Source of the DNA: Pseudarthrobacter sp. NS4 | GTDB lineage: Bacteria > Actinomycetota > Actinomycetes > Actinomycetales > Micrococcaceae | NCBI RefSeq assembly: GCF_024758005.1 | Contig: NZ_CP103288.1 | Coordinates: 4,216,001-4,280,000 of the forward strand | Length of the DNA stretch: 64,000 bases | Direction of reading: 5' to 3' | Shown here: in pieces, positions 1 to 64,000 of the stretch | Position numbering within the stretch: position 1 is the stretch's first letter | How the letters are laid out: each line of letters begins with the position of its first letter | The notes under the pieces: model-generated | Databases searched by the model: none | The model's input: the letters and a program-made list of their open reading frames with translations, nothing else | Told to the model about the DNA's origin: nothing | Program-made: the position numbers and the translations under genes

Positions 1-377
1 AAGAGATCGCGTACCGACTCCACGTGGCCAGGCGCCAGGCCCACGATGGTTGCCATGCCCTCCTCAGTGAGATGGGCAATGGTGACGCGGGCGTCATGGG
101 GATGCGGCCTGCGCTCCACCCAGCCCCGCTTCTGCAGCTTGGTCACCACGTGCGAAAGGCGGGAAAGGGATGCGCTGCTGCGGGCGGCGAGCTCGCTCAT
201 GGGCAGGAACCGCTCGTCCGCCTCGGAAAGCATGGCCAGGACGGTGTAGTCGAAGAGCGAAAGCTTGCCCGCGGTGTGAAGCTTGGTATCGAGGGCTGCG
301 GGCAGCAAGGTATTGATGCTCACCAGGGCCAGCCAGGCACGTCGTTCGTCGGCGTTAAGCCAGCGCGGTTCGGTCAT
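1..377 (-). CDS. MarR-family transcriptional regulator, C-terminal end outside the window
   Basis: The visible 125 residues are the N-terminal part of a winged-helix MarR repressor. Helices at about residues 8-40 would form the dimer interface. The DNA-binding helices lie around residues 59-85, with the run SASLSRLSHVV as recognition helix. The wing PHPHDARVT (91-99) has the D-x-R pattern typical of the family. MarR proteins usually bind palindromes near their own promoter and are released by small ligands; the ligand cannot be read here. The ATG is preceded by TAGAAT seven bases upstream, so the message is probably leaderless. The gene diverges from the YciI-like gene, which may be its target (inference). 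Confidence 0.85.
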   Translation of the reverse strand, partial: MTEPRWLNADERRAWLALVSINTLLPAALDTKLHTAGKLSLFDYTVLAMLSEADERFLPMSELAARSSASLSRLSHVVTKLQKRGWVERRPHPHDARVTIAHLTEEGMATIVGLAPGHVESVRDL

Positions 378-384
378 GCCCCCC

Positions 385-390
385 ATTCTA
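385..390 (-). promoter_or_regulatory. -10 box of a leaderless promoter for the MarR gene
   Basis: TAGAAT reads on the minus strand and ends seven bases before the ATG at 377. No Shine-Dalgarno sequence lies between them. This spacing places the transcription start at or next to the start codon. Confidence 0.5.
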
Positions 391-424
391 CGATTGATCC
401 TTCAAGTGATGGCGACTGGCCCGG

Positions 425-430
425 TAGGCT
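425..430 (+). promoter_or_regulatory. -10 box of a leaderless promoter for the YciI-like gene
   Basis: TAGGCT ends six bases before the ATG at 437 and no ribosome binding site is visible. The same arrangement recurs at many other genes in the window. Confidence 0.5.
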
Positions 431-436
431 GGACGG

Positions 437-724
437 ATGTATGTTGTCTCCCTGACTTACCGCGTTCCGCAGGACATCGTCGATTTCCACAATGACGCCC
501 ACATCGCCTGGCTGCAGAAAGCCTTCGACGACGGCGTCTTCATCGCTGCCGGCCGGAAGGTCCCGCGCACCGGGGGGATGCTGCTCTCCCGGTCGGACCG
601 GGCCACCTTGGATGCCTGCCTCCAGCAGGACCCGTTTTATTCGAACGGGGTAGCCGATTTCGACGTCGTTGAATTCCATGCCGCCAGGGTGGCACCCGGA
701 TTCGAAATCCTGCTAGACAGCTAG
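437..724 (+). CDS. YciI-like (YCII domain) protein
   Basis: This 95-residue protein matches the small ferredoxin-like alpha/beta fold of the YciI family over its whole length. The start MYVVSLTYRV, the segment HIAWLQKAF with a conserved histidine (23), and DPFYSNGVADFDVVEF near residues 65-80 are the family hallmarks (the usual pattern is DPF...G....EV..F). A histidine-aspartate pair is thought to form an active site in YciI proteins, but the substrate is unknown. It diverges from a MarR gene, and its stop codon overlaps that of the convergent hydrolase through the four bases CTAG. Naming a reaction would be speculation. Confidence 0.85.
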   Translation: MYVVSLTYRVPQDIVDFHNDAHIAWLQKAFDDGVFIAAGRKVPRTGGMLLSRSDRATLDACLQQDPFYSNGVADFDVVEFHAARVAPGFEILLDS

Positions 725-1566
725 CCTTCCATCGCGCCGGCCGGGCTTCCCGCCGCCAGTTTTTTGAGCCCGCCCTTCCGTGGCACCTTGACCGGTTCAG
801 GCCAGCGCGGGGTGAGTTCATCGCCCAGAGTGACGCCCCGCAACTTGCGGCCGAACAGCGGCAGGACCCAATCCTGGATCCAGCGCCGTTGGCGCCGTTC
901 CCACTCCCGCAGCGTGAGCCGGGTGGGCGGTTCCCAGTCCTTGGGCGTAATTTTGTGTGGCACTCCCAGCTGGTCCAGTACCTGCCCGGCCAGGTACTTG
1001 TGCCCTGCCTTGGACATGTGCAGCCGGTCCGAGTCCCACATGCGCCGGTCATGGAAGGCGTCCAGGCACCAGTAGTCCACCAGCACGGCACCGTACTTGG
1101 CGGCGATGGCCCGGACCTGCTGGTTGTAGAACGCGTTGCGCTTCTTGAGCGGCTCGAGCAACGCGGAGACCTTGACGTCGAATCCGGTAAAGAGGACCAG
1201 TGTGGCCCCCGTTTCCGCCAGCCGCGCCACAAGTTGCTCGTAGTCCGCCATCAGGGCAGTCATGTCGGTTTTGAGGTCCAGGATGTCGTTGCCGCCGGCA
1301 TAGAGCGTAACCAGCGACGGCTTCATCCGCAGCGCCGGTTCCAGTTGCTCGTCGATGATGTGCCGGAGCCGTTTACTGCGGATGGCTAGGTTTGCGTACT
1401 TCCACCCCGGTTGCGCCTTGGCCAGTTTTTCCGCCACCCGGTCAGCCCACCCCCGCACGCCGTTGGGCAAGCGGTCATCCCGGTCCCCCACGCCCTCGGT
1501 AAAAGAGTCACCCAGAGCGACAAACACCCGCCGCCCGGACTCAGGAAGCAAAGGATCAGGCCGCAC
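721..1566 (-). CDS. SGNH/GDSL-family hydrolase
   Basis: This 281-residue protein is a single-domain esterase or lipase of the SGNH superfamily. Block I is GDSFTEG (residues 19-25) with the nucleophilic serine 21. Block III is GGNDIL (around 92-97) with the oxyanion-hole asparagine. Block V is SDRLHMS (near 180), supplying the catalytic aspartate and histidine. There is no signal peptide, so the enzyme is probably cytoplasmic. The last 80 residues are rich in Trp, Arg and Lys and lie beyond the usual domain end. The GTG start is chosen because TAGGTT lies six bases upstream, as in a leaderless transcript. The natural substrate is unknown. Confidence 0.87.
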   Translation of the reverse strand: MRPDPLLPESGRRVFVALGDSFTEGVGDRDDRLPNGVRGWADRVAEKLAKAQPGWKYANLAIRSKRLRHIIDEQLEPALRMKPSLVTLYAGGNDILDLKTDMTALMADYEQLVARLAETGATLVLFTGFDVKVSALLEPLKKRNAFYNQQVRAIAAKYGAVLVDYWCLDAFHDRRMWDSDRLHMSKAGHKYLAGQVLDQLGVPHKITPKDWEPPTRLTLREWERRQRRWIQDWVLPLFGRKLRGVTLGDELTPRWPEPVKVPRKGGLKKLAAGSPAGAMEG

Positions 1567-1572
1567 CAGCCC

Positions 1573-1578
1573 AACCTA
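1573..1578 (-). promoter_or_regulatory. -10 box of a leaderless promoter for the SGNH hydrolase
   Basis: TAGGTT on the minus strand ends six bases before the GTG start at 1566, with no Shine-Dalgarno sequence in the gap. Confidence 0.45.
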
Positions 1579-1621
1579 GCCACCGAAAGAAAAGCCGGAA
1601 CGACGGCGGGATGAACAGTAA

Positions 1622-1730
1622 GGGCGAGAGAGTTGCACCAGTTCCGGTGAAAGGTGAGAGAGCGTCCAGGCTTTAGCTGCAGGATCTGATAGGGCGTTAC
1701 TCTAAAACCCGCAAAAGGTGAGAGAGGGTT
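1622..1730. repeat. Cluster of three GAAAGGTGAGAGAGCGT-type repeats
   Basis: Three related units lie in the gap between the hydrolase and the siderophore-interacting gene: a degenerate one at 1622-1636, a full one at 1649-1667 (GAAAGGTGAGAGAGCGTCC) and one at 1711-1730 that runs into the stop codon of the gene at 1730. Two further copies of the same consensus occur 55 kb away at 56521-56571. This suggests a dispersed intergenic repeat family. Its function is not evident from the sequence. Confidence 0.6.
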
Positions 1731-2773
1731 TACCCCTCGGCTTTGCCCTGCCTCCAGTACCCCATGAAGGCAACCTGCTTCCGGTCGATCCCGACGTCGC
1801 GCACAAGGTATCGGCGCATGTCCTTGATGACGCCTGCTTCGCCGGCGATCCACGCGTAGAAGGGCATGGCCCCGGCCGGCATGTCCGGGTTCTTGCTCGC
1901 GATAATCTCGGCAGTTTCCATCCGTGACGGGGTTTCCCAGAGGATGTCCACATCAACGTTGACGTCTTCGGGCTCGGGCCCGGCGCCGCCGTCGACCTCC
2001 TTGATGCCCACCCAGCCGGGCACGGGGACTGCCTTGCGCACGGCCTCCTGGAGCAGTTCGCCGTGGGGACGGGACCGCCCGATGGCGGCGCCGCGCGCCA
2101 GCCAGGTGATCTGGACGTCGGCGGGTGAGGTGAGTTCCAGGAAGTCGCCGGCCTCGGGGACTTCGAGGAAGGCGTGCCCGCTCATGTACCCGGGCAGGCT
2201 TTGCAGGATGGCGGAGATTGCCGGAATGGCGGTTTCATCGCCGGCGAGCAGGATGCGCTGGGCCAGGCCGGGGCGCCATTCAATGCCGGAGTAGATTTCT
2301 GCGGTGACGCAGTGTGCTGCCCGGTTGTTGGGGCCGATGATGGTAATCGCGTCGCCGGGTTTGGCGTTGAGGGCCCAGTTCGCGGCCGGGCCGCCGTGGC
2401 CGTGGTCATCGAAGTGCATGGCGAAGTCGACGTCGATCTCCGGGTACACGGCCTCCAGGCGGGCCTGCCGCACGGTGTAGGTCCGCATCGAGCCGCGGAC
2501 GGCCGGATCCATGGCCAGCCATTCGCGGTACCAGCCGGCCTGGCTCATTTCGAAGACCGGAAGCGGCAGCTGGCTGCCGTCGGCGGCCAGTGACGGGATC
2601 ATGAGCTTGATCCGGAGGTCGAGGGTGTCGCCGTGGACGCCGAAGTCGCGCAGCGAGTATCCGCCGAACGTGATCCGGCGGAAGTTGGGGGTAAGTTCCT
2701 GGACGGAGGATACGGTGACCTCGAACGCCAGGGTCATCGGCTCGGTGGAGGCAACAACTTCTCGGGTCTTCAT
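1730..2773 (-). CDS. Siderophore-interacting protein (FAD-dependent ferric-siderophore reductase)
   Basis: This 347-residue cytoplasmic flavoprotein belongs to the SIP/ViuB family, which uses NAD(P)H or ferredoxin to reduce ferric siderophores and release iron. The N-terminal FAD-binding barrel starts at PNFRRITFGG (about 29-38) and contains the flavin motif MRTYTVRQ (about 96-103). The C-terminal nucleotide-binding half has LLAGDETAIPAI (near 192-203), the family signature that follows the second domain's first strand. Its ATG overlaps the TGA of the upstream ATPase gene by four bases (ATGA), so the two are translationally coupled. It is the last gene of the iron operon. Confidence 0.92.
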   Translation of the reverse strand: MKTREVVASTEPMTLAFEVTVSSVQELTPNFRRITFGGYSLRDFGVHGDTLDLRIKLMIPSLAADGSQLPLPVFEMSQAGWYREWLAMDPAVRGSMRTYTVRQARLEAVYPEIDVDFAMHFDDHGHGGPAANWALNAKPGDAITIIGPNNRAAHCVTAEIYSGIEWRPGLAQRILLAGDETAIPAISAILQSLPGYMSGHAFLEVPEAGDFLELTSPADVQITWLARGAAIGRSRPHGELLQEAVRKAVPVPGWVGIKEVDGGAGPEPEDVNVDVDILWETPSRMETAEIIASKNPDMPAGAMPFYAWIAGEAGVIKDMRRYLVRDVGIDRKQVAFMGYWRQGKAEG

Positions 2774-3585
2774 GAAACAAGCTCCAGTTCAATGGCGGGG
2801 ACGTGGTGGCGGCCGATGGGAATGATCAGGGGGGTTCCGGATACGGGGTCCGGGATGACCCGGGATTCAAGGTTGAACACGCTGCGCACCAGGTTTTCGG
2901 TGACCACCTCGCGCGGGTTGCCTACGGCCACCACGGCGCCGCCCTTCATGGCGATGACGTTGTCGGCATACCGGGCGGCGAGATTGAGGTCGTGCAGGAC
3001 TATGGCCACGGTGGTGCCGCGCTTGCGGTTCAGGTCCGTCACGAGGTCCAGGACTTCCACCTGGTGCGCGAGGTCCAGGTAGGTGGTGGGTTCATCCAGC
3101 AGCAGCACATCGGTTTCCTGGGCGAGGGCCATGGCGATCCAGACCCGCTGCCGCTGGCCGCCGGAGAGTTCATCCACGTCCCGTCCGGCGAGGTCCAGCG
3201 TTTCGGTCGCTTCCAGCGCCCGCTGCACGGCGGCGTCGTCCTTGTCGCTCCAGCTGCGGAAGAAGCCCTGGTGCGGGTAGCGCCCGCGGCCCACCAGGTC
3301 ACGCACGGTGATGCCGTCCGGGGCGGTGGGATGCTGCGGCAGGAGGCCCAGGGTGCGCGCCAGTTCACGCGCGGGGCGGGAATGGATGTCCTTGCCGTCC
3401 AGGGTGACGCTGCCGGCGGCCGGTTTGAGGAGCCGGGACAGGCCCCGGAGCAGAGTGGATTTTCCGCACGCGTTGGCACCCACGATCATGGTCACCTTGC
3501 CCTCGGGGATCTCGGCGCTGAGGCCGTCCACCACACAGCGCTGATCGTATTTCAGCGTCAGGTCCTTGGCGTTGAGAACAGCCAT
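2770..3585 (-). CDS. Siderophore ABC transporter ATP-binding protein (FepC type)
   Basis: This 271-residue ATPase powers the import of ferric siderophores through the two adjacent FecCD permeases. Walker A is GANACGKST (36-44), the Q-loop follows near LLPQHP (81-86), the signature is LSGGQRQR (140-147) and Walker B is LLLDEPTT (161-168). The H-loop histidine appears in VLHDLNLA. I chose ATG 3585 over the in-frame ATG at 3594 because GAAAGG sits 8-9 bases upstream of 3585 but touches 3594. It follows the permease stop by one base and overlaps the reductase gene by four bases, all within one operon. Confidence 0.93.
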   Translation of the reverse strand: MAVLNAKDLTLKYDQRCVVDGLSAEIPEGKVTMIVGANACGKSTLLRGLSRLLKPAAGSVTLDGKDIHSRPARELARTLGLLPQHPTAPDGITVRDLVGRGRYPHQGFFRSWSDKDDAAVQRALEATETLDLAGRDVDELSGGQRQRVWIAMALAQETDVLLLDEPTTYLDLAHQVEVLDLVTDLNRKRGTTVAIVLHDLNLAARYADNVIAMKGGAVVAVGNPREVVTENLVRSVFNLESRVIPDPVSGTPLIIPIGRHHVPAIELELVS

Positions 3586-3586
3586 G

Positions 3587-4720
3587 TCAGGCATCCTTTC
3601 GGTTGGCGGTGACCAGGAGCCACAGCAGGAACGGGGCACCGAGCGCACCGGTGATGACGCCCACAGGCAGAACAGTGCCGTCCAGCAGCAGGGGGGCAAG
3701 GTTGGCGGCGAAGTAGTCAGCCGCGAGGACGATCAGGGCACCGACCAGGGCCGACGCCGGGAGGCTGGCTTTGCCTGTGAAGCGGCGGGCGATGGGCCCG
3801 GCCAGGAAGGCGACGAACGAAACGGGGCCGGCTGCCGCAGTCGCCACTGCCGCCAGCGTCACGGCGATGATCACCAGGGAAAGGCGGGCTGCGTTGACCC
3901 GGATGCCCAGGCCGGCGGCGGCGTCGTCACCCAGCTCGAGGATCCGCAGCGGGCCGGCGATAACGGCGACGGCGGGCACGAGGACTACGAGGGCGAGGAA
4001 CAGGACCCCGGCGCGGTCCCAGTTGGCGGAGTTCAGGGATCCGTTGAGCCAGACGAGGGCATCGGCGGCGGTCCGGATGTCGGCGCGTGTCATCAGGAAG
4101 TTGACCACCGCGTGGAGGGCGGCGGCGATGCCGATGCCGGCCAGGACCAGCCGGTTGCCGGCGGCGTTCCCGCGGCTGGTTCCCCGGAGCGCGCCACCTG
4201 TGGAGATGGCGTAGATGAGGGCGGCCACGGCGAGGGCACCGGCCAGGGCTGCCCCGGAAACGGCGGGGCCGGACGCGCCAAAGATGACGATGGCGATGAC
4301 GGCGGCGGCACTGGCGCCGTAGCTGATGCCAATGACGTCGGGGCTGGCCAGCGGGTTGCGGAGCATCGTCTGGAAAAGTGACCCGGCCAGGCCGAATGCG
4401 ACGCCGATCATGGTGCCGATTACCGCCCGCGGCAGCTTGTTCTCCATCACGATGAAGCTGGCGCCGGGGATCTTTTCGCCGCCGGTCAGGTGCGCGGTCA
4501 CGATCTTGAAGAAGTCGGGGATGGTCACCGTGTAGCTGCCCAGCAGGACGGACACGGCGAAAAGGATGACGACGGCGACGGCCAGGAGGGCGGTCCGGTT
4601 CAGGCGCAGCGGGCCGCGGCGTTGTGCCGTAACTCTTGGTCCCTCTGGCCCCGATTTAGCTACTGGAAGTAATAGTGCAACAGGGGTTTCCAGGCGTTTT
4701 CTGTCGTCGGCGAGTGTCAC
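3587..4720 (-). CDS. Iron-siderophore ABC transporter permease (FecCD family), second subunit
   Basis: This 377-residue integral membrane protein has about nine to ten hydrophobic segments after a polar N-terminal extension of roughly 45 residues. RNPLASPDVIGISYGA (about 141-156) is the family hallmark; its coupling helix contacts the ATPase. The motif RIRVNAARL-like stretch GLGIRVNAARL lies near the C-terminal third. With the next permease it would form the heterodimeric channel. Its ATG overlaps the stop codon of the other permease by four bases (ATGA). The N-terminal extension is longer than in many relatives, and a later start cannot be excluded. Confidence 0.92.
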   Translation of the reverse strand: MTLADDRKRLETPVALLLPVAKSGPEGPRVTAQRRGPLRLNRTALLAVAVVILFAVSVLLGSYTVTIPDFFKIVTAHLTGGEKIPGASFIVMENKLPRAVIGTMIGVAFGLAGSLFQTMLRNPLASPDVIGISYGASAAAVIAIVIFGASGPAVSGAALAGALAVAALIYAISTGGALRGTSRGNAAGNRLVLAGIGIAAALHAVVNFLMTRADIRTAADALVWLNGSLNSANWDRAGVLFLALVVLVPAVAVIAGPLRILELGDDAAAGLGIRVNAARLSLVIIAVTLAAVATAAAGPVSFVAFLAGPIARRFTGKASLPASALVGALIVLAADYFAANLAPLLLDGTVLPVGVITGALGAPFLLWLLVTANRKDA

Positions 4721-5805
4721 AGTCCGGCCCCTTTGCCCCGGCGGATGAGCCAGACGAAAACTGGAGCACCAACGAGGGCCGTCATGATGCCGGCGGGCAC
4801 TTCACCGGGGAGCAGTACCACGCGGCCAATGATGTCCGCACCGAGGAGCAGGACGGGAGCCGCCACCAGTGAGAACGGCAGGATCCAGCGGTAGTCGGGG
4901 CCGGTGAGGAAGCGGACGGCATGGGGAACAACAAGGCCCACGAAGCCGATGGGACCGGCCAGCGCGGTGGCTGTACCGCACAGCAGCACGATGCCCAGGG
5001 CTGTCACGGCGCGGGCCATTCCCACGCGCTGGCCAAGCCCGCGGGCAATGTCGTCGCCGAGGGCCAGGCTGTTGAGGATGCGGCCGGTCAGGAGCACGAT
5101 GATGGCGCCGGCGGCCAGGAAGGGAACCCCGGGCAGGATTACGGACCAGTCGCGGCCGGCAACGCCACCCACCTGCCAGAAGCGGAAGCGGTCCAGGGTG
5201 TCCTGGCTGGACACCAGGATGACGTTCATCAGGGAGTACAGGCCGGCGCTCAGGGCGGCGCCGGCGAGGGCCAGCTTCACGGGGGTTGCACCTTCCCTGC
5301 CGAGGGACGCGATGAGGTAGACCACGACGGCGGCGATTGCTGCGCCGATGAATGCGAACCAGATGTAGCCGGAGAAGGTGGCGACACCGAAGACGTAGAT
5401 GCCGGTAACCACGGCCAGGGCTGCGCCGGCGTTGACGCCCATGATGCCGGGGTCGGCCAGCGGGTTGCGGGCTACGCCCTGCATGGCTGCGCCCGCAAGG
5501 CCGAGCGCGCCGCCGGCCAGCAGTCCGAGGACTGTGCGCGGGATGCGGGCGTGGACTACTGCGTGGTCACCGTTGGCGGGATCGAACTGCGTGAGGGCCT
5601 CCCACACGGTGGTCAGGGGAAGACCCCGGGCACCGATGGCCAGGGAGGCCCCGGCCAGAACGGCAAGCACGACGACGGCGGCCAGCAGCCAGGCCGCCCG
5701 CTTTCCCCCGAAAGCGAGGCGGGAAGGACCTTCAGGTCCTTTCGCCGGCACCGAAGTGCCGGGCCTCCCCGCCCTGGAGGCCACCGTCGTCGTACTCTGC
5801 GTCAT
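4717..5805 (-). CDS. Iron-siderophore ABC transporter permease (FecCD family), first subunit
   Basis: This 362-residue protein is the partner permease. After a basic, Ser/Thr/Pro-rich N-terminus, hydrophobic segments begin near residue 35. RNPLADPGIMGVNAGA (about 112-127) is the FecCD signature, and GLGQRVGMAR marks the C-terminal cytoplasmic loop. It shares the fold of the gene at 3587 but the two are clearly diverged, as expected for a heterodimer. It starts 26 bases after the binding-protein gene and overlaps the following permease by four bases. The substrate is inferred to be a ferric siderophore from the operon; the type of siderophore cannot be told. Confidence 0.92.
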   Translation of the reverse strand: MTQSTTTVASRAGRPGTSVPAKGPEGPSRLAFGGKRAAWLLAAVVVLAVLAGASLAIGARGLPLTTVWEALTQFDPANGDHAVVHARIPRTVLGLLAGGALGLAGAAMQGVARNPLADPGIMGVNAGAALAVVTGIYVFGVATFSGYIWFAFIGAAIAAVVVYLIASLGREGATPVKLALAGAALSAGLYSLMNVILVSSQDTLDRFRFWQVGGVAGRDWSVILPGVPFLAAGAIIVLLTGRILNSLALGDDIARGLGQRVGMARAVTALGIVLLCGTATALAGPIGFVGLVVPHAVRFLTGPDYRWILPFSLVAAPVLLLGADIIGRVVLLPGEVPAGIMTALVGAPVFVWLIRRGKGAGL

Positions 5806-5831
5806 GGAACTATGCCTGCTTCAACCGGGGA

Positions 5832-6923
5832 TTACTTCACTGCATCCGCTGCGGTGGCCAACTGCGGCAGGAACGTGTCCAGCGACCAGGGCAGGCTGAG
5901 CGGTGAGGCGGCGGAGATGGACAGCGTCAGGGTGTTGTCCGAGTCGGCAACCAGGGCGCCGTTCTTGATGGCGGGGATCTGGCCGAGCAGCGGGTCGGCC
6001 TTGATGGCGTCGGCCGTGGAGGCGTCCGGAACCCAGGTCACGAAGACATCGGATTCGAGTTCGTTGGCCTTTTCCGCGGACCACGGGATGAAGAATTCCT
6101 TGGAGCCCTTGGAGCTGTCTTCAACCACGGGAGCGAGCTTCATGCCGATTTCGGAGAGGAAGCGGGGGCGGTTGTCATTGGCGGTGTAGACGTTGACGCC
6201 GTCACCCTTGGCGGGCTCGAGGTTGCCGTAGATGAAGCTCTTGCCATCAATCTGCGGGAACTCGGAGACCTTTTCCTTGATGGTGGCCTCGGTGTCCGAG
6301 ATGAGCTTGGTGGCTTCGGCGTCCTTGCCGAGGGCCTTGCCGATGATTGAGGTGGAGTCCTGCCAGGAGGTTCCGTAAGCCAGCTCGGGGTGGGCCACTA
6401 CGGGAGCGATCTCGCTGAGCTTCTTGTAGTCCTCTTCGGTCAGGCCGGAGTAGGCCGCGAGGATGACATCCGGGGTGAGCTTGGCGATCTCGGTGAAGTT
6501 GATGCCATCAGCTTCGGAGTACTGGACCGGGGCCTTGTCGGAGCCGAAGCCGGCGCCGAGCTCCTCGAGTGCTTCGTCCTTCCAGGGGGTGGAGCCCTGG
6601 TCGTTGCCGCCCCACTCGTTCTTGGGGACACCCACGGGCACTACGCCAAGGGCAATGGCGACGTCGTCATTGACCCATGAAACCGTGGCTACCCTGGCGG
6701 GCTGCTTTTCGATGGTGGTTTTGCCGAAGACATGCTCGATGGTGACGGGGAACTGGGAGCTGCTCGAGCTGGACGTGCCGGCGTCCGTGGTGGAGGACGC
6801 GGGGCCCGTGGAGCAGGCAGAGAGGGTGAGCGCCGCTGCGGCAAGAACGGCCGTGGCCTTGCCTGCTGATTTGAACAGCGTGCGGCGGGTGGCGCTGGGC
6901 CGGGAGAAAAGGGGGGAAGTCAC
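5832..6923 (-). CDS. Iron-siderophore substrate-binding lipoprotein
   Basis: This 363-residue lipoprotein captures ferric siderophores outside the cell and delivers them to the permeases. The signal sequence carries a twin arginine (R13-R14, in TRRTLFKSA), so Tat export is possible. The lipobox is LSAC with the lipidated cysteine at residue 37. The rest matches the class III periplasmic-binding fold (ARVATVSWVNDDVAIALG starts the first lobe). The start is GTG with AAGGAG five bases upstream. An iron-box-like palindrome lies upstream, so the gene is probably derepressed when iron is short. It is the first gene of a five-gene operon. Confidence 0.93.
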   Translation of the reverse strand: MTSPLFSRPSATRRTLFKSAGKATAVLAAAALTLSACSTGPASSTTDAGTSSSSSSQFPVTIEHVFGKTTIEKQPARVATVSWVNDDVAIALGVVPVGVPKNEWGGNDQGSTPWKDEALEELGAGFGSDKAPVQYSEADGINFTEIAKLTPDVILAAYSGLTEEDYKKLSEIAPVVAHPELAYGTSWQDSTSIIGKALGKDAEATKLISDTEATIKEKVSEFPQIDGKSFIYGNLEPAKGDGVNVYTANDNRPRFLSEIGMKLAPVVEDSSKGSKEFFIPWSAEKANELESDVFVTWVPDASTADAIKADPLLGQIPAIKNGALVADSDNTLTLSISAASPLSLPWSLDTFLPQLATAADAVK

Positions 6924-6930
6924 GAAACTC

Positions 6931-6955
6931 CTTAGGTGAATGAAGCGAACCTAAG
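6931..6955. promoter_or_regulatory. Inverted repeat CTTAGGT-N11-ACCTAAG in the iron operon leader
   Basis: Seven-base arms at 6931-6937 and 6949-6955 are perfect inverted repeats built from the TTAGGT/ACCTAA half-sites of DtxR/IdeR operators. Their spacing is four bases wider than the usual site. The repeat directly abuts the better operator at 6956 and lies in the probable 5' leader of the binding-protein gene. Confidence 0.45.
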
Positions 6956-6974
6956 TAAGGCTAGCCTAGCCTCT
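6956..6974. promoter_or_regulatory. DtxR/IdeR-type iron box
   Basis: TAAGGCTAGCCTAGCCTCT matches the 19-bp consensus TTAGGTTAGSCTAACCTWA at about 15 positions by eye and contains the palindrome AGGCTAGCCT. It lies about 33-50 bases upstream of the GTG of the siderophore binding-protein gene. An iron-loaded DtxR-family repressor would be expected to block the operon here. Confidence 0.65.
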
Positions 6975-7283
6975 CGTCCATTACGCAACGCTTTCGTAAC
7001 TTATTTCCCAAGGTGACGAAGGCCACAGTAGTTGCGGGGTGTTTGTTTCTTGGACAGGCACCGTCTCTTTTGGCAGGATGGCACTGCCGGATCCCTGCGC
7101 GGATATGACGGCAAGCGGAGTAAAGAAACGGGAAACCAGGAGCAATGTGCACGCCGAACGCCCTCAGGGCTTTAGCTGCCGTGGAAAGCGGGGTGGCCGC
7201 CTTGGCCTGCTCCGCGGAGAACAGCTGAATCTCCATGCCCTTTTCCCCGCATCCCGGGGCTCCCATCTTTTGAAAGTTCAGCC

Positions 7284-7778
7284 ATGCAATCAGTCACGCC
7301 CCAACAGATCCGATCTTCGTTCGTCAACGCGAGCCGCTCCGAGGCCGCCAAACTCAACCTGCCCAAAGACTTCGACTCCCTGGACTGGGACAGCCTGGAC
7401 TTCCTGGGCTGGCGGGACGAAAAGATGCCACTCCGCGGGTACCTGGTGGTTCCCGGACCCCGGGAACTCACCGGCATCATGCTGCGGGCACCCGAAAGCG
7501 GTGCCCGCAAGAACCGTTCAGTGCTCTGTGAGCTTTGCCGGGACGTGTTTTCCAAAGAGGACGTGCTCCTCTGGGTAGCCAGGCGGGCCGGCCAGGCCGG
7601 GCGCGACGGCAACACCGTGGGCACCTTGATTTGTGCCGATTTCCTCTGCTGCGGCAATGTCCGCAAGGAACCGCCGGCCAACGAGATCAACCCGGATCCG
7701 GCCGCCGTCGTCCTGCGCCAGATCGAGGGCCTCAAGGACCGAACCGCCCAGTTTCTGGGCCGGGTCAAGGGGAAGTAG
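7284..7778 (+). CDS. FBP-domain protein with C-terminal treble-clef zinc finger
   Basis: This 164-residue protein resembles the actinobacterial family annotated as FBP (fibronectin-binding/EF-G-binding C-terminal treble-clef zinc finger). The N-terminal part (1-75) is an alpha/beta region. It is followed by a Cys-x2-Cys pair at 82 and 85 (CELC) and a second cluster at 117, 122 and 123 (CADFLCC), which would bind zinc. The nearest relatives act at ribosome-bound elongation factor G, so a role around translation is possible but not shown here. GAAAG lies about eight bases before the ATG. A bidirectional-looking hairpin follows the gene. Confidence 0.75.
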   Translation: MQSVTPQQIRSSFVNASRSEAAKLNLPKDFDSLDWDSLDFLGWRDEKMPLRGYLVVPGPRELTGIMLRAPESGARKNRSVLCELCRDVFSKEDVLLWVARRAGQAGRDGNTVGTLICADFLCCGNVRKEPPANEINPDPAAVVLRQIEGLKDRTAQFLGRVKGK

Positions 7779-7805
7779 CCGCCCCAGGCCTGCCTCCGGG
7801 CAGGA

Positions 7806-7840
7806 GGAAGCCCTCCCCCACGTTGCGGAGGAGGGCTTCC
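7806..7840. terminator. Hairpin terminator between convergent genes
   Basis: GGAAGCCCTCC (7806-7816) pairs perfectly with GGAGGGCTTCC (7830-7840) around a 13-base loop. It sits between the stop codons of the convergent FBP gene and lipoprotein gene and could serve both. There is no strong U-tract. Confidence 0.7.
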
Positions 7841-7851
7841 ATGCCTGACGG

Positions 7852-8580
7852 TCAGCGGTAGGAGAAGCTCATGAGCACGGACTTCAGGGCACGGCCCTCA
7901 TCACTCCAGTACCAGGCCTGCGCTGCCTCATCACCTTCAAACCGCGGTTCAGTGAACAGCACATCTGCGGTCAAAATGCGGTCGCCGATCCTAACGAGGC
8001 CGTATTGCACCTGCCCGTCCGGCGAGACGGGCGATCCTGGCGTCAGTCCCATCCGGTAATGCGTAACGCCATCAGCGCGATCAATAAAGAACGACGAACT
8101 GGGCGTCGGGACAGAAGCACCGATCAGTCCCCGTACCGGATCCGTCTCGATGACGGTCCTGGAGACGTTGCCGGCCGTGACGTCACCAACCTGGCTGTAA
8201 TAGATGTTGATCTGCTCGGTTCCGCCGGCATCGTAGACGGTCGCCGTCTCCACTGCGGGGGACGCTGACACCTGCTCGTGTTTCACGCGCCAGCCCGCCG
8301 GATAAGCAAACGACAGGCGGCCGTCTGCGAACGTGAAGGCTTCCGGCCCCTGGGGCACAGGGGAGGAGGTGGCTGCGGGAACGACGGATGCAGGCGGGCT
8401 GGCAACCGCGGGCGTCCGTCTGGAAGTGGCGGCGGGCTCACTTGCCGAGGCCGACGGGAGCGCGGCGGCTGTAGTTGTGCCACTGTTTCCCGCCGAGGTG
8501 TTGGACATACAGCCAGTCACGGCGAGCGCGGCTGATACGGTCACCGAGAGCAGGAAGATCGCACGTCGTGTCGAACGCAT
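7852..8580 (-). CDS. Secreted lipoprotein of unknown function, paralog A
   Basis: This 242-residue protein has a lipoprotein signal (MRSTRR, a hydrophobic stretch, then VTGC with cysteine 24) and a Ser/Ala/Pro/Thr-rich linker to about residue 75. The folded domain begins at FTFADGRLSFAYPAGW and ends ALKSVLMSFSYR. The adjacent upstream gene encodes a close paralog with the same domain order and C-terminus, so the pair arose by tandem duplication. I recognise no enzymatic motif. ATG 8580 was chosen over an earlier in-frame ATG because GAAAGG lies seven bases before it and the signal peptide begins there. Confidence 0.8.
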   Translation of the reverse strand: MRSTRRAIFLLSVTVSAALAVTGCMSNTSAGNSGTTTAAALPSASASEPAATSRRTPAVASPPASVVPAATSSPVPQGPEAFTFADGRLSFAYPAGWRVKHEQVSASPAVETATVYDAGGTEQINIYYSQVGDVTAGNVSRTVIETDPVRGLIGASVPTPSSSFFIDRADGVTHYRMGLTPGSPVSPDGQVQYGLVRIGDRILTADVLFTEPRFEGDEAAQAWYWSDEGRALKSVLMSFSYR

Positions 8581-8636
8581 GGAAGTACCTTTCAAGAAAA
8601 TCCCCTGGGTCATTTGTCGGTTAGCGGTAGGATCGG

Positions 8637-9320
8637 TTAGCGGTAGGAGAAGCTCATCAGCACCGCCTTCAAAGCTTGGCCTTCCTCTCCCCAATACCAG
8701 GCTTTCGCCTCCCCATCATTGGCGAACGGCTGGCCCGTGAACACCACGTCCGCAGTCAAAACGCGGTCGCCGAGCATGATGAGCCCGTCTTGCACCTTCC
8801 CGTCCGGCGAGACGGGCAGTCCTGCAGTAAGCCCCATCCGGTAATTTGCAGCGCCATCGCTGCGATCAACAAAGAACGACGAATGGGGCGTTGGAACAGA
8901 ATGCCCCCGCAGCCCCGGTACCGGGTCCGTTTCCAGTACGGTCCGGTCGGCATTGCTGGCCACGACGTCGGCAATTTCGCCGGTGTAGATGGTGATTTTC
9001 GCCTGGCTGGTGGGATCGGACACCGTTGCAGTGCCCACGAACGGCGAGGCAGATGCCTCGAAGAGCTCCGCGTGCCAGCCTTTCGGGTACTGGAACGAAA
9101 GCCGGCCGTCCGGAAAAGTGAACGTCACCAGGCTCTCAGCGCTGAAACCAGGCCGGGCCGGCTGCTTTCCTGCCGCCGTTGTGCCTGGCGATTCGGCCGT
9201 GGGAGCGGGGCTTGCGGACGCAGGGGCTGTTGCCCCGGGGGCCTGGGAACCGGCGCTCTCCAACGAGGTATCAGCCGCACACCCCGCGAGGGTGAGGGCT
9301 GCAACGGCCGTGAGCGCCAT
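8637..9320 (-). CDS. Secreted lipoprotein of unknown function, paralog B, with a disrupted signal-peptide start
   Basis: This 227-residue protein matches paralog A along the folded domain (TFTFPDGRLSFQYPKGW to ALKAVLMSFSYR) and has the lipobox LAGC (cysteine 14). From ATG 9320 the signal peptide is only 13 residues and lacks a basic N-region. An ATG at 9348 has a ribosome binding site (GAAAGG, eight bases away) like that of paralog A and would begin MRPAHRY, but it is out of frame by one base. A single-base insertion or deletion after that start is the simplest explanation. Expression from 9320 would lack a ribosome binding site, so this copy may be weak or inactive. Confidence 0.65.
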   Translation of the reverse strand: MALTAVAALTLAGCAADTSLESAGSQAPGATAPASASPAPTAESPGTTAAGKQPARPGFSAESLVTFTFPDGRLSFQYPKGWHAELFEASASPFVGTATVSDPTSQAKITIYTGEIADVVASNADRTVLETDPVPGLRGHSVPTPHSSFFVDRSDGAANYRMGLTAGLPVSPDGKVQDGLIMLGDRVLTADVVFTGQPFANDGEAKAWYWGEEGQALKAVLMSFSYR

Positions 9321-9539
9321 GTAGGTGGTAGCGGTGTGCTGGGCGCATTTGTAGTGCCTTTCAAGCGAAGGCCGTCAAACCCGTGAAGGCGTCAGATGCA
9401 GGACCCAGCGTTCCACAACTGCCCGCCGCTGGATGAAGGCGAGTGTTCGATGCCAACCAGCATGGCACCGCGGCGACACCCTTCAACAGCTCCGAGACAA
9501 TATATCCATCGATTTGTTATAGAGCCCCTCCGTTGGTAA

Positions 9540-12500
9540 CTAGCGCAAAACGATGTCCACCGGGTTGGCTTCGGACCGCCATGCTCCTTCTTCTCCGGGG
9601 CGCGGACGGATGACGGGTGCGGTGAGGATGCCGGAGCGGTTGGTGCGCCTGTCCCGGAGGATCTCGGTGACCGAGCCAAGGTGCCGGGACAGGTCAATCA
9701 CGTTCTCCGGTGCGGCGAGCAGCAGCTGGAAGCCGAATTCGTGGAGCGCCTTGATGCCGGCTCCGGCGAATTCCTCGGAAGCCAGTACGAAGGCTTCATC
9801 CATCATCACCGTGCCGTAGGTGGTGAAGCCCTGGTCGGCGATGCCCAGCTGGTAGCTCAGGGCGGCGGCCATGATGAACGCCGTGAAGCGCTGCCGCTCG
9901 CCGCCGGACATTGACCCGGTGTCCGCGTGCATAAACACCTCGGACTTCTTCGCCCCGCGGGGACCCACCACTTCGCGGTGTTCCTTGCACTGGATGAACA
10001 GGTGCCCGCGGACGTCCAGCACCTCGGCCCGCCAGCGTCGGTCCTCCGGGGCCTGGGAGCCAAGCCGCTTGACCAGGGCTTCGAGTGACTTGTAGCGGGC
10101 GGTGAGCTCGGCGTCGTCGTCCCGTTCCGGAGCGGAGCGGTCCTTGCCGGCCTCGGACCTGGCGGGCCGGGAGTGGCGTGCCTTGAGGGCGTTCTGGACG
10201 GCGTCCTTGAACTGCTTGGCAGTAGGCGGCAGGGTCTGCTTGATGTCCAGTTCGAGGAAGCTGCCCTCGTGGAAGTTGACCTGCGAGAGGATCCCGTTCA
10301 GCGGCAGGATCCGGCTGGTGATGGAGCGCCGTTCCTCATCAAGCAGGTGCAGCAGCGTGCTGAAGGACTCGTGCGTGCGCTGGTTGAAGAACTGCCGGAA
10401 CTCTGCCTCCTGGGCGGGCAGACCGTCGCTGACGATTGCGTGATAGCGACTTTCGAACTCGCTGGCAGCGCCAATGGTGGTGCCGTGGTCAGCCGAGATG
10501 GCACTCCCCCATTCCCGGACGAAGCCCTCGAAAATCCTGGTCAGCCGCTCGGCGGTGGCCTGTCCGCGGGACTCCGCCTCGTGCAGTTCGCCCAGGAGTA
10601 CCGTCCGCACCCGGTTGGCCAGGTTGTCCAGCTCATGCATCTCCGTCACGTCGCCGAAGTCCGTGAAGTACGGATCCAGCGCGGCTATGGTGGCGTCCGA
10701 CGGCGGCGCCTGGGCGAGGCGCTCACGTGCACTTTCCAGCAGGGAATCGGCAGTGGTCAGTTGCCTGTCCAGCGCCTTGTATTCGCTCTGCAGGACGGCG
10801 GCGGCCTCGGTGCTGGACTGGTGCTTCTGCCGCACCTGCTCGATGGTGGCGCGCAGCGGTTCCAGATCAGCCTGCGCGGCCAACGCGTCCTTGAGCCGCT
10901 GCTCGATCCGGGCCAGTTCTTCCGCAGCAACCGCCGCGGACACCTGCCCCCAGGAGCGCTCGTCCTCCGCAATGCGCTGGAGGGCGTCGAGTTGCCGGCT
11001 CATGCCCTGGTGCGAGTCCTCGCGGCTCTGGGCCAGTTCCGCCGCCTTGGCGACCTCCTGGCGGAGGTCCTCCACCTGGCCGGCCACGAGTTCCAGCTTG
11101 GCAGCGTTGTCGAACCCCAGGACGTAATCCTGGCGGCTGGTGAAGCGGTCGTCCTTCTCCACCGTGTGGCGGTTGCGCTTGACCACTCCGCCCAGGCTGA
11201 GACCCTTGTCCAGCACGGCAAGTTCGTCCGGGTCCTCCACGCAGGGGTAGGCAAAGTCGAGGGCAATCCGCTCGCGGACCCATGATCCGGGCTCAGCAGC
11301 CGCACCCGTGGCGAGGATGTCCAGTTTGGTGAGCAGGTCGCCGTCGCGCGCGTCCTCGACGGCCAGCGCCCCGCCCGCCAGGGGCTTCGACACATCCACC
11401 GCCCGAAGCGCACCGCGGACATTATGGTCATTCAAGTACCGGGTGACGGCAGCAAAATGCTCGCCGGGGACCAGGAGGGTGGTGGCCAGGTTGCGGAGGG
11501 CGCGTTCTGCGGCGGGCCGCCAGCGCTCCTCTCCCTCTGCCAAATCCATGAGTTCACCCGCGAACGGCATCCGGTCCTCGGGAATGCCTGTGGCGGCAGC
11601 GATCGCGGCCCGATTTTCAATGCTCGACGGCGGCAGCAGGGATTTGCGCGTCTTCAGGGACACGAGCTCCTGCTCGGCAGCTGCAAGCTCGCGCTTCCTG
11701 GTCGCGTGGGCATCAAACGCCTCGAACCGCAGCTCCTGCAACGCCTGCGAATCGTCCTTCAGTTCGGCGGAACGCGCGGCCGCCTGCTCGTGCGCCTGCT
11801 CCCACCCCCCAGCCGTCCACTCAAGCTGCAGTCCGGCATCGGCGAGTGCCTGCTGCGCCGCCTCCTCCACCTGCTGGCGGAGCTTCAGCCCCACCCGTGC
11901 GTTCTCCAGCGACTGCTCGATCGCGGAAATCGCGTTGCCGCCCTGGCTGTTGTAATCGGTCTCCAGCTGGCGCAGCTCCCTTGCCAGGCCGTCGCGGACT
12001 GAACGCTCAGCGCCCAGCTCCCTTGCCTTTGCCTGGGCCAGTTCCTTGAAGCGGGCCAGCGTTTTCTGGTGGACCGTCACGGCCAACCGCTGCCGGTAGG
12101 CCTCAAATTCCCCGCCGGCCAGCTCGCGGAGCCGGTTCGCGTCCAGGAGCGACTGCGCGTACTCCCGGTTCAGTCCGGGAACCGGAGCAAGCTGGTCGCG
12201 CTGCTGCCGGACGTCCTCCAGCCGTTGCCGGATGGACATCAGGTTGCTGAACTCCTCCACCACGTCATCGGCGGCGGCAAGCGTTGCCGGGGCGTCCAGG
12301 ACCTGGTCACGGAAAAACGTGTTGACGCTGCCGCCCAGCCCCTTGCCCGCCTGGATAACGCGCAGGAGCGGAAGGGCCTGGTCCGAGTTGATCCCCAGCA
12401 GGCGGCGGAACCGCTCCGCGAAGGCCTTATGGACATCGAACACCTGCGCGTGCGGGAAGATCGTCTCCAGGGCAGCCTTGGTGAATCGCTTGTCCGCGAT

Positions 12501-13001
12501 GCCCTCAACGGCTGCCAGGTCCAGGGGCGTGCTGTCGATCAGGTAGAAGCGCCCAACGCTCGATTCCGTACCGTTCTTCGGCAAATCGAACAGGGCCGAA
12601 ACGGTCACCTTGGTGCCGGCGGCGTTATCGAAAGTCAGGGCGACGGCAGACCAGGTGGCACCCGGCCGCTGGAAGGCACTTGCGGAGCCCTCGCCCACAG
12701 CCTTGTCGCCCACCTTGCCGCGCATGTACGTGAACGTGGTCCGCTTGTCCTCAACAGCACCACCCGACCGCTGCGCAGCCGCTTCATTCGACCTCGGCCG
12801 GGCATCGAAAACCCGCAGCATCGCGTCGAACAACGTGGACTTGCCGACGCCCGAGTTGCCCGTCAGCAGCGTTCCGTTGCGGTCCACGTGCATCGTGTGC
12901 GCCCCATGGAACGTTCCCCAGTTGACCACCTGCACCAACGAAAGCCGCATCTGGCCCGGGTTCGTGACTTCTCCGATCGGGAGCATGCTGGCGATACTCA
13001 C
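9540..13001 (-). CDS. jetC: JetC/MksB-like SMC-family ATPase (Wadjet-type)
   Basis: This 1153-residue protein is an SMC/MukB-like ATPase, the motor of Wadjet (JetABCD) and MksBEF complexes that recognise and extrude circular plasmid DNA. Walker A is GNSGVGKST (48-56). The ABC signature SGGERQ (1032-1037) and a Walker B MMDEAF (about 1066-1071) close the C-terminal head. Between them lie long Glu/Arg/Leu/Ala-rich coiled-coil arms broken by a hinge near residues 470-620. The start is GTG, overlapping the jetB stop by four bases (GTGA). ATG at codon 6 is an alternative start. No jetD follows; the next genes are unrelated lipoproteins. Confidence 0.88.
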
Positions 13002-13801
13002 TTGGCGCTCTCTTCCGTGGCCGTGGCTGGGTACGATGACGGTGCTGCCGCCCCCGGGGAATCCGCACCATCCTCGTCCGGCGCGTCGCCGTCGAGCTCT
13101 ATCAGCGCTTCTGTGCCGGTTGGGTCCGCCGAAGCGGCCACCAGGGCCTCTATATGCGCCGGGATGTCGCCGATGTTTTCGAAGGGCAGTGCCAGGGGCA
13201 GGGCGTTGGAGATGGTGTAGACGTCATCCAGTCCGGTGGGCAGGAGGAGTTGGCGGGCCAGGAGTTTGGTGATGGCCCGGGTGACCACGTCGGAGTCGCG
13301 GAGCGCGTCCTGTTGGCCGGCCGGCTGGTAGTGGGTCACCAGGTCGGCGATTTCCTCGCGGGTGATGGTGGGGTCGGTCTGGGCGGTGACGTGCCGGTCC
13401 AGGAGCAGGCGCAGCCGGAGCAGCACAATGGTCTCCACCCGGCTAAGGGCACGCTGCTGCCGAAGGATGCTGGAACGCGCACTGCCGCCGATGGCGTCGG
13501 GATCGACGGGGCGCAGGACGGCGATCTTCCGTTCGTGATCCAGCTGCATGGCGAGGAAGAGCTCGGAGAGACGGCTCCGCAGGATCACCTGGTTGTCCAG
13601 CAGCACCGTCCAGAGCTTCTCGTCGCGGCCGCCGTCGATGTAGGGGCCTTTGAGGAGCTTCACCAGCGCCTGCCTGACCTTCATGGACAGCACTCCCGTG
13701 TCGCCCGGGAACAGGGCGGCGCCGTCGATGAAAGTGTCCCGCGGGCTGACACCCCCGGTGAAGGGTCGCTCCGCGCCGGTAGCGTTCGTAACGTCAGTCA
13801 T
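12998..13801 (-). CDS. jetB: JetB/MksE-like protein (DUF4194)
   Basis: This 267-residue protein matches DUF4194, the MukE/MksE-like winged-helix subunit that bridges the kleisin and the SMC heads in Wadjet complexes. The core runs from [19 protein letters not shown] (about 36-55) through [14 protein letters not shown] and [15 protein letters not shown] to the second winged helix ending near residue 225. The last 40 residues are acidic and probably disordered. I chose ATG 13801, which overlaps the end of jetA by eight bases and has AAAGGA five bases upstream. The longer open frame reaching 14113 lies over jetA and is not coding. Confidence 0.85.
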
Positions 13802-15251
13802 CAGAATCCTTTGTAAGCGTGACCACCGGCAGGTAGGCCCTGCGTGCTGTTCCGTCAATCTGTTCAAACTCCAGGCCGTCCCAGGCTTCCCGGTTGAAGT
13901 CCGCCCCGGCGTGCAGGGCGTGCGAGAGGAGTGCGCGGATGGTGTTGATGTGCTGCTCCCCGGGCGGCAGCTGTTGCCACGCCTCGGCAAGCGTTGTGGC
14001 TCCGGCCATCGCGGACCGGATGACCTCGGGTTTAGCCTTGCCGGTCCTCGGCGAGCGCACCCGGTCGGAGTCGCTGAAGGCGATGGGGTCCGCGAGTTTC
14101 GGCGGGGCCGCAAATTCGTCGGGGTCGAAGAGCTTCACCATGGAGAGAGACTCGAAACCCGCGTTGTAGAGCACCGGGCCGGGAACCAGGCCGGGCCGGT
14201 CGCGCTCGTACGGGAGGGAGCGGATGGCCTGCTCCGCTTCGCGCAGGACCTGCCGGAGCCGGACTGACTGGCGGAAGTCGTCGCTCTGGACGTACGTGTT
14301 GAGGCTTTCGCTGAGCTTGCCGTAGATGCGCTGGATCTGGCTGTGCTGCTGGCGCAGTTCGGCCACCAGGTTCTTCAGGGTCTCCCGGTCCTCGGTAGAC
14401 AGGTCGTCCGCGAACTGCCGGCTGAGGACCTCCCCTATCGCGGACCGGAACCTCACTTGCTGCTGCGGATCCTCCAGGAAGGCGGTGAACGAGCGGAAGG
14501 TCCTGCCCTCAGGGCTCTGGCGGAGCCGCTTATCGGCTTCCAGCACCTGGGCCATGGTGGCGCCCTTGGTCAGCGACTCCTCGATGATCTGGTTGCGGAG
14601 CCCGCCCACCAGCTCCTCGATCCGGTCACGCATCTTCTTGTAGTCCGCGGGAAGGCTGGCCGCCAGGTCAAGGATGTTTCCGGCGGCTTCCACGGCTTCG
14701 TCGTCGTCCAGCAGGCCGTCGAACCCGCCGCTGCTGATGTCCTGGATCAGCAGCTGCCGCTCTTCGATCTCCTCTTCCAGGGATTCCAGCCGGGCGCTTT
14801 GGTCCGGGTTGGTTTCATTGGCGAGCTTTTCCACATCCCCCAGCAGGGTGCCGAGGCGGGACCCATTGAGGGTGGAGCGCTCACTGGAAAGGCTGTCGAG
14901 GAAGGCGAGCACCCGGGCCGCAGGTTCGGTGACCTCGTAAACGATCTGGCCGGACTGGTTCCGGCGGGTCAGGAACTGCCGGCGCGTCCACTCGTCGCCG
15001 AACGCCTTTCCGTTGGCGCCGCCACCCAGCCCGGGGTCCTGCCGGCGCAGCTCCTCAAGGAAGGAGTCGACGTCGGCGTGGAATTCCTCCAGCGGCAGCT
15101 GCGGCCGGGTGCGGGTAAAGGAAGCCTGCAGCACCGCGATCACCCAGGGAGCCGAGCGCGTCAGTGCCCAGGCAGGTCCTTTGGTAAGGAGTTCGAGGTC
15201 CCGGAGCCGGGCGCTGATGGCGTCAGCGGATGACCTGGCGGAGCGGGGCAC
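13794..15251 (-). CDS. jetA: JetA/MksF-like kleisin subunit (DUF3375)
   Basis: This 485-residue protein matches DUF3375, the MukF/MksF-like kleisin of Wadjet. The N-terminal winged-helix region (about 12-120: [20 protein letters not shown], then [13 protein letters not shown]) is followed by helical coiled-coil segments (about 140-340) and a C-terminal domain ending [16 protein letters not shown]. The kleisin would bind the JetC heads and JetB. It starts with GTG after AAGGAG and is the first gene of the jetA-jetB-jetC operon, all overlapping or nearly so. No nuclease gene adjoins it on either side. Confidence 0.83.
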
Positions 15252-15481
15252 ACACTCTCCTTGGGCTGTTTTCGGGGTCGGGGCGGCGGCGGGGACGGAA
15301 AACCGCCAACTACAAGGTTAACGCAGGCGGCCGCGACCGCTCCGTGACCTACTTCGCCGTAGGGTTTCGATCCCATATCAAGAGCCGTTTTCGGCTGTTG
15401 CGGCTCTGGCTGGCCGCGCAGGGGTGCCCCTACGCTTCTGCTACTGGTCTTCATCAAAGCAACGTCGCAGCAGGGGGATAC

Positions 15482-15784
15482 ATGCAGTTCGATCTAAGCA
15501 CGCTCGAAACCAGCACTTTGGTCTTTATTGGAACGCTGGTGTTCGCCTTCATCCTGGCAGCGTTCGTCCTGGCGGCAGGGCTGGTTGCCTTGGTGCTGCT
15601 GGGCGCGGGGAAGCTGACGTGGGCAGTGGTGGCAACTACGCTCCTGGCGGTTGTCCACGGGATCAACGCAGGGTGGGACCGGCTGGTGCGTCGCGCTTCG
15701 ACTGCCGATGTAGCCGGGGATTTTCAAGGCCAGGGATCCCCTAGCACCGGAACTTACCCACGGGTAATATTGAGAGACAGCTGA
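15482..15784 (+). CDS. Small two-helix membrane protein, unknown function
   Basis: This open frame encodes about 100 residues beginning MQFDLSTLETSTLVFIG. Two hydrophobic segments span roughly residues 13-43 and 48-65, followed by a polar tail of 35 residues. AGGGGG lies a few bases before the ATG. The gene stands between the divergent jetA operon and the acyl-CoA dehydrogenase gene, 62 bases upstream of the latter. I do not recognise the family. It could be a genuine small membrane protein or a chance frame; the ribosome binding site and composition favour a real gene. Confidence 0.55.
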   Translation: MQFDLSTLETSTLVFIGTLVFAFILAAFVLAAGLVALVLLGAGKLTWAVVATTLLAVVHGINAGWDRLVRRASTADVAGDFQGQGSPSTGTYPRVILRDS

Positions 15785-15846
15785 AGGGTTCTCCAACCCG
15801 GCGGATCCATGGCTACACCGGCCGCATCCGGCCAAGGAGATATCCC

Positions 15847-17847
15847 ATGACCTCCGCAACTGATTCCCCGTCCACAGATGCTCCGGCCACCGAGACCCCT
15901 GTTCCCGCAGGCAAAATTGGATCCGGTGTCACGGCTGACGAAGCCCGCGCCGTTGCAGAAGCGGCGCGTGAATCCGGCTGGGAGCGCCCAAGCTTCGCCA
16001 AAGGCCTTTACCTGGGCAACTTTGACCTCAGCCTGGTTCACCCGTGGCCCACCCCAAACCCTGATTCCGTGGAACGCGGCGAAGTGTTCATGGCCCGCCT
16101 CACGGAGTTCGCCCGGACGATGGACGGGCGCGTTATCGAACGCGAGGCGAAGATCCCGGACGAGTACCTCCGTGGCCTGGCCGATCTCGGCGTGTTTGGG
16201 ATGAAGATTCCCGAGGAATACGGCGGGCTGGGGCTCTCGCTGGTGTACTACGGCAGGGCCCTGGCCCTGCTGGGCAGCGTCCACCCGAGCCTGGGTGCCC
16301 TCCTGTCCGCGCACCAGTCCATTGGCGTGCCCGAGCCGGTCAAGGTTTTCGGCACTCCGGAGCAGAAACGCGAGTACCTGCCGCGCTGTGCGGGTGGCGC
16401 CGTCACCGCGTTCCTCCTCACCGAGCCGGACGTGGGAAGCGACCCCGCCCGGATGGGCAGCACAGCAACACCAACAGACGACGGCGAGGCGTACCTCCTG
16501 GACGGCGTGAAGCTTTGGACCACGAACGGCGTGATCGCCGAACTGGTGGTGGTGATGGCAGTGGTGCCGGCCCATACGGGCGCGGACGGAACGCTGCACA
16601 AGGGCGGCATCAGCGCCTTCGTGGTGGAAATGGATTCGCCGGGCATCACCGTGGAGAACCGGAACGCCTTCATGGGCCTGCGCGGCATCGAGAACGGGGT
16701 CACCCGTTTTCACCAGGTCCGCGTGCCGGCAGCCAACCGGCTGGGCCGCGAAGGCCAGGGGCTGAAGATTGCGCTGACTACCCTCAATACGGGCCGGCTT
16801 TCCATTCCGGCGCTGTGCGTCGCCTCCGGCCGCTGGAGCCTTAAGATAGCCCGCGAATGGTCGAACGCCCGTACCCAGTGGGGCAGGCCGGTGGGTGAGC
16901 ATGAGGCCGTGGGCAAGAAAATCGCCTTCATCGCCGCCTCCGCGTTTGCCCTTGACGCCGTCTTCGAACTCTCCGCCGAACTTGCCGACGCCGGCCAGAA
17001 GGACGTGCGCATCGAGGCTGCCCTGGCCAAGCTGTGGGCAACGGAGATCAGTTGCCGGATTGCGGATGAACTGGTCCAGATCCGTGGCGGGCGCGGATTC
17101 GAGACCGCGGATTCGTTGGCGGCGAGGGGAGAGCGGGCGGTCCCGGCGGAGCAGCAGCTGCGGGACCTGCGCATCAACAGGATTTTCGAGGGCTCCTCCG
17201 AGATCATGCGCCTCCTGATCGCCCGCGAGGCCGTGGACGCGCACCTGGCCGCCGCGGGCGACCTCGCGTCCCTGGATGCAAGCCTGTCCGACAAAGCGAA
17301 GGCCGCCGTCGGGGCCTCGGGCTTCTACGCCAGGTGGCTGCCCAAGCTCGTGGCGGGCGCCGGCATGGATCCGCGCTCCTACAGCGAGTTCGGCCGGCTG
17401 GCCAAACAGCTGCGTTTCGTGGAGCGATCTTCGCGGCGCCTGGCCCGGCAGACCTTCTATGGCATGGGCCGCTGGCAGGCGAAGCTTGAGCGGAAGCAGG
17501 CGTTCCTGGGGCGCGTGGTGGACATTGGCGCCGAACTGTTTGCCATGACGGCCTGCTGCTCCCGCGCTGAAATGCTCCTGAACACGGCGACGGAGCGGGC
17601 AGCGAGCGCCTACGAGCTTGCCGAAGCGTACTGCGAGCAGGCCCGGGTGCGCGTGGACGAATACTTCGACCAGCTTTGGCGGAACACGGACGACGGCGAC
17701 CAGGGGCTCACGCGCAGGGTCCTCGCCGGCGAGTACACCTGGCTGGAGGAGGGTGTCCTGGACCCGTCCGAAGGGACCGGACCGTGGATCGCCGACGCTT
17801 CCCCCGGCCCCTCCCAAAAGGACAATCTGCACCGCAAGTACAGGTAA
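15847..17847 (+). CDS. Acyl-CoA dehydrogenase family protein (long form)
   Basis: This 666-residue flavoenzyme would oxidise acyl-CoA to trans-2-enoyl-CoA in fatty-acid or branched-chain catabolism, passing electrons to ETF. It has an N-terminal helical domain (about 85-200), the central beta domain with TEPDVGSDPARM (near 197-208), and the C-terminal helical domain. In the last, RGGRGFETADSL binds FAD, and the catalytic-base glutamate is E448 in IFEGSSEIMR. A further 190 residues follow, as in the ACAD9/VLCAD-like long forms. AAGGAG lies seven bases before the ATG. Substrate chain length cannot be inferred with confidence. Confidence 0.9.
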   Translation: MTSATDSPSTDAPATETPVPAGKIGSGVTADEARAVAEAARESGWERPSFAKGLYLGNFDLSLVHPWPTPNPDSVERGEVFMARLTEFARTMDGRVIEREAKIPDEYLRGLADLGVFGMKIPEEYGGLGLSLVYYGRALALLGSVHPSLGALLSAHQSIGVPEPVKVFGTPEQKREYLPRCAGGAVTAFLLTEPDVGSDPARMGSTATPTDDGEAYLLDGVKLWTTNGVIAELVVVMAVVPAHTGADGTLHKGGISAFVVEMDSPGITVENRNAFMGLRGIENGVTRFHQVRVPAANRLGREGQGLKIALTTLNTGRLSIPALCVASGRWSLKIAREWSNARTQWGRPVGEHEAVGKKIAFIAASAFALDAVFELSAELADAGQKDVRIEAALAKLWATEISCRIADELVQIRGGRGFETADSLAARGERAVPAEQQLRDLRINRIFEGSSEIMRLLIAREAVDAHLAAAGDLASLDASLSDKAKAAVGASGFYARWLPKLVAGAGMDPRSYSEFGRLAKQLRFVERSSRRLARQTFYGMGRWQAKLERKQAFLGRVVDIGAELFAMTACCSRAEMLLNTATERAASAYELAEAYCEQARVRVDEYFDQLWRNTDDGDQGLTRRVLAGEYTWLEEGVLDPSEGTGPWIADASPGPSQKDNLHRKYR

Positions 17848-17911
17848 AACTGCAGGTCACAAAATAGTAAGCACGCTTGCTATCCCTCTGGGTCGATGGT
17901 TGAGTTGAACC

Positions 17912-18736
17912 ATGAGCAGCTCAACGGACCCAGAGAACCTGCCCCCACGGCGCGCCCGGGAGGACGACAACCGGAGCGGAAGCTACCGTGCCGGGGACTC
18001 GGACAGCCAGAATACGCGCGCCTTCGACCAGGTGCCGGCAACGGACGCGGACCGGGGCTCCAACTATTCGGACCGGCCGGCAGCCTACGCTGAGCGGGAC
18101 TACGCCCCTGCGGCTGCCGCCCCGGCACCCGCCGCAAACCCCAACGTCACTGACCGGCAGACCGCCGTCGCCAGGGAAAAGGAACAGTTCGGTGGCATCA
18201 AGGTGGGCTCGGCCTTCTTCGGCTGGCTGACGGCCACGGGCATGGCCGTCCTGCTGACCGCCTTCGTGGCTGCCGCCGGGACCGCGGTAGGCCTTGCCAG
18301 CAACACCGACGTCAACGAAGCAGTAAACCAGGCGGCCCAGAACCAGGGGACGGTAGGCCTGGTGGGCATCATCGTCCTGCTGGTCATTCTCTTCCTCTCC
18401 TACTACTGCGGCGGCTACGTGGCCGGGCGCATGGCACGCTTCAACGGCGCCAAGCAGGGCCTGATGGTATGGATTTGGGCCCTCATCGCCGCGGTCGTGG
18501 TTGCCATCCTCGGGCTAGTGGCCGGCCAGCAGTTCAACGTGCTGGCCAACCTCAACAGCTTCCCCCGCATCCCCGTCAACGAGGGCCAGTTGACCACCAC
18601 CAGCATCATCGCCGCCGTCGTGGTGGCCGCTGTTGCCCTGGTGGGCGCCGTCCTCGGCGGGCTCGCGGGAATGAGGTTCCACCGCAAAGTCGACAAGGCC
18701 GGGTTCACCCCGGACGACGCGTACGACGACGAGTAA
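17912..18736 (+). CDS. Four-helix membrane protein, unknown function
   Basis: This 274-residue protein starts with about 85 polar, Arg/Asp/Pro-rich residues that look disordered. Four hydrophobic segments follow, at about 93-118, 146-170, 182-205 and 228-252, with a short acidic tail ending DDAYDDE. The second segment contains the unusual run YYCGGYVAG. I recognise no catalytic motif; such proteins are usually labelled hypothetical or YrzE-like in actinobacteria. It is probably monocistronic, lying between the acyl-CoA dehydrogenase gene and a convergent ychJ-like gene. No clear Shine-Dalgarno sequence precedes the ATG. Confidence 0.75.
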   Translation: MSSSTDPENLPPRRAREDDNRSGSYRAGDSDSQNTRAFDQVPATDADRGSNYSDRPAAYAERDYAPAAAAPAPAANPNVTDRQTAVAREKEQFGGIKVGSAFFGWLTATGMAVLLTAFVAAAGTAVGLASNTDVNEAVNQAAQNQGTVGLVGIIVLLVILFLSYYCGGYVAGRMARFNGAKQGLMVWIWALIAAVVVAILGLVAGQQFNVLANLNSFPRIPVNEGQLTTTSIIAAVVVAAVALVGAVLGGLAGMRFHRKVDKAGFTPDDAYDDE

Positions 18737-18778
18737 CCCGGTGGGCGAGCAGTGGCTTCTTCAGCCCGGTCCCGCTTT

Positions 18779-19177
18779 TCAGGCGAGGACATCCCCATCG
18801 ATGTAGTACCAGCGGCGGTCCTGCCGCACGAACCGGCTCACCTCATGGTGGATGCCCCGCTCGCCGCCCTGCCGGAAGTACGCCTTGAACTCGACGGTCC
18901 CCTCGGAGTCCAGGGGGCCGCCCCGGCTGGTGGACACGATGTCCAGCCGCCGCCATCCGATGCCGGGATCAGGTTCGATGTCGGCCGGCGCGTTGTCTGG
19001 ATGCCACGTCCGCCGGAGGTAGCCGGCATCCAGCAGGACAAACGCGCTGTAGCGGGAACGCATGAGCTGTTCGGCGGTGGCCGCGTCCGACGCGCCGGAA
19101 TGGAACCGCCCGCAGCACTGCGCGTACTGCTCCCCGGACAGGCAGACGCAATTGTCCTGCCCCGCAATTTTTGTCAT
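18779..19177 (-). CDS. YchJ-like protein with N-terminal SEC-C-type zinc motif
   Basis: This 132-residue protein is of the YchJ/UPF0225 family. The N-terminus has CVCLSGEQYAQCCGRFHSG (residues 10-28), a SEC-C-like metal motif using C10, C12, C21 and C22. It leads into an NTF2-like domain with AEQLMRSRYSAFVLLDAGYL and the C-terminal RRWYYIDGD. The biochemical role of YchJ is not established. It converges with the membrane-protein gene at 17912. No Shine-Dalgarno sequence is evident before the ATG. Confidence 0.85.
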   Translation of the reverse strand: MTKIAGQDNCVCLSGEQYAQCCGRFHSGASDAATAEQLMRSRYSAFVLLDAGYLRRTWHPDNAPADIEPDPGIGWRRLDIVSTSRGGPLDSEGTVEFKAYFRQGGERGIHHEVSRFVRQDRRWYYIDGDVLA

Positions 19178-19340
19178 ACCGGGATGGTGTCATATCCGGT
19201 AACAGCTTCGATACAACCACGGACCCGCCGTTGCCTGCGGCGGCATGGCCCGGCAATAATCCGTAAGGTGTAAAAGGAGTTGTTGCCCCGGCAAACCGGT
19301 GCAAGCGCCGGAGCCGCTGCCGGCGGAGAGGAGAGATGAC

Positions 19341-20126
19341 GTGGAAAACCCGGATACGCTCATCCTCAACCTGACCTTCCTGGGCACCGTGGGTGTCGCA
19401 TTCCTGATGTTTTTCATCCTCTTCCTGCTGGGGGTGATCACCCTGGTGCTTGCCGGCGTCGGCCGCCTGGCCGCCGTCGTCCTGATGGGCCTGTTCGGCG
19501 GGCGCTCCCGGAAGGAATCCCTCCCCCTGGTGCAGCTGTATGGGACGCGGCTTCAGGAACGAAAAGACGCCTCCGACGGCGGCGCTGCCGCGGCTTCCCC
19601 TTCCGGCCCGGCACGGGCAGGTCTCCTGTCCAGGGCCTTGCCCGGGGCTGGCGGGAGGCAACCGCGTGGCTGGCGTACCGCATTGAAGCCGGCACACCTG
19701 AAGTCGGCGCTGCGCACCGCCGTCGTACAGCATCCGGCACTGACCGCTGCGGGCCGCGAACCGCCCGTCCTGGCGGAGGACTGGGCCTCAGCCGTTGCCG
19801 AGGCGGACGCCCGTGCAATGGCCCGGGCACGTGCGGCGGCACCGGAGATCAAACTTTCCGTGCGGGACCTGCCGGATCCACACGTGCCGGCCGAGCAGGT
19901 GGCGGAGGTGGCCCCCCTGGTGGAGTCCGCGCTGGACAACCACCACCCCCACAGCGAGGTGCCGCGGTCATTCAAGAAACCCCAGCACCCCGAACCGCTC
20001 GCACCGCTCGACACCGGATCGCTCGTGTCGCTGTCCGGCCCCGAAATGCTCAAGGGTTCAGCGCCGGCGCAGAAAAGCTCAGCCTCTGTGGGTGCTCCTG
20101 AGAAGGGCAGACAGCCCTTACCCTGA
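19341..20126 (+). CDS. Single-pass membrane protein with long disordered tail, unknown function
   Basis: This 261-residue protein begins with a hydrophobic N-terminal region (about residues 8-50, possibly two closely spaced helices). The rest is a polar Ala/Pro/Arg-rich tail of some 200 residues with no recognisable fold. The GTG start is preceded by AGGAGAG at good spacing, which decides it over the longer open frame. The gene lies directly upstream of the aldo/keto reductase gene but the 27-base gap contains that gene's own -10 box. I do not recognise the family. Confidence 0.6.
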   Translation: MENPDTLILNLTFLGTVGVAFLMFFILFLLGVITLVLAGVGRLAAVVLMGLFGGRSRKESLPLVQLYGTRLQERKDASDGGAAAASPSGPARAGLLSRALPGAGGRQPRGWRTALKPAHLKSALRTAVVQHPALTAAGREPPVLAEDWASAVAEADARAMARARAAAPEIKLSVRDLPDPHVPAEQVAEVAPLVESALDNHHPHSEVPRSFKKPQHPEPLAPLDTGSLVSLSGPEMLKGSAPAQKSSASVGAPEKGRQPLP

Positions 20127-20140
20127 GCAACCATCTGGGC

Positions 20141-20146
20141 TAGCGT
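20141..20146 (+). promoter_or_regulatory. -10 box of a leaderless promoter for the aldo/keto reductase
   Basis: TAGCGT ends seven bases before ATG 20154. The alternative GTG at 20145 lies inside this box, which argues for the ATG. Confidence 0.5.
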
Positions 20147-20153
20147 GAAACCC

Positions 20154-21158
20154 ATGGAATTCAGATACCTCGGAAACAGCGGTTTCAAAGTCTCGGAAAT
20201 TACGTTCGGCAACTGGCTCACCCACGGCTCGCAGGTGGAAAACGACGTTGCCACCCAGTGCGTGCGGGCAGCCCTCGACGCCGGTATCAGCACCTTCGAC
20301 ACCGCGGACGTTTACGCCAACACAGCAGCGGAAACAGTCCTCGGCGAAGCACTGAAGGGCGAGCGCCGCGAATCCCTCGAGATTTTCACCAAGGTTTATG
20401 GGCCTACGGGTCCCAAGGGCAAGAACGACCTGGGCCTGTCCCGCAAGCACATCATGGAGTCCATCAACGGCTCGCTGCGCCGGCTGCAGACCGACTACGT
20501 GGACCTCTATCAGGCCCACCGCTACGACTTCGAGACGCCGCTGGAAGAGACCATGCAGGCGTTCGCGGACATTGTCCGGCAGGGGAAGGCACTGTACATC
20601 GGCGTCAGCGAATGGACAGCCGGGCAGCTCCGCGAAGGCCACGCGCTGTCCAAGGAGCTCGGTTTCCAGCTCATCTCCAACCAGCCCCAGTACTCCATGC
20701 TGTGGCGCGTCATCGAGGCTGAGGTTGTGCCGGCGTCGGAAGAGCTGGGTGTGTCCCAGATTGTCTGGTCGCCCATGGCCCAGGGCGTCCTCAGCGGCAA
20801 GTACCTTCCCGGCCAGCCCGCACCCGAAGGCAGCCGCGCCACGGATGAAAAGGGCGGGGCAAAAATGATCGAACGCTGGATGCGCGACGACGTCCTGGCC
20901 GGAGTGCAGGAACTGAAGCCCATCGCGGAGGAAGCCGGCCTCTCCATGCCCCAGCTGGCCGTGGCGTGGGTGCTGCAGAACCCGAATGTCGCCTCGGCCA
21001 TCGTGGGCGCCTCCCGTCCGGAGCAGATCGCCGACAGCGTGGCAGCTGCAGGGGTGAAGCTGGAGCCGGAGGTCATGAAGAGGATCGACGAAGCCATCGG
21101 CTCCCTGGCTGAGCGTGACCCTGCACAGACCAAGTCGCCGCCCAAGCGGGAAGCGTAG
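20154..21158 (+). CDS. Aldo/keto reductase (potassium-channel beta-subunit-like)
   Basis: This 334-residue NADPH-dependent oxidoreductase has the TIM-barrel pattern of the AKR superfamily. The catalytic tetrad is visible as D and Y in FDTADVYANTAAE (about 47-59), K in FTKVYGP (about 77-83) and H in YQAHRYDF (about 121-128). The cofactor segment GASRPEQIADSV lies near the C-terminus. The start MEFRYLGNSGFKVSEI is typical of the KCNAB-like subgroup. It ends five bases before the NmrA-like gene, so the two are probably co-transcribed. The carbonyl substrate is unknown. Confidence 0.9.
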   Translation: MEFRYLGNSGFKVSEITFGNWLTHGSQVENDVATQCVRAALDAGISTFDTADVYANTAAETVLGEALKGERRESLEIFTKVYGPTGPKGKNDLGLSRKHIMESINGSLRRLQTDYVDLYQAHRYDFETPLEETMQAFADIVRQGKALYIGVSEWTAGQLREGHALSKELGFQLISNQPQYSMLWRVIEAEVVPASEELGVSQIVWSPMAQGVLSGKYLPGQPAPEGSRATDEKGGAKMIERWMRDDVLAGVQELKPIAEEAGLSMPQLAVAWVLQNPNVASAIVGASRPEQIADSVAAAGVKLEPEVMKRIDEAIGSLAERDPAQTKSPPKREA

Positions 21159-21162
21159 GCCC

Positions 21163-22023
21163 TTGACCAACGCTTCGGACCTGCCCTTGCTGGCCGTTAC
21201 GGGATCCACCGGCGGCCTGGGCGGAATGGTGGCCCGGCAGTTTGCCCAGGCCGGTTCCGCCCAGCGCCTGCTGGTGCGCGACGCCGCACGCGCCCCCGAC
21301 CTGGAGAACGCGGCCTCCGTGGTGTGCACCTACTCCGACACTGAAGCAGCGTGCCGGGCCCTTGAGGGCGCCAAAGTGCTGTTTATGGTGTCCGCCGCGG
21401 AAACTGAGGACCGGGTCGAGCAGCATTACGCCTTCGTGGACGCCGCCGCCGCGGCCGGAGTGGAGCACCTGGTCTACACGTCGTTCTACGGGGCGGCGCC
21501 GGACGCCACCTTCACGCTTGCCCGGGACCACTACGCCACGGAAGAGCGCATCCGGGCGTCCGGCATGGACTACACGTTCCTGCGGGACAACTTCTACCTT
21601 GACTTCCTGCCGCGCCTGGCCGGGGAGGACGGTGTGATCCGCGGTCCTGCCGGCGACGGCGCCTTTTCCGGCGTTGCCCGTGAAGACATAGCCCGCTGCG
21701 CCCTGGCAGTACTCCGCGACCCTGCCATCCAGAAAGGGAAGACCTACAACCTGACCGGCCCGGAGGAACTCACCCTGTCACGGGCTGCCGAGGTACTCAC
21801 GGAACGAACAGGCCGCACCGTCCGCTACCAGCAGGAGACGGTGGATGAGGCCTATGCCTCACGGGCATCGTACGGCGCACCGCAGTGGCAGCTGGACGCG
21901 TGGGTCAGCACCTACCTTGCAATGGCGTCGGGCGAGATGGCGGGAGTGTCCCTTGACGTCCATGGGCTGACCGGCCAGGATCCCATCAGCCTGGCGGAGT
22001 TCCTGACGCGCCCGGTTCTGTAG
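21163..22023 (+). CDS. NAD(P)-binding NmrA/QOR2-like atypical SDR
   Basis: This roughly 286-residue protein has a Rossmann fold with the glycine-rich loop VTGSTGGLGG near the N-terminus and the pattern of NmrA/QOR2 quinone oxidoreductases (ARCALAVLRDPAIQKGKTYNL-type segment near 180-200). It lacks the classical YxxxK dyad. No ATG or GTG gives a sensible start after the preceding stop, so I propose TTG 21163 (reading LTNASDLPLLAVTG), five bases after the reductase stop. A GGGAAG lies upstream. An earlier start overlapping the reductase gene is possible. Confidence 0.8.
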   Translation: MTNASDLPLLAVTGSTGGLGGMVARQFAQAGSAQRLLVRDAARAPDLENAASVVCTYSDTEAACRALEGAKVLFMVSAAETEDRVEQHYAFVDAAAAAGVEHLVYTSFYGAAPDATFTLARDHYATEERIRASGMDYTFLRDNFYLDFLPRLAGEDGVIRGPAGDGAFSGVAREDIARCALAVLRDPAIQKGKTYNLTGPEELTLSRAAEVLTERTGRTVRYQQETVDEAYASRASYGAPQWQLDAWVSTYLAMASGEMAGVSLDVHGLTGQDPISLAEFLTRPVL

Positions 22024-22170
22024 CCGTCCCGGTGGGGCAGGAGTCGACGGGGCCCGATGTTGAAGGCCGGGGTGTTGAAGGCGGGGCGTTGACGCGCCGC
22101 CGGGGCGGGCGTAGACCTGTGGCAAGGCATACTCCGCCCAGCCGAACCCGCCGAACAGAAACGCACCGCC

Positions 22171-23298
22171 ATGACGCAGATCCACGACAACCTGCAGTCC
22201 ACCCCTCCAACCGGAGAGCCGGGGGTACCGGCCGCAGTCGCGGCCGGCCCCACCGCTGGTCCCCTCACCCCGGAGGAGCTCCAGCTTTCAGCCCGAAACC
22301 ACTCAATGCCGCTGGAGGCGCTGCGCCGGGACGTCACTCCCCCGGGGCTCCACTACATCCTCACCCACTTCGACATTCCGGATATTGACGTCGGGTCCTG
22401 GCACCTCCGGATCAGCGGAGCCGTGGAGCGGGCGCTGGAATTGAGCATGGCCGCGCTTCGCAAGGACCCTGCCATCACCGTGCCTGTCACCTTGGAGTGC
22501 GCCGGCAATGGCCGGTCGCTCCTTTCGCCACGGCCAATGAGCCAGCCGTGGGTCCTTGAAGGAGTGGGCACCGCCCACTGGACCGGTGTTCCCCTCGCCT
22601 ACCTCCTCGGAAAGGCGGGGGTACTGCAGAACGCTGTGGAAGTGGTCTTCACCGGCATCGATGCGGGAGTGCAGGGCGGCGTCCCCCACCATTACGCGCG
22701 GAGCCTGCCGATCCGGGAAGCGCTGCGTGCCGACGTCGTACTTGCCTACAAAATGAACGGCACCGAACTGCCGCCCCAGCACGGTTACCCGCTGCGCCTG
22801 GTGGTCCCCGGCTGGTACGGCATGGCCAGCGTGAAGTGGCTGCAGTCCATAGAGGTGGTGACCGCTCCTTTCGCCGGCTACCAGCAGCAGGTCGCCTACC
22901 GCTTCCAGCAATCGGCGGACGACGCCGGCACACCGGTTTCCCGGATCAGGGTACGTTCGCTGATGGTCCCTCCAGGCGTCCCGGACTTCTTCACCCGGAA
23001 ACGGATTCTGAACCCGGGGCCGGTACTGCTGCAGGGCAGGGCTTGGTCCGGTGAGGGCGCGGTGAGCGGTGTTGAGGTGGGCATCGACGGCACTTGGTTG
23101 CCCGCCCAGTTGGACAAGCCGGCCGGCGGATTCGCCTGGCGCAAGTGGGCCCTCCCATGGGTGGCGGACCCGGGCGAGCACGTCCTGTCCTGCAGGGCCA
23201 CGGATGCCACCGGCGCCACCCAGCCGCTGAAACAGAACTGGAACTACCAGGGGATGGGCAACAACGTGGTTCAGCGCGTCAGCGTGACGGTCGAATGA
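22171..23298 (+). CDS. Sulfite-oxidase-like molybdopterin oxidoreductase
   Basis: This 375-residue protein has an oxidoreductase molybdopterin-binding domain (about 40-225) and a Mo-cofactor dimerisation domain (about 245-375), as in the sulfite oxidase family. The Mo-ligand cysteine is C110 in VTLECAGNGRS. HGYPLRLVVPGWYGMASVKWL (around 205-225) is the second family signature. There is no signal peptide, no haem domain and no membrane anchor, so a cytoplasmic location and a separate electron acceptor must be assumed. Members oxidise sulfite or act on S-oxides; the substrate here is open. Confidence 0.9.
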   Translation: MTQIHDNLQSTPPTGEPGVPAAVAAGPTAGPLTPEELQLSARNHSMPLEALRRDVTPPGLHYILTHFDIPDIDVGSWHLRISGAVERALELSMAALRKDPAITVPVTLECAGNGRSLLSPRPMSQPWVLEGVGTAHWTGVPLAYLLGKAGVLQNAVEVVFTGIDAGVQGGVPHHYARSLPIREALRADVVLAYKMNGTELPPQHGYPLRLVVPGWYGMASVKWLQSIEVVTAPFAGYQQQVAYRFQQSADDAGTPVSRIRVRSLMVPPGVPDFFTRKRILNPGPVLLQGRAWSGEGAVSGVEVGIDGTWLPAQLDKPAGGFAWRKWALPWVADPGEHVLSCRATDATGATQPLKQNWNYQGMGNNVVQRVSVTVE

Positions 23299-23328
23299 GC
23301 TTGCGCTGAAGACCGACAGGCCCCGGGC

Positions 23329-23334
23329 TATACT
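23329..23334 (+). promoter_or_regulatory. -10 box for the S4-domain gene
   Basis: TATACT closely matches TATAAT and ends 11 bases before the ATG at 23346, so the transcript would have a leader of only a few bases. Confidence 0.5.
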
Positions 23335-23345
23335 CGGTGCCAGCC

Positions 23346-23729
23346 ATGACCAGCCTTCCTTCCTCCCCCGCCAGCGTCCGTATCGATGCGTGGCTGTGGG
23401 CCATCCGCGTCTACAAGACCCGCTCCGCGGCGACGGCCGCCTGCCGCGCGGGACACGTCCGCCTGAACGGCAACCCGTCCAAGGCCTCTGCCACCCTGGT
23501 GACCGGCGATACCGTAACCGTTCGGATGCCAGGCTATGAGCGCATCCTTGAGGTGCGCCGGCTCATCGCCAAGCGTGTAGGCGCCGAAGCCGCCTCCCAC
23601 TGTTTCACAGACCACACCCCGCCGCGGCCCATCGCGCCGGCACTGGGCCTGCCGCAGCGGGACAGGGGCGCCGGCCGGCCCACCAAGAAGGACCGGCGCG
23701 AGATGGAACGCCTCCGCGGGCCTGCATAG
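23346..23729 (+). CDS. S4-domain RNA-binding protein (Hsp15-like)
   Basis: This 127-residue protein starts with an S4 domain (about 8-70): RIDAWLWAIRVYKTRSAATAACRAGHVRLNG matches the Hsp15/HslR pattern. The C-terminus is basic and ends KKDRREMERLRGPA. Hsp15 rescues stalled 50S subunits carrying a nascent chain, which is the best guess for the role. ATG 23346 is preferred to GTG 23337 because the S4 domain starts after it. TATACT at 23329-23334 is a likely -10 box, so the leader is very short. Confidence 0.87.
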   Translation: MTSLPSSPASVRIDAWLWAIRVYKTRSAATAACRAGHVRLNGNPSKASATLVTGDTVTVRMPGYERILEVRRLIAKRVGAEAASHCFTDHTPPRPIAPALGLPQRDRGAGRPTKKDRREMERLRGPA

Positions 23730-23787
23730 CGGACTGGCCGGTTCTTATGGCGAGGCACTTCCTGCCCTTGGTTGCTTCCTCTGAGCG

Positions 23788-24300
23788 TCAGCTGCCGGCC
23801 TTGGCCCGGGCCTGGACGAGGTTGGCGAACGGCAGCTTTCCGAACTCCTTCACGAAGGCTTCGTGGTAATCCGCTTCTGCCTGATTCAGTTGTCCTGCCG
23901 GAAGTTCCTTCCAGGCGATTGCCAGGTTGTCCGCGTCTGCAAGCTGCCAGACCAGGCGGCCGTCCCAATGTCCCGGCGGCTTTCCCTGCCCGAAGTCCAG
24001 GAATTCCTGGATCTGGCGGCGGAGGCCCCGGTTGCCTTTGCTGCCCGGGCCCGCCTTCCCGACATAGAGGACGACGGCATCGTCCACCCATTCTGTTGCC
24101 AGGGCTGGCTCCGGCAGGCTGGGGTCCTTCTTCTTGAAGACACCCGCGGTGCTCTTCTTCAGGAAGCGCGGCTGGAAGTCTTCGGGGCGGACGACTGCGA
24201 AGAGACCTGTTCCCTGCGGGACCCTCATGGTGTCGAGGTCGCGGATGGGCCGGAAGCCTGCGAAGCCCTCGGCCTTCAGGCCCTTCCTGGTGAACTGCAT
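23788..24300 (-). CDS. GIY-YIG-like hypothetical protein
   Basis: This 170-residue protein has a central region (about 75-135) that resembles a GIY-YIG nuclease-like fold. [22 protein letters not shown] has the pattern of the second strand (YVGKA) and the arginine-bearing helix, and [10 protein letters not shown] follows. The first GIY strand is not obvious and the catalytic glutamate is uncertain, so nuclease activity should not be assumed. The N-terminal 70 residues are unfamiliar. The gene stands alone, convergent with the S4 gene and divergent from the DUF222-HNH gene. Confidence 0.6.
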
Positions 24301-24398
24301 ATCTCATTGAACAGCATGCCTGCTTATTGCGCGGTGCCGTTTTCCACATACAGCTTCCAGCAGCGGCTTTTGTCAGAACCGGCTGGAAGACTTTGGTT

Positions 24399-25721
24399 AT
24401 GGAAGCGGTGGGGTCGTTGGCAGCGGTAGTGGCGGGGCGCGGTGGTGTCCTGTCGGTTGCCAAGGCCGGAAGGATTGTGGCTTCTCTTCCTGTCCCTCCT
24501 GATGGTGCGGGGATGATTGGGCAGTTGCGGGAGCTTGAGGATTTGAAGTCTGCCGCAGCTGCCAAGCAGGCGCAGATCGCTGTGGCCTTTGACCTGTCCC
24601 AGCGCCGGGCCCAGGCTGCGGCGGGGGTTCCTGCCGCTGAGCTGGGCGCCGGGGTCGGTGCTCAGGTCGCGTTGGCGAGGCGTGAGTCCCCGGCCCGCGG
24701 CGGCCGGCTCCTGGGCCTGGCGAAGGCGTTGGTGACGGAGATGCCGCGGACGCTGGCGGCCCTGGGGTCCGGGCAGCTGAACGAGTGGCGGGCCACGCTC
24801 CTGGTGAAGGAGACAGCCTGCCTGTCCCTGGATGACCGGTGCGCGGTGGATGAGGAGATCGCCGCCCACGCCGCCCTGACCCGGCACGCCGACACCCTCC
24901 GCTCCACCGGCGATGAACGGACAAGGGGCCAGATCATGGCCGATTCCCTGGTCGGACGCCTCACCGGAACCCCGGCCGGGATCACCGGCATCGAGATCCA
25001 GCTCGTCATGACCGACCGCACCCTCCTCCAGGGCGACAGCGAACCCGCCCGGCTTCCCGGCTACGGCACCGTCCCGGCCCAATGGGCACGGGAAGCAGTT
25101 CTGAACGGGTCAACGGGCGCCGGCAAGCCCTCACGTCCAGCTAAGGCACGGACTTGGGCTGGGGATGCGGAAAGCGGACCCACCGCTGCCGATCCCGCTG
25201 CCGGTGTCCCTGGTGCTCCTGATCAAGGCGGGCTGTCCGTCTGGTTGCGCCGGCTCTACACCGCCCCCGGCACCGGCGAACTCGTCGCAATGGACTCAAA
25301 AGCCAGGATCTTCCCGCCCGGGCTCCGCCGGTTCCTCCAGATCCGGGACGACACCTGCCGCACCCCCTACTGCGACGCACCGATCCGGCACCACGACCAC
25401 ATCATCCCCTGGCACACCAACGGCCCAACCACCGCCAGCAACGGCCAAGGACTCTGCGAAGCCTGCAACCACACCAAAGAAAACCCCGGCTGGTTTGCAA
25501 AGCCTCTCCCCGGGGTCCGGCACACGGTCGAAACCCGAACCCCCACCGGCCACACCTACCACTCCACCGCAGCCCTACTGCCTGGGACCGTGCTGACCAC
25601 GGCTCCCCAAGGTGGCTCGTCGGTGACGGATGCGGACCGGTCCGCCCGCCGTCGTCGTGCTCACAGCCATCGCACCAGGGCACTTAAACGGGCCCACTTC
25701 CGGCAACCTGTGATGGCCTGA
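24399..25721 (+). CDS. DUF222 / HNH endonuclease family protein
   Basis: This 440-residue protein belongs to the large actinobacterial DUF222-HNH (13E12-like) family. The helical DUF222 part spans about residues 20-240. The C-terminal HNH motif has zinc-binding cysteines C320 and C325 (CRTPYC), the catalytic HHDH at 331-334, an asparagine in [13 protein letters not shown] and a final CxxC-like pair (C-E-A-C). The basic tail [17 protein letters not shown] may bind nucleic acid. Such genes occur in many copies per genome and are often linked to mobile DNA; no mobile element is seen here. The start at [10 protein letters not shown] is chosen for family length. Confidence 0.85.
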
Positions 25722-25892
25722 GGACAAGTTGCATCTGCATGTGTGACCAGCCCTGCCTTGACCACCGCTTACATGCGCAAACGGGACAGCGGATGCTCTT
25801 CCGCTGAAATTCCTCTGCCCACCCTTCCGGCCGGAAGCGTAGAGTGGCCTAAGACGCCTGATTCTGGACGCCTTGCTGCTGAGGGAGAGATC

Positions 25893-26510
25893 GTGACGAT
25901 TGATTGGGACGAAAAAAAGGCCCTGCTACAGGAACCGAACATCGCGAAGGTGACCCAGCTTTGCGATGAACTGATGGAAAAGAAGCCGGGTTCCACCGTC
26001 CCCTATATCGACCCCGTGCATGACGAGGACGAATGCCGGATTGTCAGCCTGCAGGTCAGCCCGGGAAAGGGTACCGAGTCCGGCTTTGTCTCCCATTACA
26101 ACGATGACGAGGCCGCCCGCCGCGCCACGCAGATCTACGAACTTGCTGAACTCGATCCCCGCTATGTCATGCCCTGGCACGCCTACCCGTGGGTCCGCGA
26201 CGCGGGCAGTCCATCAGCGTTGAGCGTTCAGGAAAAGACTGATGGACTTCGCCCGTTCCGTCAGTTCCTGAAGATCAATTCGCGCGTTTCGGCGATCATC
26301 GCCCACGGCACTGACGCCTCCACCTTCCTCACACTCTTTGAGAAGACGTACCACTCGTCCCTGAAGAACAGTGGCATCAAGATCTACAAGGCCACCGCGC
26401 TCGGCGGGCGGGCGTTCGCCGTCTCTGAGGCCAAGCAGGAGGAACTCCTGCTCAAGAACGTGGAGACGTACAAGGACGCCATGCAGCGGGCAGGAATCCA
26501 GCACCTCTGA
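25893..26510 (+). CDS. Uracil-DNA-glycosylase-like hypothetical protein
   Basis: This 205-residue protein starts at GTG 25893, with GGGAG five bases upstream. Residues 50-190 suggest the uracil-DNA glycosylase superfamily fold: an early strand IVSLQVSPGKG, the tract VMPWHAYPW (about 90-98) in the position of an NxxPWY-type motif, and a late strand SAIIAHGTDAS (about 132-142) ahead of a helix. The classical catalytic GQDPY motif is absent. The assignment rests on pattern resemblance only. The next gene starts nine bases downstream, so they probably share a transcript. Confidence 0.5.
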   Translation: MTIDWDEKKALLQEPNIAKVTQLCDELMEKKPGSTVPYIDPVHDEDECRIVSLQVSPGKGTESGFVSHYNDDEAARRATQIYELAELDPRYVMPWHAYPWVRDAGSPSALSVQEKTDGLRPFRQFLKINSRVSAIIAHGTDASTFLTLFEKTYHSSLKNSGIKIYKATALGGRAFAVSEAKQEELLLKNVETYKDAMQRAGIQHL

Positions 26511-26519
26511 TATCCGCAA

Positions 26520-27455
26520 ATGCAGAACCGGCTTGACTGGCTGCTCGACTCCGACCCTGCCATCCGTTGGCAGGTGCTGCGCGACCTTAGCGATGCTTCT
26601 CCCGATGAGGTCCTGAAAGAGCGGAAGCGTGTCGCAACCCAGGGCTGGGGCGCCCGGCTGCTTGGCCTGCAGGGAGCAGACGGACAGTGGGACGGCGGCA
26701 CGTATTGGCCGGCCTACGACGACGATCCCGACGGCCAGCCCTGGACTGCCACCACTTACAGCCTGCTCCTCCTGCGCGACTTCGGACTGCTTCCCGACAG
26801 CCCGGAAGCCCAACACGCGGTCTCCCTGGTGCGGGAGAACAGCCACTGGGAGGAAGGCAACCAGCTCTTCTTCCAAGGTGAAGTTGAGCCCTGCATCAAC
26901 GGCATGACCGTGGCGCTTGGAGCATACTTCGGTGAGGACGTGGATAGCGTAGTCGAGCGCCTCACCCGCGAACAGCTGGCCGACGGCGGCTGGAACTGTG
27001 AGGCCGGGCGGGGCTCCACGCGTTCTTCGTTCCACAGCACGATTTGTGTCCTGGACGGGCTGTTGGAGTTTGAACTGGCCACCGGCGGAACTCCACTGTC
27101 CCGGGCTGCGCGAAAAACCGCGGAAGAGTACCTGCTGGAGCGCGGGTTGCTGAGGCGGAAATCAAACGGCGGGATGATCAGCGGGGACTGGCTGCGCTTC
27201 TCCTACCCCACCCGCTGGTTTTACGACGTCCTCCGGGGCCTGGACTATTTCCGGGCAACAGGAGCTGCTCCGGACCTGCGCATGGCTGAAGCGGTGGAAA
27301 TAGTCCGCTCAAAGCAGCAGCCGGACGGAACGTGGCTGCTGGAGAACACCCATCCCGGAAAAGTCCACTTCCCGCTGGAGGATGGAGACGGGCAGCCCAG
27401 CCGGTGGAACACGCTGCGCGCTCTCCGGGTTCTGCGCTGGCATGAAGGCTCTTAA
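26520..27455 (+). CDS. Squalene-cyclase/prenyltransferase-repeat protein
   Basis: This 311-residue protein is built from alpha/alpha-barrel repeats of the squalene-hopene cyclase and prenyltransferase type. QW-like repeats are visible as GADGQWDGG (about 53-61), LADGGWNCE (about 154-162) and QPDGTWLL (about 264-271). It is half the length of a true triterpene cyclase and lacks the DXDD protonation motif, so it is unlikely to cyclise squalene. The role is unknown. It follows the UDG-like gene by nine bases. Confidence 0.75.
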   Translation: MQNRLDWLLDSDPAIRWQVLRDLSDASPDEVLKERKRVATQGWGARLLGLQGADGQWDGGTYWPAYDDDPDGQPWTATTYSLLLLRDFGLLPDSPEAQHAVSLVRENSHWEEGNQLFFQGEVEPCINGMTVALGAYFGEDVDSVVERLTREQLADGGWNCEAGRGSTRSSFHSTICVLDGLLEFELATGGTPLSRAARKTAEEYLLERGLLRRKSNGGMISGDWLRFSYPTRWFYDVLRGLDYFRATGAAPDLRMAEAVEIVRSKQQPDGTWLLENTHPGKVHFPLEDGDGQPSRWNTLRALRVLRWHEGS

Positions 27456-27630
27456 GCTGCGCCGTTATCCCTATTACCAGAACCCTAAGGCGAGCCCAAG
27501 GTCGAATTTTTGGCGCACTTGACATAGGTTGGTGCGGTATATGCCGCAGCTCACATCCGTTGGGGGAAGCCCAGGCAGCAGCTTCGGCTGTTCTGGGCAG
27601 AGCGGGGCAGTTAGCCCTCAACCAGAGAGT

Positions 27631-29208
27631 ATGGAACCAATGCAAGCAATACCCATGACTGTCCATGACGAAGTCGGTTGGCTGGCCTCCGTAGAACAAA
27701 CGATCGATGACATATTCCGCCCGATCGCTGAAGTATTTTCGGCCATAGTCTTCTTTCCCATCACCATCGGAGATGTCAGCTTTCCCGCAGTTGTGGCCTG
27801 GCTCATCGCCGCCGGCGTCATCATCAGCATCTATCTCGGCCTGATCCAGTTCCGGGGACTCAAGGTCTCCTATGAAGTGGTGCGGGGGCGCTATTCCACC
27901 AAGAGCGACCCCGGCGAAGTCCCCCACTTCCAGGCTCTCACCTCTGCACTCTCAGGCACTGTCGGCCTCGGCAACATCGCCGGCGTGGGTGCCGCCATGG
28001 CACTCGGCGGCCCCGGTGCCACGTTTTGGATGATCCTGGCCGGGCTGCTCGGCATGGCCACAAAATTCGCGGAATGCACCCTCGGCGTTAAATACCGGCA
28101 GGTGCACGAAGACGGCACCGTCACGGGCGGACCGTTCAAATACCTGCCCATCGCTTTCCAAAAATTCGGCAAGGTGCCGGTAAAGATCCTCACGGGAATC
28201 TTCGCCGTCTCCATCCTGATCTTCGGCATCGCCGGTGGAAACATGTTCCAGGCCAACCAGACCTTCGCCCAGATGCGAAACGTCACCGGCGGCGACGATG
28301 GCTTCCTCGGCACCGCCGGAGCGGCCCTGATCTTCGGCCTCATCCTCGCGGCGCTCGTGGCTGCCGTGATCCTCGGCGGCATGAAGTCCATTGGGGCCAC
28401 TACCAGCAGGCTCGTTCCCGCCATGGCTTTCATCTACGTGGTCGCCTGCCTGTTCGTCATCTTCGTGAACATCGGCCAGGTTCCGGCCGCGTTCGGCGCC
28501 ATCATCGCCGGTGCGTTCAACCCGTCAGGTATGGCCGGCGGCCTCGTGGGCGTCATGATCGTGGGCTTCCAGCGTGCGGCGTTCTCGAACGAAGCAGGCC
28601 TGGGATCAGCTGCGATCGCGCACTCCACGGTCAAGACCCGCCGTCCTGTAAGCGAAGGGTTCGTTGCAATGTTCGAGCCCCTCGTGGACACCGTCATCAT
28701 CTGTACGATGACTGCCTTGGCAATTGTGATCGCGGGCGCCCCCAGCCTGCAGGCAGGTATCGACCAGGTGCAGGCCGGTGAAGGCGCACCTGACGGCGTA
28801 ATCCTCACCTCAGATGCATTCGCGACAGTGCTGCCCTGGTTCCCGCTCGTCCTCGCCTTCGCAGTGGCCCTGTTCGCGTTCTCCACGCTCATCACCTGGT
28901 CCTACTACGGCCTCAAGGCCTGGGAGTACCTTTTCGGGCGCAGCAAGGTTTCCGAAATCTCCTACAAGTGCGTCTTCCTGTTCTTCACTGTCGTCGGTAC
29001 GGTCCTGACCTTCAGCCAGGTGCTGAACTTTGCCGATGCCGCACTCTTCATCTGCGCGTTCATCAACCTGCTCGGCGTGTACCTGCTGATGCCGGTGATC
29101 AAGCGCGAGATGAAGGCTTACCTTGCGGACCGCAAGAGCGGAAAACTGCTGGAGCTTGGAGTCGAGTCCGACGAAGCGGGCTCATCGCGCGTTTCGGGCC
29201 GGGAATGA
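27631..29208 (+). CDS. Alanine/glycine:cation symporter (AGCS family)
   Basis: This 525-residue membrane protein imports alanine or glycine with sodium or protons. It has about eleven hydrophobic segments. TVGLGNIAGVGAAMALGGPGATFWM (residues about 109-133, quoted in part) is the AGCS hallmark, and AFSNEAGLGSAAIAHS (about 322-337) is the second conserved block. The length is typical. ATG 27631 is the most upstream sensible start, with nearby in-frame ATGs at 27640 and 27655. A strong rho-independent terminator follows. The following GntR-asparaginase genes suggest an amino-acid utilisation neighbourhood. Confidence 0.9.
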   Translation: MEPMQAIPMTVHDEVGWLASVEQTIDDIFRPIAEVFSAIVFFPITIGDVSFPAVVAWLIAAGVIISIYLGLIQFRGLKVSYEVVRGRYSTKSDPGEVPHFQALTSALSGTVGLGNIAGVGAAMALGGPGATFWMILAGLLGMATKFAECTLGVKYRQVHEDGTVTGGPFKYLPIAFQKFGKVPVKILTGIFAVSILIFGIAGGNMFQANQTFAQMRNVTGGDDGFLGTAGAALIFGLILAALVAAVILGGMKSIGATTSRLVPAMAFIYVVACLFVIFVNIGQVPAAFGAIIAGAFNPSGMAGGLVGVMIVGFQRAAFSNEAGLGSAAIAHSTVKTRRPVSEGFVAMFEPLVDTVIICTMTALAIVIAGAPSLQAGIDQVQAGEGAPDGVILTSDAFATVLPWFPLVLAFAVALFAFSTLITWSYYGLKAWEYLFGRSKVSEISYKCVFLFFTVVGTVLTFSQVLNFADAALFICAFINLLGVYLLMPVIKREMKAYLADRKSGKLLELGVESDEAGSSRVSGRE

Positions 29209-29257
29209 GCCGGTAGAACGTGGCAGCTTCAGGAGCGTAGCTCCGAAGGACCAACCA

Positions 29258-29290
29258 GGGAGGCTGGCACCGTTTCGGTGCCAGCCTCCC
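29258..29290 (+). terminator. Rho-independent terminator of the AGCS gene
   Basis: A perfect 15-bp stem (29258-29272 with 29276-29290) closes a three-base TTT loop and is followed by TTGTTTT. It separates the symporter gene from the GntR-type regulator. Confidence 0.92.
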
Positions 29291-29308
29291 TTGTTTTAAC
29301 TACGCATT

Positions 29309-29337
29309 TTGACAGTGCCTGTGACCCCTGCGATCTT
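29309..29337 (+). promoter_or_regulatory. Promoter of the FadR-type regulator gene
   Basis: TTGACA (29309-29314) is followed after 17 bases by GATCTT (29332-29337), which ends six bases before the GTG at 29344. A perfect -35 box and a weak -10 box imply a leaderless transcript. Confidence 0.5.
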
Positions 29338-29343
29338 TAAAGC

Positions 29344-30051
29344 GTGAACCTGTCAGACAGCCGGACAGCAGGACAGCCTGCAACCCTTCCGCTCGCCCGG
29401 CTTAGTGCTGCCGAGGCCGTTTTCAATGCTATCCGCGGGGACATCGAGTCCGGGGCTGTCGCAGTGGGCAGCAAGCTCAGCTCCGAGGCCACCCTTTCCC
29501 AGCAGTACGGTGTCAGCCGGTCGGTGATCCGTGAGGCCCTCAGGTCCTGCACGGCGCTGGGTTTGACGGTTACCAAGACAGGCAGGGGCACGTTCGTCGT
29601 GGCCAGCAAAGTGGCCAACGACCTCACGTTGGGCCAATACTCCGCCCGGGATCTCACCGAGGCCCGCCCGCACATCGAGGTCCCAGCCGCAGGGTTGGCC
29701 GCCGAGCGGCGTACAGACGAAGAGCTGGAGAGTCTGCGCCACATCATGGCCGCGATGGCGGACGAGACAGACCTGGAATCCTGGGTGGCACTGGACTCCA
29801 GCTTCCATGCAGCCATCGCCCAGGCCAGCGGAAACAAGGTGTTCGCCAGCGTGGTGGCGGACATCCGCGGTGCCTTGGCGAACCAGTCGGAAACCCTGAA
29901 CATGGTGGCAGACCGGCAGCACGCCTCCGACGTTGAACACCAGCAGATCCTTGCCGCCATCGAGGCCGGCTCAGCGGAAGATGCCCGCGCAGCCATGGCC
30001 CATCACCTGCAGGCCGTGGGCGCGGCCCTCTACTCCATCCTGAACAAGTAA
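29344..30051 (+). CDS. FadR-subfamily GntR transcriptional regulator
   Basis: This 235-residue repressor has an N-terminal winged helix (about 20-90) with SEATLSQQYGVSRSVIREAL as the helix-turn-helix. The C-terminal all-helical FCD ligand-binding domain (about 100-225) contains the metal-binding pattern D...H (DSSFHAAIAQ) and H residues near AMAHHLQ. The first two genes downstream are an asparaginase and an aspartate ammonia-lyase fragment, so an amino- or dicarboxylic-acid ligand is likely (inference). The start is GTG, with a promoter placing the transcript start at or near it. Confidence 0.88.
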   Translation: MNLSDSRTAGQPATLPLARLSAAEAVFNAIRGDIESGAVAVGSKLSSEATLSQQYGVSRSVIREALRSCTALGLTVTKTGRGTFVVASKVANDLTLGQYSARDLTEARPHIEVPAAGLAAERRTDEELESLRHIMAAMADETDLESWVALDSSFHAAIAQASGNKVFASVVADIRGALANQSETLNMVADRQHASDVEHQQILAAIEAGSAEDARAAMAHHLQAVGAALYSILNK

Positions 30052-30078
30052 CGCCCGCACGCAACCTCCAAGGAACGT

Positions 30079-31104
30079 ATGCTCTCCCCTGCACTTTCTG
30101 CTGCCCATACTGCTGCAATGCTCCCGCAGCACCAGCCCCTGGTGGTGGCCATCCGCGACGGCCTGGTGGAAAGCGTCCACTACGGGTCTGCCATCGCCCT
30201 CGCAGCGGATGGCTCAACAGTGGCATCTGCAGGCGATCCGCTGGCGGCCTTCTACCCCCGGTCCTCGCTTAAGCCACTCCAGGCAGTGGCCATGGTGCGC
30301 GCCGGCCTCGAACTGCCGGCTGATCTCCTCGCCCTGGCCGCTGCGAGCCACTCGGGCGGCGCAAAGCACCGCCAGGGAGCCCTGCGGATCCTCGAACAGC
30401 ACGGCCTTGGCGTCAGCGACTTCGGCAACAGCAAGGACCTCCCCTACGGCGTGAACGAGCGGGAGGACTGGCTGCGAAACGGAGGCCGCTCCACCCACCT
30501 CACCCAGAACTGCTCGGGCAAGCACGCCGCCATGGCTGCGACCTGCACCATCAACGGCTGGCCGGTCAAAGGCTACCTGGAGCCCTCACACCCGCTGCAG
30601 CAGCTGGTCGCCCGGACGGTCACCGAACTGACCGGTGAGGAACCACTCGCCCTCAGCACCGACGGCTGCGGAACGCCCCTGTTTGCCCTGACGCTGCCGG
30701 GCATGGCCCGCGCCTTCGGAGTTATCGCCCGCGCCGCCGCGCTCGACGACGGCAGTGCGGAAGCCGCCGTCGGACGCGCCATGCGGCAGCACCCGGACAT
30801 GGTGGCCGGGGAGGCCCGCGACGTCACCGAACTGATGCGCCTCCTCCCGGGCGCCGTCGCAAAGGACGGCTTCGAAGGCGTCCAGCTGGCAGGCCTGCCA
30901 GACGGCGGCGCCGTGGCCGTCAAAATTTCCGACGGCGGCGACCGTGCCCGGATGCCCGCCACCGCCAGGCTGCTGAAGGCGCTCGGCGTCGACACCGGTC
31001 CCCTGGCCGGTATCGCAACTGCGCCGGTGCTCGGTGGGGGCCACCAGGTCGGCGTACTCCAAGCCACTGATTTTCTGTCCACACCCGTCAATGAAGCCCC
31101 GTAA
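30079..31104 (+). CDS. Asparaginase (rhizobial AnsA / asparaginase II-like family)
   Basis: This 341-residue enzyme belongs to the asparaginase II family (PF06089 type), which hydrolyses L-asparagine to aspartate and ammonia. It is unrelated in fold to E. coli AnsA/AnsB. The signature PRSSLKPLQA (about 56-65) carries the conserved serine and lysine; ASHSGGAKH, NCSGKHAAM and STDGCGTPLFAL are other family blocks. AAGGA lies four bases before the ATG. It is 27 bases downstream of the FadR-type gene and seven bases upstream of the aspA fragment. An intact aspartase would convert its product to fumarate, but that step is broken here. Confidence 0.88.
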   Translation: MLSPALSAAHTAAMLPQHQPLVVAIRDGLVESVHYGSAIALAADGSTVASAGDPLAAFYPRSSLKPLQAVAMVRAGLELPADLLALAAASHSGGAKHRQGALRILEQHGLGVSDFGNSKDLPYGVNEREDWLRNGGRSTHLTQNCSGKHAAMAATCTINGWPVKGYLEPSHPLQQLVARTVTELTGEEPLALSTDGCGTPLFALTLPGMARAFGVIARAAALDDGSAEAAVGRAMRQHPDMVAGEARDVTELMRLLPGAVAKDGFEGVQLAGLPDGGAVAVKISDGGDRARMPATARLLKALGVDTGPLAGIATAPVLGGGHQVGVLQATDFLSTPVNEAP

Positions 31105-31110
31105 GGACCC

Positions 31111-31470
31111 ATGACTATCATCGAAACCGCAGCGGACGCCACATCCGCTCCGACCACCAGGTCCGAGCACGAGCTGCTCGGCGACCGGGACGTCCCCGCT
31201 TCCGCCTACTGGGGCGTGCACACGCTCCGGGCCGTGGAAAACTTTCCCATCACGGGCCAGAAGCTGTCCTCGAATATGCACCTGGTCCGGGGCCTCGCGG
31301 CGGTCAAGCTTGCAGCTGCCCGGACGAACCGGGAACTCGGGCTGTTGGACGCGGAACGCTCAGGCGCCATCGAACAGGCATGCCAGGACGTCCTGGACGG
31401 CCGGCTCGCCCGACGGCGGCACCCAGGGTTCTGGAGGTACAGAACCCTGGGTGCCGCCGTCGGGTTTTAA
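31111..31470 (+). pseudogene. aspA: Aspartate ammonia-lyase, truncated after about 98 residues
   Basis: The first 98 codons match the N-terminus of aspartase: EHELLGDRDVPASAYWGVHT and LRAVENFPITGQ align with the E. coli AspA segment [20 protein letters not shown]. Homology stops at about CQDVLDGRL. The last 20 codons are read from the stem of the terminator at 31409-31464 and end in TAA. A full AspA has about 470-500 residues, so the catalytic segments, including the GSSxMPxKxNP loop, are missing. The remainder is absent from the window. A deletion joining the 5' end to the original terminator fits best; an assembly error is possible. Confidence 0.85.
31409..31464 (+). terminator. 25-bp perfect-stem rho-independent terminator
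   Basis: Positions 31409-31433 and 31440-31464 are perfect reverse complements of 25 bp with a six-base loop (GAGGTA), followed by TTTT. It terminates the regulator-asparaginase-aspA transcript. The open frame of the aspA fragment runs through both arms. Confidence 0.92.
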
Positions 31471-33342
31471 CTATCGGTGTTGGCACCGGCAGGGCGCTTC
31501 AACAACCATTGCCGAACCGCCCCCGCGCCTGGCGGGTTCGGCGGCGGCGACGGTACTTCCGTCCGGAAGGAACTCAATAGCGGTGGCGGCTCCGATTTCT
31601 GCTGCTGACGTGCCGGGCTCACCCGCAGCGGCGAGAGTGTGCCCGAACCGCGATGTAAGGGCTGTCCCGTACGCATCGATGAAGGCCTGCTCGGCCGTCA
31701 CGTTTGCAGTGTTGCGCTGGGCAGCGCGGGGGGCGGCCAATGCGTCTTCGATCTTCATTTCGAGGTCGATCCGGTTGATGACCGTCTGCAGCACCGTGGT
31801 GATGATGGTTGAGCCGCCGGGCGATCCCAGGGCAAGGAAGGGTTCGTCATCCTTCAGCACGATGGTGGGTGACATTGACGAGCGCGGCCGCTTACCCGGT
31901 TCGATGCGGTTGGGGTCGGTTTCGCTATAGACAGGACTGAAATCCGTGAGTTCGTTGTTCAGGATGAAGCCTCGGCCGGGAACAACGATGCCGGACCCGC
32001 CGGTCTGCTCGATGGTGAGGGTGTATTCCACCACGTTGCCCCACTTGTCCGAGACCGTGAGGTTGGTGGTGTTGATGTTCTCGGTGTCCGCTTCATCGGC
32101 GAGAGCCGCGGGCTCTACCGGGCAGGCACCGTCGTACTTGGCCACGTCACCGGCCGGTACGGGCTTTGCTGCCGCGCGCATCGGGTCCAGTTCACAGGCC
32201 CGCTCCTTGCCAAAGACGGGGTCCAGGAGTTCTTCGGTTGGAACGTCCACAAACGCCGGGTCGCCCACGTACTTGCCCCGGTCGGCAAACGCGAGCGCGC
32301 TTGCCTCAAGGTAGTGGTGCAGGGCGCCTGCCTGGTCACCTGCCTTGGCCAGGGATTTCAGGTCGAAGACCTCCAGGATGTTCAACGCCTCGCCCACGGT
32401 GGTGCCGCCGCTGCTGGAGGGCGCCATGCCATAGACGTCATAGCCGCGGTAGTTCACGTGGGTGGGGTCCTGGTCCAGAGCTTCGTAGTCATCCAGATCG
32501 TCAACAGTCATAACACCCGCAGGCCCCGGCAGCACCTTGGGATCAGGGGAGGAGGGCGCGTTCCTGACGGTGGACACTATCTCCTCGGCCAATTCGCCCT
32601 CGTAGAAAGCGTCCATGCCGTGCTTCCCCAAGAGCTCGTATGTCCCGGCAATATCCTCGTTGGTGAAGATCGACCCAACAGCGGGCGCATCGTTGTCCGG
32701 TCCTGGCAGGAACAGCTTCCTTGTTGCTTCGAACGGCAGGAAGCGGTCCTTGTTCTCAAGCGTCTGCTGGCGGAACGTCCCATCAACCACAAAGCCCTTC
32801 CCGGCAACCTCGATCGCCGGTTCCAGCGTTTCGGCGAGGCTCATGCTGCCCCAGCGCTCCAAGGCCCTCTCCCACGTGGCCGGGGTGCCCGGCACGCCCA
32901 CCGAGATTCCGCTCGTGGCCTGCTTCCTGAAGGGAAAAGGTTCACCGGTAGCCGGATCGATAAAGGCATCTGCAGGCATTGCGGCGGGCGCTGTTTCGCG
33001 GCCGTCGATGGTGCTCACTTCCTCCGTTTCTGCATCGTAGTACACGAAGTAGCCGCCGCCACCGATGCCGGCACTGTACGGTTCGGTCACTCCAAGAGTG
33101 GCGGCAGCGGCTACGGCTGCATCCACGGCGTTGCCGCCCTTGCGGAGGACTTCGATGGCCGCAGCGGATGCATCAACGTCAACAGTGCTGACCGCACCGC
33201 CACGCCCTGCAGCCGTGGGCTCCTTGTTGACGTGCCGGTCGTCAGTGCTGTGGGCAGACGCGGGGCTGGTAATTGCACCGGTGGTCACGCTCATCGCCAG
33301 TGCTGCCGTAACGGCAGCGCACCGGCGTCCCAGATGTGGCAT
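31471..33342 (-). CDS. ggt: Gamma-glutamyltransferase
   Basis: This 623-residue secreted enzyme cleaves gamma-glutamyl bonds of glutathione and related peptides. A signal peptide (about 1-30, ending near ASA) is visible. The precursor is self-processed before the catalytic threonine T425 in NTTNLTVSDKWGN. Other conserved blocks are RGGAVSTVDVDAS, GGNAVDAAVAAAATLGV near the N-terminus and LGSPGGSTI in the small subunit. ATG 33342 has AGGAG five to seven bases upstream and gives a proper signal peptide; an earlier in-frame start adds 12 residues. It converges with the aspA fragment with abutting stop codons. Confidence 0.93.
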   Translation of the reverse strand: MPHLGRRCAAVTAALAMSVTTGAITSPASAHSTDDRHVNKEPTAAGRGGAVSTVDVDASAAAIEVLRKGGNAVDAAVAAAATLGVTEPYSAGIGGGGYFVYYDAETEEVSTIDGRETAPAAMPADAFIDPATGEPFPFRKQATSGISVGVPGTPATWERALERWGSMSLAETLEPAIEVAGKGFVVDGTFRQQTLENKDRFLPFEATRKLFLPGPDNDAPAVGSIFTNEDIAGTYELLGKHGMDAFYEGELAEEIVSTVRNAPSSPDPKVLPGPAGVMTVDDLDDYEALDQDPTHVNYRGYDVYGMAPSSSGGTTVGEALNILEVFDLKSLAKAGDQAGALHHYLEASALAFADRGKYVGDPAFVDVPTEELLDPVFGKERACELDPMRAAAKPVPAGDVAKYDGACPVEPAALADEADTENINTTNLTVSDKWGNVVEYTLTIEQTGGSGIVVPGRGFILNNELTDFSPVYSETDPNRIEPGKRPRSSMSPTIVLKDDEPFLALGSPGGSTIITTVLQTVINRIDLEMKIEDALAAPRAAQRNTANVTAEQAFIDAYGTALTSRFGHTLAAAGEPGTSAAEIGAATAIEFLPDGSTVAAAEPARRGGGSAMVVEAPCRCQHR

Positions 33343-33530
33343 GGTGGCTCCTATGCGGGTTTGAGTGAGGTGGGCCACACACTACTCCTCGGGCAGGGGA
33401 CACTCAACGGACCCGCCTACCCTGAAAGCGGGCCGGCCTACCCTGAATCGGCAGCCTGAAAGCGATCAGGGCAACTGCACCAAACGCCGGGCCGAAACTT
33501 CCCCAGGACGACAGGAAAACGAGGCACCAC

Positions 33531-34475
33531 ATGTCCAGATCCAGACTCGCCATTGTTGGAGCCGGGAGCGTGGGAACGTCCCTGGCCTATGCCGCAATGA
33601 TCCGCGGCTCGGCCAGCGACATCGCCCTTTTCGATGTCAATGCCACCAAGGCTGAAGCCGAGGCCCTGGACCTTGCGCACGGCACCCAGTTCGCTGCCGC
33701 CGCCTCCGTAACGGGCGGTGGCGACATCGGGGTGACGGAGGGGGCCGACGTCGTCGTGATTACCGCCGGAGCAAAGCAGGCCCCGGGACAGACACGGCTG
33801 GATCTCGCCGGCACCAACGTCCGCATCCTCGAACAGCTCATGCCGCAGTTGCTCCATTGTTCCCCGGACGCGGTCTACGTCCTGGTCACCAATCCCTGTG
33901 ACGTGCTCACAGTTGCAGCGCAGAAGATCTCCGGGCTGCCTGCAGGGCGGGTATTTTCCTCCGGCACGGTCCTCGATACGTCCCGGTTGCGCTGGCTGCT
34001 CGCCAGCCGGGCCCACGTCGCCGTGGCCAGCGTCCACGCCAGCATGGTGGGTGAGCATGGTGATACGGAATTTCCCGTGTGGTCCGGCGCCACCATTGGG
34101 CCCGTTCCCATCCGGGACTGGAAAGTAGGCGGGGAACGCGTCTTTACCTCCGAATATCTTGCAGAAGCAGCCCGTGAAGTGACGCAGGCGGCCTACAAGG
34201 TCATCGCCGGCAAGGGAGCAACCAATTACGCCATTGGCCTGGCCGGCGCGCGCATCGTGGAAGCCCTGCTCCGCGACGAAAGCGCGGTCCTTCCGGTCTC
34301 CACCGTCCTCGACGGACAGTACGGGATTTCGGGCGTCGCCCTCTCCCTGCCCAGCATCGTCGTCCGCGGCGGTGTGGCTGGCGTTCTCGAAACACCGATG
34401 GACGACGATGAACTCGCGGCCCTGCGGCATTCCGCAGACACGCTCCGGAGGACGCTGGGCATCCTGGGCATCTAG
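33531..34475 (+). CDS. ldh: L-lactate dehydrogenase
   Basis: This 314-residue NAD-dependent enzyme interconverts pyruvate and L-lactate. The Rossmann loop is VGAGSVGTS (9-17). [12 protein letters not shown] (81-92) is the mobile substrate loop with a glutamine at the specificity position, which favours lactate over malate. VTNPCDVLT (119-127) and the catalytic histidine H176 in GEHGDTEFP complete the active site. GAGG lies six bases before the ATG. It is probably monocistronic and divergent from ggt. Confidence 0.93.
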
Positions 34476-34605
34476 CGGCATGGTTCCGCCGTAACGCACC
34501 GCGTCATGCAACGCCCCCGCAACCCCGGGCAGAGCCCGTTCAGCATATGCTCACGGCAGAGAAGTTCACGCTGGCTCAACGACGAACCACCACAGGAGTA
34601 ACGCT

Positions 34606-35922
34606 ATGACCAACTGGCGGATCAGGGATTTCCACTCGGCGGACCTGGACGGGATCCTGCACCTCTGGGAGACCTTGAAAGCGACCAATGTGGAACCCGT
34701 CTATGCCCTTTCCGAGGTGCTGGCGTCCTGTGAAAAGGACCACGCCGTCGTCGCCGTGCAGGGCGAGCAGGTGGTGGGCGCCGCCGTCGGACGCGCCGCG
34801 CACGACCAGGGCTGGATCGTCTTCCTGGCCACCCTGCCCGAATACCGCGGCCGCGGGATCGGCACCTCGCTGCTTGCCGCCGTCGAAAACCGCATGGCTC
34901 CGCACGGGCTGAACAAGCTCTCTGCACTGATGCCGGAATCGGAGACCCGGGTGGAGCCCTTCCTGGGCCGCGGTTTCGCGTTGAAGAAAAACCTCCGCTA
35001 CTTCGAACGGACCATCCCCGTCCAGCGCCAGGAACTCGGCGCACTCGGCCAGCTGGGCGGACGCGTCCTGGCCCGGGACCTCTGGGAGAACGTCGCCGGC
35101 ATGCGCAAGGAAAAGGAACTGCTGGAACGCCGCCTGGTCCTCCCGCTCGCCGAAGCCGACCTTGCTGACGAATTCGGCGTCGTGCCGCCGCGGGCAGTCG
35201 TCCTTTTCGGCCCGCCCGGTACCGGCAAAACCACCTTCGCCAAAGCCATCGCCTCCCGCCTTGAATGGCCCTTCGTCGAAGTGTTTCCGTCCCGGCTGGC
35301 CGCCGACCCCCAAGGCCTGGCCGGCGCTTTGCGCGAGACCTTCCTGGAGATCGCCGAACTGGAACACGCTGTGGTGTTCATCGACGAGGTGGAGGAAATA
35401 GCCTCACAGCGCTCGGGTGAACCGCCCTCGCCGCTGCAGGGCGTCACCAACGAGCTCCTCAAGATCATCCCGGCCTTCCGCGAACAGCCTGGCCGCCTGC
35501 TGGTCTGCGCCACCAACTTCATCCGGGCGCTGGACTCTGCGTTCCTGCGGCATGGGCGCTTCGACTACGTCATCCCCATCGGCCTGCCGGACCGGCAGGC
35601 GCGCGAAGCCATGTGGCAGCGGTTCATCCCCGCACCCGTGGTGGACGACGTGGATGTTGACCTCCTGGTGGAACGCACCCAGGGCTTCTCGCCCGCCGAC
35701 ATCGAGTACGCCGCCCGCAGCGCCTCCCAGCGGGCCCTGGAAAAAGCAGTGTACGACGACGGCGGGCTGGCCTCCGGAGGGCAGCTTTCCGTCCGTGAGG
35801 CGGTCCGCAAGGGGCCCTCCACCCAGGACTACCTCGACGCCATCGCCGACACACGCACCACCGTCAGTGAAGAGGTCCATCGGGAATTCCTGGAAGACAT
35901 CGACGCCCTGGGGCGTGTGTAG
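34606..35922 (+). CDS. GNAT acetyltransferase - AAA+ ATPase fusion protein
   Basis: This 438-residue protein joins two domains rarely found together. Residues 1-140 are a GNAT N-acetyltransferase with the acetyl-CoA loop YRGRGIGTS (80-88). A helical linker leads to an AAA+ ATPase: Walker A GPPGTGKTT (202-210), Walker B VVFIDEVEE (256-264), sensor-1 N304, arginine-finger candidates R315 and R318, and sensor-2 GFSPADIEYAAR (360-371). The AAA part is like FtsH/ARC without a protease. AGGAG lies seven bases before the ATG. An ATP-driven remodeller that acetylates its client is one reading (inference). Confidence 0.85.
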   Translation: MTNWRIRDFHSADLDGILHLWETLKATNVEPVYALSEVLASCEKDHAVVAVQGEQVVGAAVGRAAHDQGWIVFLATLPEYRGRGIGTSLLAAVENRMAPHGLNKLSALMPESETRVEPFLGRGFALKKNLRYFERTIPVQRQELGALGQLGGRVLARDLWENVAGMRKEKELLERRLVLPLAEADLADEFGVVPPRAVVLFGPPGTGKTTFAKAIASRLEWPFVEVFPSRLAADPQGLAGALRETFLEIAELEHAVVFIDEVEEIASQRSGEPPSPLQGVTNELLKIIPAFREQPGRLLVCATNFIRALDSAFLRHGRFDYVIPIGLPDRQAREAMWQRFIPAPVVDDVDVDLLVERTQGFSPADIEYAARSASQRALEKAVYDDGGLASGGQLSVREAVRKGPSTQDYLDAIADTRTTVSEEVHREFLEDIDALGRV

Positions 35923-36014
35923 GGGCGGACTTCATCCCGGACATCGTCCTGGGTAAGTGCCTCTCCGGTCCTGTCGAGACCTGCGGCCATCGTGTGGCCG
36001 GCTGGAAGCCGAGA

Positions 36015-36662
36015 CTACTGGGCCCCGCCCGTCCCAGCGTTGGGTCCCGCCTCACTTGCGCCATCCGGCTCCCCATAGGACAGGTTCTCGTAGTCCGTCG
36101 TGTCTTCTTCATCCAGCTGGTCGTCGAGTTCCTCCAACAGCCATGGGTTCACCCGCGCGAGGATCTTCCGGACCTCCTCCACCTCTACGGCGGCATAGAG
36201 TACGGGACGGGCATCCCGGTACTTCGTGACCGGCGGCTTGTCCGGCCATTTCCCGGCCAGCGCCTGAACGCGTTCGGGCAGCGAGTTATGGGCGTTGTCA
36301 GCAATCTTGACCAGGGCGGCGTCGTGGTCCTGTGAAATGTCCCGGATGACGGCCGCATAGTCGTCAGGGTTTTCGTGGAGCCTGCTGGTGACCCGCTCGA
36401 TGATCCGCACAGCGCGCTCGGACACACCCATCTCCAGCAACGCCTGGCGTGTCATGGGGGTGTCCTCGGCAACATCGTGCAGGTACCCGGCGATGCGGAT
36501 GTCGTCGTCGAAATCCGCGAGGGCGTCACCAACGGCGAGGACATGGTCCTTGTAGGGACGCTTGAGCTTGTCCTTCTGCCGGTTGTGGGCCACCTCCGCC
36601 AGGACCTTCGCGGTCTCGACGGTGAAAGCGGGCGTGGACTGGTGCTCAGCGTGGTTTGGCAT
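36015..36662 (-). CDS. HD-domain phosphohydrolase (RelA/SpoT-like)
   Basis: This 215-residue protein has an HD domain (about 10-150) with the metal ligands H40 (YKDH), H62-D63 (LHDVAEDT) and a later aspartate in VKIADNAHN. The pattern resembles the hydrolase half of RelA/SpoT and the short Mesh1-like (p)ppGpp hydrolases. No synthetase or TGS domain follows. The C-terminal 45 residues are acidic. TAGGCT lies six bases before the ATG, so it is probably leaderless. It lies downstream of the small HTH gene on the same strand, 42 bases after it. Nucleotide specificity is not certain. Confidence 0.8.
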   Translation of the reverse strand: MPNHAEHQSTPAFTVETAKVLAEVAHNRQKDKLKRPYKDHVLAVGDALADFDDDIRIAGYLHDVAEDTPMTRQALLEMGVSERAVRIIERVTSRLHENPDDYAAVIRDISQDHDAALVKIADNAHNSLPERVQALAGKWPDKPPVTKYRDARPVLYAAVEVEEVRKILARVNPWLLEELDDQLDEEDTTDYENLSYGEPDGASEAGPNAGTGGAQ

Positions 36663-36668
36663 GCCCCC

Positions 36669-36674
36669 AGCCTA
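36669..36674 (-). promoter_or_regulatory. -10 box of a leaderless promoter for the HD-domain gene
   Basis: TAGGCT on the minus strand ends six bases before ATG 36662. It lies between the small HTH gene and the HD gene, giving the latter its own promoter. Confidence 0.5.
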
Positions 36675-36704
36675 GGCTTTAACGGCGCTTCTGTTTGAGG
36701 CGGC

Positions 36705-36920
36705 CTACTTCTTGCCGTACTTCCGGTGGACAGCCTGCTTGCTGACTCCCAGGCAGAGGGCGATGGCCTCCCAGGAGAGTCCGGCCTGCCGTGCGCTCCT
36801 GACCAGCGAGGATTCCGCCCGCTGCACTTCCTTCTGCAGCTCGGCGACTGCCCGCAGAGCCTCCGAAGGCCCCATTCCGTCCATCGATCCAACGAGTGTT
36901 TTCATTCGTTCCACCTCCAT
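36705..36920 (-). CDS. Small HTH DNA-binding protein
   Basis: This 71-residue protein consists of an amphipathic helix (about 20-42: EALRAVAELQKEVQRAESS) and a C-terminal helix-turn-helix, SWEAIALCLGVSKQAVHRKYGKK, of the sigma-70 region-4 type common in small actinobacterial regulators. Two starts are possible. ATG 36920 lies seven bases after a TAATGT -10 box and would be leaderless. ATG 36905 is preceded by GGAGGTG at six bases. Two identical palindromes overlap its promoter, so autoregulation is likely. It precedes the HD gene. Confidence 0.8.
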   Translation of the reverse strand: MEVERMKTLVGSMDGMGPSEALRAVAELQKEVQRAESSLVRSARQAGLSWEAIALCLGVSKQAVHRKYGKK

Positions 36921-36922
36921 GC

Positions 36923-36969
36923 CGTCAACATTAGTTGACGCGGCAGTGGCTCGTCAACAAGAGTTGACG
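36923..36969. promoter_or_regulatory. Two CGTCAAC-N4-GTTGACG operators over the HTH gene promoter
   Basis: CGTCAACATTAGTTGACG (36923-36940) and CGTCAACAAGAGTTGACG (36952-36969) are both perfect palindromes with seven-base arms, 29 bases apart. On the minus strand the second contributes the -35 box TTGACG (36952-36957) and the first covers the -10 box TAATGT (36928-36933), with an 18-base spacer. A dimeric repressor bound to either would block transcription. Confidence 0.75.
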
Positions 36970-37003
36970 CAGAGGTTCAGTTCACATTGCCAAAAGCCGG
37001 CAG

Positions 37004-37888
37004 TCAGCCCATCCCGGTCCAGATCCACGGTTCCCGAGGCAGCCCGGCGGGATCGAAGGCGTCCAGGGCGCGCTGAAGTGTTCCGGCCGGCAGGCCGAGT
37101 GACGCCAGCAGTCGGTCCCGTACGGCAGCGGCTGTGATGCCCCGCTGGTCAAGGTCGCCAAGGGTAACGGCGCCGTCGCGCTTGGCCAGGCGAACGCCGT
37201 CAGCGTTGACCACCAAGGGGACGTGCGCATATTCCGGCGCGGGAATCTTAAGGAGGGACGCGAGGTATGCCTGGCGCGGGGTGGACGGGAGCAGGTCATC
37301 GCCGCGAACCACCTGGTCGATTCCCTGCGCAGCATCGTCCACCACCACGGCGAGGTTGTAGGCCGTGACGCCGTCGTTGCGGCGCAGGACGAAGTCGTCC
37401 ACAAGGCCCGTGAATTCGCCGTGGAGAACATCGTGCACTGTGTACTCGTGAACCTCGGACCGCAGCCGGACAGCGGCGGGCCTGCTTGCCCGCCTGAATT
37501 CCAGTTCGGCGGCATCAAGGTTCCGGCAGGTGCCCGGGTAAGCGCCCTGGAGGGCGTGCGGGGCGGACGGCGCCTCCTGGATTTCCCTGCGCGTGCAGAA
37601 GCACTCGTAGGTGAGGCCGGCATGCTGCAGGCGCTCGATGGCCTTGGCGTACAGCGCGCCCCGGGCGGTTTGCCGGACCACTCCGCGGTCCCATGTGACA
37701 CCAATGGCTTCGAGGTCCCGCAGTTGCTCCGCTTCCGCCCCCGCCCGCGCGCGGTCCAGGTCCTCCACCCGAAGCAGGAACTCGCGGCTGGAGGAGCGGG
37801 CAAAGAGCCAGGCGAGAATGGCAGTCCGCAGATTGCCCACATGAAGTTCACCCGAAGGGCTGGGGGCGAAGCGGCCGGCGGAAGTCAT
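37004..37888 (-). CDS. gluQ: Glutamyl-Q tRNA(Asp) synthetase
   Basis: This 294-residue enzyme is the truncated glutamyl-tRNA synthetase paralog that attaches glutamate to queuosine in tRNA(Asp). FAPSPSGELHVGNLRTA (7-23) holds the HIGH-like motif HVGN, and RLAKRDGAVTL is the KMSKS-like motif near residue 235. Zinc-site residues are visible as CFC (about 100) and GTCR (about 121). The anticodon-binding domain of GluRS is absent, as expected. TAGTCT lies seven bases before ATG 37888, so the message is probably leaderless. No queuosine synthesis genes are in the window. Confidence 0.92.
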   Translation of the reverse strand: MTSAGRFAPSPSGELHVGNLRTAILAWLFARSSSREFLLRVEDLDRARAGAEAEQLRDLEAIGVTWDRGVVRQTARGALYAKAIERLQHAGLTYECFCTRREIQEAPSAPHALQGAYPGTCRNLDAAELEFRRASRPAAVRLRSEVHEYTVHDVLHGEFTGLVDDFVLRRNDGVTAYNLAVVVDDAAQGIDQVVRGDDLLPSTPRQAYLASLLKIPAPEYAHVPLVVNADGVRLAKRDGAVTLGDLDQRGITAAAVRDRLLASLGLPAGTLQRALDAFDPAGLPREPWIWTGMG

Positions 37889-37895
37889 GGGTTCA

Positions 37896-37901
37896 AGACT
37901 A
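37896..37901 (-). promoter_or_regulatory. -10 box of a leaderless promoter for gluQ
   Basis: TAGTCT on the minus strand ends seven bases before ATG 37888 with no ribosome binding site between. Confidence 0.5.
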
Positions 37902-37929
37902 TGCGGACGGCAAAGCGGGCAGGGCAACA

Positions 37930-37990
37930 CAAGAGCCCCTCAGCTACCGATGACTTCGGAAATCCGACGCCGGTAGTTCAGGGGCTCTTG
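37930..37990. repeat. 61-base interrupted palindrome between gluQ and the RND operon
   Basis: CAAGAGCCCCT (37930-37940) pairs with AGGGGCTCTTG (37980-37990), and inside it CTACCG (37944-37949) pairs with CGGTAG (37971-37976). This gives a long two-part hairpin with an internal bulge. It may be the terminator of the RND operon, since it lies on its downstream side, but no U-tract is present. A repeat element is the alternative. Confidence 0.55.
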
Positions 37991-38249
37991 CCGTGTTTGC
38001 AGAAAGACCATGGTGTGAACAAGAGTCAATCAGGGCAGCTTCCTTGCGGGAAACAGTCTCGCGCCCTCCGGGTGGTGTGCCGGGAAGCGGTAGCCGACGG
38101 GATTCGGCGGTAGCCTTGCCCGTTGCCAACATTTCACCAGCAGACGTGCAGTTCGCGCAACCGGCGCAGGCGCCACTGGTCAAATTGACCACTTCTTGCA
38201 CCGCCACGGGTAAGGAAGTGATCAATATGTTTTCGTCTTCGTACCCAGG

Positions 38250-41200
38250 CTACGCGGCAGGCGCCGGAACCCGAGGGGCAGGTGGTTCAGCCTTGGACCG
38301 CGGTTTGCCAAACCGCAGGTAGAGGGACGGCAGGATGAACAGGTTGAGCAGCGTCGAGGACGCCAGGCCGCCCACAATGACTACAGCCATGGGATGTTCG
38401 ATTTCGTGGCCGGGAATGGTGCCCATGAGGATCAACGGCACCAGTGCCAGCCCAGTGGCCAGCGTGGTCATCAGGATAGGCGAGAGCCGTTCCCCCGCGC
38501 CCCGGAGCACCAGTTCGGGCCCGAACTTTTCATTTTCATATTTCTCGAGGTGCTGGCAATGGCTGATCAGGAGGATGCCGTTGCGCGCCGCGATGCCCAG
38601 GACTGTCAGGAACCCTACGATCGAGCCGAGTGAGAGCACGCCGCCGCTCAGGTAGGCCGCGAGCATGCCCCCAACGAGTGCAACAGGAAGTGTGAACATG
38701 ATCAAGGCGGCCAACCGCCAGCTGCCGAATGACGCCTGGAGCAGCAGGAAAATGACCAGGAGGGCGCCCACCGCAAAGATCAGGAGCTGGCGGGTGGCAG
38801 CTTCACGTTCCGCGAACTCCCCAAGGATCTCAGCGTGGTAGCCCGCGGGGAAGTCCACCCCGGTCAGCCCTTGCTCAAGTTTGGCCACGAGGGCGCCCAG
38901 ATCACCATCCGATGCGGCATTGGCGCTGACGTCGATCCTGCGCGAATTGTTGTTCCGATCGATGACGCCGGGCGTTGCGTTGACGCTGACGTCTGCCACC
39001 TCGGCGAGCCGGACCGGCACTCCGGATGGAGTATCGATGGGCAGGTTCCCGATGCTGGTTACGTCTGAACGGGTCTCCGGAGGACTCCAGATACGGACGT
39101 CGAAGACCTTGCCTTCCCGCCATAGATCGCCCACTTCCTCACTGGCCACCATCGCTGCCGCGGCCCTCCGGACGTCGCCGGGCTTGACCCCATGGCGCTG
39201 GGCTGCCTCGAGGTTGACCTTGACGTCCACCTGCGGAATGTCCACCTGCAGCGATACGTGCTCCTCCACGGCTTCGTCGATACGTCCCATCACCTCTTCG
39301 ACTTCCTTGGCCAGCCCGCGCAGGGTTTCAAGATCGTCGCCGTATACCCGGACCACCACGGCGTCGCCTTCGCCTGTGAGGACCTCGCGGATCCGCTCCT
39401 TCAGGTAGGTCTGCACGTCGCGGTGTATCCCTGGGTAGCCGTCCACTACCTCCTGCACAGCGGCCAGGGTCTTGTCGTAGTCGGCCGAGGGATCCACGCT
39501 GATCCAGTTCTCGCCGAAGTTCACCCCAACTACCTCATCTGCGGCCAGCGCCTGGCCGATGTGGGCACCACAATTCAGCACCCCGTCCAACGCCAGCAGC
39601 TCTCTGCAGGCACGCTCGCTGATGCGGACCTCCTCGGCCAGGGAGGTGCCCGGTTGAGTCACCCAGTGCATGAGGAAGTCGCGTTCCTTGAACGACGGCA
39701 GCAGTGCCTGTCCCAGCAGCGGTGCCACCAGGACCCCGGAAAGAGTCAGCCCCGTGAAAGCCAGGTAGCCAGGTCCTGGGCGGCGGACCACCCGGGACAT
39801 CAGCCAGTGGTAGCCGCGCTTCAGGACCCGGACCAGCGGCGGGTCCCGCGGATCCAGCGGAGCCTTGCGCAGGAAAATGAGTGCAAGGGCTGGAGTGACT
39901 GTGAGTGCCACCAGCATGGAGGCAAAAACCGCCAACGTGTAGGCGCTGGCAAGTGGACGGAAAAAGGCCCCGGTGAGTCCTTCGAGGAAGAAGATCGGTA
40001 CCGCGGCCACCACGATGATGAGGGTGGCGTACACGATCGGTCCGCGGACCTCCATTGATGCTTCCAGGACAACTGACGCCGTGGACCGGCCGCTGCGGCT
40101 TTCGCGATGCTGCCTTAACCGTCGGATGATGTTTTCAATATCGATGATGGCGTCGTCCACCACCACGCCCACGGAAATGACCAGGCCGGCCAGCACCATG
40201 GTGTTCACGGTGCTGCCGGTCATCATAATGACCACGCCCGCCGTGATGAGGGATAAGGGGATGGCAATCAGGCTGATAAGGGCTGTGCGCCACTGGAACA
40301 GGAATGCCCCCAGCACCATCATGACCAGCACGATGCCCAGCAGCAGCGCCAGGCTCAGGTTTTCCAGCGACTGTTCTATGAAGGTCGCCGGCCTGAAAAG
40401 GGCGGTGTCGACGTCGATTCCCGACAATGCCGGAGCCATCTGCTCCAGCGCTTCCTCCACTCCCTTGGTCACCTCGAGGGTGTTGCCCCACGGCAGTTTC
40501 TCCACGATGAGCATCAGGCCTTCGCCGTCATTGATGACTGCGTCACCGATCAGGGGGTTGTGGTCCATCACGACGTCGGCCACGTCGCCCAGGCGCAGGG
40601 GGTTCCCGTCGCGTTCCCGGATAGGGATCTTGGCGAGGTCCTCAGGCGTGCGGATGGGCAGGACGTGCGAAATGCCGATGCGCTGGTTCGGAGTCTCCAC
40701 AACTCCGCCGGCGCCTACCACGTTGCCGGATGTGTGCTTGAGCAGTCCGGCGTGCATGGCGTCATTGGTAGTCGACATCACCTCCCTAAGGGACACATTT
40801 TCGGCCAGCAGCCGATCAGGCTTGACGCGTACCTGGAGCGTTTCCTTCCGTTCACCCCAGATGGCAACATTAGCCACGCCCGGGACGGAGAGCAGGTGGG
40901 CCCGCAGCTTGTAGTGGGTCAACATGGACATTTCGATCAGGCTGCGCTCCTCCGAGGACAAGCCGATCTTCATGACCCGGCTCGTGGAGGACAAGGGCTG
41001 CAGCATCACCGGTGGCGTGGCCCAGCTGGGCAGCGTCGGCGTGACCGTTGCGACTCTTTCCGAGACCAGCTGCCGCGCCTTCAGCAGATCAGTGCCCGGG
41101 TCGAAAATCATCAGGACCGAGGACAGCTGGGAAACAGACTTTGACCTTAGCTCGTCCAGCCCCTCCAAGCCGTTGAGCGCGTGCTCAAGCGGAACCGTGA

Positions 41201-41390
41201 CCAGCTCCTCGACTTCCGCCGCGGTCAAGCCCAGGGCGGCCGTCTGGATTTCCACCCGGGGCGGTGCGAACTCGGGAAACACGTCCACTGATGCTGAACT
41301 GATCTGGACAGCACCAACCATCATGATTCCGAGGGCCAGCGCTACCACCACCGAACGGAACTTGAGGCTGAAACCAATGAGCCTGCGCAT
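38250..41390 (-). CDS. RND efflux permease (AcrB/CusA class), relay residues intact
   Basis: This 1046-residue protein has the full RND layout: TM1, a large porter loop (about 35-340), TM2-6, a second loop (about 560-870) and TM8-12. In TM4 the motif VVVDDAIIDIEN keeps D412-D413 and E419, equivalent to the AcrB D407-D408 relay and E414. The start (VDVFPEFAPPRVEIQTAALGL) resembles the heavy-metal (CusA/CzcA) group. Such pumps normally span Gram-negative envelopes; in actinobacteria the usual RND proteins are MmpL. It is the last gene of the three-gene operon, six bases after the adaptor. Substrate unknown. Confidence 0.9.
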   Translation of the reverse strand: MRRLIGFSLKFRSVVVALALGIMMVGAVQISSASVDVFPEFAPPRVEIQTAALGLTAAEVEELVTVPLEHALNGLEGLDELRSKSVSQLSSVLMIFDPGTDLLKARQLVSERVATVTPTLPSWATPPVMLQPLSSTSRVMKIGLSSEERSLIEMSMLTHYKLRAHLLSVPGVANVAIWGERKETLQVRVKPDRLLAENVSLREVMSTTNDAMHAGLLKHTSGNVVGAGGVVETPNQRIGISHVLPIRTPEDLAKIPIRERDGNPLRLGDVADVVMDHNPLIGDAVINDGEGLMLIVEKLPWGNTLEVTKGVEEALEQMAPALSGIDVDTALFRPATFIEQSLENLSLALLLGIVLVMMVLGAFLFQWRTALISLIAIPLSLITAGVVIMMTGSTVNTMVLAGLVISVGVVVDDAIIDIENIIRRLRQHRESRSGRSTASVVLEASMEVRGPIVYATLIIVVAAVPIFFLEGLTGAFFRPLASAYTLAVFASMLVALTVTPALALIFLRKAPLDPRDPPLVRVLKRGYHWLMSRVVRRPGPGYLAFTGLTLSGVLVAPLLGQALLPSFKERDFLMHWVTQPGTSLAEEVRISERACRELLALDGVLNCGAHIGQALAADEVVGVNFGENWISVDPSADYDKTLAAVQEVVDGYPGIHRDVQTYLKERIREVLTGEGDAVVVRVYGDDLETLRGLAKEVEEVMGRIDEAVEEHVSLQVDIPQVDVKVNLEAAQRHGVKPGDVRRAAAAMVASEEVGDLWREGKVFDVRIWSPPETRSDVTSIGNLPIDTPSGVPVRLAEVADVSVNATPGVIDRNNNSRRIDVSANAASDGDLGALVAKLEQGLTGVDFPAGYHAEILGEFAEREAATRQLLIFAVGALLVIFLLLQASFGSWRLAALIMFTLPVALVGGMLAAYLSGGVLSLGSIVGFLTVLGIAARNGILLISHCQHLEKYENEKFGPELVLRGAGERLSPILMTTLATGLALVPLILMGTIPGHEIEHPMAVVIVGGLASSTLLNLFILPSLYLRFGKPRSKAEPPAPRVPAPAA

Positions 41391-41396
41391 GGCTGG

Positions 41397-41855
41397 TCAG
41401 TGCGCCGTATCCAGTTCAGCACCCAGAAGTTCGGCCGCCCCTACAGTCACGATTTTGGTTCCAGGTTGGGGTCCGCTTGCCAGCTTCACGGTCGGAGCCT
41501 CGATCCGTTCAACCGCTACGGGTGCCCGGACGAACACCAACGGCTCGGGGTTGGTGTAGACCCAGGTGCCGCCGCTCGCGTCGTATATCAGGGCCGAATA
41601 GGGAACCTGGAGTTTATCTTCAACCGTCTCCACCGCGCCTGTGGTGATCCCCAGCCGTTCGGCAGCTCTCCCGGTCAACGTGATGCGGCTGACTTCCTGC
41701 CCTTCAACCTCCTCAAGGGTGGCGGCTTCGACCCCTGTCGCGGCCGGAGCCGCCTCAGGCACTTCGCCGCACGCGGCCACAGGACCACAGACCAGGCAAG
41801 CCATGACCAGGACGCCGAACAGGCGGCGCTTCCAAGGCACGTACGCAGTCGTCAT
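41397..41855 (-). CDS. Miniature lipoprotein resembling the C-terminal domain of an RND adaptor
   Basis: This 152-residue lipoprotein has a signal with lipobox VAAC (cysteine 29). Residues about 70-145 resemble only the last two domains of a CusB/CzcB-type membrane-fusion protein. They include VPYSALIYDASGGTWVYTN, then VFVRAPVAVERI, and GPQPGTKIVTVGAAELLGAE, the usual final strand pair. The lipoyl and hairpin domains that reach an outer-membrane channel are missing, which suits a cell without an outer membrane. It overlaps the second permease gene by four bases (ATGA) and precedes the first permease by six bases. Confidence 0.8.
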   Translation of the reverse strand: MTTAYVPWKRRLFGVLVMACLVCGPVAACGEVPEAAPAATGVEAATLEEVEGQEVSRITLTGRAAERLGITTGAVETVEDKLQVPYSALIYDASGGTWVYTNPEPLVFVRAPVAVERIEAPTVKLASGPQPGTKIVTVGAAELLGAELDTAH

Positions 41856-44800
41856 GGCACTTCCGTTCTTTCAGCAAGCCCCGCAGCATCGGCGGGACCT
41901 TGTGGCTTCAGGGGATCCTCGTCCTCCGGTGTGCCGGTGCCAAACAGGATCAGGAGGGTTGGCAGGACAATCAGAACAAACAGCGCGTGCGTCACTAACC
42001 CGCCCCACACCACGATGGCCAGGGGCAGGATCGTTTCCCTGCCAACAGCTCCCCCGAGTACCACCAGGGGGATCAGGAATGCCGTGCTGACAACCGCAGC
42101 AATCACAAGCGGCACCAGCCGTTCCTGGGCTGCCTGCAAGATTGAGGAGCGCGAACCACCCCGCAGCTGGGCTTCCTCCCGCGCCTCCGCAGATACTGGA
42201 TTGCTGGTCATGACCGGGGTTTGGGCACGCCGGACCAGCAGGATGGAGTCCCGCACAGCCATTCCGAACAGCGCAACGAAGGCAAGGAGAGTCACCAGGG
42301 AGCTGATGCCGCCCGTGAGGATTGCGCCCAGAACGCCGCCTACAAGGGCGAGGGGCAGCGCCAGGAATACAACCAGTGCCACCCGCCAGCTTCCCAGCGC
42401 GGTCTGCAGGAGGACCAGGATGCCGATCAGTGCTGCTCCCGCGACGGTCCAGACGAGTTGCACAGTGCTCTGTTGCTCGGAGTACCGGGATGGCACCTGC
42501 GCGTGATATTCCATTGGGAAATCAAGGTTGGCCAGCCCGGCGTTGACATCTGATGTGATGTCTCCGACGGACCTGCCATCCACCTGGGCCACCACATCTA
42601 TGTGGCGGGAGGTGTCGGTGTGGGTGATAACCGACTCGTGTGGCGTTACCCGGACGTCGGCGACTTCACTGAGCCGCACATGGCCACCGTCCGGCTTGTC
42701 GATCAGCAACTCCTGGACACTTGTGAGGCTTGAACTGGTGGCCGGAGTACCCTTGACCACCACCTGGAACACTTTCTGCTGCTCGAAGAGGAAGCCCACG
42801 TCCACGCCCTGTAGCAGGGTGGCTGCTGCACGCCGCACATCGCCCGGTTTCACCCCGGCTTGCTGTGCCTTGTCCAGGTCAACTTCGATCTCTGCGATGG
42901 GTTGGAGCCGGGGAAGGGACAACTGCGGGTCAACCAAGCCGGCTGTGGAGGACATCATGTCCCTGACGTTTTCCGCGGTTTGGCGCAGGACCTGGGGATC
43001 CACCCCGAACACCCTGACCGAGAACTCATGTTGTGACCGGTTACGCTCCACGTCGAGCCGGTTTTGGCCGTAGGTAGCCACGCCGCCGCGGATCCCGGGG
43101 TAGCCTGCCACGACTTCATTGACCGCTTCGGTGACACTTGAGTAATCAGCGTCCGCTTCCATGGTGACCCAGAGTTCCCCCGAATTCGGCCCCACCACCC
43201 GGTCCGAGGTGATGGCGCGCCCCACGTGTCCGCCTACGTTGGCGACTCCCGGCAGGGTGGTCAATTCCTTGCTGGCAAGGGCCGATATCCGGCCCATCTC
43301 ACCGTTGGACGTTCCTGCCAGTCCATCCCACTGCACCAGCAGGATCCGGTCCTGAAGTGCAGTTACCGAGGGCTGGCCGGTGGCGAGCAGCGGTATACCG
43401 GCTGCGGCAGCCACTGCAAACAAAGCGGCTGCAGCCACCACCCACCGGGACTTGGCGGCGGACCTTTCAACCGCTTTCCGGGTCCCTTCCCTGATCTTGC
43501 CCGGCCATCGCGGCGGCTGCCCCTCGCCGGCCATGAACGTGAGGGCCAAAGCCGGGGTCAGGAGCCAGGCGATGAGCAGGGCGACGGCGAGTGCCAGCAG
43601 GAAGGACAGAACCAGGGGGACGAAAAGAGCCCGGTTTACCCCCGTCAGGAACAGCACGGGCAGCAGGACGAGCGCCATGGTAAGTCCGGCGAAGACAATT
43701 GCATTCCGGGTCTGCTGGAGGGCTGCGGTTATCAGTGCCAGCCTCGGCTCCGCCTTCACCCCGGACCCGCTCAAACCGTCCTCCGTGTTGCCCCTGTCCC
43801 TGCCGTCGACGGCCGCTGGCAGGCCGGAATCCGACGAAAGCTCCCGCCGTCGTCGCAGCCCATTCAGGTCGGTCACGAGGTCGGTCACAACCACAACCAA
43901 AGCCAGAACCAGTCCGGCAAAGACCAGAACATTCAGCCCGATTCCCACCACCGACAGCATGAGGAAAGCGGCCGCCGTGGACACTGCCAGGACAATCAAA
44001 CCCACAAGGGCCGTCCGCCAGGACTTGAACAAGAGTCCCAGGAGGAGGGCAGCCAACAACAGGCCGACAAGGAAGCCCGTTCCCAGGTTCTGCAACGCGG
44101 ACTCAAGGAAGGATGCAGGCCGGTAGACACTGGTGTCGACGTTGATTCCCGAAAGGCCTGGTTTCAAGTCCTCCAGTGCCGCTTCCAGCGCTGCCGTGAT
44201 CTCAGCCGTATTGGCCTCAGGAAACTTCTCGATGACCAGCATGAGGGCGGGGTCCTCGTCCACCACTGCATCGCCGATGAGCGGCTGGTGGTATTCCCGG
44301 ACTGTTGCCACATCGCCCAGTACCAGCGGCGGACCTGTCACGTTCTCGACGCTGACCTTCGCCAAGTCGCTGGGGGTGGTGATCGGCAGGACATGCTGGA
44401 TCCCAAGCCGCTGGTTCTCGGTCTCCAGGAAGCCGCCGGTTCCCGGTGTTGAGGCCTGGAGGAAAGTCAGAGGTGATACCCATACTGCGTTACCCGTTGT
44501 CCGGATTACCTGGTTGAGTGTTACCCCGCGGGCCTGGAGCGCTTGAGGGTCCACTTCCACCTGCATCTGCTGCTCACGCTGGCCCCAGATCGAAAGGTTT
44601 GCAACTCCGGGCACACCCATCAGGCGGGGCCTGATATTCCATCTGGCAAGGACGGACATGTCGATGAGCGGAACTTCCGACGACGACAGCCGGACCATCA
44701 TCACCCTGCTGGTGGAGGACTTCGGCTGCATCAGGACCGGAGGGGTGGAAACTTTGGGCAGTGAATGGGCCTGGACCAGGCGCTCGGCAACAAGTTGGCG

Positions 44801-45121
44801 CGCCCGGGGCAAGTCGGTGCCCGGTTCGAAAAGCAGCTGGATGGACGAAAGGCCTGGCACGGACTGCGACCGGATCTCGTCCAGATATGCGACGCCGTTA
44901 AGGAAGTCCACTTCCATGGGGGACGTGATGAATTGTTCAACTTCAAGCGCGGACAGTCCAAGGGCTTCGGTCTGGATCTCGACTTGGGCGGGTTCAAATT
45001 CAGGCAAGGCGTCCATGGAGGACCTGGGGTAGTACCAGATTCCCATCGCTATTATTGCTGCAGCCAACGCCAGGATCAGCAGGCGGAACTGGAAACTCCA
45101 TCGTGCAAATACACCGGTCAT
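41852..45121 (-). CDS. RND efflux permease (AcrB/CusA class), relay residues degenerate
   Basis: This 1089-residue protein has the same RND architecture as its operon partner. The start SSMDALPEFEPAQVEIQTEALGL (in part) is again of the CusA/CzcA group. In TM4 the relay motif reads VVTDLVTDLNG: the AcrB D407 position is T413, D408 is kept as D414, and E414 is replaced by N420. A Ser/Gly/Asp-rich insertion follows TM4 (about 430-460). The weak relay suggests it works beside the intact permease, as MdtB and MdtC do. GGAAG lies four to five bases before ATG 45121, which I prefer to the longer open frame. Confidence 0.88.
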   Translation of the reverse strand: MTGVFARWSFQFRLLILALAAAIIAMGIWYYPRSSMDALPEFEPAQVEIQTEALGLSALEVEQFITSPMEVDFLNGVAYLDEIRSQSVPGLSSIQLLFEPGTDLPRARQLVAERLVQAHSLPKVSTPPVLMQPKSSTSRVMMVRLSSSEVPLIDMSVLARWNIRPRLMGVPGVANLSIWGQREQQMQVEVDPQALQARGVTLNQVIRTTGNAVWVSPLTFLQASTPGTGGFLETENQRLGIQHVLPITTPSDLAKVSVENVTGPPLVLGDVATVREYHQPLIGDAVVDEDPALMLVIEKFPEANTAEITAALEAALEDLKPGLSGINVDTSVYRPASFLESALQNLGTGFLVGLLLAALLLGLLFKSWRTALVGLIVLAVSTAAAFLMLSVVGIGLNVLVFAGLVLALVVVVTDLVTDLNGLRRRRELSSDSGLPAAVDGRDRGNTEDGLSGSGVKAEPRLALITAALQQTRNAIVFAGLTMALVLLPVLFLTGVNRALFVPLVLSFLLALAVALLIAWLLTPALALTFMAGEGQPPRWPGKIREGTRKAVERSAAKSRWVVAAAALFAVAAAAGIPLLATGQPSVTALQDRILLVQWDGLAGTSNGEMGRISALASKELTTLPGVANVGGHVGRAITSDRVVGPNSGELWVTMEADADYSSVTEAVNEVVAGYPGIRGGVATYGQNRLDVERNRSQHEFSVRVFGVDPQVLRQTAENVRDMMSSTAGLVDPQLSLPRLQPIAEIEVDLDKAQQAGVKPGDVRRAAATLLQGVDVGFLFEQQKVFQVVVKGTPATSSSLTSVQELLIDKPDGGHVRLSEVADVRVTPHESVITHTDTSRHIDVVAQVDGRSVGDITSDVNAGLANLDFPMEYHAQVPSRYSEQQSTVQLVWTVAGAALIGILVLLQTALGSWRVALVVFLALPLALVGGVLGAILTGGISSLVTLLAFVALFGMAVRDSILLVRRAQTPVMTSNPVSAEAREEAQLRGGSRSSILQAAQERLVPLVIAAVVSTAFLIPLVVLGGAVGRETILPLAIVVWGGLVTHALFVLIVLPTLLILFGTGTPEDEDPLKPQGPADAAGLAERTEVP

Positions 45122-45227
45122 CGCTCTTCCAAGCTGCAGGTGGGGGCCTAGTAGGCAGTGATCTAAGCTTCCCGCCGTGCAGAACGGGCAAACAGTCCCC
45201 ACGTTAGTCAGGTGCACCCCCAAAATA

Positions 45228-45275
45228 GGGGGCGAGTAGGCCCGGAAAGGGGGCCTGTGACCTATACAAGGGGGC
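45228..45275. promoter_or_regulatory. Three GGGGGC boxes at exact 21-bp spacing
   Basis: GGGGGC occurs at 45228-45233, 45249-45254 and 45270-45275, each preceded by an A-rich tract (AAAATA, GGAAA, TACAA). The 21-bp period equals two helical turns, so proteins bound to all three would face the same side. They lie between the divergent RND operon and the LuxR-type gene, just upstream of a CATAAT -10 candidate at 45286-45291. Confidence 0.65.
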
Positions 45276-45324
45276 TTGGGCGGAGCATAATTCGCAATAA
45301 CGAGCTTGATGGTGACGCCTACTA

Positions 45325-45343
45325 ATACGCTTCCTGTGCGTAT
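45325..45343. promoter_or_regulatory. Inverted repeat ATACGC-N7-GCGTAT
   Basis: Perfect six-base arms (45325-45330 and 45338-45343) flank seven bases, between the -10 candidate and the start of the LuxR-type regulator. The size fits a dimer operator in the leader of that gene. Confidence 0.45.
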
Positions 45344-45368
45344 GGTCCGGGTGATTGGGGATATGGCA

Positions 45369-46040
45369 ATGACCGCAGAAGCTCTTGCCGAGGGAGCCCG
45401 CACGAGTGTCCTGGTCATCGACGACCACACCTCGTTTGCAGAACTGCTGACGTTGGCGCTGGACCGCGAACCCGACCTTCAGGGACTGGGTTTTGCCAGG
45501 AACGCCGCGGTAGGCGTGCGGATGTGCCGCGCCCTTCAGCCGGATGTGGTGGTCATGGGCGGCGGCCAGCGGGAGGACCTGGGGCCGGCGATTGCTGCAG
45601 AAATCGTTGCTGCTGTGCCGGGAACACGAGTGGTGATGTTGGCCAACCAGCCGACGAGGCAGGGCCTGGCGCAGGCCGCCGCGGCCGGTGCTTCCGCCTT
45701 TCTGGCCAAGGACACGCCCCTGACCGCGCTCCTTGGTACGGTGCGGCATTCCCACCCCGGGATAATCGAGGTTGACCCGCAGATTCTGGCGGCCTTCGCA
45801 GAGCAGGTCCAGCCGCCTGTCCAGGTGCCAGCCGTGCCATTGCTGACCAAGCGGCAGATGGACGTGCTGCGCCTGATGGCGGAGGGTAAGGACGTTCGAT
45901 CGAATGCGAAGACCCTGGGGATCTCCCAGAACACCTGCCGTGGCTATGTGAAGGCCATCCACGCCCGGCTGGGAGTCCACTCGCAACTCGAAGCAGTAGT
46001 GATTGCCCGCCGGTTGGGCCTTCTGGCCCCCGGCCGATAA
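45369..46040 (+). CDS. Orphan LuxR-type regulator with degenerate receiver domain
   Basis: This 223-residue protein has an N-terminal receiver-like domain (about 12-130) and a C-terminal LuxR/FixJ helix-turn-helix (about 157-218: LTKRQMDVLRLMAEGK, then NAKTLGISQNTCRGYVKAI). The acidic pair D18-D19 and lysine K114 are kept, but the phospho-acceptor position in PDVVVMGGG is glycine 64, and the switch Thr/Ser is alanine 92. It cannot be phosphorylated normally. No histidine kinase is nearby. It is divergent from the RND operon and probably controls it (inference). The start ATG 45369 follows GGGG by eight bases; 45363 is also possible. Confidence 0.82.
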   Translation: MTAEALAEGARTSVLVIDDHTSFAELLTLALDREPDLQGLGFARNAAVGVRMCRALQPDVVVMGGGQREDLGPAIAAEIVAAVPGTRVVMLANQPTRQGLAQAAAAGASAFLAKDTPLTALLGTVRHSHPGIIEVDPQILAAFAEQVQPPVQVPAVPLLTKRQMDVLRLMAEGKDVRSNAKTLGISQNTCRGYVKAIHARLGVHSQLEAVVIARRLGLLAPGR

Positions 46041-46106
46041 TGTAGGCCCGGGCTGATCTGTCCGCGCTGTGAGCCTAAGCGAGAGGACGGAATCCGGAGG
46101 GAAAGG

Positions 46107-46571
46107 GTGGCTGTGCAGAAACTGGACGGTACAGACAAGCGCATCCTGAAGGCCTTGGACGACGACCCGCGCATTCCCATCATGGTGCTGGCCCAGCGAT
46201 TGGGGTTGGCACGCGGAACAGTGCAGTCACGGCTGGAGCGGATGACGGCGTCAGGCGCCCTCCGGCCCAACAGCAGCAGGGTGCTTCCCGCCGCACTGGG
46301 ACGCGGTGTGGCAGCTTCCGTCAGCGCCGAACTGGACCAGAGCCATCTCAACGAGGCCATTGCCGCCCTCCGGAAGATTCCGGAGGTCCTCGAATGCCAT
46401 GCGCCGGCCGGGGACACCGACCTCCTGATACGGGTAGTAGCCGCCAGCCCGGATGATCTCTACCGCGTCTCGGAGGAAATCAGGCTTTGCCCGGGCATTG
46501 TCCGTACTTCCACCAGCATGTTCCTCCGTGAAGTTATTCCCTACCGCACCACCGGGCTGCTTGACGGCTGA
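46107..46571 (+). CDS. Lrp/AsnC-family transcriptional regulator
   Basis: This 154-residue regulator has an N-terminal helix-turn-helix (about 5-60: LDGTDKRILKALDDDPRIPI, with LAQRLGLARGTVQSRLERM as recognition part). A C-terminal RAM/ACT-like ligand domain follows (about 70-145). GGAGG lies six bases before the GTG start. It converges with a second Lrp gene; the stop codons abut. Lrp proteins sense amino acids and form octamers. Its target is not evident. Confidence 0.88.
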   Translation: MAVQKLDGTDKRILKALDDDPRIPIMVLAQRLGLARGTVQSRLERMTASGALRPNSSRVLPAALGRGVAASVSAELDQSHLNEAIAALRKIPEVLECHAPAGDTDLLIRVVAASPDDLYRVSEEIRLCPGIVRTSTSMFLREVIPYRTTGLLDG

Positions 46572-47027
46572 CTAGACGGGCGGGCCCACGTTCGACTTCA
46601 GGTTCTTCATCACCAGTGTGGACGTCAGGCGTTCCACCCCGGGCAGGGACGTCAGCTCGGCGTCGTAGAAGCGCTGGTAGGACGGCAGGTCCTCTGAGAT
46701 GACCTTCAGCAGGTAGTCCGGCGAGCCGAACAGCCGCTGCGCCTCCACGATGTTGGGATGGTCCGTCACCCGGTTCTCGAAGATCTCCATGGTGGGCCTG
46801 TCCACCTGCCGGAGCGTGACGAACACAATGGCCTCAAAACCCAAGCCCACGGCCGCGGGGTCGATGTCCGCTTTGTACCCGCGGATCACCCCTGACTGTT
46901 CCAGGTCGCGCAGCCGCCGATGGCAAGGGGCCACCGTCAGGCCCACCTTGGCAGCGAGAGCAGTGGCAGTCATCCGGCCGTCTTCTTTGAGGTAGCGCAA
47001 GATATTTCTATCAATATGGTCAAGCAC
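46572..47027 (-). CDS. Lrp/AsnC-family regulator, divergent from a LysE exporter
   Basis: This 151-residue protein starts LDHIDRNILRYLKEDGRMTATALAAKVGLT (in part), the Lrp helix-turn-helix, followed by the RAM domain with VEAQRLFGSPDYLLKVI. The start is GTG with AGGA seven bases upstream. It is divergently transcribed from the LysE-type exporter at 47134, the classical arrangement in which an Lrp-type protein activates the amino-acid exporter (as LysG or BrnQ-type systems do). The A/T palindrome ATATT-N6-AATAT (47002-47017) inside its first codons may be a binding site. Confidence 0.88.
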   Translation of the reverse strand: MLDHIDRNILRYLKEDGRMTATALAAKVGLTVAPCHRRLRDLEQSGVIRGYKADIDPAAVGLGFEAIVFVTLRQVDRPTMEIFENRVTDHPNIVEAQRLFGSPDYLLKVISEDLPSYQRFYDAELTSLPGVERLTSTLVMKNLKSNVGPPV

Positions 47028-47133
47028 GCAATAATCCTACTGCCATTGCAGCAGGGCGGGCGAAAAAGGGACAGCACTTCCCGGCTGAAAGTCCCTAAGG
47101 TTTCTCCTGAGACATCCGTTGACAGGAGAACCC

Positions 47134-47781
47134 ATGAATCCGGAGCTGTTCCTGGCCTTCGTGCTGGTAGCCGCCGCCCTGGCCTGCACGCCGGGCGTGG
47201 ACTGGGCATACTCCATCACGGCCGGTCTTCGGCAGCGCAGCTTCGTCCCGGCGGTGGCAGGGCTCTGCGGCGGCTACGTCCTCCATACCGTCCTGCTGGT
47301 GGCCGGCCTGGCCGCCGTGCTGACCGGAATGCCGCATGTCCTGGCGTGGATCACGCTGGCCGGCGCCGGCTACCTGATGTGGCTGGGCGTCAGCACGCTC
47401 CGCTCCTGGCGCGGCGCCTCCTTCAGCGTGGCAGACGCCGCGGGAGGCCGTGACGCCACGCAGCTTCGCACATTCCTGCAGGGCATGGGCACCAGCGGGA
47501 TCAATCCCAAAGGCCTGCTGTTCTACGTGGCGCTGATCCCGCAGTTCGTCAGCGCGGAGGCATCCTTGCCGGTACCTGTTCAGTCCGGCCTCCTGGGCAT
47601 GACATTCGTGGCCCTGGCCGGCGCGGTCTACACTGCCGTCGCGCTGCTCTCGCGCACCCTGCTGCAAAGCCGGCCGGGGGCAGCGCGCGCTGTCACCTTT
47701 GCCAGCGGCATCATCATGGTGGTCCTGGGTGTGGTCCTGGTCAGCGAGCAGGTTCTGCCGCTGCTGGCCCTGGCGGATTAG
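47134..47781 (+). CDS. LysE/RhtB-family amino-acid exporter
   Basis: This 215-residue membrane protein has six hydrophobic segments and the RhtB/LysE signature CTPGVDWAYSITAGLRQR near residues 20-37 (the usual form is PGP). GMGTSGINPKGLLFYVALIPQF (about 118-139, quoted in part) is the second family block. It exports amino acids or related compounds. AGGAG lies five bases before the ATG. Its substrate would be set by the divergent Lrp regulator, but neither reveals it. The stop codon overlaps that of the convergent gene at 47778. Confidence 0.87.
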   Translation: MNPELFLAFVLVAAALACTPGVDWAYSITAGLRQRSFVPAVAGLCGGYVLHTVLLVAGLAAVLTGMPHVLAWITLAGAGYLMWLGVSTLRSWRGASFSVADAAGGRDATQLRTFLQGMGTSGINPKGLLFYVALIPQFVSAEASLPVPVQSGLLGMTFVALAGAVYTAVALLSRTLLQSRPGAARAVTFASGIIMVVLGVVLVSEQVLPLLALAD

Positions 47782-48755
47782 TCCCCGCTGAGCTTTTTCC
47801 AGTCCTGTTCCCAGATCCGGCGCATCTCTTCGTCCTTGCGGATGGGGACAGGGGCCGCAATCTCCCGCTGCGGTTCGGGATCCGGCCGGCGCCGGCCCCA
47901 GTCGCGGGGGTTCAGCGACCGCCGGCTGGACTCGAGGACCAGCAGGGCCCTGTCGGTCAAGGCGTCGTTCCGGAGCGCGAGGTGAGTTTTACGCCGCCGC
48001 AGGACCTCCGCGATGGCCTGGTGGGCGGCCTCATACCGCCCTTCCCGGCGGAGGGCGCGGGCCCGGACCAGCAACAGCGCGGCGGATAGGTCGTCCGCGT
48101 TCAGCAATCCCTCGGTCCAGTCGATCACCGTACGGCTTCGGCCCAGCGTCAACGCAATCGAACAGCGCGCCAGGGCCATAGGAAGCGACGGCGGCAGGCC
48201 GGTCAGGGCGTCCAGCGCCGCTTCCGTGCGGCCGGTTTCGCGCAGTGAATGGGCCAGCGCCAGGAACACCGACTCCTCGCTGAAGAGGACGGGTACCTCC
48301 ACGCGTTCGGCGAGTTCAATGTGCGTGACGATCCTGGTGAGGTACGTGGACGAGTAGCGGTTCGCTTCGTCGTCGTTCCTGGTGGTGAGCCCCCGCTGCA
48401 GGAGCTCCGAGGCACGCAGGTACCCGCCGTGCTTGTAGGCAAGCAGCCCGGCCATCAGGTAGCACAGCCCCGCCCACCCCGGATAGGCGCGGGCCAGGGT
48501 GATCAGCCGTTCGGGTTCCCGGCTGGTAAAGATGGCCTCGTGGACAGCCTTGGCCGGCTTGGGCAGGAGCAGCTTCAGGCGGGGGATGTCCCCGTCGACG
48601 GACAGCAGCGCGGGGTTCCTTCCTCCCAGCACGCCGGTGAGAAGGCCGCCCACTCCCCCGGCAAGGTCATGGACCGGTGTGCGCAGCTGCGCCTGGCCGA
48701 AGGGGGTGAGGTCCCGGCTGTCCCAATAGATAGGTGCAGTATCCCCGGCGGTCAT
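47778..48755 (-). CDS. TPR-like helical repeat protein, unknown function
   Basis: This 325-residue protein contains helical repeats of TPR character (about 100-270: AGLLAYKHGGYLRASELLQRGL, then ARALRREGRYEAAHQAIAEVL, each shown in part) and no catalytic motif. The C-terminal 60 residues are basic and Pro-rich and end IWEQDWKKLSGD. TPR proteins hold partners together; the partner is unknown. TAACAT lies six bases before the ATG, so the message is probably leaderless. The gene converges with LysE and shares four bases with it. Confidence 0.7.
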   Translation of the reverse strand: MTAGDTAPIYWDSRDLTPFGQAQLRTPVHDLAGGVGGLLTGVLGGRNPALLSVDGDIPRLKLLLPKPAKAVHEAIFTSREPERLITLARAYPGWAGLCYLMAGLLAYKHGGYLRASELLQRGLTTRNDDEANRYSSTYLTRIVTHIELAERVEVPVLFSEESVFLALAHSLRETGRTEAALDALTGLPPSLPMALARCSIALTLGRSRTVIDWTEGLLNADDLSAALLLVRARALRREGRYEAAHQAIAEVLRRRKTHLALRNDALTDRALLVLESSRRSLNPRDWGRRRPDPEPQREIAAPVPIRKDEEMRRIWEQDWKKLSGD

Positions 48756-48761
48756 CTTTCC

Positions 48762-48767
48762 ATGTTA
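48762..48767 (-). promoter_or_regulatory. -10 box of a leaderless promoter for the TPR-like gene
   Basis: TAACAT on the minus strand ends six bases before ATG 48755. Confidence 0.4.
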
Positions 48768-48909
48768 ACCGGGACGGTGGCCGGGCGTTGGCAGCCGGGC
48801 CCGGCCTGCAAGGACCTCCGAAAAATTCCGCTGGCCCTTGTTCACGCCAGCATCTTCGGGAAAGGTGATAAGCACCCTTAGCAATCTAAAGATACCCAAG
48901 GAGAGTGCC

Positions 48910-49116
48910 ATGCAAATCGACAAGTCCCAGATCCTCGAGCTCCTCAAGTCCCGGGGTGACCACAACAAGGCAGCGCAGGCTGAGGGCGAACTGCCCGACC
49001 AGGTGGATACGGACCAGCACGCGGACCTGCTGTCGAAGTTCGGCATCAACCCTGCGGACCTGCTCGGCAAGCTTCCTGGCGGGCTGGGCGACAAGCTGGG
49101 CGGCCTCGGCCTTTAG
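48910..49116 (+). CDS. Small conserved actinobacterial protein, unknown function
   Basis: This 68-residue protein begins MQIDKSQILELLKSRGDHNKA and ends with a Gly/Leu-rich tail (LLGKLPGGLGDKLGGLGL). The middle, LPDQVDTDQHADLLSKFGI, looks like a small helical domain. I recall similar short proteins from related genomes but know of no function. GGAGAG lies four to five bases before the ATG, which decides the start over the longer upstream open frame. It stands alone, divergent from the TPR-like gene. Confidence 0.75.
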   Translation: MQIDKSQILELLKSRGDHNKAAQAEGELPDQVDTDQHADLLSKFGINPADLLGKLPGGLGDKLGGLGL

Positions 49117-49147
49117 GCGGTCCGGGCCAGGAACTGCGGGCGTCAGG

Positions 49148-49522
49148 TCACGCCCGTTCCATGAACCATTCGGTGAAGGAGCTGGCGCGGCCGGACGGGT
49201 CAAACCGCACCACCCAGAGGTTGTCGTAGGTGGGGCGGTCACCCGAATACGTGGTGACCGCCTGGACAAAGGCTGTATCGCCGTCGGTTCCCAGCAATTC
49301 CCAGCGAAACGTCCAGTCTTCCGGCTCGTCCCGTTCGGCCAGCCAGCCTTCCACGATCCCGTCCCGGCCAAGCCAGGGGTCCGGGTCATTGGGCCGTGTC
49401 TCGTAGCGGGCGTCCGGTGCGAACAGGGCGCGGATGTCCTCAGGTTCATTGCTGGTCCAGGCGGCCTGGTACTTCTCCATCCACACCGGAACGTGCCGGC
49501 GCACTGCCAAGGGCTCGGTCAT
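49148..49522 (-). CDS. SnoaL/NTF2-like protein
   Basis: This 124-residue protein has the cone-shaped NTF2-like fold: MEKYQAAWTSNEPEDIRALFAPDARYETRP (in part) is the usual helix-helix-strand start, followed by GRDGIVEGW and a final strand FTEWFME. No conserved catalytic aspartate-histidine set is clear. Members range from polyketide cyclases to delta-isomerases and binding proteins. It is 39 bases downstream of the DUF456 gene on the same strand. TAGAAC lies six bases before the ATG and may be a weak -10 box. Confidence 0.8.
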   Translation of the reverse strand: MTEPLAVRRHVPVWMEKYQAAWTSNEPEDIRALFAPDARYETRPNDPDPWLGRDGIVEGWLAERDEPEDWTFRWELLGTDGDTAFVQAVTTYSGDRPTYDNLWVVRFDPSGRASSFTEWFMERA

Positions 49523-49561
49523 GTCCCCGTTCTACGCCCAAGGCCGGCGGGCTGCAACCAC

Positions 49562-50065
49562 TTAGCCGCTGGCGGCTGCGATCCACACCCCGATGACCCA
49601 TGTGCTGGCCGCAAGGCAGGCGAGCCCGAACTCGGCGAGCATCCCCAGTCCGGTTGCCTTGAGGGCCGCCCAGCTGGACGTTGCAGCGGTGCCGATGTTG
49701 CGGGTGCGGAGAAATTCGCTGAGCAGCAGGCCCGCGGCAAAGCCGACGAAGAGCCCCACCACGGGGATGACGAACATGCCCACCACGCCCGCCACCAGGG
49801 CAATCGCAATGCTGCGGCTGGGAATCGCGTGTTCCTTCAGCTTCCTGCCCGTCAGTACGGCACTGGCGGCCATCCCGGCCGCGACGAACAGCATGGCCAC
49901 TGCAAAGACCACCCAGCCGGCAGTCCCCGCGCCGCCCCAGATGGCCCAGGCGAGCAGGCCGGCTCCGATCAGGATGCTGCCCGGTAGGACCGGGATGACG
50001 GTTCCCGCCACGCCCACCAGGATTGCCAGGCCGCACAGGACGGTCACCACGGTCTCGGAGTTCAT
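49562..50065 (-). CDS. DUF456 membrane protein
   Basis: This 167-residue protein has four to five hydrophobic segments with Gly-rich packing motifs typical of DUF456. Typical pieces are GVAGTVIPVLPGSILIGAG (about 18-36) and GMFVIPVVGLFVGFAAG (about 96-112). The function of the family is unknown. TAAACT lies six bases before ATG 50065, so it is probably leaderless. It lies downstream of the malic enzyme terminator. Confidence 0.83.
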   Translation of the reverse strand: MNSETVVTVLCGLAILVGVAGTVIPVLPGSILIGAGLLAWAIWGGAGTAGWVVFAVAMLFVAAGMAASAVLTGRKLKEHAIPSRSIAIALVAGVVGMFVIPVVGLFVGFAAGLLLSEFLRTRNIGTAATSSWAALKATGLGMLAEFGLACLAASTWVIGVWIAAASG

Positions 50066-50071
50066 GGACCC

Positions 50072-50077
50072 AGTTTA
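50072..50077 (-). promoter_or_regulatory. -10 box of a leaderless promoter for the DUF456 gene
   Basis: TAAACT on the minus strand ends six bases before ATG 50065. Confidence 0.45.
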
Positions 50078-50098
50078 GGAGGAAAGCCGTTTAACCCC

Positions 50099-50137
50099 CG
50101 ACGGCGGCGCCTCCTTTCGAAGGAGGCGCCGCCGTCG
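50099..50137 (-). terminator. Hairpin terminator after malic enzyme
   Basis: An 18-bp perfect stem (50099-50116 with 50120-50137) with a three-base loop follows the malic enzyme stop codon at 50161 by 23 bases. There is no U-tract on the minus strand, as is common for actinobacterial I-shaped terminators. Confidence 0.8.
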
Positions 50138-50160
50138 TTATTTCCACAGGCGAAGGGCAG

Positions 50161-51360
50161 TTACTCCGCTTCCACCGCGGCGGCGACGGCCGCCGTGACC
50201 GCGGGGGCAACCCTCGGATCCAGCGGGCTGGGGACGATGTAGTCCGCAGACAGGTCCTCGGCCGCAAGCTCGGCAATGGCCTTCGCGGCGGCCAGTTTCA
50301 TGGCGGGGGTGATGCGGCGGGCCCCGGCGTCCAGCGCACCGCGGAAGATGCCGGGGAAGGCGAGGACGTTGTTGATCTGGTTGGGGAAATCACTGCGGCC
50401 GGTGGCGACCACGGCGGCGTACTTCGCGGCCACTTCGGGCAGCACTTCGGGATCCGGGTTGGAGAGGGCGAACACGATGGAGTCCTGGTTCATCAGCGCC
50501 AGGTGCTCCTCGTCCAGCTTCGAGGAGGAGACTCCGATGAAGACATCCGCGCCGGCCAGCGCCTCGGCCGGTCCGCCGGTCACGCCGCGGGGGTTGCTGC
50601 GGACGGCGACTTCGGCTTTCTTGCTGGTGGTATCCGCGGCCAGGTCCGCACGGACGCTGTTGATGACGCCCCTGGAATCCAGCAGGACGACGTCGGTGAT
50701 GCCGGCCGCCAGCAGGATTTCGGCGACGGCGATGCCCGCGGCACCGGCACCGGAAACCACGACGCGAAGGCCTTCCAAAGCGCGGCCGGTGACCTTGGCG
50801 GCGTTGGTCAATGCGGCCAGGGCCACCACTGCGGTGCCGTGCTGGTCATCGTGCATGACGGGGCAGTCCAGGGCGTCGATGAGCTTCTCCTCGAGTTCGA
50901 AGCAGCGCGGGGCGGCGATGTCCTCGAGGTTGACTGCGCCGAAGCTCGGGCGGAGGCGGACCAGGGTTTCCACGATTTCATCAACGTCGCTGGTGTTGAT
51001 GACCAAAGGGATGGAGTCGAGGTCGCCAAAGGTTTTGAACAGCGCGGACTTGCCTTCCATGACGGGCAGGGAGGCGCTGGCACCGATGTTGCCCAGGCCC
51101 AGAACGGCCGTACCGTCGCTGACCACAACGACCAGCCGCTCGGCCCAGGTGAGTGTGCGTGCAAGTTCGGGCTGCCTGTAAATGGCCCTGCTGACCTCGG
51201 CCACGCCGGGCGTGTAGGCGATGGAGAGGTCGCGCTTGTTGGACAGCGGGACCGTGCTGGTGATGGACAGCTTGCCGCCCTTGTGGGCGTCGAAGATCTC
51301 GGCTTCGCTCAGTGCGGCGGCAGCGGAATTGTCGATGGCTGTAACTGCGTCAATGGACAC
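50161..51360 (-). CDS. Malic enzyme, NAD(P)-dependent
   Basis: This 399-residue enzyme converts L-malate to pyruvate and carbon dioxide. SIAYTPGVAEVSRAI (about 45-59) holds the conserved tyrosine region. NLEDIAAPRCFELE (about 142-155) and CPVMHDDQHGTAVV (about 162-175) carry the metal ligands. SGAGAAGIA (about 197-205) is the nucleotide-binding loop. The short length matches the bacterial NAD-type form without a phosphotransacetylase tail. The GTG start at 51360 has AGGAG eight bases upstream, which I prefer to the longer open frame. It is probably monocistronic. Confidence 0.92.
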   Translation of the reverse strand: MSIDAVTAIDNSAAAALSEAEIFDAHKGGKLSITSTVPLSNKRDLSIAYTPGVAEVSRAIYRQPELARTLTWAERLVVVVSDGTAVLGLGNIGASASLPVMEGKSALFKTFGDLDSIPLVINTSDVDEIVETLVRLRPSFGAVNLEDIAAPRCFELEEKLIDALDCPVMHDDQHGTAVVALAALTNAAKVTGRALEGLRVVVSGAGAAGIAVAEILLAAGITDVVLLDSRGVINSVRADLAADTTSKKAEVAVRSNPRGVTGGPAEALAGADVFIGVSSSKLDEEHLALMNQDSIVFALSNPDPEVLPEVAAKYAAVVATGRSDFPNQINNVLAFPGIFRGALDAGARRITPAMKLAAAKAIAELAAEDLSADYIVPSPLDPRVAPAVTAAVAAAVEAE

Positions 51361-51645
51361 GTCGTTGTCTCCTGGTGCTTGCCGTGCACGCACGGCACAT
51401 GGGGCCCGAGCCCGGGCGGACTTAGGGCAGTGGAAATGGTGCGAACAGGAAACCCAGGGGTGGCGGGTCCGGGGAAAAGCAGGGGATGTTCACTCCCTGT
51501 TGCTCCGTGGACCCATGGTAGGAGGCGGAAACGGGGGCCGAGGACGACTTGATGGGGGAAGGGCTTGCCAAAACGTTTCTTCGGGGATCCGGTGACGCAC
51601 ACCACTACATAAAGGCCTATTTATTGGTGAATTGGACTAGACCGG

Positions 51646-52260
51646 TTACGCGCTCTGGTGAAGTGTGAACCCTGCTTCAACACCCGGAGAGAGGCAGGCA
51701 CAGGCCTTTTTCAGGTCTTCTTGGGCTTCGAAGAGGGACAACCGGCGGTTCCGCACGGACTGGACCAGACCAGTGACGGTCAGCAGCAGAATCCTGGCCG
51801 CCGCCGCGTCGCCGGAAGCAGCGGCCACCACCTTCTCGCTAAGCGCGTCAATCTCCCGCAGGAGTGCGGTGGTGTCGCGGTCCGGAAGGTAGACGCCCCG
51901 GCTCAGGCACTGCTCCACGGCGGGCTGCATGACCCTCATGTGGAAGATTTCCATGACAAGTCCCGCCAGGGCACGGCCCCGGAAGCGGGCCGGGGCAGTC
52001 CGCGCGCCCGCCTGCAGCTCATCGAGCTGATGGCGATAGAGGGCGAGCATGAGGTGTGTGGGGGAAGGAAAGTACCGGTAGAGCGTGCCCAGCGGCACAT
52101 CGGCCGCGGCCGCCACCTCCGGGAGATCCACCGAGTCCAGTCCCTTTCGGGCAAATCCCGCCGCCGATTCCAGGATGCGGGTATAGCGGAGCCGCTGGCG
52201 CGGAGCGGAAGGCCTTGCGGCCATGGGCGGATGGTCTGAAATGGTCGCGGGCATCAGCAT
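51646..52260 (-). CDS. TetR-family transcriptional regulator
   Basis: This 204-residue protein has the TetR helix-turn-helix at about 40-66 (LPEVAAAADVPLGTLYRYF), preceded by RILESAAGFARKGLDSVDL (in part). The C-terminal helical domain would bind an inducer. It lies 132 bases downstream of an MFS gene on the same strand and may control that exporter (inference). Two close starts, ATG 52260 and the ATG two codons later, cannot be separated. Confidence 0.83.
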   Translation of the reverse strand: MLMPATISDHPPMAARPSAPRQRLRYTRILESAAGFARKGLDSVDLPEVAAAADVPLGTLYRYFPSPTHLMLALYRHQLDELQAGARTAPARFRGRALAGLVMEIFHMRVMQPAVEQCLSRGVYLPDRDTTALLREIDALSEKVVAAASGDAAAARILLLTVTGLVQSVRNRRLSLFEAQEDLKKACACLSPGVEAGFTLHQSA

Positions 52261-52392
52261 TCCGGGGTTGTGTTCCTATGGTGCAGCAGCCAGGAGCGTC
52301 CCCATCCCGAACCGCCTGCAGTCCGGTTCAACTATACGCCACGGTACTGTGCCGTCATTCGTCAGGGGGCTTGCTTCCTGCCCTCCCGCAGG

Positions 52393-53679
52393 TCAGCGGA
52401 CACTCTTGATTTTCACGACGAAGACCGCCCCCAGCAACCCGATGACGGCGGCAGTGATGAACAGCGACACGTAGCCGCCCGCATACCGGACGGCCACGAA
52501 CGCCAGGGCCGGGGCCACCACCTGCGGCAGGGAGTTGGCCACGTTGATGACGCCCATGTCCTTTCCACGGTCGACAGCCTTCGGCAGCACCTGGGTGAGC
52601 AGCGCGAAGTCGACGGCGAGGTAGGCGCCGAAGCCGATACCCAGGACAGCAGCACCGGCCAGAGCTCCCGGCCAGACGGGGAAGAAGGCCAGGATGAGGC
52701 CAGCCATGGCAATCGTGGCCGAGGAGCCGATAACAAAGGGCTTGCGCCTGCCCACCCTGTCACTCCACGGTCCTGCCACCACCGCAGTAACCATCACCAT
52801 CACCGCATAGATGCCGGTAAGGACAAGGACGCCCGTTTCCGGGCTTTCGTGCTTGAGGATATCCCGGAGGAAAAAGAGCAGGTACACGATGGTCAGCTGG
52901 TTGCCCACGTTCACCAGGAAACGCGTGAACCAGGCCCACCCGAAGTCCGGATACAGCCGCGGGCTGATCCAGAAACTGCGGGCAAATGCCTTCAGCCGGA
53001 ACACCGGCCGCGCACCCCTGGGCAAAACGGGATCGTTGCGGTGGAACAGGTACGGCAGCACGGACAGCAGCAGGGCGGCGGCGCACAGCCAGTAGCCCAC
53101 CATGAAATTTCCGGCCACCACAGCGCCGAACACCGCGCCGGTCAGGATCCCCAGCGTCTGGCCCATGGCCGCCAGGCCACCCACTCCCCCGCGCTGCTTC
53201 ACCGGAACCCGGTCAGGGACGGCGGCAGTGATGGCGGCGTACGCTGCATTTGCCCCGAGCTGGAGGAGGCACCAGAAAAGCACCATCAGGGCCACAGATG
53301 CAGCTCCGGACATGGCCAGGAGCGCGGCAGTGCCCAGCACGGCACCAGCAAGGACCCATGGTGTGCGGCGGCCGAAGCGGGATGTGGTGCGGTCCGAGAG
53401 GGCTCCGAACAGCGGGTTGGCCACCAGGGACACCGCAGCACCGCACGCCGTGACCAGGGAGAGGATGGCTTCCTTGTTGGGCGCATCGATGCTGATCGCC
53501 TGCTGGCCGATCAAGACGTTGATGGGACCAAAGAACGCGGCGTTGATGCCCACGTTCACCAGCACCAGACCGGTAACCCAGCGCGCGGTGACCTTCCGCG
53601 TGGGCTCGGCGAGCGCCGCTGTCGGACCGTCCTGCCCGGCGTCGTGGTCCAGGGGAGCGGGAGTATCGGACAGGCTCAT
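52393..53679 (-). CDS. MFS transporter
   Basis: This 428-residue protein has twelve hydrophobic segments and the MFS loop motif GALSDRTTSRFGRRTPW (about 91-107) after TM2, with the related GPWSDRVGRRKPF (about 311-323) after TM8. Acidic and basic residues in these loops match the family. Drug or metabolite export, or sugar or glycoside uptake (as in GPH-like permeases), are both possible. It diverges from the RraA-like gene and precedes a TetR gene on the same strand. Confidence 0.85.
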   Translation of the reverse strand: MSLSDTPAPLDHDAGQDGPTAALAEPTRKVTARWVTGLVLVNVGINAAFFGPINVLIGQQAISIDAPNKEAILSLVTACGAAVSLVANPLFGALSDRTTSRFGRRTPWVLAGAVLGTAALLAMSGAASVALMVLFWCLLQLGANAAYAAITAAVPDRVPVKQRGGVGGLAAMGQTLGILTGAVFGAVVAGNFMVGYWLCAAALLLSVLPYLFHRNDPVLPRGARPVFRLKAFARSFWISPRLYPDFGWAWFTRFLVNVGNQLTIVYLLFFLRDILKHESPETGVLVLTGIYAVMVMVTAVVAGPWSDRVGRRKPFVIGSSATIAMAGLILAFFPVWPGALAGAAVLGIGFGAYLAVDFALLTQVLPKAVDRGKDMGVINVANSLPQVVAPALAFVAVRYAGGYVSLFITAAVIGLLGAVFVVKIKSVR

Positions 53680-53800
53680 GACGTGTTCCCCCGGGTACGG
53701 CTGATTGGCGACGGAATCAGACTATCGTGGGCGGTACCGGGCCGCCTTGTCTACGGCGGCCGGACCATCCACAGCGGTAGCCCGAGCATCGAGGAGAACC

Positions 53801-54298
53801 ATGAGCGCAGCGTCAACTCCGGCGGAATGCACCGCCGTCAACACCGCAGACCTCTACGACGAGCGCGGCGACGAACTGGCATCGGTGCCGCTGCAGTTCC
53901 AGTCCCTGGGCGGCCGTTCACACTTCAGCGGGCAGGTCCGCACCATCCGCTGCTTCCAGGACAACGGCCTGGTGAAGTCCACCCTGGCAACCCCGGGCAA
54001 CGGCAACGTGCTGGTGGTGGACGGCGGCGGCTCACTGGGGACAGCCCTGATGGGGGACATGATCGCCGAAAGCGCCGTGGCGAACGGCTGGGCCGGCGTC
54101 GTTATCAACGGAGCAATCCGGGACCGCGAGGCGATCGCGGCACTGGACCTCGGCGTGAAAGCACTGGGCAGCAACCCGAAGAAGAGTGCCAAGGCCAGCG
54201 CCGGCGAGGTGGACGTGGACGTGGTGATCGACGGGGTGACCATCCGGACCGGGGCCATGATCTGGTGCGACCCGGACGGCATCCTCGTGGAGCGCTGA
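53801..54298 (+). CDS. rraA: RraA-like protein
   Basis: This 165-residue protein matches RraA over its whole length: FQSLGGRSHFSGQVRTIRCF (in part), VLVVDGGGSLGTALMGD (about 66-82) and GVVINGAIRD (about 95-104). In E. coli RraA inhibits RNase E. The same fold includes 4-hydroxy-4-methyl-2-oxoglutarate aldolases, whose metal-binding G-x-R-D motif is also visible here, so either role is possible. GAGGAG lies five bases before ATG 53801, deciding the start. A hairpin terminator follows. Confidence 0.88.
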   Translation: MSAASTPAECTAVNTADLYDERGDELASVPLQFQSLGGRSHFSGQVRTIRCFQDNGLVKSTLATPGNGNVLVVDGGGSLGTALMGDMIAESAVANGWAGVVINGAIRDREAIAALDLGVKALGSNPKKSAKASAGEVDVDVVIDGVTIRTGAMIWCDPDGILVER

Positions 54299-54357
54299 CT
54301 ACCTCACCGCAGGAATGCGCTCCGGTTCCGGCCTCGTGACCGGCCACGCAGTAGCTG

Positions 54358-54395
54358 AAGACGACGACGGCGGCGCATCCCGCCGTCGTCGTCTT
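54358..54395 (+). terminator. Rho-independent terminator after the RraA-like gene
   Basis: A 16-bp stem (54358-54373 with 54380-54395) encloses a six-base loop and is followed by a short run of T. It lies about 60 bases after the stop codon. Confidence 0.85.
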
Positions 54396-54543
54396 TCCGT
54401 TGTGGGGCGCATGTTGCCCAAGTGGAACCGCGGCCGGTGACGTGCCACACTGTTTACCGCGTGTGCGCCGGCCATCTGGACCGGTACCGCAGCCGACGAC
54501 GTCCGCACCGCATCCATCAGACCCCCCAAACCCAGGGAGAACC

Positions 54544-55983
54544 ATGCCCACTGCACAGGAGCAGACGACCGCCCGGATACCGCAGCGGGTGATCTGGCTG
54601 GCCCTCGCAGGGGCGGTGGGCGGATTCCTCTTCGGCTTCGATTCTTCCGTGGTCAACGGCGCAGTGGATGCGATGAAGGATGAGTTCGCCCTCTCCGAAG
54701 CCCTGACCGGCTTCGCCGTTGCCATTGCCCTGCTGGGCTGTGCCGCCGGCGCCTACCTCGCAGGCAAGCTGGCCGACCGGTACGGGCGCATCCCCGCCAT
54801 GAAGCTCGGCGCGCTGCTCTTCCTGGTCAGCGCCCTGGGCACCGGGTTCGCCTTCAATGTGTGGGACCTGATTTTCTGGCGGCTGGTGGGCGGGCTCGGG
54901 ATCGGCCTGGCGTCCGTGATTGCTCCGGCGTACATCTCCGAAATTTCGCCGCGCAAGGTCCGCGGCCGCCTGGCGTCGCTGCAGCAGCTCGCCATCACCA
55001 CCGGCATCTTCGCCGCGCTCCTGTCCGATGCGCTGTTTGCCACCAGCGCCGGCGGCGCCGACCAGGCGTTCTGGCTGGGTATCGAGGCCTGGCGCTGGAT
55101 GTTCCTGGCCGCTGCCCTCCCGGCCGTGGTGTACGGCTGGGTGGCGTACACGCTCCCCGAATCGCCCCGCTTCCTGATGTTCCTTGGCAAGGAGGACGAG
55201 GCACGCAAGGTGTTCGACTCGATCGCTCCGGCAGAGGACACCGACCGGCACATCCGCGAAATCCGGGACGCCATCGAGGAGGACAAGCTGGCCGGCCAGA
55301 AGGGCTCGCTGCGCGGCAGGACCTTCGGCCTGCAGGCAGTGGTCTGGGTGGGCATCATCCTCTCCGTCCTGCAGCAGTTCGTGGGAATCAACGTGATCTT
55401 CTACTACTCCACCACGCTGTGGAAGGCCGTGGGTTTCCAGGAGAAGGACTCGCTCACCATTTCCGTGGCAACCTCCGTCACCAACATCCTGGTCACCCTG
55501 GTGGCCATCGCCCTGGTGGACCGGATCGGGCGGCGGCCCATCCTGCTGGCCGGTTCCGTGGGCATGGCCGTATCCCTGGCCACCATGGCCCTGGCCTTCT
55601 CCTCCGCGGTCGGGTCCGGCGCCGGGATCACCCTGCCGGGCGCCTGGGGACCTGTCGCCCTGGTGGCCGCGAACGTGTTCGTGGTCAGCTTCGGTGCCTC
55701 ATGGGGCCCGCTGGTGTGGGTGCTCCTGGGCGAGATCTTCCCGTCGCGGATCCGCGCCCGCGCACTGGGGCTGGCGGCCGCAGCCCAGTGGGTGGCGAAC
55801 TTCGCCATCACGCTCAGCTTCCCGGTGATGGCAGCCGGTTCACTGGCGCTGACCTACGCGATGTACGCATTGTTCGCCGCGGCGTCCTTCTTCTTCGTCA
55901 TGTTCAAGGTGCCGGAAACCAACGGGATGTCCCTGGAGCAGGCCGAGACACTTTTCGTGGCCAAAGGCTCCGCAAAGGTCTAG
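54544..55983 (+). CDS. Sugar porter (MFS) family transporter
   Basis: This 479-residue protein has twelve hydrophobic segments and all sugar-porter signatures: GFDSSVVNGA (about 28-37), GKLADRYGRIPAM, YISEISPRKVRGRL (about 130-143), PESPRFLMF (about 205-213), RIGRRPILL (about 322-330) and VPETNGMSLEQ near the C-terminus. It would import a hexose or pentose with protons. AGGGAG lies five bases before ATG 54544. The stop codon overlaps that of the convergent GNAT gene through CTAG. The sugar cannot be told from sequence. Confidence 0.92.
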   Translation: MPTAQEQTTARIPQRVIWLALAGAVGGFLFGFDSSVVNGAVDAMKDEFALSEALTGFAVAIALLGCAAGAYLAGKLADRYGRIPAMKLGALLFLVSALGTGFAFNVWDLIFWRLVGGLGIGLASVIAPAYISEISPRKVRGRLASLQQLAITTGIFAALLSDALFATSAGGADQAFWLGIEAWRWMFLAAALPAVVYGWVAYTLPESPRFLMFLGKEDEARKVFDSIAPAEDTDRHIREIRDAIEEDKLAGQKGSLRGRTFGLQAVVWVGIILSVLQQFVGINVIFYYSTTLWKAVGFQEKDSLTISVATSVTNILVTLVAIALVDRIGRRPILLAGSVGMAVSLATMALAFSSAVGSGAGITLPGAWGPVALVAANVFVVSFGASWGPLVWVLLGEIFPSRIRARALGLAAAAQWVANFAITLSFPVMAAGSLALTYAMYALFAAASFFFVMFKVPETNGMSLEQAETLFVAKGSAKV

Positions 55984-56501
55984 AGGGCGAGCTTCATGCC
56001 TTCATGGCTGGCCTCGAAGCCGAGCCGTTCATAGAACCTGTGGGCCGCGGTCCGGGTCTTGTGCGTGGTGAATTGCATCAGGGAGCAGCCCCGCCGCCGC
56101 GATTCCTCTATGCTCCACCGCACCATCAGTTCGCCGATGCCGCGGTTCCGGTGGCGCGCGTCCACCCGCACGCCTTCGATCTGCGAGCGCCAGGCGCCCT
56201 GGCGTGAGATGCCGGGCAGGAAGCTGAGCTGGAAGGTGGCAACAACGGAACCCTCCGCTCCCCCGGCCGGTACCAACTCCCCCACTATGAGCAGGTGGGC
56301 CGGGTCGGCGTCGATCGCTGCGAAGGCCTGCTCGTAGGGTGCCATGTCCGCCCCCGCTTCCCGCCCGGCACCCAGGGCGTCGTCAGCCAGCAAGCCCACG
56401 ATGGCCGGCAGATCATCCCTGGTGGCGGGGCGGAGGCGGAAGGTTCCGCCGTCGACGTCGGCAGCAAGCAAGGGGGACGGGGCATCAAAGTTTGTGGTCA
56501 C
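55980..56501 (-). CDS. GNAT-family N-acetyltransferase
   Basis: This roughly 173-residue acetyltransferase begins VTTNFDAPSPLL at GTG 56501, although an adjacent GTG one codon earlier is equally possible. The GNAT core shows RLRPATRDDLPAIVGLL, then the acetyl-CoA loop VDARHRNRGIGELMV (about 109-123) and the C-terminal AHRFYERLGFEASHEGMKL (about 150-168, in part), a typical last strand. The substrate is unknown. No Shine-Dalgarno sequence is visible. Its stop overlaps that of the sugar porter. Confidence 0.85.
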   Translation of the reverse strand: MTTNFDAPSPLLAADVDGGTFRLRPATRDDLPAIVGLLADDALGAGREAGADMAPYEQAFAAIDADPAHLLIVGELVPAGGAEGSVVATFQLSFLPGISRQGAWRSQIEGVRVDARHRNRGIGELMVRWSIEESRRRGCSLMQFTTHKTRTAAHRFYERLGFEASHEGMKLAL

Positions 56502-56520
56502 CACTCCAGCATTCCACGCG

Positions 56521-56571
56521 GAAAGTGGGAGAGCGTCTGGCTCAAAAGGGCGAAAGGTGGGAGAGCGTCGG
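56521..56571. repeat. Two GAAAGGTGGGAGAGCGT-type repeats
   Basis: Units at 56521-56540 (GAAAGTGGGAGAGCGTCTGG) and 56550-56571 share the consensus of the cluster at 1622-1730. They lie 31 bases apart upstream of the GNAT gene, in the gap before mtlD. Confidence 0.6.
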
Positions 56572-56626
56572 AGTACTTCGTTGCCTCGTGGCCCTGAGCC
56601 AATAGGCAAGGGAAGGCTCACACGGC

Positions 56627-56660
56627 ACGACGCCGGCACTTGGGGAAGTGCCGGCGTCGT
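56627..56660 (-). terminator. Hairpin terminator after mtlD
   Basis: A perfect 15-bp stem (56627-56641 with 56646-56660) closes a GGGG loop, 54 bases after the mtlD stop codon. It lacks a U-tract on the minus strand but is followed by ACTTTT on the plus strand. Confidence 0.75.
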
Positions 56661-56713
56661 ACTTTTGCGGTGCGTCGCGCCTGTTGCAGGCCGTTCTGCC
56701 GGGAGGGACCAGG

Positions 56714-57877
56714 TCAGGCGGGGGTGCGCGCCTCCTCTGCCTGCCGTTCCTCCACGAGGGTGGAGACGGCGTTGAACAGCGGGTGGCCGGGCTCCAGCCC
56801 GGTGATCCTCGCCGTGGCATCCGCCGGGCTTGAGGATGCGAGGATGCCTGCCAGTTCCGTCGCTTCGGCGTCCGAGGGATCGTTGAAGCGCAGTGCAGCA
56901 GCAATGGCACCCAGGAGCGCTTCGGGCACCACGCCACGTTCGGCGAGCTGGGCAGCGGGCCCGATGAACCGCTCGTTCCGGCTGAGCTTCCGCAGCGGGG
57001 CGCGGCCCACCCGGGTCACCGTGTCCGGCAGGTACGGGTTGGAGAACCGGACCAGGATCTTCTGGACGTAGGCTTCCTGCTCATCGTTGCTGAAACCGTG
57101 CTTGGAAACCAGGAGCTGCTTGGTTTCCTCCAGGACCGCCCGGACGTCCTCTGCCACGTCCTGGTCGGCCATGGCGTCGGAAATCTTCTCCACCCCGGCC
57201 TCGAACCCGAAGTAGGCTGCGGACGCGTGGCCGGTGTTCACCGTGAACAGCTTCCGTTCGATGTATGGGGAGAGGTCATCCACGAACGTGGCGCCCGGGA
57301 TGGCCGGGGCTGCCCCTGCAAAGGCGGTCCGGTCGATGACCCACTCGTAGAAGGTCTCCACCGTGACATCCAGGCCCTGCCCTGCTTCCTGGTTGGGCAC
57401 GATCCGGTCCACTGCGGTGTTCGCGAACACCGCAGCGGACTGCAGGGCGCCAAGGGCGTCGTCCCACAACGCTGCGACCTCGTCCCGCAGGATATCGGTC
57501 GCGTTGATGGCGTTCTCGCAGGCCATCACCTGCAGCGGCACGAGCCCTGCTTCCCTGGCCGCGATGCCCTTGGCGATGGCCGGCGCAACGAACTTCAGGA
57601 TGTGCGGACCCACCGCTGTGGTGACGATGTCCGCCGTCGCAATCTCCGCAATGAGCTCCGCTTCCTGCGTGTTGGAATTGAGGGCCCGGAAGTTGCTCAC
57701 GTTCCGCACCGCCGGGTTCTCGCCCACCTCGTGCACGGCGTAGCTGTCCGCCTTGGCCAGCTGGGAAATGAGCTCCTCGGCGACGTCGGCGAACACCACC
57801 TCATAGCCGGCGTCGTGCAGGAGCAGGCCAACGAAGCCCCGCCCGATGTTCCCCGCACCAAAATGTACAGCCTTCAC
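56714..57877 (-). CDS. mtlD: Mannitol-1-phosphate 5-dehydrogenase
   Basis: This 387-residue NAD-dependent enzyme oxidises mannitol-1-phosphate to fructose-6-phosphate. The N-terminal Rossmann domain starts MKAVHFGAGNIGRGFVG with the GxGxxG loop. The C-terminal helical domain contains the catalytic K-x5-N-x2-H pattern, seen as ERKLFTVNTGHASAAYFG (about 211-228). The GTG start overlaps the mtlA stop by one base, so translation is coupled. The transcript ends at the hairpin at 56627-56660. No mtlR or mtlF gene adjoins. Confidence 0.94.
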   Translation of the reverse strand: MKAVHFGAGNIGRGFVGLLLHDAGYEVVFADVAEELISQLAKADSYAVHEVGENPAVRNVSNFRALNSNTQEAELIAEIATADIVTTAVGPHILKFVAPAIAKGIAAREAGLVPLQVMACENAINATDILRDEVAALWDDALGALQSAAVFANTAVDRIVPNQEAGQGLDVTVETFYEWVIDRTAFAGAAPAIPGATFVDDLSPYIERKLFTVNTGHASAAYFGFEAGVEKISDAMADQDVAEDVRAVLEETKQLLVSKHGFSNDEQEAYVQKILVRFSNPYLPDTVTRVGRAPLRKLSRNERFIGPAAQLAERGVVPEALLGAIAAALRFNDPSDAEATELAGILASSSPADATARITGLEPGHPLFNAVSTLVEERQAEEARTPA

Positions 57878-59940
57878 TATGCGTTGACCTTTCCGAAGAG
57901 CTCCAGGACCTCGTCCTCGGACGTGGCAGCCTCCAGCCGGGCCACCTGTTGCTTATCCGTGAAGACCTTCGCGATGGCGGACAGGATGTGCAGGTGTTCG
58001 TTGTTCACGCCGGCGACGCCCACCACGAACTTGACCTGCTTGCCGTTCCAGTCGATGCCTTCCGGATAGCGGATCACGGATACCGCGGACTTCCGGATGT
58101 GGTCCTTTGCCGCGTTGGTTCCGTGCGGGATGGCCAGGAAGCTGCCCATGTACGTGGACACCGATTCCTCGCGCTCATGCATGGCCGCAATGTAGTCCTC
58201 ATCCACGGCGCCGCGGGCCAGCAGGAGCCTGCCTGCTTCGTCGATGGCAGCGTCCCGGGTGGTGGCGGAACCGTTGAGCACCACACTCTCCCGGGCCAGG
58301 ATCTCGGAGCTGCCGGTTTGGCCGGTGCCGGGTGCTGCGTCCACCGGCGCGTCGGCGGCATGGGCGCCGTGGGCAGCGCCTGCCGCGGCTCCTGCGGCAG
58401 TGCCCACACCGGACCCGCTGCCCGGCGTCGCGTCGTCGGGCTCTGTTCCGATGCCACCCTCGGTATTGCTCTCCCGAACCAGCTCCACGATGTCGTCGTA
58501 GCGGGGGCTGTTCATGAAGTTGTCCACGGAGTAGTGCGCCGCGCTGGACGTGACGGGCTTGGCCCGTTCGGTGAGGTCCTGATGAGTGACCACAATGTCG
58601 TAGTCATCGCTGAGGTTGGCGATGGAGGCGTTGGTGACCTTCACATCCGGGAAGCCGGCAGCCTTGATCTTGTTCCGCAGGACGGAAGCTCCCATTGCGC
58701 TGGACCCCATGCCGGCGTCGCACGCAAACACGATGTTCTTGACGGGCCCGGCAAGGACAGCAGTGCCTGCGGTGCCTGCGCCGGTCAGGGCAGTGGAAAC
58801 GGAGCTCTTCTTGCCCTTCATGGTTTCCATGCGGCTGGTGGCCGCGTTCAGGTCGCCCTCATCGCTGTGCCTGGTGGTCTTCATGATGATCGAGGCCACG
58901 AGGAAGGACACCACGGTGGCCAGCAGGACCGAGAGGATCACGCCGATATAGCTGTCCCGCGAGGTCTGGGCGAGCACCGCGATAATGGACCCCGGAGCCG
59001 CCGGTGCCACCAGGCCGGAGTTGGTGACGGCCAGCGTGGCGACCCCCGTCATCCCGCCTGCGATCGCGGCCAGGATCAGCAGCGGGCGCATCAGGACGTA
59101 GGGGAAGTAGATCTCGTGGATGCCGCCAAGGAAGTGGATGATCGCGGCGCCGGGTGCTGAAGCCTTCGCAGCACCACGTCCGAACAGCATGTAGGCGAGC
59201 AGGATACCGAAGCCCGGTCCGGGGTTGGCCTCGAGCAGGAACAGGATGGACTTGCCCTGGTCGAGCGATTGCTGGATGCCCAGCGGAGTCAGCACGCCGT
59301 GGTTGATGGCGTTGTTGAGGAAGAGCACCTTGGCCGGCTCGATAAAAATGCTGGTGAGCGGCAGCAGGCCGTTGTTCACCAGGAACTGGACGACGTTGCC
59401 TGCCGCCGTACTGAAGGCCGTGACCAGCGGGGAGATGCCATAGAAGCCAAGCATCGCAAGAAGCCCGCCCCAGATGCCGGCGGAAAAGTTGTTGACCAGC
59501 ATCTCGAAGCCTGGGCGGATCTTGCCGTCCCAGATCGAGTCGATCTTCTTCATGGTCCAGCCGCCCAGCGGGCCCATGATCATGGCACCGATGAACATCG
59601 GGATTCCGGCACCCACAATCACGCCCATGGTGCCGATGGCGCCCACGACGCCGCCGCGGACGTCATAGACCATCCTGCCGCCGGTGTAGGCGATCAGGAG
59701 CGGCAGCAGGTAGGTGATCATCGGCCCCACCAGGCCGGTGTTCGCCACGCCGTCCGTCTCACCGAAACCGCCCAGCTGCGGAACAGGGAACCAGCCCTTC
59801 TCGATAAACAGCGCGGTGATGAGGCCCCAGGCAATAAAGGCGCCGATATTGGGCATGATCATGCCGGACAGGAATGTCCCGAACTTTTGCACGTGCACCC
59901 GCGCGCTGGTGCGGGGTTTTGCAACTGTCTCTGTTGCCAT
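57877..59940 (-). CDS. mtlA: PTS mannitol transporter, EIICBA fusion
   Basis: This 687-residue permease imports mannitol and phosphorylates it to mannitol-1-phosphate. The IIC domain (about 15-345) holds the substrate motif GGIHEIYFP (272-280). The IIB domain follows with the phosphocysteine C407 in FACDAGMGSS. A linker of Gly, Ala and Ser (about 500-545) leads to the IIA domain with the phosphohistidine H606 in LAIPHGTN. AGGA lies six bases before ATG 59940. It is first in the mtlA-mtlD operon and depends on enzyme I (gene at 60927) and on HPr, which is not in the window. Confidence 0.94.
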   Translation of the reverse strand: MATETVAKPRTSARVHVQKFGTFLSGMIMPNIGAFIAWGLITALFIEKGWFPVPQLGGFGETDGVANTGLVGPMITYLLPLLIAYTGGRMVYDVRGGVVGAIGTMGVIVGAGIPMFIGAMIMGPLGGWTMKKIDSIWDGKIRPGFEMLVNNFSAGIWGGLLAMLGFYGISPLVTAFSTAAGNVVQFLVNNGLLPLTSIFIEPAKVLFLNNAINHGVLTPLGIQQSLDQGKSILFLLEANPGPGFGILLAYMLFGRGAAKASAPGAAIIHFLGGIHEIYFPYVLMRPLLILAAIAGGMTGVATLAVTNSGLVAPAAPGSIIAVLAQTSRDSYIGVILSVLLATVVSFLVASIIMKTTRHSDEGDLNAATSRMETMKGKKSSVSTALTGAGTAGTAVLAGPVKNIVFACDAGMGSSAMGASVLRNKIKAAGFPDVKVTNASIANLSDDYDIVVTHQDLTERAKPVTSSAAHYSVDNFMNSPRYDDIVELVRESNTEGGIGTEPDDATPGSGSGVGTAAGAAAGAAHGAHAADAPVDAAPGTGQTGSSEILARESVVLNGSATTRDAAIDEAGRLLLARGAVDEDYIAAMHEREESVSTYMGSFLAIPHGTNAAKDHIRKSAVSVIRYPEGIDWNGKQVKFVVGVAGVNNEHLHILSAIAKVFTDKQQVARLEAATSEDEVLELFGKVNA

Positions 59941-60008
59941 GTGATTTCCTAACCGTGTGTCCTGCTGCTCCGCAGGATGGTCTGTTACTTACGACGACGT
60001 ACTGCTGG

Positions 60009-60022
60009 TGGAACCGGTTACG
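60009..60022. promoter_or_regulatory. LacI/CcpA-like operator upstream of mtlA
   Basis: TGGAACCGGTTACG matches the LacI-family consensus TGNNANCGNTNNCA at seven of eight fixed positions and contains the palindrome AACCGGTT. It is 70 bases upstream of the mtlA start, next to a TTGTGC -35-like box on the minus strand. Part lies between the TetR gene and mtlA. Confidence 0.4.
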
Positions 60023-60039
60023 CACAAAGTGGTGCTGGC

Positions 60040-60765
60040 CTACGCCGGGCTGGTGGAGATCCGGTGCAGCCATTCGAGGAAGAGTTTGAGTTCCGAGCTG
60101 GAGAGCTGGTCTGAGTGCGAGGCCTGAAGTGCGGCGTTCAGGGCGATCGCTGCCACCACCACCGAGGATCTTCCGGTGTCCTCCGGGGCCTGGCCGCTGG
60201 CCGGCTCGGCGGACACCGCAAAGATCATGGCATCCCGGGTCATGGTGGACAGTTCGAGGTTCCGTTCGGAGGCGGGCTCCGCAATCAGCATCAGCGTCAC
60301 GCCCACGTTCGCCGCCAGGATGGACCTGGCCGCTTCCCGGGGCTGGACGTTCAGCTGGCCCGCCGCCGCTGCCTTGTTCAGCATCTCCTCCATCAGGGCC
60401 TCCGCATCGGCAACGATGGCGGGGCGGCTTTCAGGGCGGATGTTGCCGAACATCACCAGGTACAGTTCCGGCTGGTTCAGTCCGAACTGGACATGGTTGT
60501 CCCACATTCTCCGGATGTCCTCAAGGGGATGTCCGGAGGGGGCGAAGTCCCTTTCGCCCGCGACATATTCTTCGAATCCCGCGGCGACGACGGCGTCGAA
60601 AAGACCTTCCTTGTCACCGAAGTGGTGGTACAGCGTGGGAGCTGTCACTCCCGCCAGCTGGGTGATCTGGCGGGTGGAGACGGGGGATCCCCCGGAGTTT
60701 GCCAGCAACTCCGCGGCAGCACGGAGCAGCCGCATTTTCGGGGGAAGCTGGCCATCCAAACTCAT
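60040..60765 (-). CDS. TetR-family regulator next to the PTS genes
   Basis: This 241-residue protein has a TetR helix-turn-helix near residues 31-52 (TRQITQLAGVTAPTLYHHF). The C-terminal domain resembles the TetR_C_33-like group. It lies upstream of mtlA on the same strand and divergent from ptsI. The palindrome at 60784-60798 lies between the two starts, so it probably represses its own gene and ptsI. TAGGGT ends seven bases before the ATG. The ligand is unknown; a sugar phosphate or PTS-linked signal would make sense (inference). Confidence 0.85.
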   Translation of the reverse strand: MSLDGQLPPKMRLLRAAAELLANSGGSPVSTRQITQLAGVTAPTLYHHFGDKEGLFDAVVAAGFEEYVAGERDFAPSGHPLEDIRRMWDNHVQFGLNQPELYLVMFGNIRPESRPAIVADAEALMEEMLNKAAAAGQLNVQPREAARSILAANVGVTLMLIAEPASERNLELSTMTRDAMIFAVSAEPASGQAPEDTGRSSVVVAAIALNAALQASHSDQLSSSELKLFLEWLHRISTSPA

Positions 60766-60772
60766 AACCGCT

Positions 60773-60778
60773 ACCCTA
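60773..60778 (-). promoter_or_regulatory. -10 box of a leaderless promoter for the TetR gene
   Basis: TAGGGT on the minus strand ends seven bases before ATG 60765 and directly adjoins the 15-bp palindrome. Confidence 0.45.
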
Positions 60779-60783
60779 GCACC

Positions 60784-60798
60784 TATAGCATTGCTATA
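60784..60798. promoter_or_regulatory. TATAGCATTGCTATA operator
   Basis: This is a perfect 15-base palindrome with seven-base arms around one central base. It overlaps the -35 box of ptsI (TTGCTA, 60791-60796) and lies just upstream of the TetR -10 box. Repression of both divergent genes by TetR is the simplest reading. Confidence 0.65.
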
Positions 60799-60818
60799 TG
60801 AACTGAATCACATACAAT
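60791..60818 (+). promoter_or_regulatory. ptsI promoter
   Basis: TTGCTA (60791-60796) is followed after 16 bases by TACAAT (60813-60818), about 108 bases upstream of the GTG start. This leaves a leader of roughly 100 bases, including a run of T at 60818-60824. Confidence 0.55.
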
Positions 60819-60926
60819 TTTTTTCAGGCACGTTCCCGCCTCCGGATGTAGCAGTCCTCCGGCGGACCCGGCATGGCGTCGGACATATCGGCGGGCCTGG
60901 CAACCGGCAGAGAATGAGGACCTTCA

Positions 60927-62612
60927 GTGCAGAACTTCCCAGGAGTAGGCGTCAGCCCGGGCCGCGTTATCGGCACCATCCGCAAGATGCCCAAACCGAT
61001 CAGCGAACCTCCTGCCGGCGAACAGCTCCCGGCAGGCACTTCCGCCGAGGAAGCCACAGCAGCACTGAAGGCAGCCGCCCAGTCGGTGCACGACGAACTG
61101 AAGTCGCGTGCCGCCCACGCCTCCGGCGACGGCAAGGCGGTCCTTGAGGCCACCGCACTCATGGCCAAGGACACCATGCTGATCAAGGGTGCCGCCAAGC
61201 TGGTGGCCCGGGGAACATCTGCGGAGCGCGCCATCTGGGAATCCGGCTCCTCCGTCTCCGAAATGCTCCACAACCTCGGCGGCTACATGGCCGAGCGCGC
61301 CACGGACGTCCTGGACGTGCGCGCCCGGATCGTCGCCGAGCTGCGCGGCGTGCCCGCTCCCGGCATCCCTGCCTCAAGCACACCGTTCGTCCTGGTGGCC
61401 GAGGACCTGGCTCCGGCCGACACCGCAACCCTGGACCCCAACAAGGTCCTGGCACTTGTCACAGCAGGCGGCGGCCCCCAGTCCCACACCGCCATCATCG
61501 CCCGCTCCCTCGGACTTCCCGCCGTCGTTGCCGCGGTAGGTGTGGACGAGCTCCCGGACGGCACGGAAGTGTATCTGGATGGCGCCGCCGGCGCTGTCAC
61601 CTCCGAGCCGGACGAATCCTTGCATGCGGCAGCGGAGGCCTGGGCGGCCACGGCTTCCCTGCTGGCCGAGTTCAGCGGTACCGGCGCGACGGCGGACGGC
61701 CACCTGGTGCCGTTGCTCGCCAACGTGGGCGGCGGCAAGGACGCTGAGGCCGCTGCCAAGCTCGGCGCCCAGGGCGTAGGCCTCTTCCGCACGGAGTTCT
61801 GCTTCCTGGAACGGGATACCGAACCCAGCGTCGAAGAACAGGCCACTGCGTACAAGAAGGTTTTTGACGCCTTCCCCGGCAAAAAGGTTGTCCTGCGCAC
61901 GCTCGACGCCGGCGCCGACAAGCCGCTTCCGTTCCTGACTGATTCAACTGAACCCAATCCTGCCCTCGGCGTCCGCGGCTACCGCACCGACTTCACCACC
62001 CCCGGCGTCCTGGACCGCCAGCTGGAAGCGATCGCGCTGGCGGAGAAGCAGTCCGAGGCGGATGTGTGGGTCATGGCCCCCATGATCTCCACGGCGGAGG
62101 AAGCGGCCCGCTTTGCCTCCATGTGCGCGGACGCAGGCATCAAGACTCCCGGGGTCATGGTTGAGGTTCCCTCCGCAGCCCTCACTGCCGAAGCCATCCT
62201 GCGCGAGGTGGGTTTCGCGAGCCTGGGCACCAACGACCTCACCCAGTACGCCATGGCAGCCGACCGCCAGCTCGGCCCGCTCGCCAACCTGAATACGCCG
62301 TGGCAGCCTGCTGTCCTGCGCCTGGTGGGACTGACGGTTGAAGGATCCCACGCGGAAGGCAACAACAAGCCCGTGGGCGTCTGTGGTGAGGCCGCAGCGG
62401 ACCCGGCCCTCGCCGTCGTCCTCACCGGCCTGGGCGTGAGCACCCTGTCCATGACGGCACGCTCCCTCGCGGCGGTCGCGGCAGTGCTCAAGACGGTGAC
62501 GCTTTCCGAGGCGCAACAGCTGGCGAAGCTTGCGCTGTCCGCACCGAGCGCAACAGAGGCCCGGGCCTGGGTGCGCGAAAAGCTCCCGGTCCTCGAGGAA
62601 CTGGGACTCTGA
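60927..62612 (+). CDS. ptsI: PTS enzyme I (phosphoenolpyruvate-protein phosphotransferase)
   Basis: This 561-residue enzyme takes phosphate from phosphoenolpyruvate and passes it to HPr. The N-terminal domain carries the phosphohistidine H187 in GGPQSHTAII. The C-terminal PEP-binding barrel contains GLFRTEFCFL (about 284-293), the block ASLGTNDLTQYA (near 430-441) and the catalytic cysteine in GVCGEAAADP (about 486-495). GAGGA lies six bases before the GTG start. The gene is divergent from the TetR gene. HPr is not adjacent, which is unusual compared with ptsHI operons. Confidence 0.94.
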   Translation: MQNFPGVGVSPGRVIGTIRKMPKPISEPPAGEQLPAGTSAEEATAALKAAAQSVHDELKSRAAHASGDGKAVLEATALMAKDTMLIKGAAKLVARGTSAERAIWESGSSVSEMLHNLGGYMAERATDVLDVRARIVAELRGVPAPGIPASSTPFVLVAEDLAPADTATLDPNKVLALVTAGGGPQSHTAIIARSLGLPAVVAAVGVDELPDGTEVYLDGAAGAVTSEPDESLHAAAEAWAATASLLAEFSGTGATADGHLVPLLANVGGGKDAEAAAKLGAQGVGLFRTEFCFLERDTEPSVEEQATAYKKVFDAFPGKKVVLRTLDAGADKPLPFLTDSTEPNPALGVRGYRTDFTTPGVLDRQLEAIALAEKQSEADVWVMAPMISTAEEAARFASMCADAGIKTPGVMVEVPSAALTAEAILREVGFASLGTNDLTQYAMAADRQLGPLANLNTPWQPAVLRLVGLTVEGSHAEGNNKPVGVCGEAAADPALAVVLTGLGVSTLSMTARSLAAVAAVLKTVTLSEAQQLAKLALSAPSATEARAWVREKLPVLEELGL

Positions 62613-62618
62613 CGCTGC

Positions 62619-62645
62619 CGGACCCCGTCGTGCCGGCGGGGTCCG
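62619..62645. terminator. Hairpin between ptsI and the alpha/beta hydrolase
   Basis: CGGACCCCG (62619-62627) pairs with CGGGGTCCG (62637-62645) around a nine-base loop, in the 33-base gap between the convergent genes. Confidence 0.7.
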
Positions 62646-63428
62646 TCAGGCCGTTACGTCGAATCCGTTCACGGCACGGACCCAGCCGCTGATGGCCTGG
62701 GCCGCGACCTGCGGAGCGGTGTGCTGGAAGACGTGGCCCTGGCCCAGGATCTCGGCCATGGTGCCCTGGCCAGCCACTGCAGCGAGGTTTTCGCACCAGG
62801 GGCGGCGGGCAATGGGATCCCTGGTGCCGCGGAGCACAAGCACGGGCTGGCTGACACCCGCCAGCCGTTCCTCCAAGGGGTATTCCATCATCACCGGAAG
62901 CTCCGTGAGGTACCAGCGGGGGCCGGCCCGGAAGTAGTCGCTGAATACGGTGGCGTTGGAGGACAGGGACTCGCTGAACATTGCGTCCCTGGTCAGCGCC
63001 AGCGCCTGCCGGGTTACCGACTTCCGGCCGGTCTCCACCACCGGGCCCATCAGGACTGCAGCGGCAACCAGCTCCGGCTGCTGCAGTGCCAGTTCCACCG
63101 CGAACTGGGTGCCCATCGAATGGCCTATGGGTACGTAATTGGAAACTCCGGCCTGCGCCAGGACGTCCCCCACAAACGCCGCGAATTCCTCAACCTGCAA
63201 CTGCCGCCCGGGGGTGGACGACTTCCCAAAACCGGGCAGGTCGAAGGAGTAGACGTCCGCTTCATTTGCCAGTTCACAGTGCAGCCGGGCAAGGTAGCGG
63301 TGGGAGACCCCGATGCCGTGCAGCAGCACATAAGTTGGCCGCGCTCCGGCCTCCGCCGGCTGGACGGAGGCGTAAAGCTTTCCCTGCAAACCGCCGGACT
63401 CCACGTCCAGGCCACCAGATAATGCCAT
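62646..63428 (-). CDS. Alpha/beta hydrolase
   Basis: This 260-residue enzyme has the alpha/beta-hydrolase fold. The oxyanion motif is LLHGIGVSHRYL (about 35-46) and the nucleophile elbow is GHSMGTQFA (about 102-110) with the serine at its centre. The acid is the aspartate in RGTRDP and the histidine is in GQGHVFQH near the C-terminus. It is a likely esterase, lipase or lactonase of unknown substrate. TATGCT lies six bases before ATG 63428, so the message is probably leaderless and the longer open frame is not used. It converges with ptsI. Confidence 0.88.
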   Translation of the reverse strand: MALSGGLDVESGGLQGKLYASVQPAEAGARPTYVLLHGIGVSHRYLARLHCELANEADVYSFDLPGFGKSSTPGRQLQVEEFAAFVGDVLAQAGVSNYVPIGHSMGTQFAVELALQQPELVAAAVLMGPVVETGRKSVTRQALALTRDAMFSESLSSNATVFSDYFRAGPRWYLTELPVMMEYPLEERLAGVSQPVLVLRGTRDPIARRPWCENLAAVAGQGTMAEILGQGHVFQHTAPQVAAQAISGWVRAVNGFDVTA

Positions 63429-63434
63429 CAGCCG

Positions 63435-63440
63435 AGCATA
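63435..63440 (-). promoter_or_regulatory. -10 box of a leaderless promoter for the alpha/beta hydrolase
   Basis: TATGCT on the minus strand ends six bases before ATG 63428. It lies back to back with the leaderless promoter of the divergent HTH gene. Confidence 0.5.
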
Positions 63441-63464
63441 CCGCGCAGCCGGGGGGCGCAAAGG

Positions 63465-63470
63465 TAGGCT
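63465..63470 (+). promoter_or_regulatory. -10 box of a leaderless promoter for the excisionase-type gene
   Basis: TAGGCT ends six bases before ATG 63477, with GGGGCC between, the same layout as at 425 and 36669. Confidence 0.5.
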
Positions 63471-63476
63471 GGGGCC

Positions 63477-63914
63477 ATGGCACTGATTGCTCCCAGGATG
63501 GCCGGCGCCCTCCCGCCGGAGGAGGCCGGGAAACTCCAGCAGGCCCTGGCCGGCAGTGACGACATCACCGTTTTCGTGGACGGCACCGTCCACCGGCTGC
63601 CGCCTCTGGCGAGGGACGCCGTCGTGGACCTCCTGCAGCGGTTCAGCCGCGGCGAGGCGGTGACCGTCAGCAGCGTCGAGGAAATGCTCACTACGTCGAA
63701 AGCGGCGGAACTGGCCGGCATTTCGCATACCTACCTGCGCAACATGACCGACCGCGGCGAGATCCCGGTGGAATACCGCGGCAGCCACCGGCGGATTCCG
63801 CTGGCAGCAATCATGGCCTGGCTGGACCGGCAGAAACTGGAGCAGCAGAAAAAGGACGCCCAGAAGAAGCCCGACACTCAGGAAACTCCTGGCCGGCAGG
63901 ACCGGGAAGGCTAG
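63477..63914 (+). CDS. Excisionase/MerR-type HTH protein (antitoxin-like)
   Basis: This 145-residue protein has a C-terminal helix-turn-helix of the excisionase type (about 62-122: MLTTSKAAELAGISHTYLRNM, in part, then GEIPVEYRGSHRRIPLAAIMAWL) preceded by a helical region (about 12-60). Similar actinobacterial proteins are often the DNA-binding partner of a PIN-domain toxin gene directly downstream. Here the next gene is convergent and its stop codon overlaps this one through CTAG, so no toxin partner is present. A Lys/Gln/Glu-rich tail follows the HTH. Confidence 0.8.
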   Translation: MALIAPRMAGALPPEEAGKLQQALAGSDDITVFVDGTVHRLPPLARDAVVDLLQRFSRGEAVTVSSVEEMLTTSKAAELAGISHTYLRNMTDRGEIPVEYRGSHRRIPLAAIMAWLDRQKLEQQKKDAQKKPDTQETPGRQDREG

Positions 63915-64000
63915 ATTCTGGGGCGGGCCGACCAGCGCCGCATCTTTAGAGCGGCATGGAGCTCCAGGCGGGGCAACCCCTTGAGTGGGTCGACGCCCAG
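63911..64000 (-). CDS. C-terminal end of a convergent gene cut by the window edge
   Basis: The minus strand is open from 64000 to the TAG at 63911 and would encode about 29 residues beginning LGVDPLKGLPRLELHAALK and ending with a basic tail SARPRI. The stop codon shares CTAG with the preceding plus-strand gene, the layout seen at three other convergent pairs here. The product cannot be recognised from so little. Confidence 0.45.
   Translation of the reverse strand: MGVDPLKGLPRLELHAALKMRRWSARPRI

Follow-up and report, generated by a model that had tools for sequence, protein, structure and literature searches.

The window, a 64,000-nucleotide stretch of the Pseudarthrobacter sp. NS4 genome, carries a minus-strand operon encoding permease B, a mini-adaptor lipoprotein, and permease A, in that order, with a divergent LuxR-type gene beside it. 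Permease B (41852..45121, 1089 aa) and permease A (38250..41390, 1046 aa) match PF00873 (ACR_tran) over their full length, with 476 and 720 bits respectively against a curated cut-off of 28, and both are members of the RND superfamily. The start of permease B at 45121 was preferred, on the basis of sequence and alignment, over the mechanical reading-frame start at 45430. The mini-adaptor gene (41397..41855, minus strand) overlaps the stop of permease B by 4 nt (ATGA), and its 152-aa product bears a lipobox-like V-A-A-C. As judged from coordinates, the same overlap occurs in 15 of 16 named loci; the exception, L027, reflects a differing automatic start choice. The profile matches, the lipobox-like motif, and the coordinates uphold a previous sequence-only reading, which described two RND permeases flanking a 152-residue lipoprotein in one operon with a divergent LuxR-type gene.

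The regulator (45363..46040, plus strand; start preferred over 45306) has PF00072 and PF00196 matches. In the alignment, its receiver carries Gly at the phospho-Asp position and so lacks the phospho-acceptor of two-component response regulators, as had been claimed for it. Among six such proteins, including that of the window, the Asp is replaced in five, by Gly (window, L026, L024) or Ser (L023, L036), and kept in L025. The stretch between regulator and operon (45122..45362) is presumed from its position to be a control region. Scanning for promoters and terminators gave nothing above shuffled sequences, including a single sigma-70-like match in this stretch (45263-45291, plus strand).

When compared with full adaptors, the mini-adaptor profile matches N-terminal and C-terminal segments as two pieces, with the middle absent. 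For the full adaptor of L117, these pieces span 19-91 (E 5e-9) and 333-403 (E 4e-25). CusB gives a C-terminal piece at 324-381 (E 1e-4) and only a weak N-terminal one at 80-102 (E 0.3). The match to TIGR01730 scores 21 bits, below the cut-off of 94.9, and covers model positions 249-313 of 322, short of full length; 21 of 28 mini-adaptors match this model at E up to 0.01. On these matches, the protein corresponds to the membrane-proximal domain of an RND adaptor alone. It shares these segments with membrane fusion proteins (CusB, AcrA, TIGR01730) but lacks their middle, which we take to be the hairpin, lipoyl, and barrel parts. The adaptor is therefore minimal, as previously described, but is not confined to C-terminal domains. 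A search of its own genome for a second copy returned best other matches of E 0.2 and 0.4.

Co-inheritance of the two permeases

The order B-adaptor-A is found in all 16 complete named loci, in 15 of 15 loci from the order and phylum samples (two being repeats), and in 57 of the 64 stretches fetched from the genus (56 recognized by script, one of which has truncated permeases, plus L142). Carriers include Arthrobacter and some other actinobacteria, among them distant families of the phylum. The evolutionary distances of A and B covary (r 0.86), a value reached by none of 2000 permutations. The expectation that the pair would be co-inherited across relatives is thus borne out. Three further class-level samples (3/39, 4/66, and 5/27 genomes) yielded no new intact pair, only second-set fragments in G403. 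A plasmid search with B gave 28 matching records, all below 60% identity and none bearing an actinobacterial genus name.

Six genus loci are damaged, and in four of them damage to B is accompanied by an A that is broken, truncated, or missing. In L182, A is intact and B broken; in L172, B is intact and both the adaptor and A are broken. These two loci, each with a single intact permease, count against reading the operon as one machine.

The Massilia locus L040 (21% identity) was left out of all counts, and L094 and L096, which repeat L037 and L027, were left out of residue counts. Loci in which a contig end interrupts A or B (L026, L109-L112, L187, L188) were left out of order counts, though residue counts include L026 and L110 for B and L109 and L111 for A. 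Genus residue counts omit L142 and the damaged loci, except L186 (TM4 missing). The contig-end fragment G687 lies outside the fetched set.

Relay loss and domain conservation in permease B

Alignment to AcrB confirms the residues previously assigned to D407, D408, and E414, namely D412, D413, and E419 in permease A and T413, D414, and N420 in permease B. Permease A also carries N420, R936, N937, R968, and T975; all eight AcrB relay positions are kept in 32 of 32 copies and in 48 of 48 further loci. Window B further has R957-D958, R1001, and A1008. Since B retains equivalents of D408 (D414), K940 (R957), and R971 (R1001), its relay is stripped rather than erased.

This state is general in the order. 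Both D407 and E414 are lost in 19 of 19 Micrococcales B proteins and in 48 of 48 further loci, while D408, R at the K940 position, and R971 are present in all copies with data. The replacing residues are G or T at D407 and Q, N, H, Y, S, T, or A at E414; the suggestion that T and N are strictly conserved at the lost positions is therefore rejected. Elsewhere in the same phylum, B keeps D407 in 12 of 13 copies and D408 in 12 of 13, with E414 changed in 10 of 13, and the loss is thus clade-wide but not family-wide. Window B also has Asp (D958) at the AcrB N941 position, as do 17 of 18 B proteins of the initial Micrococcales set but only three of 48 further loci. A compensating acid swap, in which the loss of D407 is balanced by N941 to D, is rejected as a general rule, and D958 is kept only as a trait of the window sublineage and some relatives.

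Judged by dN/dS values of 0.10-0.18 (nine pairs), permease B is under purifying selection. The constraint is unevenly spread. Across 58 Micrococcales loci, 191 of 339 columns in TM2-6 and TM8-12 are invariant in A versus 27 of 339 in B, the latter including D408, K940(R), and R971; for the DN domain, the counts are 21 of 92 in A and 35 of 92 in B. Identity ratios of B to A are 0.87-1.23 for the pore and funnel domains and 0.60-0.65 for the membrane domain. By these measures, the pore and funnel of B are about as conserved as those of A, whereas its membrane domain is relaxed. Isolated decay of the window copy is rejected by dN/dS and the clade-wide fixation of the change, although an acidic norm holds in part in the wider phylum, where B usually has D407.

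Relationship to characterized RND pumps

In trees made by a quick method, A and B each form one side of a branch with support of 100; A and B are sisters, as are MdtB and MdtC, on separate branches supported at 99-100. On these trees, A and B arose by a single duplication, distinct from the one behind MdtB and MdtC. The MdtABC and MuxBC systems resemble the present one in that a single tandem duplication gave rise to two sister permeases encoded in the same operon. According to passages in two reviews, the MdtBC trimer is B2C and its two relays have unequal roles (PMC4338810, PMC10924465). There are also clear differences. The eight relay states are all present in both MdtB and MdtC of E. coli, whereas B lacks D407 and E414 in Micrococcales. 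MdtA is a full adaptor of 415 aa encoded ahead of the permease pair, while the mini-adaptor gene sits between the permeases. Finally, MdtABC is Gram-negative and operates with an outer-membrane channel, in contrast to this actinobacterial operon. In a published survey, which covered 6205 Gram-negative permeases and left out Gram-positives, tandem pairs occurred in HAE-1 Clade B only (PMC10872679); a second origin of paired RND permeases would thus have lain outside its view.

The best NCBIfam and PDB matches of permease A are to the HME group of CusA, CzcA, and ZneA (TIGR00914, ZneA). The TIGR00914 scores of A (563.3) and B (325.6) are both below the cut-off of 701.45. Compared with CusA, permease A has R in place of E939 and D-D in place of D-A. 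The metal-binding Met triad of CusA, which we take to be M573, M623, and M672, is absent, the positions being H575, F625, and E669 in A and Q597, S647, and V691 in B. A copper pump based on this triad is hence not supported.

Single-permease homologues from Gram-negative plasmids (Methylomonas, Hymenobacter, Sphingobium) are 50-55% identical to A and, like A, keep all eight relay positions (9/9). These nine relatives, drawn from plasmids alone among 204 matching records, have no tandem partner, and their adaptors are larger (314-419 aa). A TolC gene and regulator and/or kinase genes lie close by.

A proposed division of labor

A central question for RND pumps is how proton-driven work is shared among the three protomers, and this operon may reveal whether all parts of the pump have to be driven. 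We consider it probable that the three genes specify a single envelope efflux pump, with A and B together making up its membrane part as a mixed trimer. Subunit A would be driven, given its complete two-carboxylate relay, conserved membrane domain, and conserved substrate-side H575 and E669. Subunit B, in effect a natural D407 mutant without E414, would now mainly form the periplasmic pore and funnel, and its residual D408/R(K940)/R971 triad would probably act as a salt-bridge switch that follows the movements of A, or else as a one-proton relay. The lipoprotein would be the permease-contacting adaptor domain, relieved of those regions by which an adaptor extends to an outer-membrane channel. 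We infer the mixed trimer, the division of labor, and the direction and kind of transport from sequence. Some evidence points the other way: in an AcrB linked trimer, one disabled protomer is reported to abolish most activity (PMC3925222), suggesting that the AcrB cycle would not tolerate a partner like B. In addition, B mostly has D407 and D408 outside Micrococcales, and the division therefore cannot rest on relay loss family-wide.

A variant of the mixed trimer, in which all protomers are driven with differing proton numbers, is less likely. Here B would remain coupled through D408 with R940 and R971, joined in the window lineage by D958. The invariance of these three residues in 58 Micrococcales loci argues against an inert membrane domain; with columns treated as exchangeable, the hypergeometric chance of at least three of four charged relay columns being invariant is about 0.002. 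D958 occupies the place of AcrB N941, described as acceptor of the K940 hydrogen bond in the O state (PMC4359379), and CusA has a single Asp at the D407-D408 pair (D405, A406). The Asp present in CusA, however, is the one lost in B, D958 is a sublineage trait, and AcrB D407N was predicted to load one proton yet is inactive, as stated in the same source (PMC4359379). The earlier proposal that one subunit type carries the relay stands insofar as loss is seen only in B; with the three residues kept, B may retain some capacity for proton handling. Overall, the earlier interpretation is partly supported.

It is improbable that A and B assemble separately, each as a homotrimer with its own task, and are merely co-transcribed. 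Both match the RND family over their full length, and RND pumps are described as mostly homotrimers (PMC8277102). Nevertheless, A and B co-occur around a single mini-adaptor gene, the pore and funnel of B, unlike its membrane domain, are about as conserved as those of A, and a B3 trimer would be wholly D407-minus. Given the reported inactivity of AcrB D407A and D407N (PMC3925222, PMC4359379), such a homotrimer would not be expected to work by the AcrB mechanism. Still harder to sustain is that B is a duplicate in decay, maintained through chance or operon structure. Its faster evolution (mean root-to-tip 1.24 vs 0.73 for A), relay erosion in several lineages, and the six damaged loci would fit; its low dN/dS, 35 invariant DN columns, persistence in distant families, and the frequent damage to A in the same loci do not.

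If the mixed trimer with A driving is accepted, the operon might, more tentatively, represent an RND rotary pump in which natural evolution has withdrawn one type of protomer from standard proton translocation and made it a periplasmic scaffold and follower. Three equivalent proton strokes would then be unnecessary for an RND pump, and such a pump could function in a monoderm with the membrane-proximal adaptor domain only. The adaptor, at roughly 150 residues, isolates the permease-touching domain, and the A/B asymmetry makes the sharing of work among protomers accessible to simple gene removals. The asymmetry itself seems to have been made stepwise, by duplication and then by one partner shedding relay residues, and intermediates survive: B proteins outside Micrococcales mostly retain D407 with E414 already changed.

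Conservation of the three-gene operon

The operon lies on the minus strand and is transcribed in the order permease B (1089 aa, 45121-41852), lipoprotein mini-adaptor (152 aa, 41855-41397) and permease A (1046 aa, 41390-38250). The stop of permease B overlaps the lipoprotein start in an ATGA motif, and permease A starts a few bases past the lipoprotein stop. The genome, a single contig of 4,443,991 bases, contains two other PF00873 matches: one full-length solo permease and one partial match barely above the cut-off. The solo permease (L005, 6870-10100), which we take to be SwrC-like, has an intact D-D relay motif. The nearest named relative of permease B is from a Pseudarthrobacter assembly (95% over 607 aligned residues), with Arthrobacter cheniae and Arthrobacter sp. 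AFG7.2 next (both 88%).

A scan of named genomes with permease B recovered 18 loci: 17 from actinobacteria (Arthrobacter, Pseudarthrobacter, Cryobacterium, Naasia) and one from Massilia, which was left out as a distant relative. The survey for gene order proposed in the sequence-only reading found B-adaptor-A in all 16 named loci of sufficient length. The same order is present in all 15 stretches of the order and phylum samples with both permeases on one contig (19 fetched, four cut by contig ends; L094 and L096 repeat named loci). The permeases are also co-inherited, as that reading had expected. In the order sample, orthologues of permease B (at least 50% identity) occur in three of 248 genomes as four copies, and those of permease A (68-100%) in the same genomes and number. 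Six further genomes match permease B at 25-27% only, and the next homologues of permease A stand near 30%. In the phylum sample, the permease A family was detected in 17 of 396 genomes (E <= 1e-110).

Within the genus sample, matches at E <= 1e-150 were obtained in 53 of 150 genomes; the sole match of G788 at this threshold is A-like, and G673 and G718 have only a B fragment. A script assigned B-adaptor-A to 56 of 64 stretches, including L186 with truncated permeases, and L142 shares this order once a spurious overlapping ORF is discounted. Stretches L172, L182 and L185 are damaged, and L187 and L188 represent a single set divided between two contigs. L183 and L184 hold only the first 426 residues of permease B, ending just past TM4; the adaptor and permease A were not found within these 10.5 kb stretches. 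Our search on RND pumps of Gram-positives, actinobacteria and Arthrobacter found no paper on a two-permease operon of actinobacteria, a weak result given that most subscription journals were outside its scope. A published RND survey excluded Gram-positives (PMC10872679).

Relay residues and domain-wise constraint

Residue equivalences were verified by alignment on fetched E. coli sequences. The AcrB relay positions D407, D408, E414, N415, K940, N941, R971 and T978 correspond to D412, D413, E419, N420, R936, N937, R968 and T975 in permease A and to T413, D414, N420, G421, R957, D958, R1001 and A1008 in permease B, bearing out the TM4 residues first read from the sequence (D412, D413, E419; T413, D414, N420). 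All eight states are invariant in permease A (32/32) and in the single Gram-negative homologues (9/9). In a replicate of 48 loci of the window's genus absent from the first set, the relay of permease A is likewise unchanged (48/48). Among 19 Micrococcales B, the D407 position is G (14) or T (5), E414 is lost and D408 kept throughout, and R at K940 and R971 are kept in all 18 with data. The replicate B have G at D407, lack E414 and retain D408, R at K940 and R971 (48/48 each). The expected loss in permease B only was thus upheld, but not T and N as its conserved states. The N941-to-D change of the window's permease B was rejected as a general trait, being present in only 3/48 replicate loci. 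Of 13 B from other parts of the phylum, 12 retain D407 (L103 has N), 12 retain D408 (L104 has E) and three retain E414. Erosion of E414 is therefore widespread, and that of D407 affects the Micrococcales clade, with one further case in L103.

Isolated decay of one copy is contradicted by the shared loss of D407 and E414 in 19/19 Micrococcales B and by dN/dS (Nei-Gojobori) of 0.10-0.18 for permease B (9 pairs). Corresponding values are 0.05-0.14 for permease A and 0.09-0.33 for the adaptor (8 pairs each). Domain-wise identity was compared using what we assume to be the AcrB subdomain borders. At six Micrococcales loci, the B-to-A identity ratio is 0.94-1.23 for PN1, PN2, DN and DC, 0.89 for PC2, 0.61 for PC1 and 0.60-0.62 for the membrane domain. 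Ten loci from elsewhere trend alike but more weakly (membrane 0.73-0.74), and 48 further loci gave 0.87-1.09 for PN1, PN2, DN, DC and PC2, 0.80 for PC1 and 0.64-0.65 for the membrane domain. Over 58 loci, 191 of the 339 membrane columns are invariant in A, against 27 in B; D408, K940(R) and R971 are among these 27. The DN subdomain, from which AcrB builds its inter-protomer funnel, has 35/92 invariant columns in B, exceeding the 21/92 of A. From these ratios and columns, permease B has retained its trimer-building parts, with an engine relaxed save for the residual triad. In the window and four related loci (L023, L024, L025, L036), permease B has extra residues after TM4 and TM10 (~424-468 and 967-995), at repeat-symmetric places; these segments are shorter or missing in other aligned B.

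Proposed division of roles and origin of the pair

In AcrB, substitution of D407 by A or N abolishes activity, and disabling one protomer of a linked trimer removes most of it (PMC3925222, PMC4359379); by this analogy, a homotrimer of permease B would be unlikely to work as an AcrB-type pump. For MdtB2C, two reviews report that relay mutations hurt more in MdtB than MdtC and that MdtC binds the substrate (PMC4338810, PMC10924465). The pair in Arthrobacter seems to take this division of roles a step further: in a mixed A/B trimer, permease A would drive, and permease B would shape the pore and follow.

A 54-row tree (quick method) sets apart each of three groups, namely 22 A, 22 B and 9 single Gram-negative permeases, by a 100* branch, and A and B come out as sisters. 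When E. coli proteins were added (quick method), A-B and MdtB-MdtC formed separate sister pairs. The program warned of long branches in both trees (solo permease with S_L121; AcrB and CusA), which affect the outgroups and leave the A-B split untouched. Distances of A and B covary over 21 loci (Pearson 0.86; 0/2000 label permutations as high), with permease B evolving faster.

Nine Gram-negative plasmid loci were read out of 204 matching records. None of the nine has a tandem second permease; in L121, the opposite strand carries a further RND gene ~3 kb away. A TolC-family gene lies inside the stretch in 8/9, and the mini-adaptor profile matches the protein preceding the permease in 9/9. In 5/9, neighbouring genes are related to metals (arsenic, mercury, chromate, ArsR, heavy-metal sensor), only a hint as to substrate because plasmids are rich in such genes. 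At the CusA Met triad positions, permease A has H575 and E669 (each 32/32 and 48/48) and F or A at 625; permease B is variable.

Mini-adaptor and regulator

The 28 aligned mini-adaptors comprise one small domain, with the lipobox Cys in at least 90% (absent in L104). Their profile matches full adaptors in two pieces: 19-91 (E 5e-9) and 333-403 (E 4e-25) in the adaptor of L117, and 324-381 (E 1e-4) in CusB, where the N-terminal piece (80-102) reaches just 0.3; AcrA matches weakly. The C-terminal domains originally proposed are thus present, but not alone, since an N-terminal piece is also matched. The profile indicates that the mini-adaptor is the permease-proximal domain, with the middle of a full adaptor missing. 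Matches to curated adaptor models fell under cut-offs, and solved adaptors are weakly matched (best E 0.016).

In L099, a second mini-adaptor-like domain (9446-10330) lies directly upstream of permease B; each permease of this locus may thus have an adaptor of its own. A conserved lipoprotein-like family of ~240-320 aa is encoded downstream of permease A in 7/23 clustered loci (L027:13876-14796, L099:1665-2564, L100:8984-9904, L103:9725-10687, L106:1566-2471, L107:1156-2064, L108:10863-11576). Pfam gave no match for the two members scanned (L027, L107); the family is a possible fourth component.

The divergent LuxR-type gene (45363-46040) adjoins permease B in 5/17 named loci, all close relatives of the window. 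The receiver keeps its acidic pair and, in the window protein, also Lys. The phospho-Asp position is Gly or Ser in five of six regulators compared; the suggestion of an unphosphorylatable regulator thus holds for the window and four others but not for L025, which has Asp. By its sequence, the protein seems to be a response regulator that abandoned phosphorylation not long ago. Near some distant loci (L102, L107, L108), canonical receivers are present. Adjoining the LuxR-type gene at 46107-47781 are two genes on opposite strands, presumably Lrp/AsnC-like regulators, and then a presumed LysE-like exporter gene (47119-47781).
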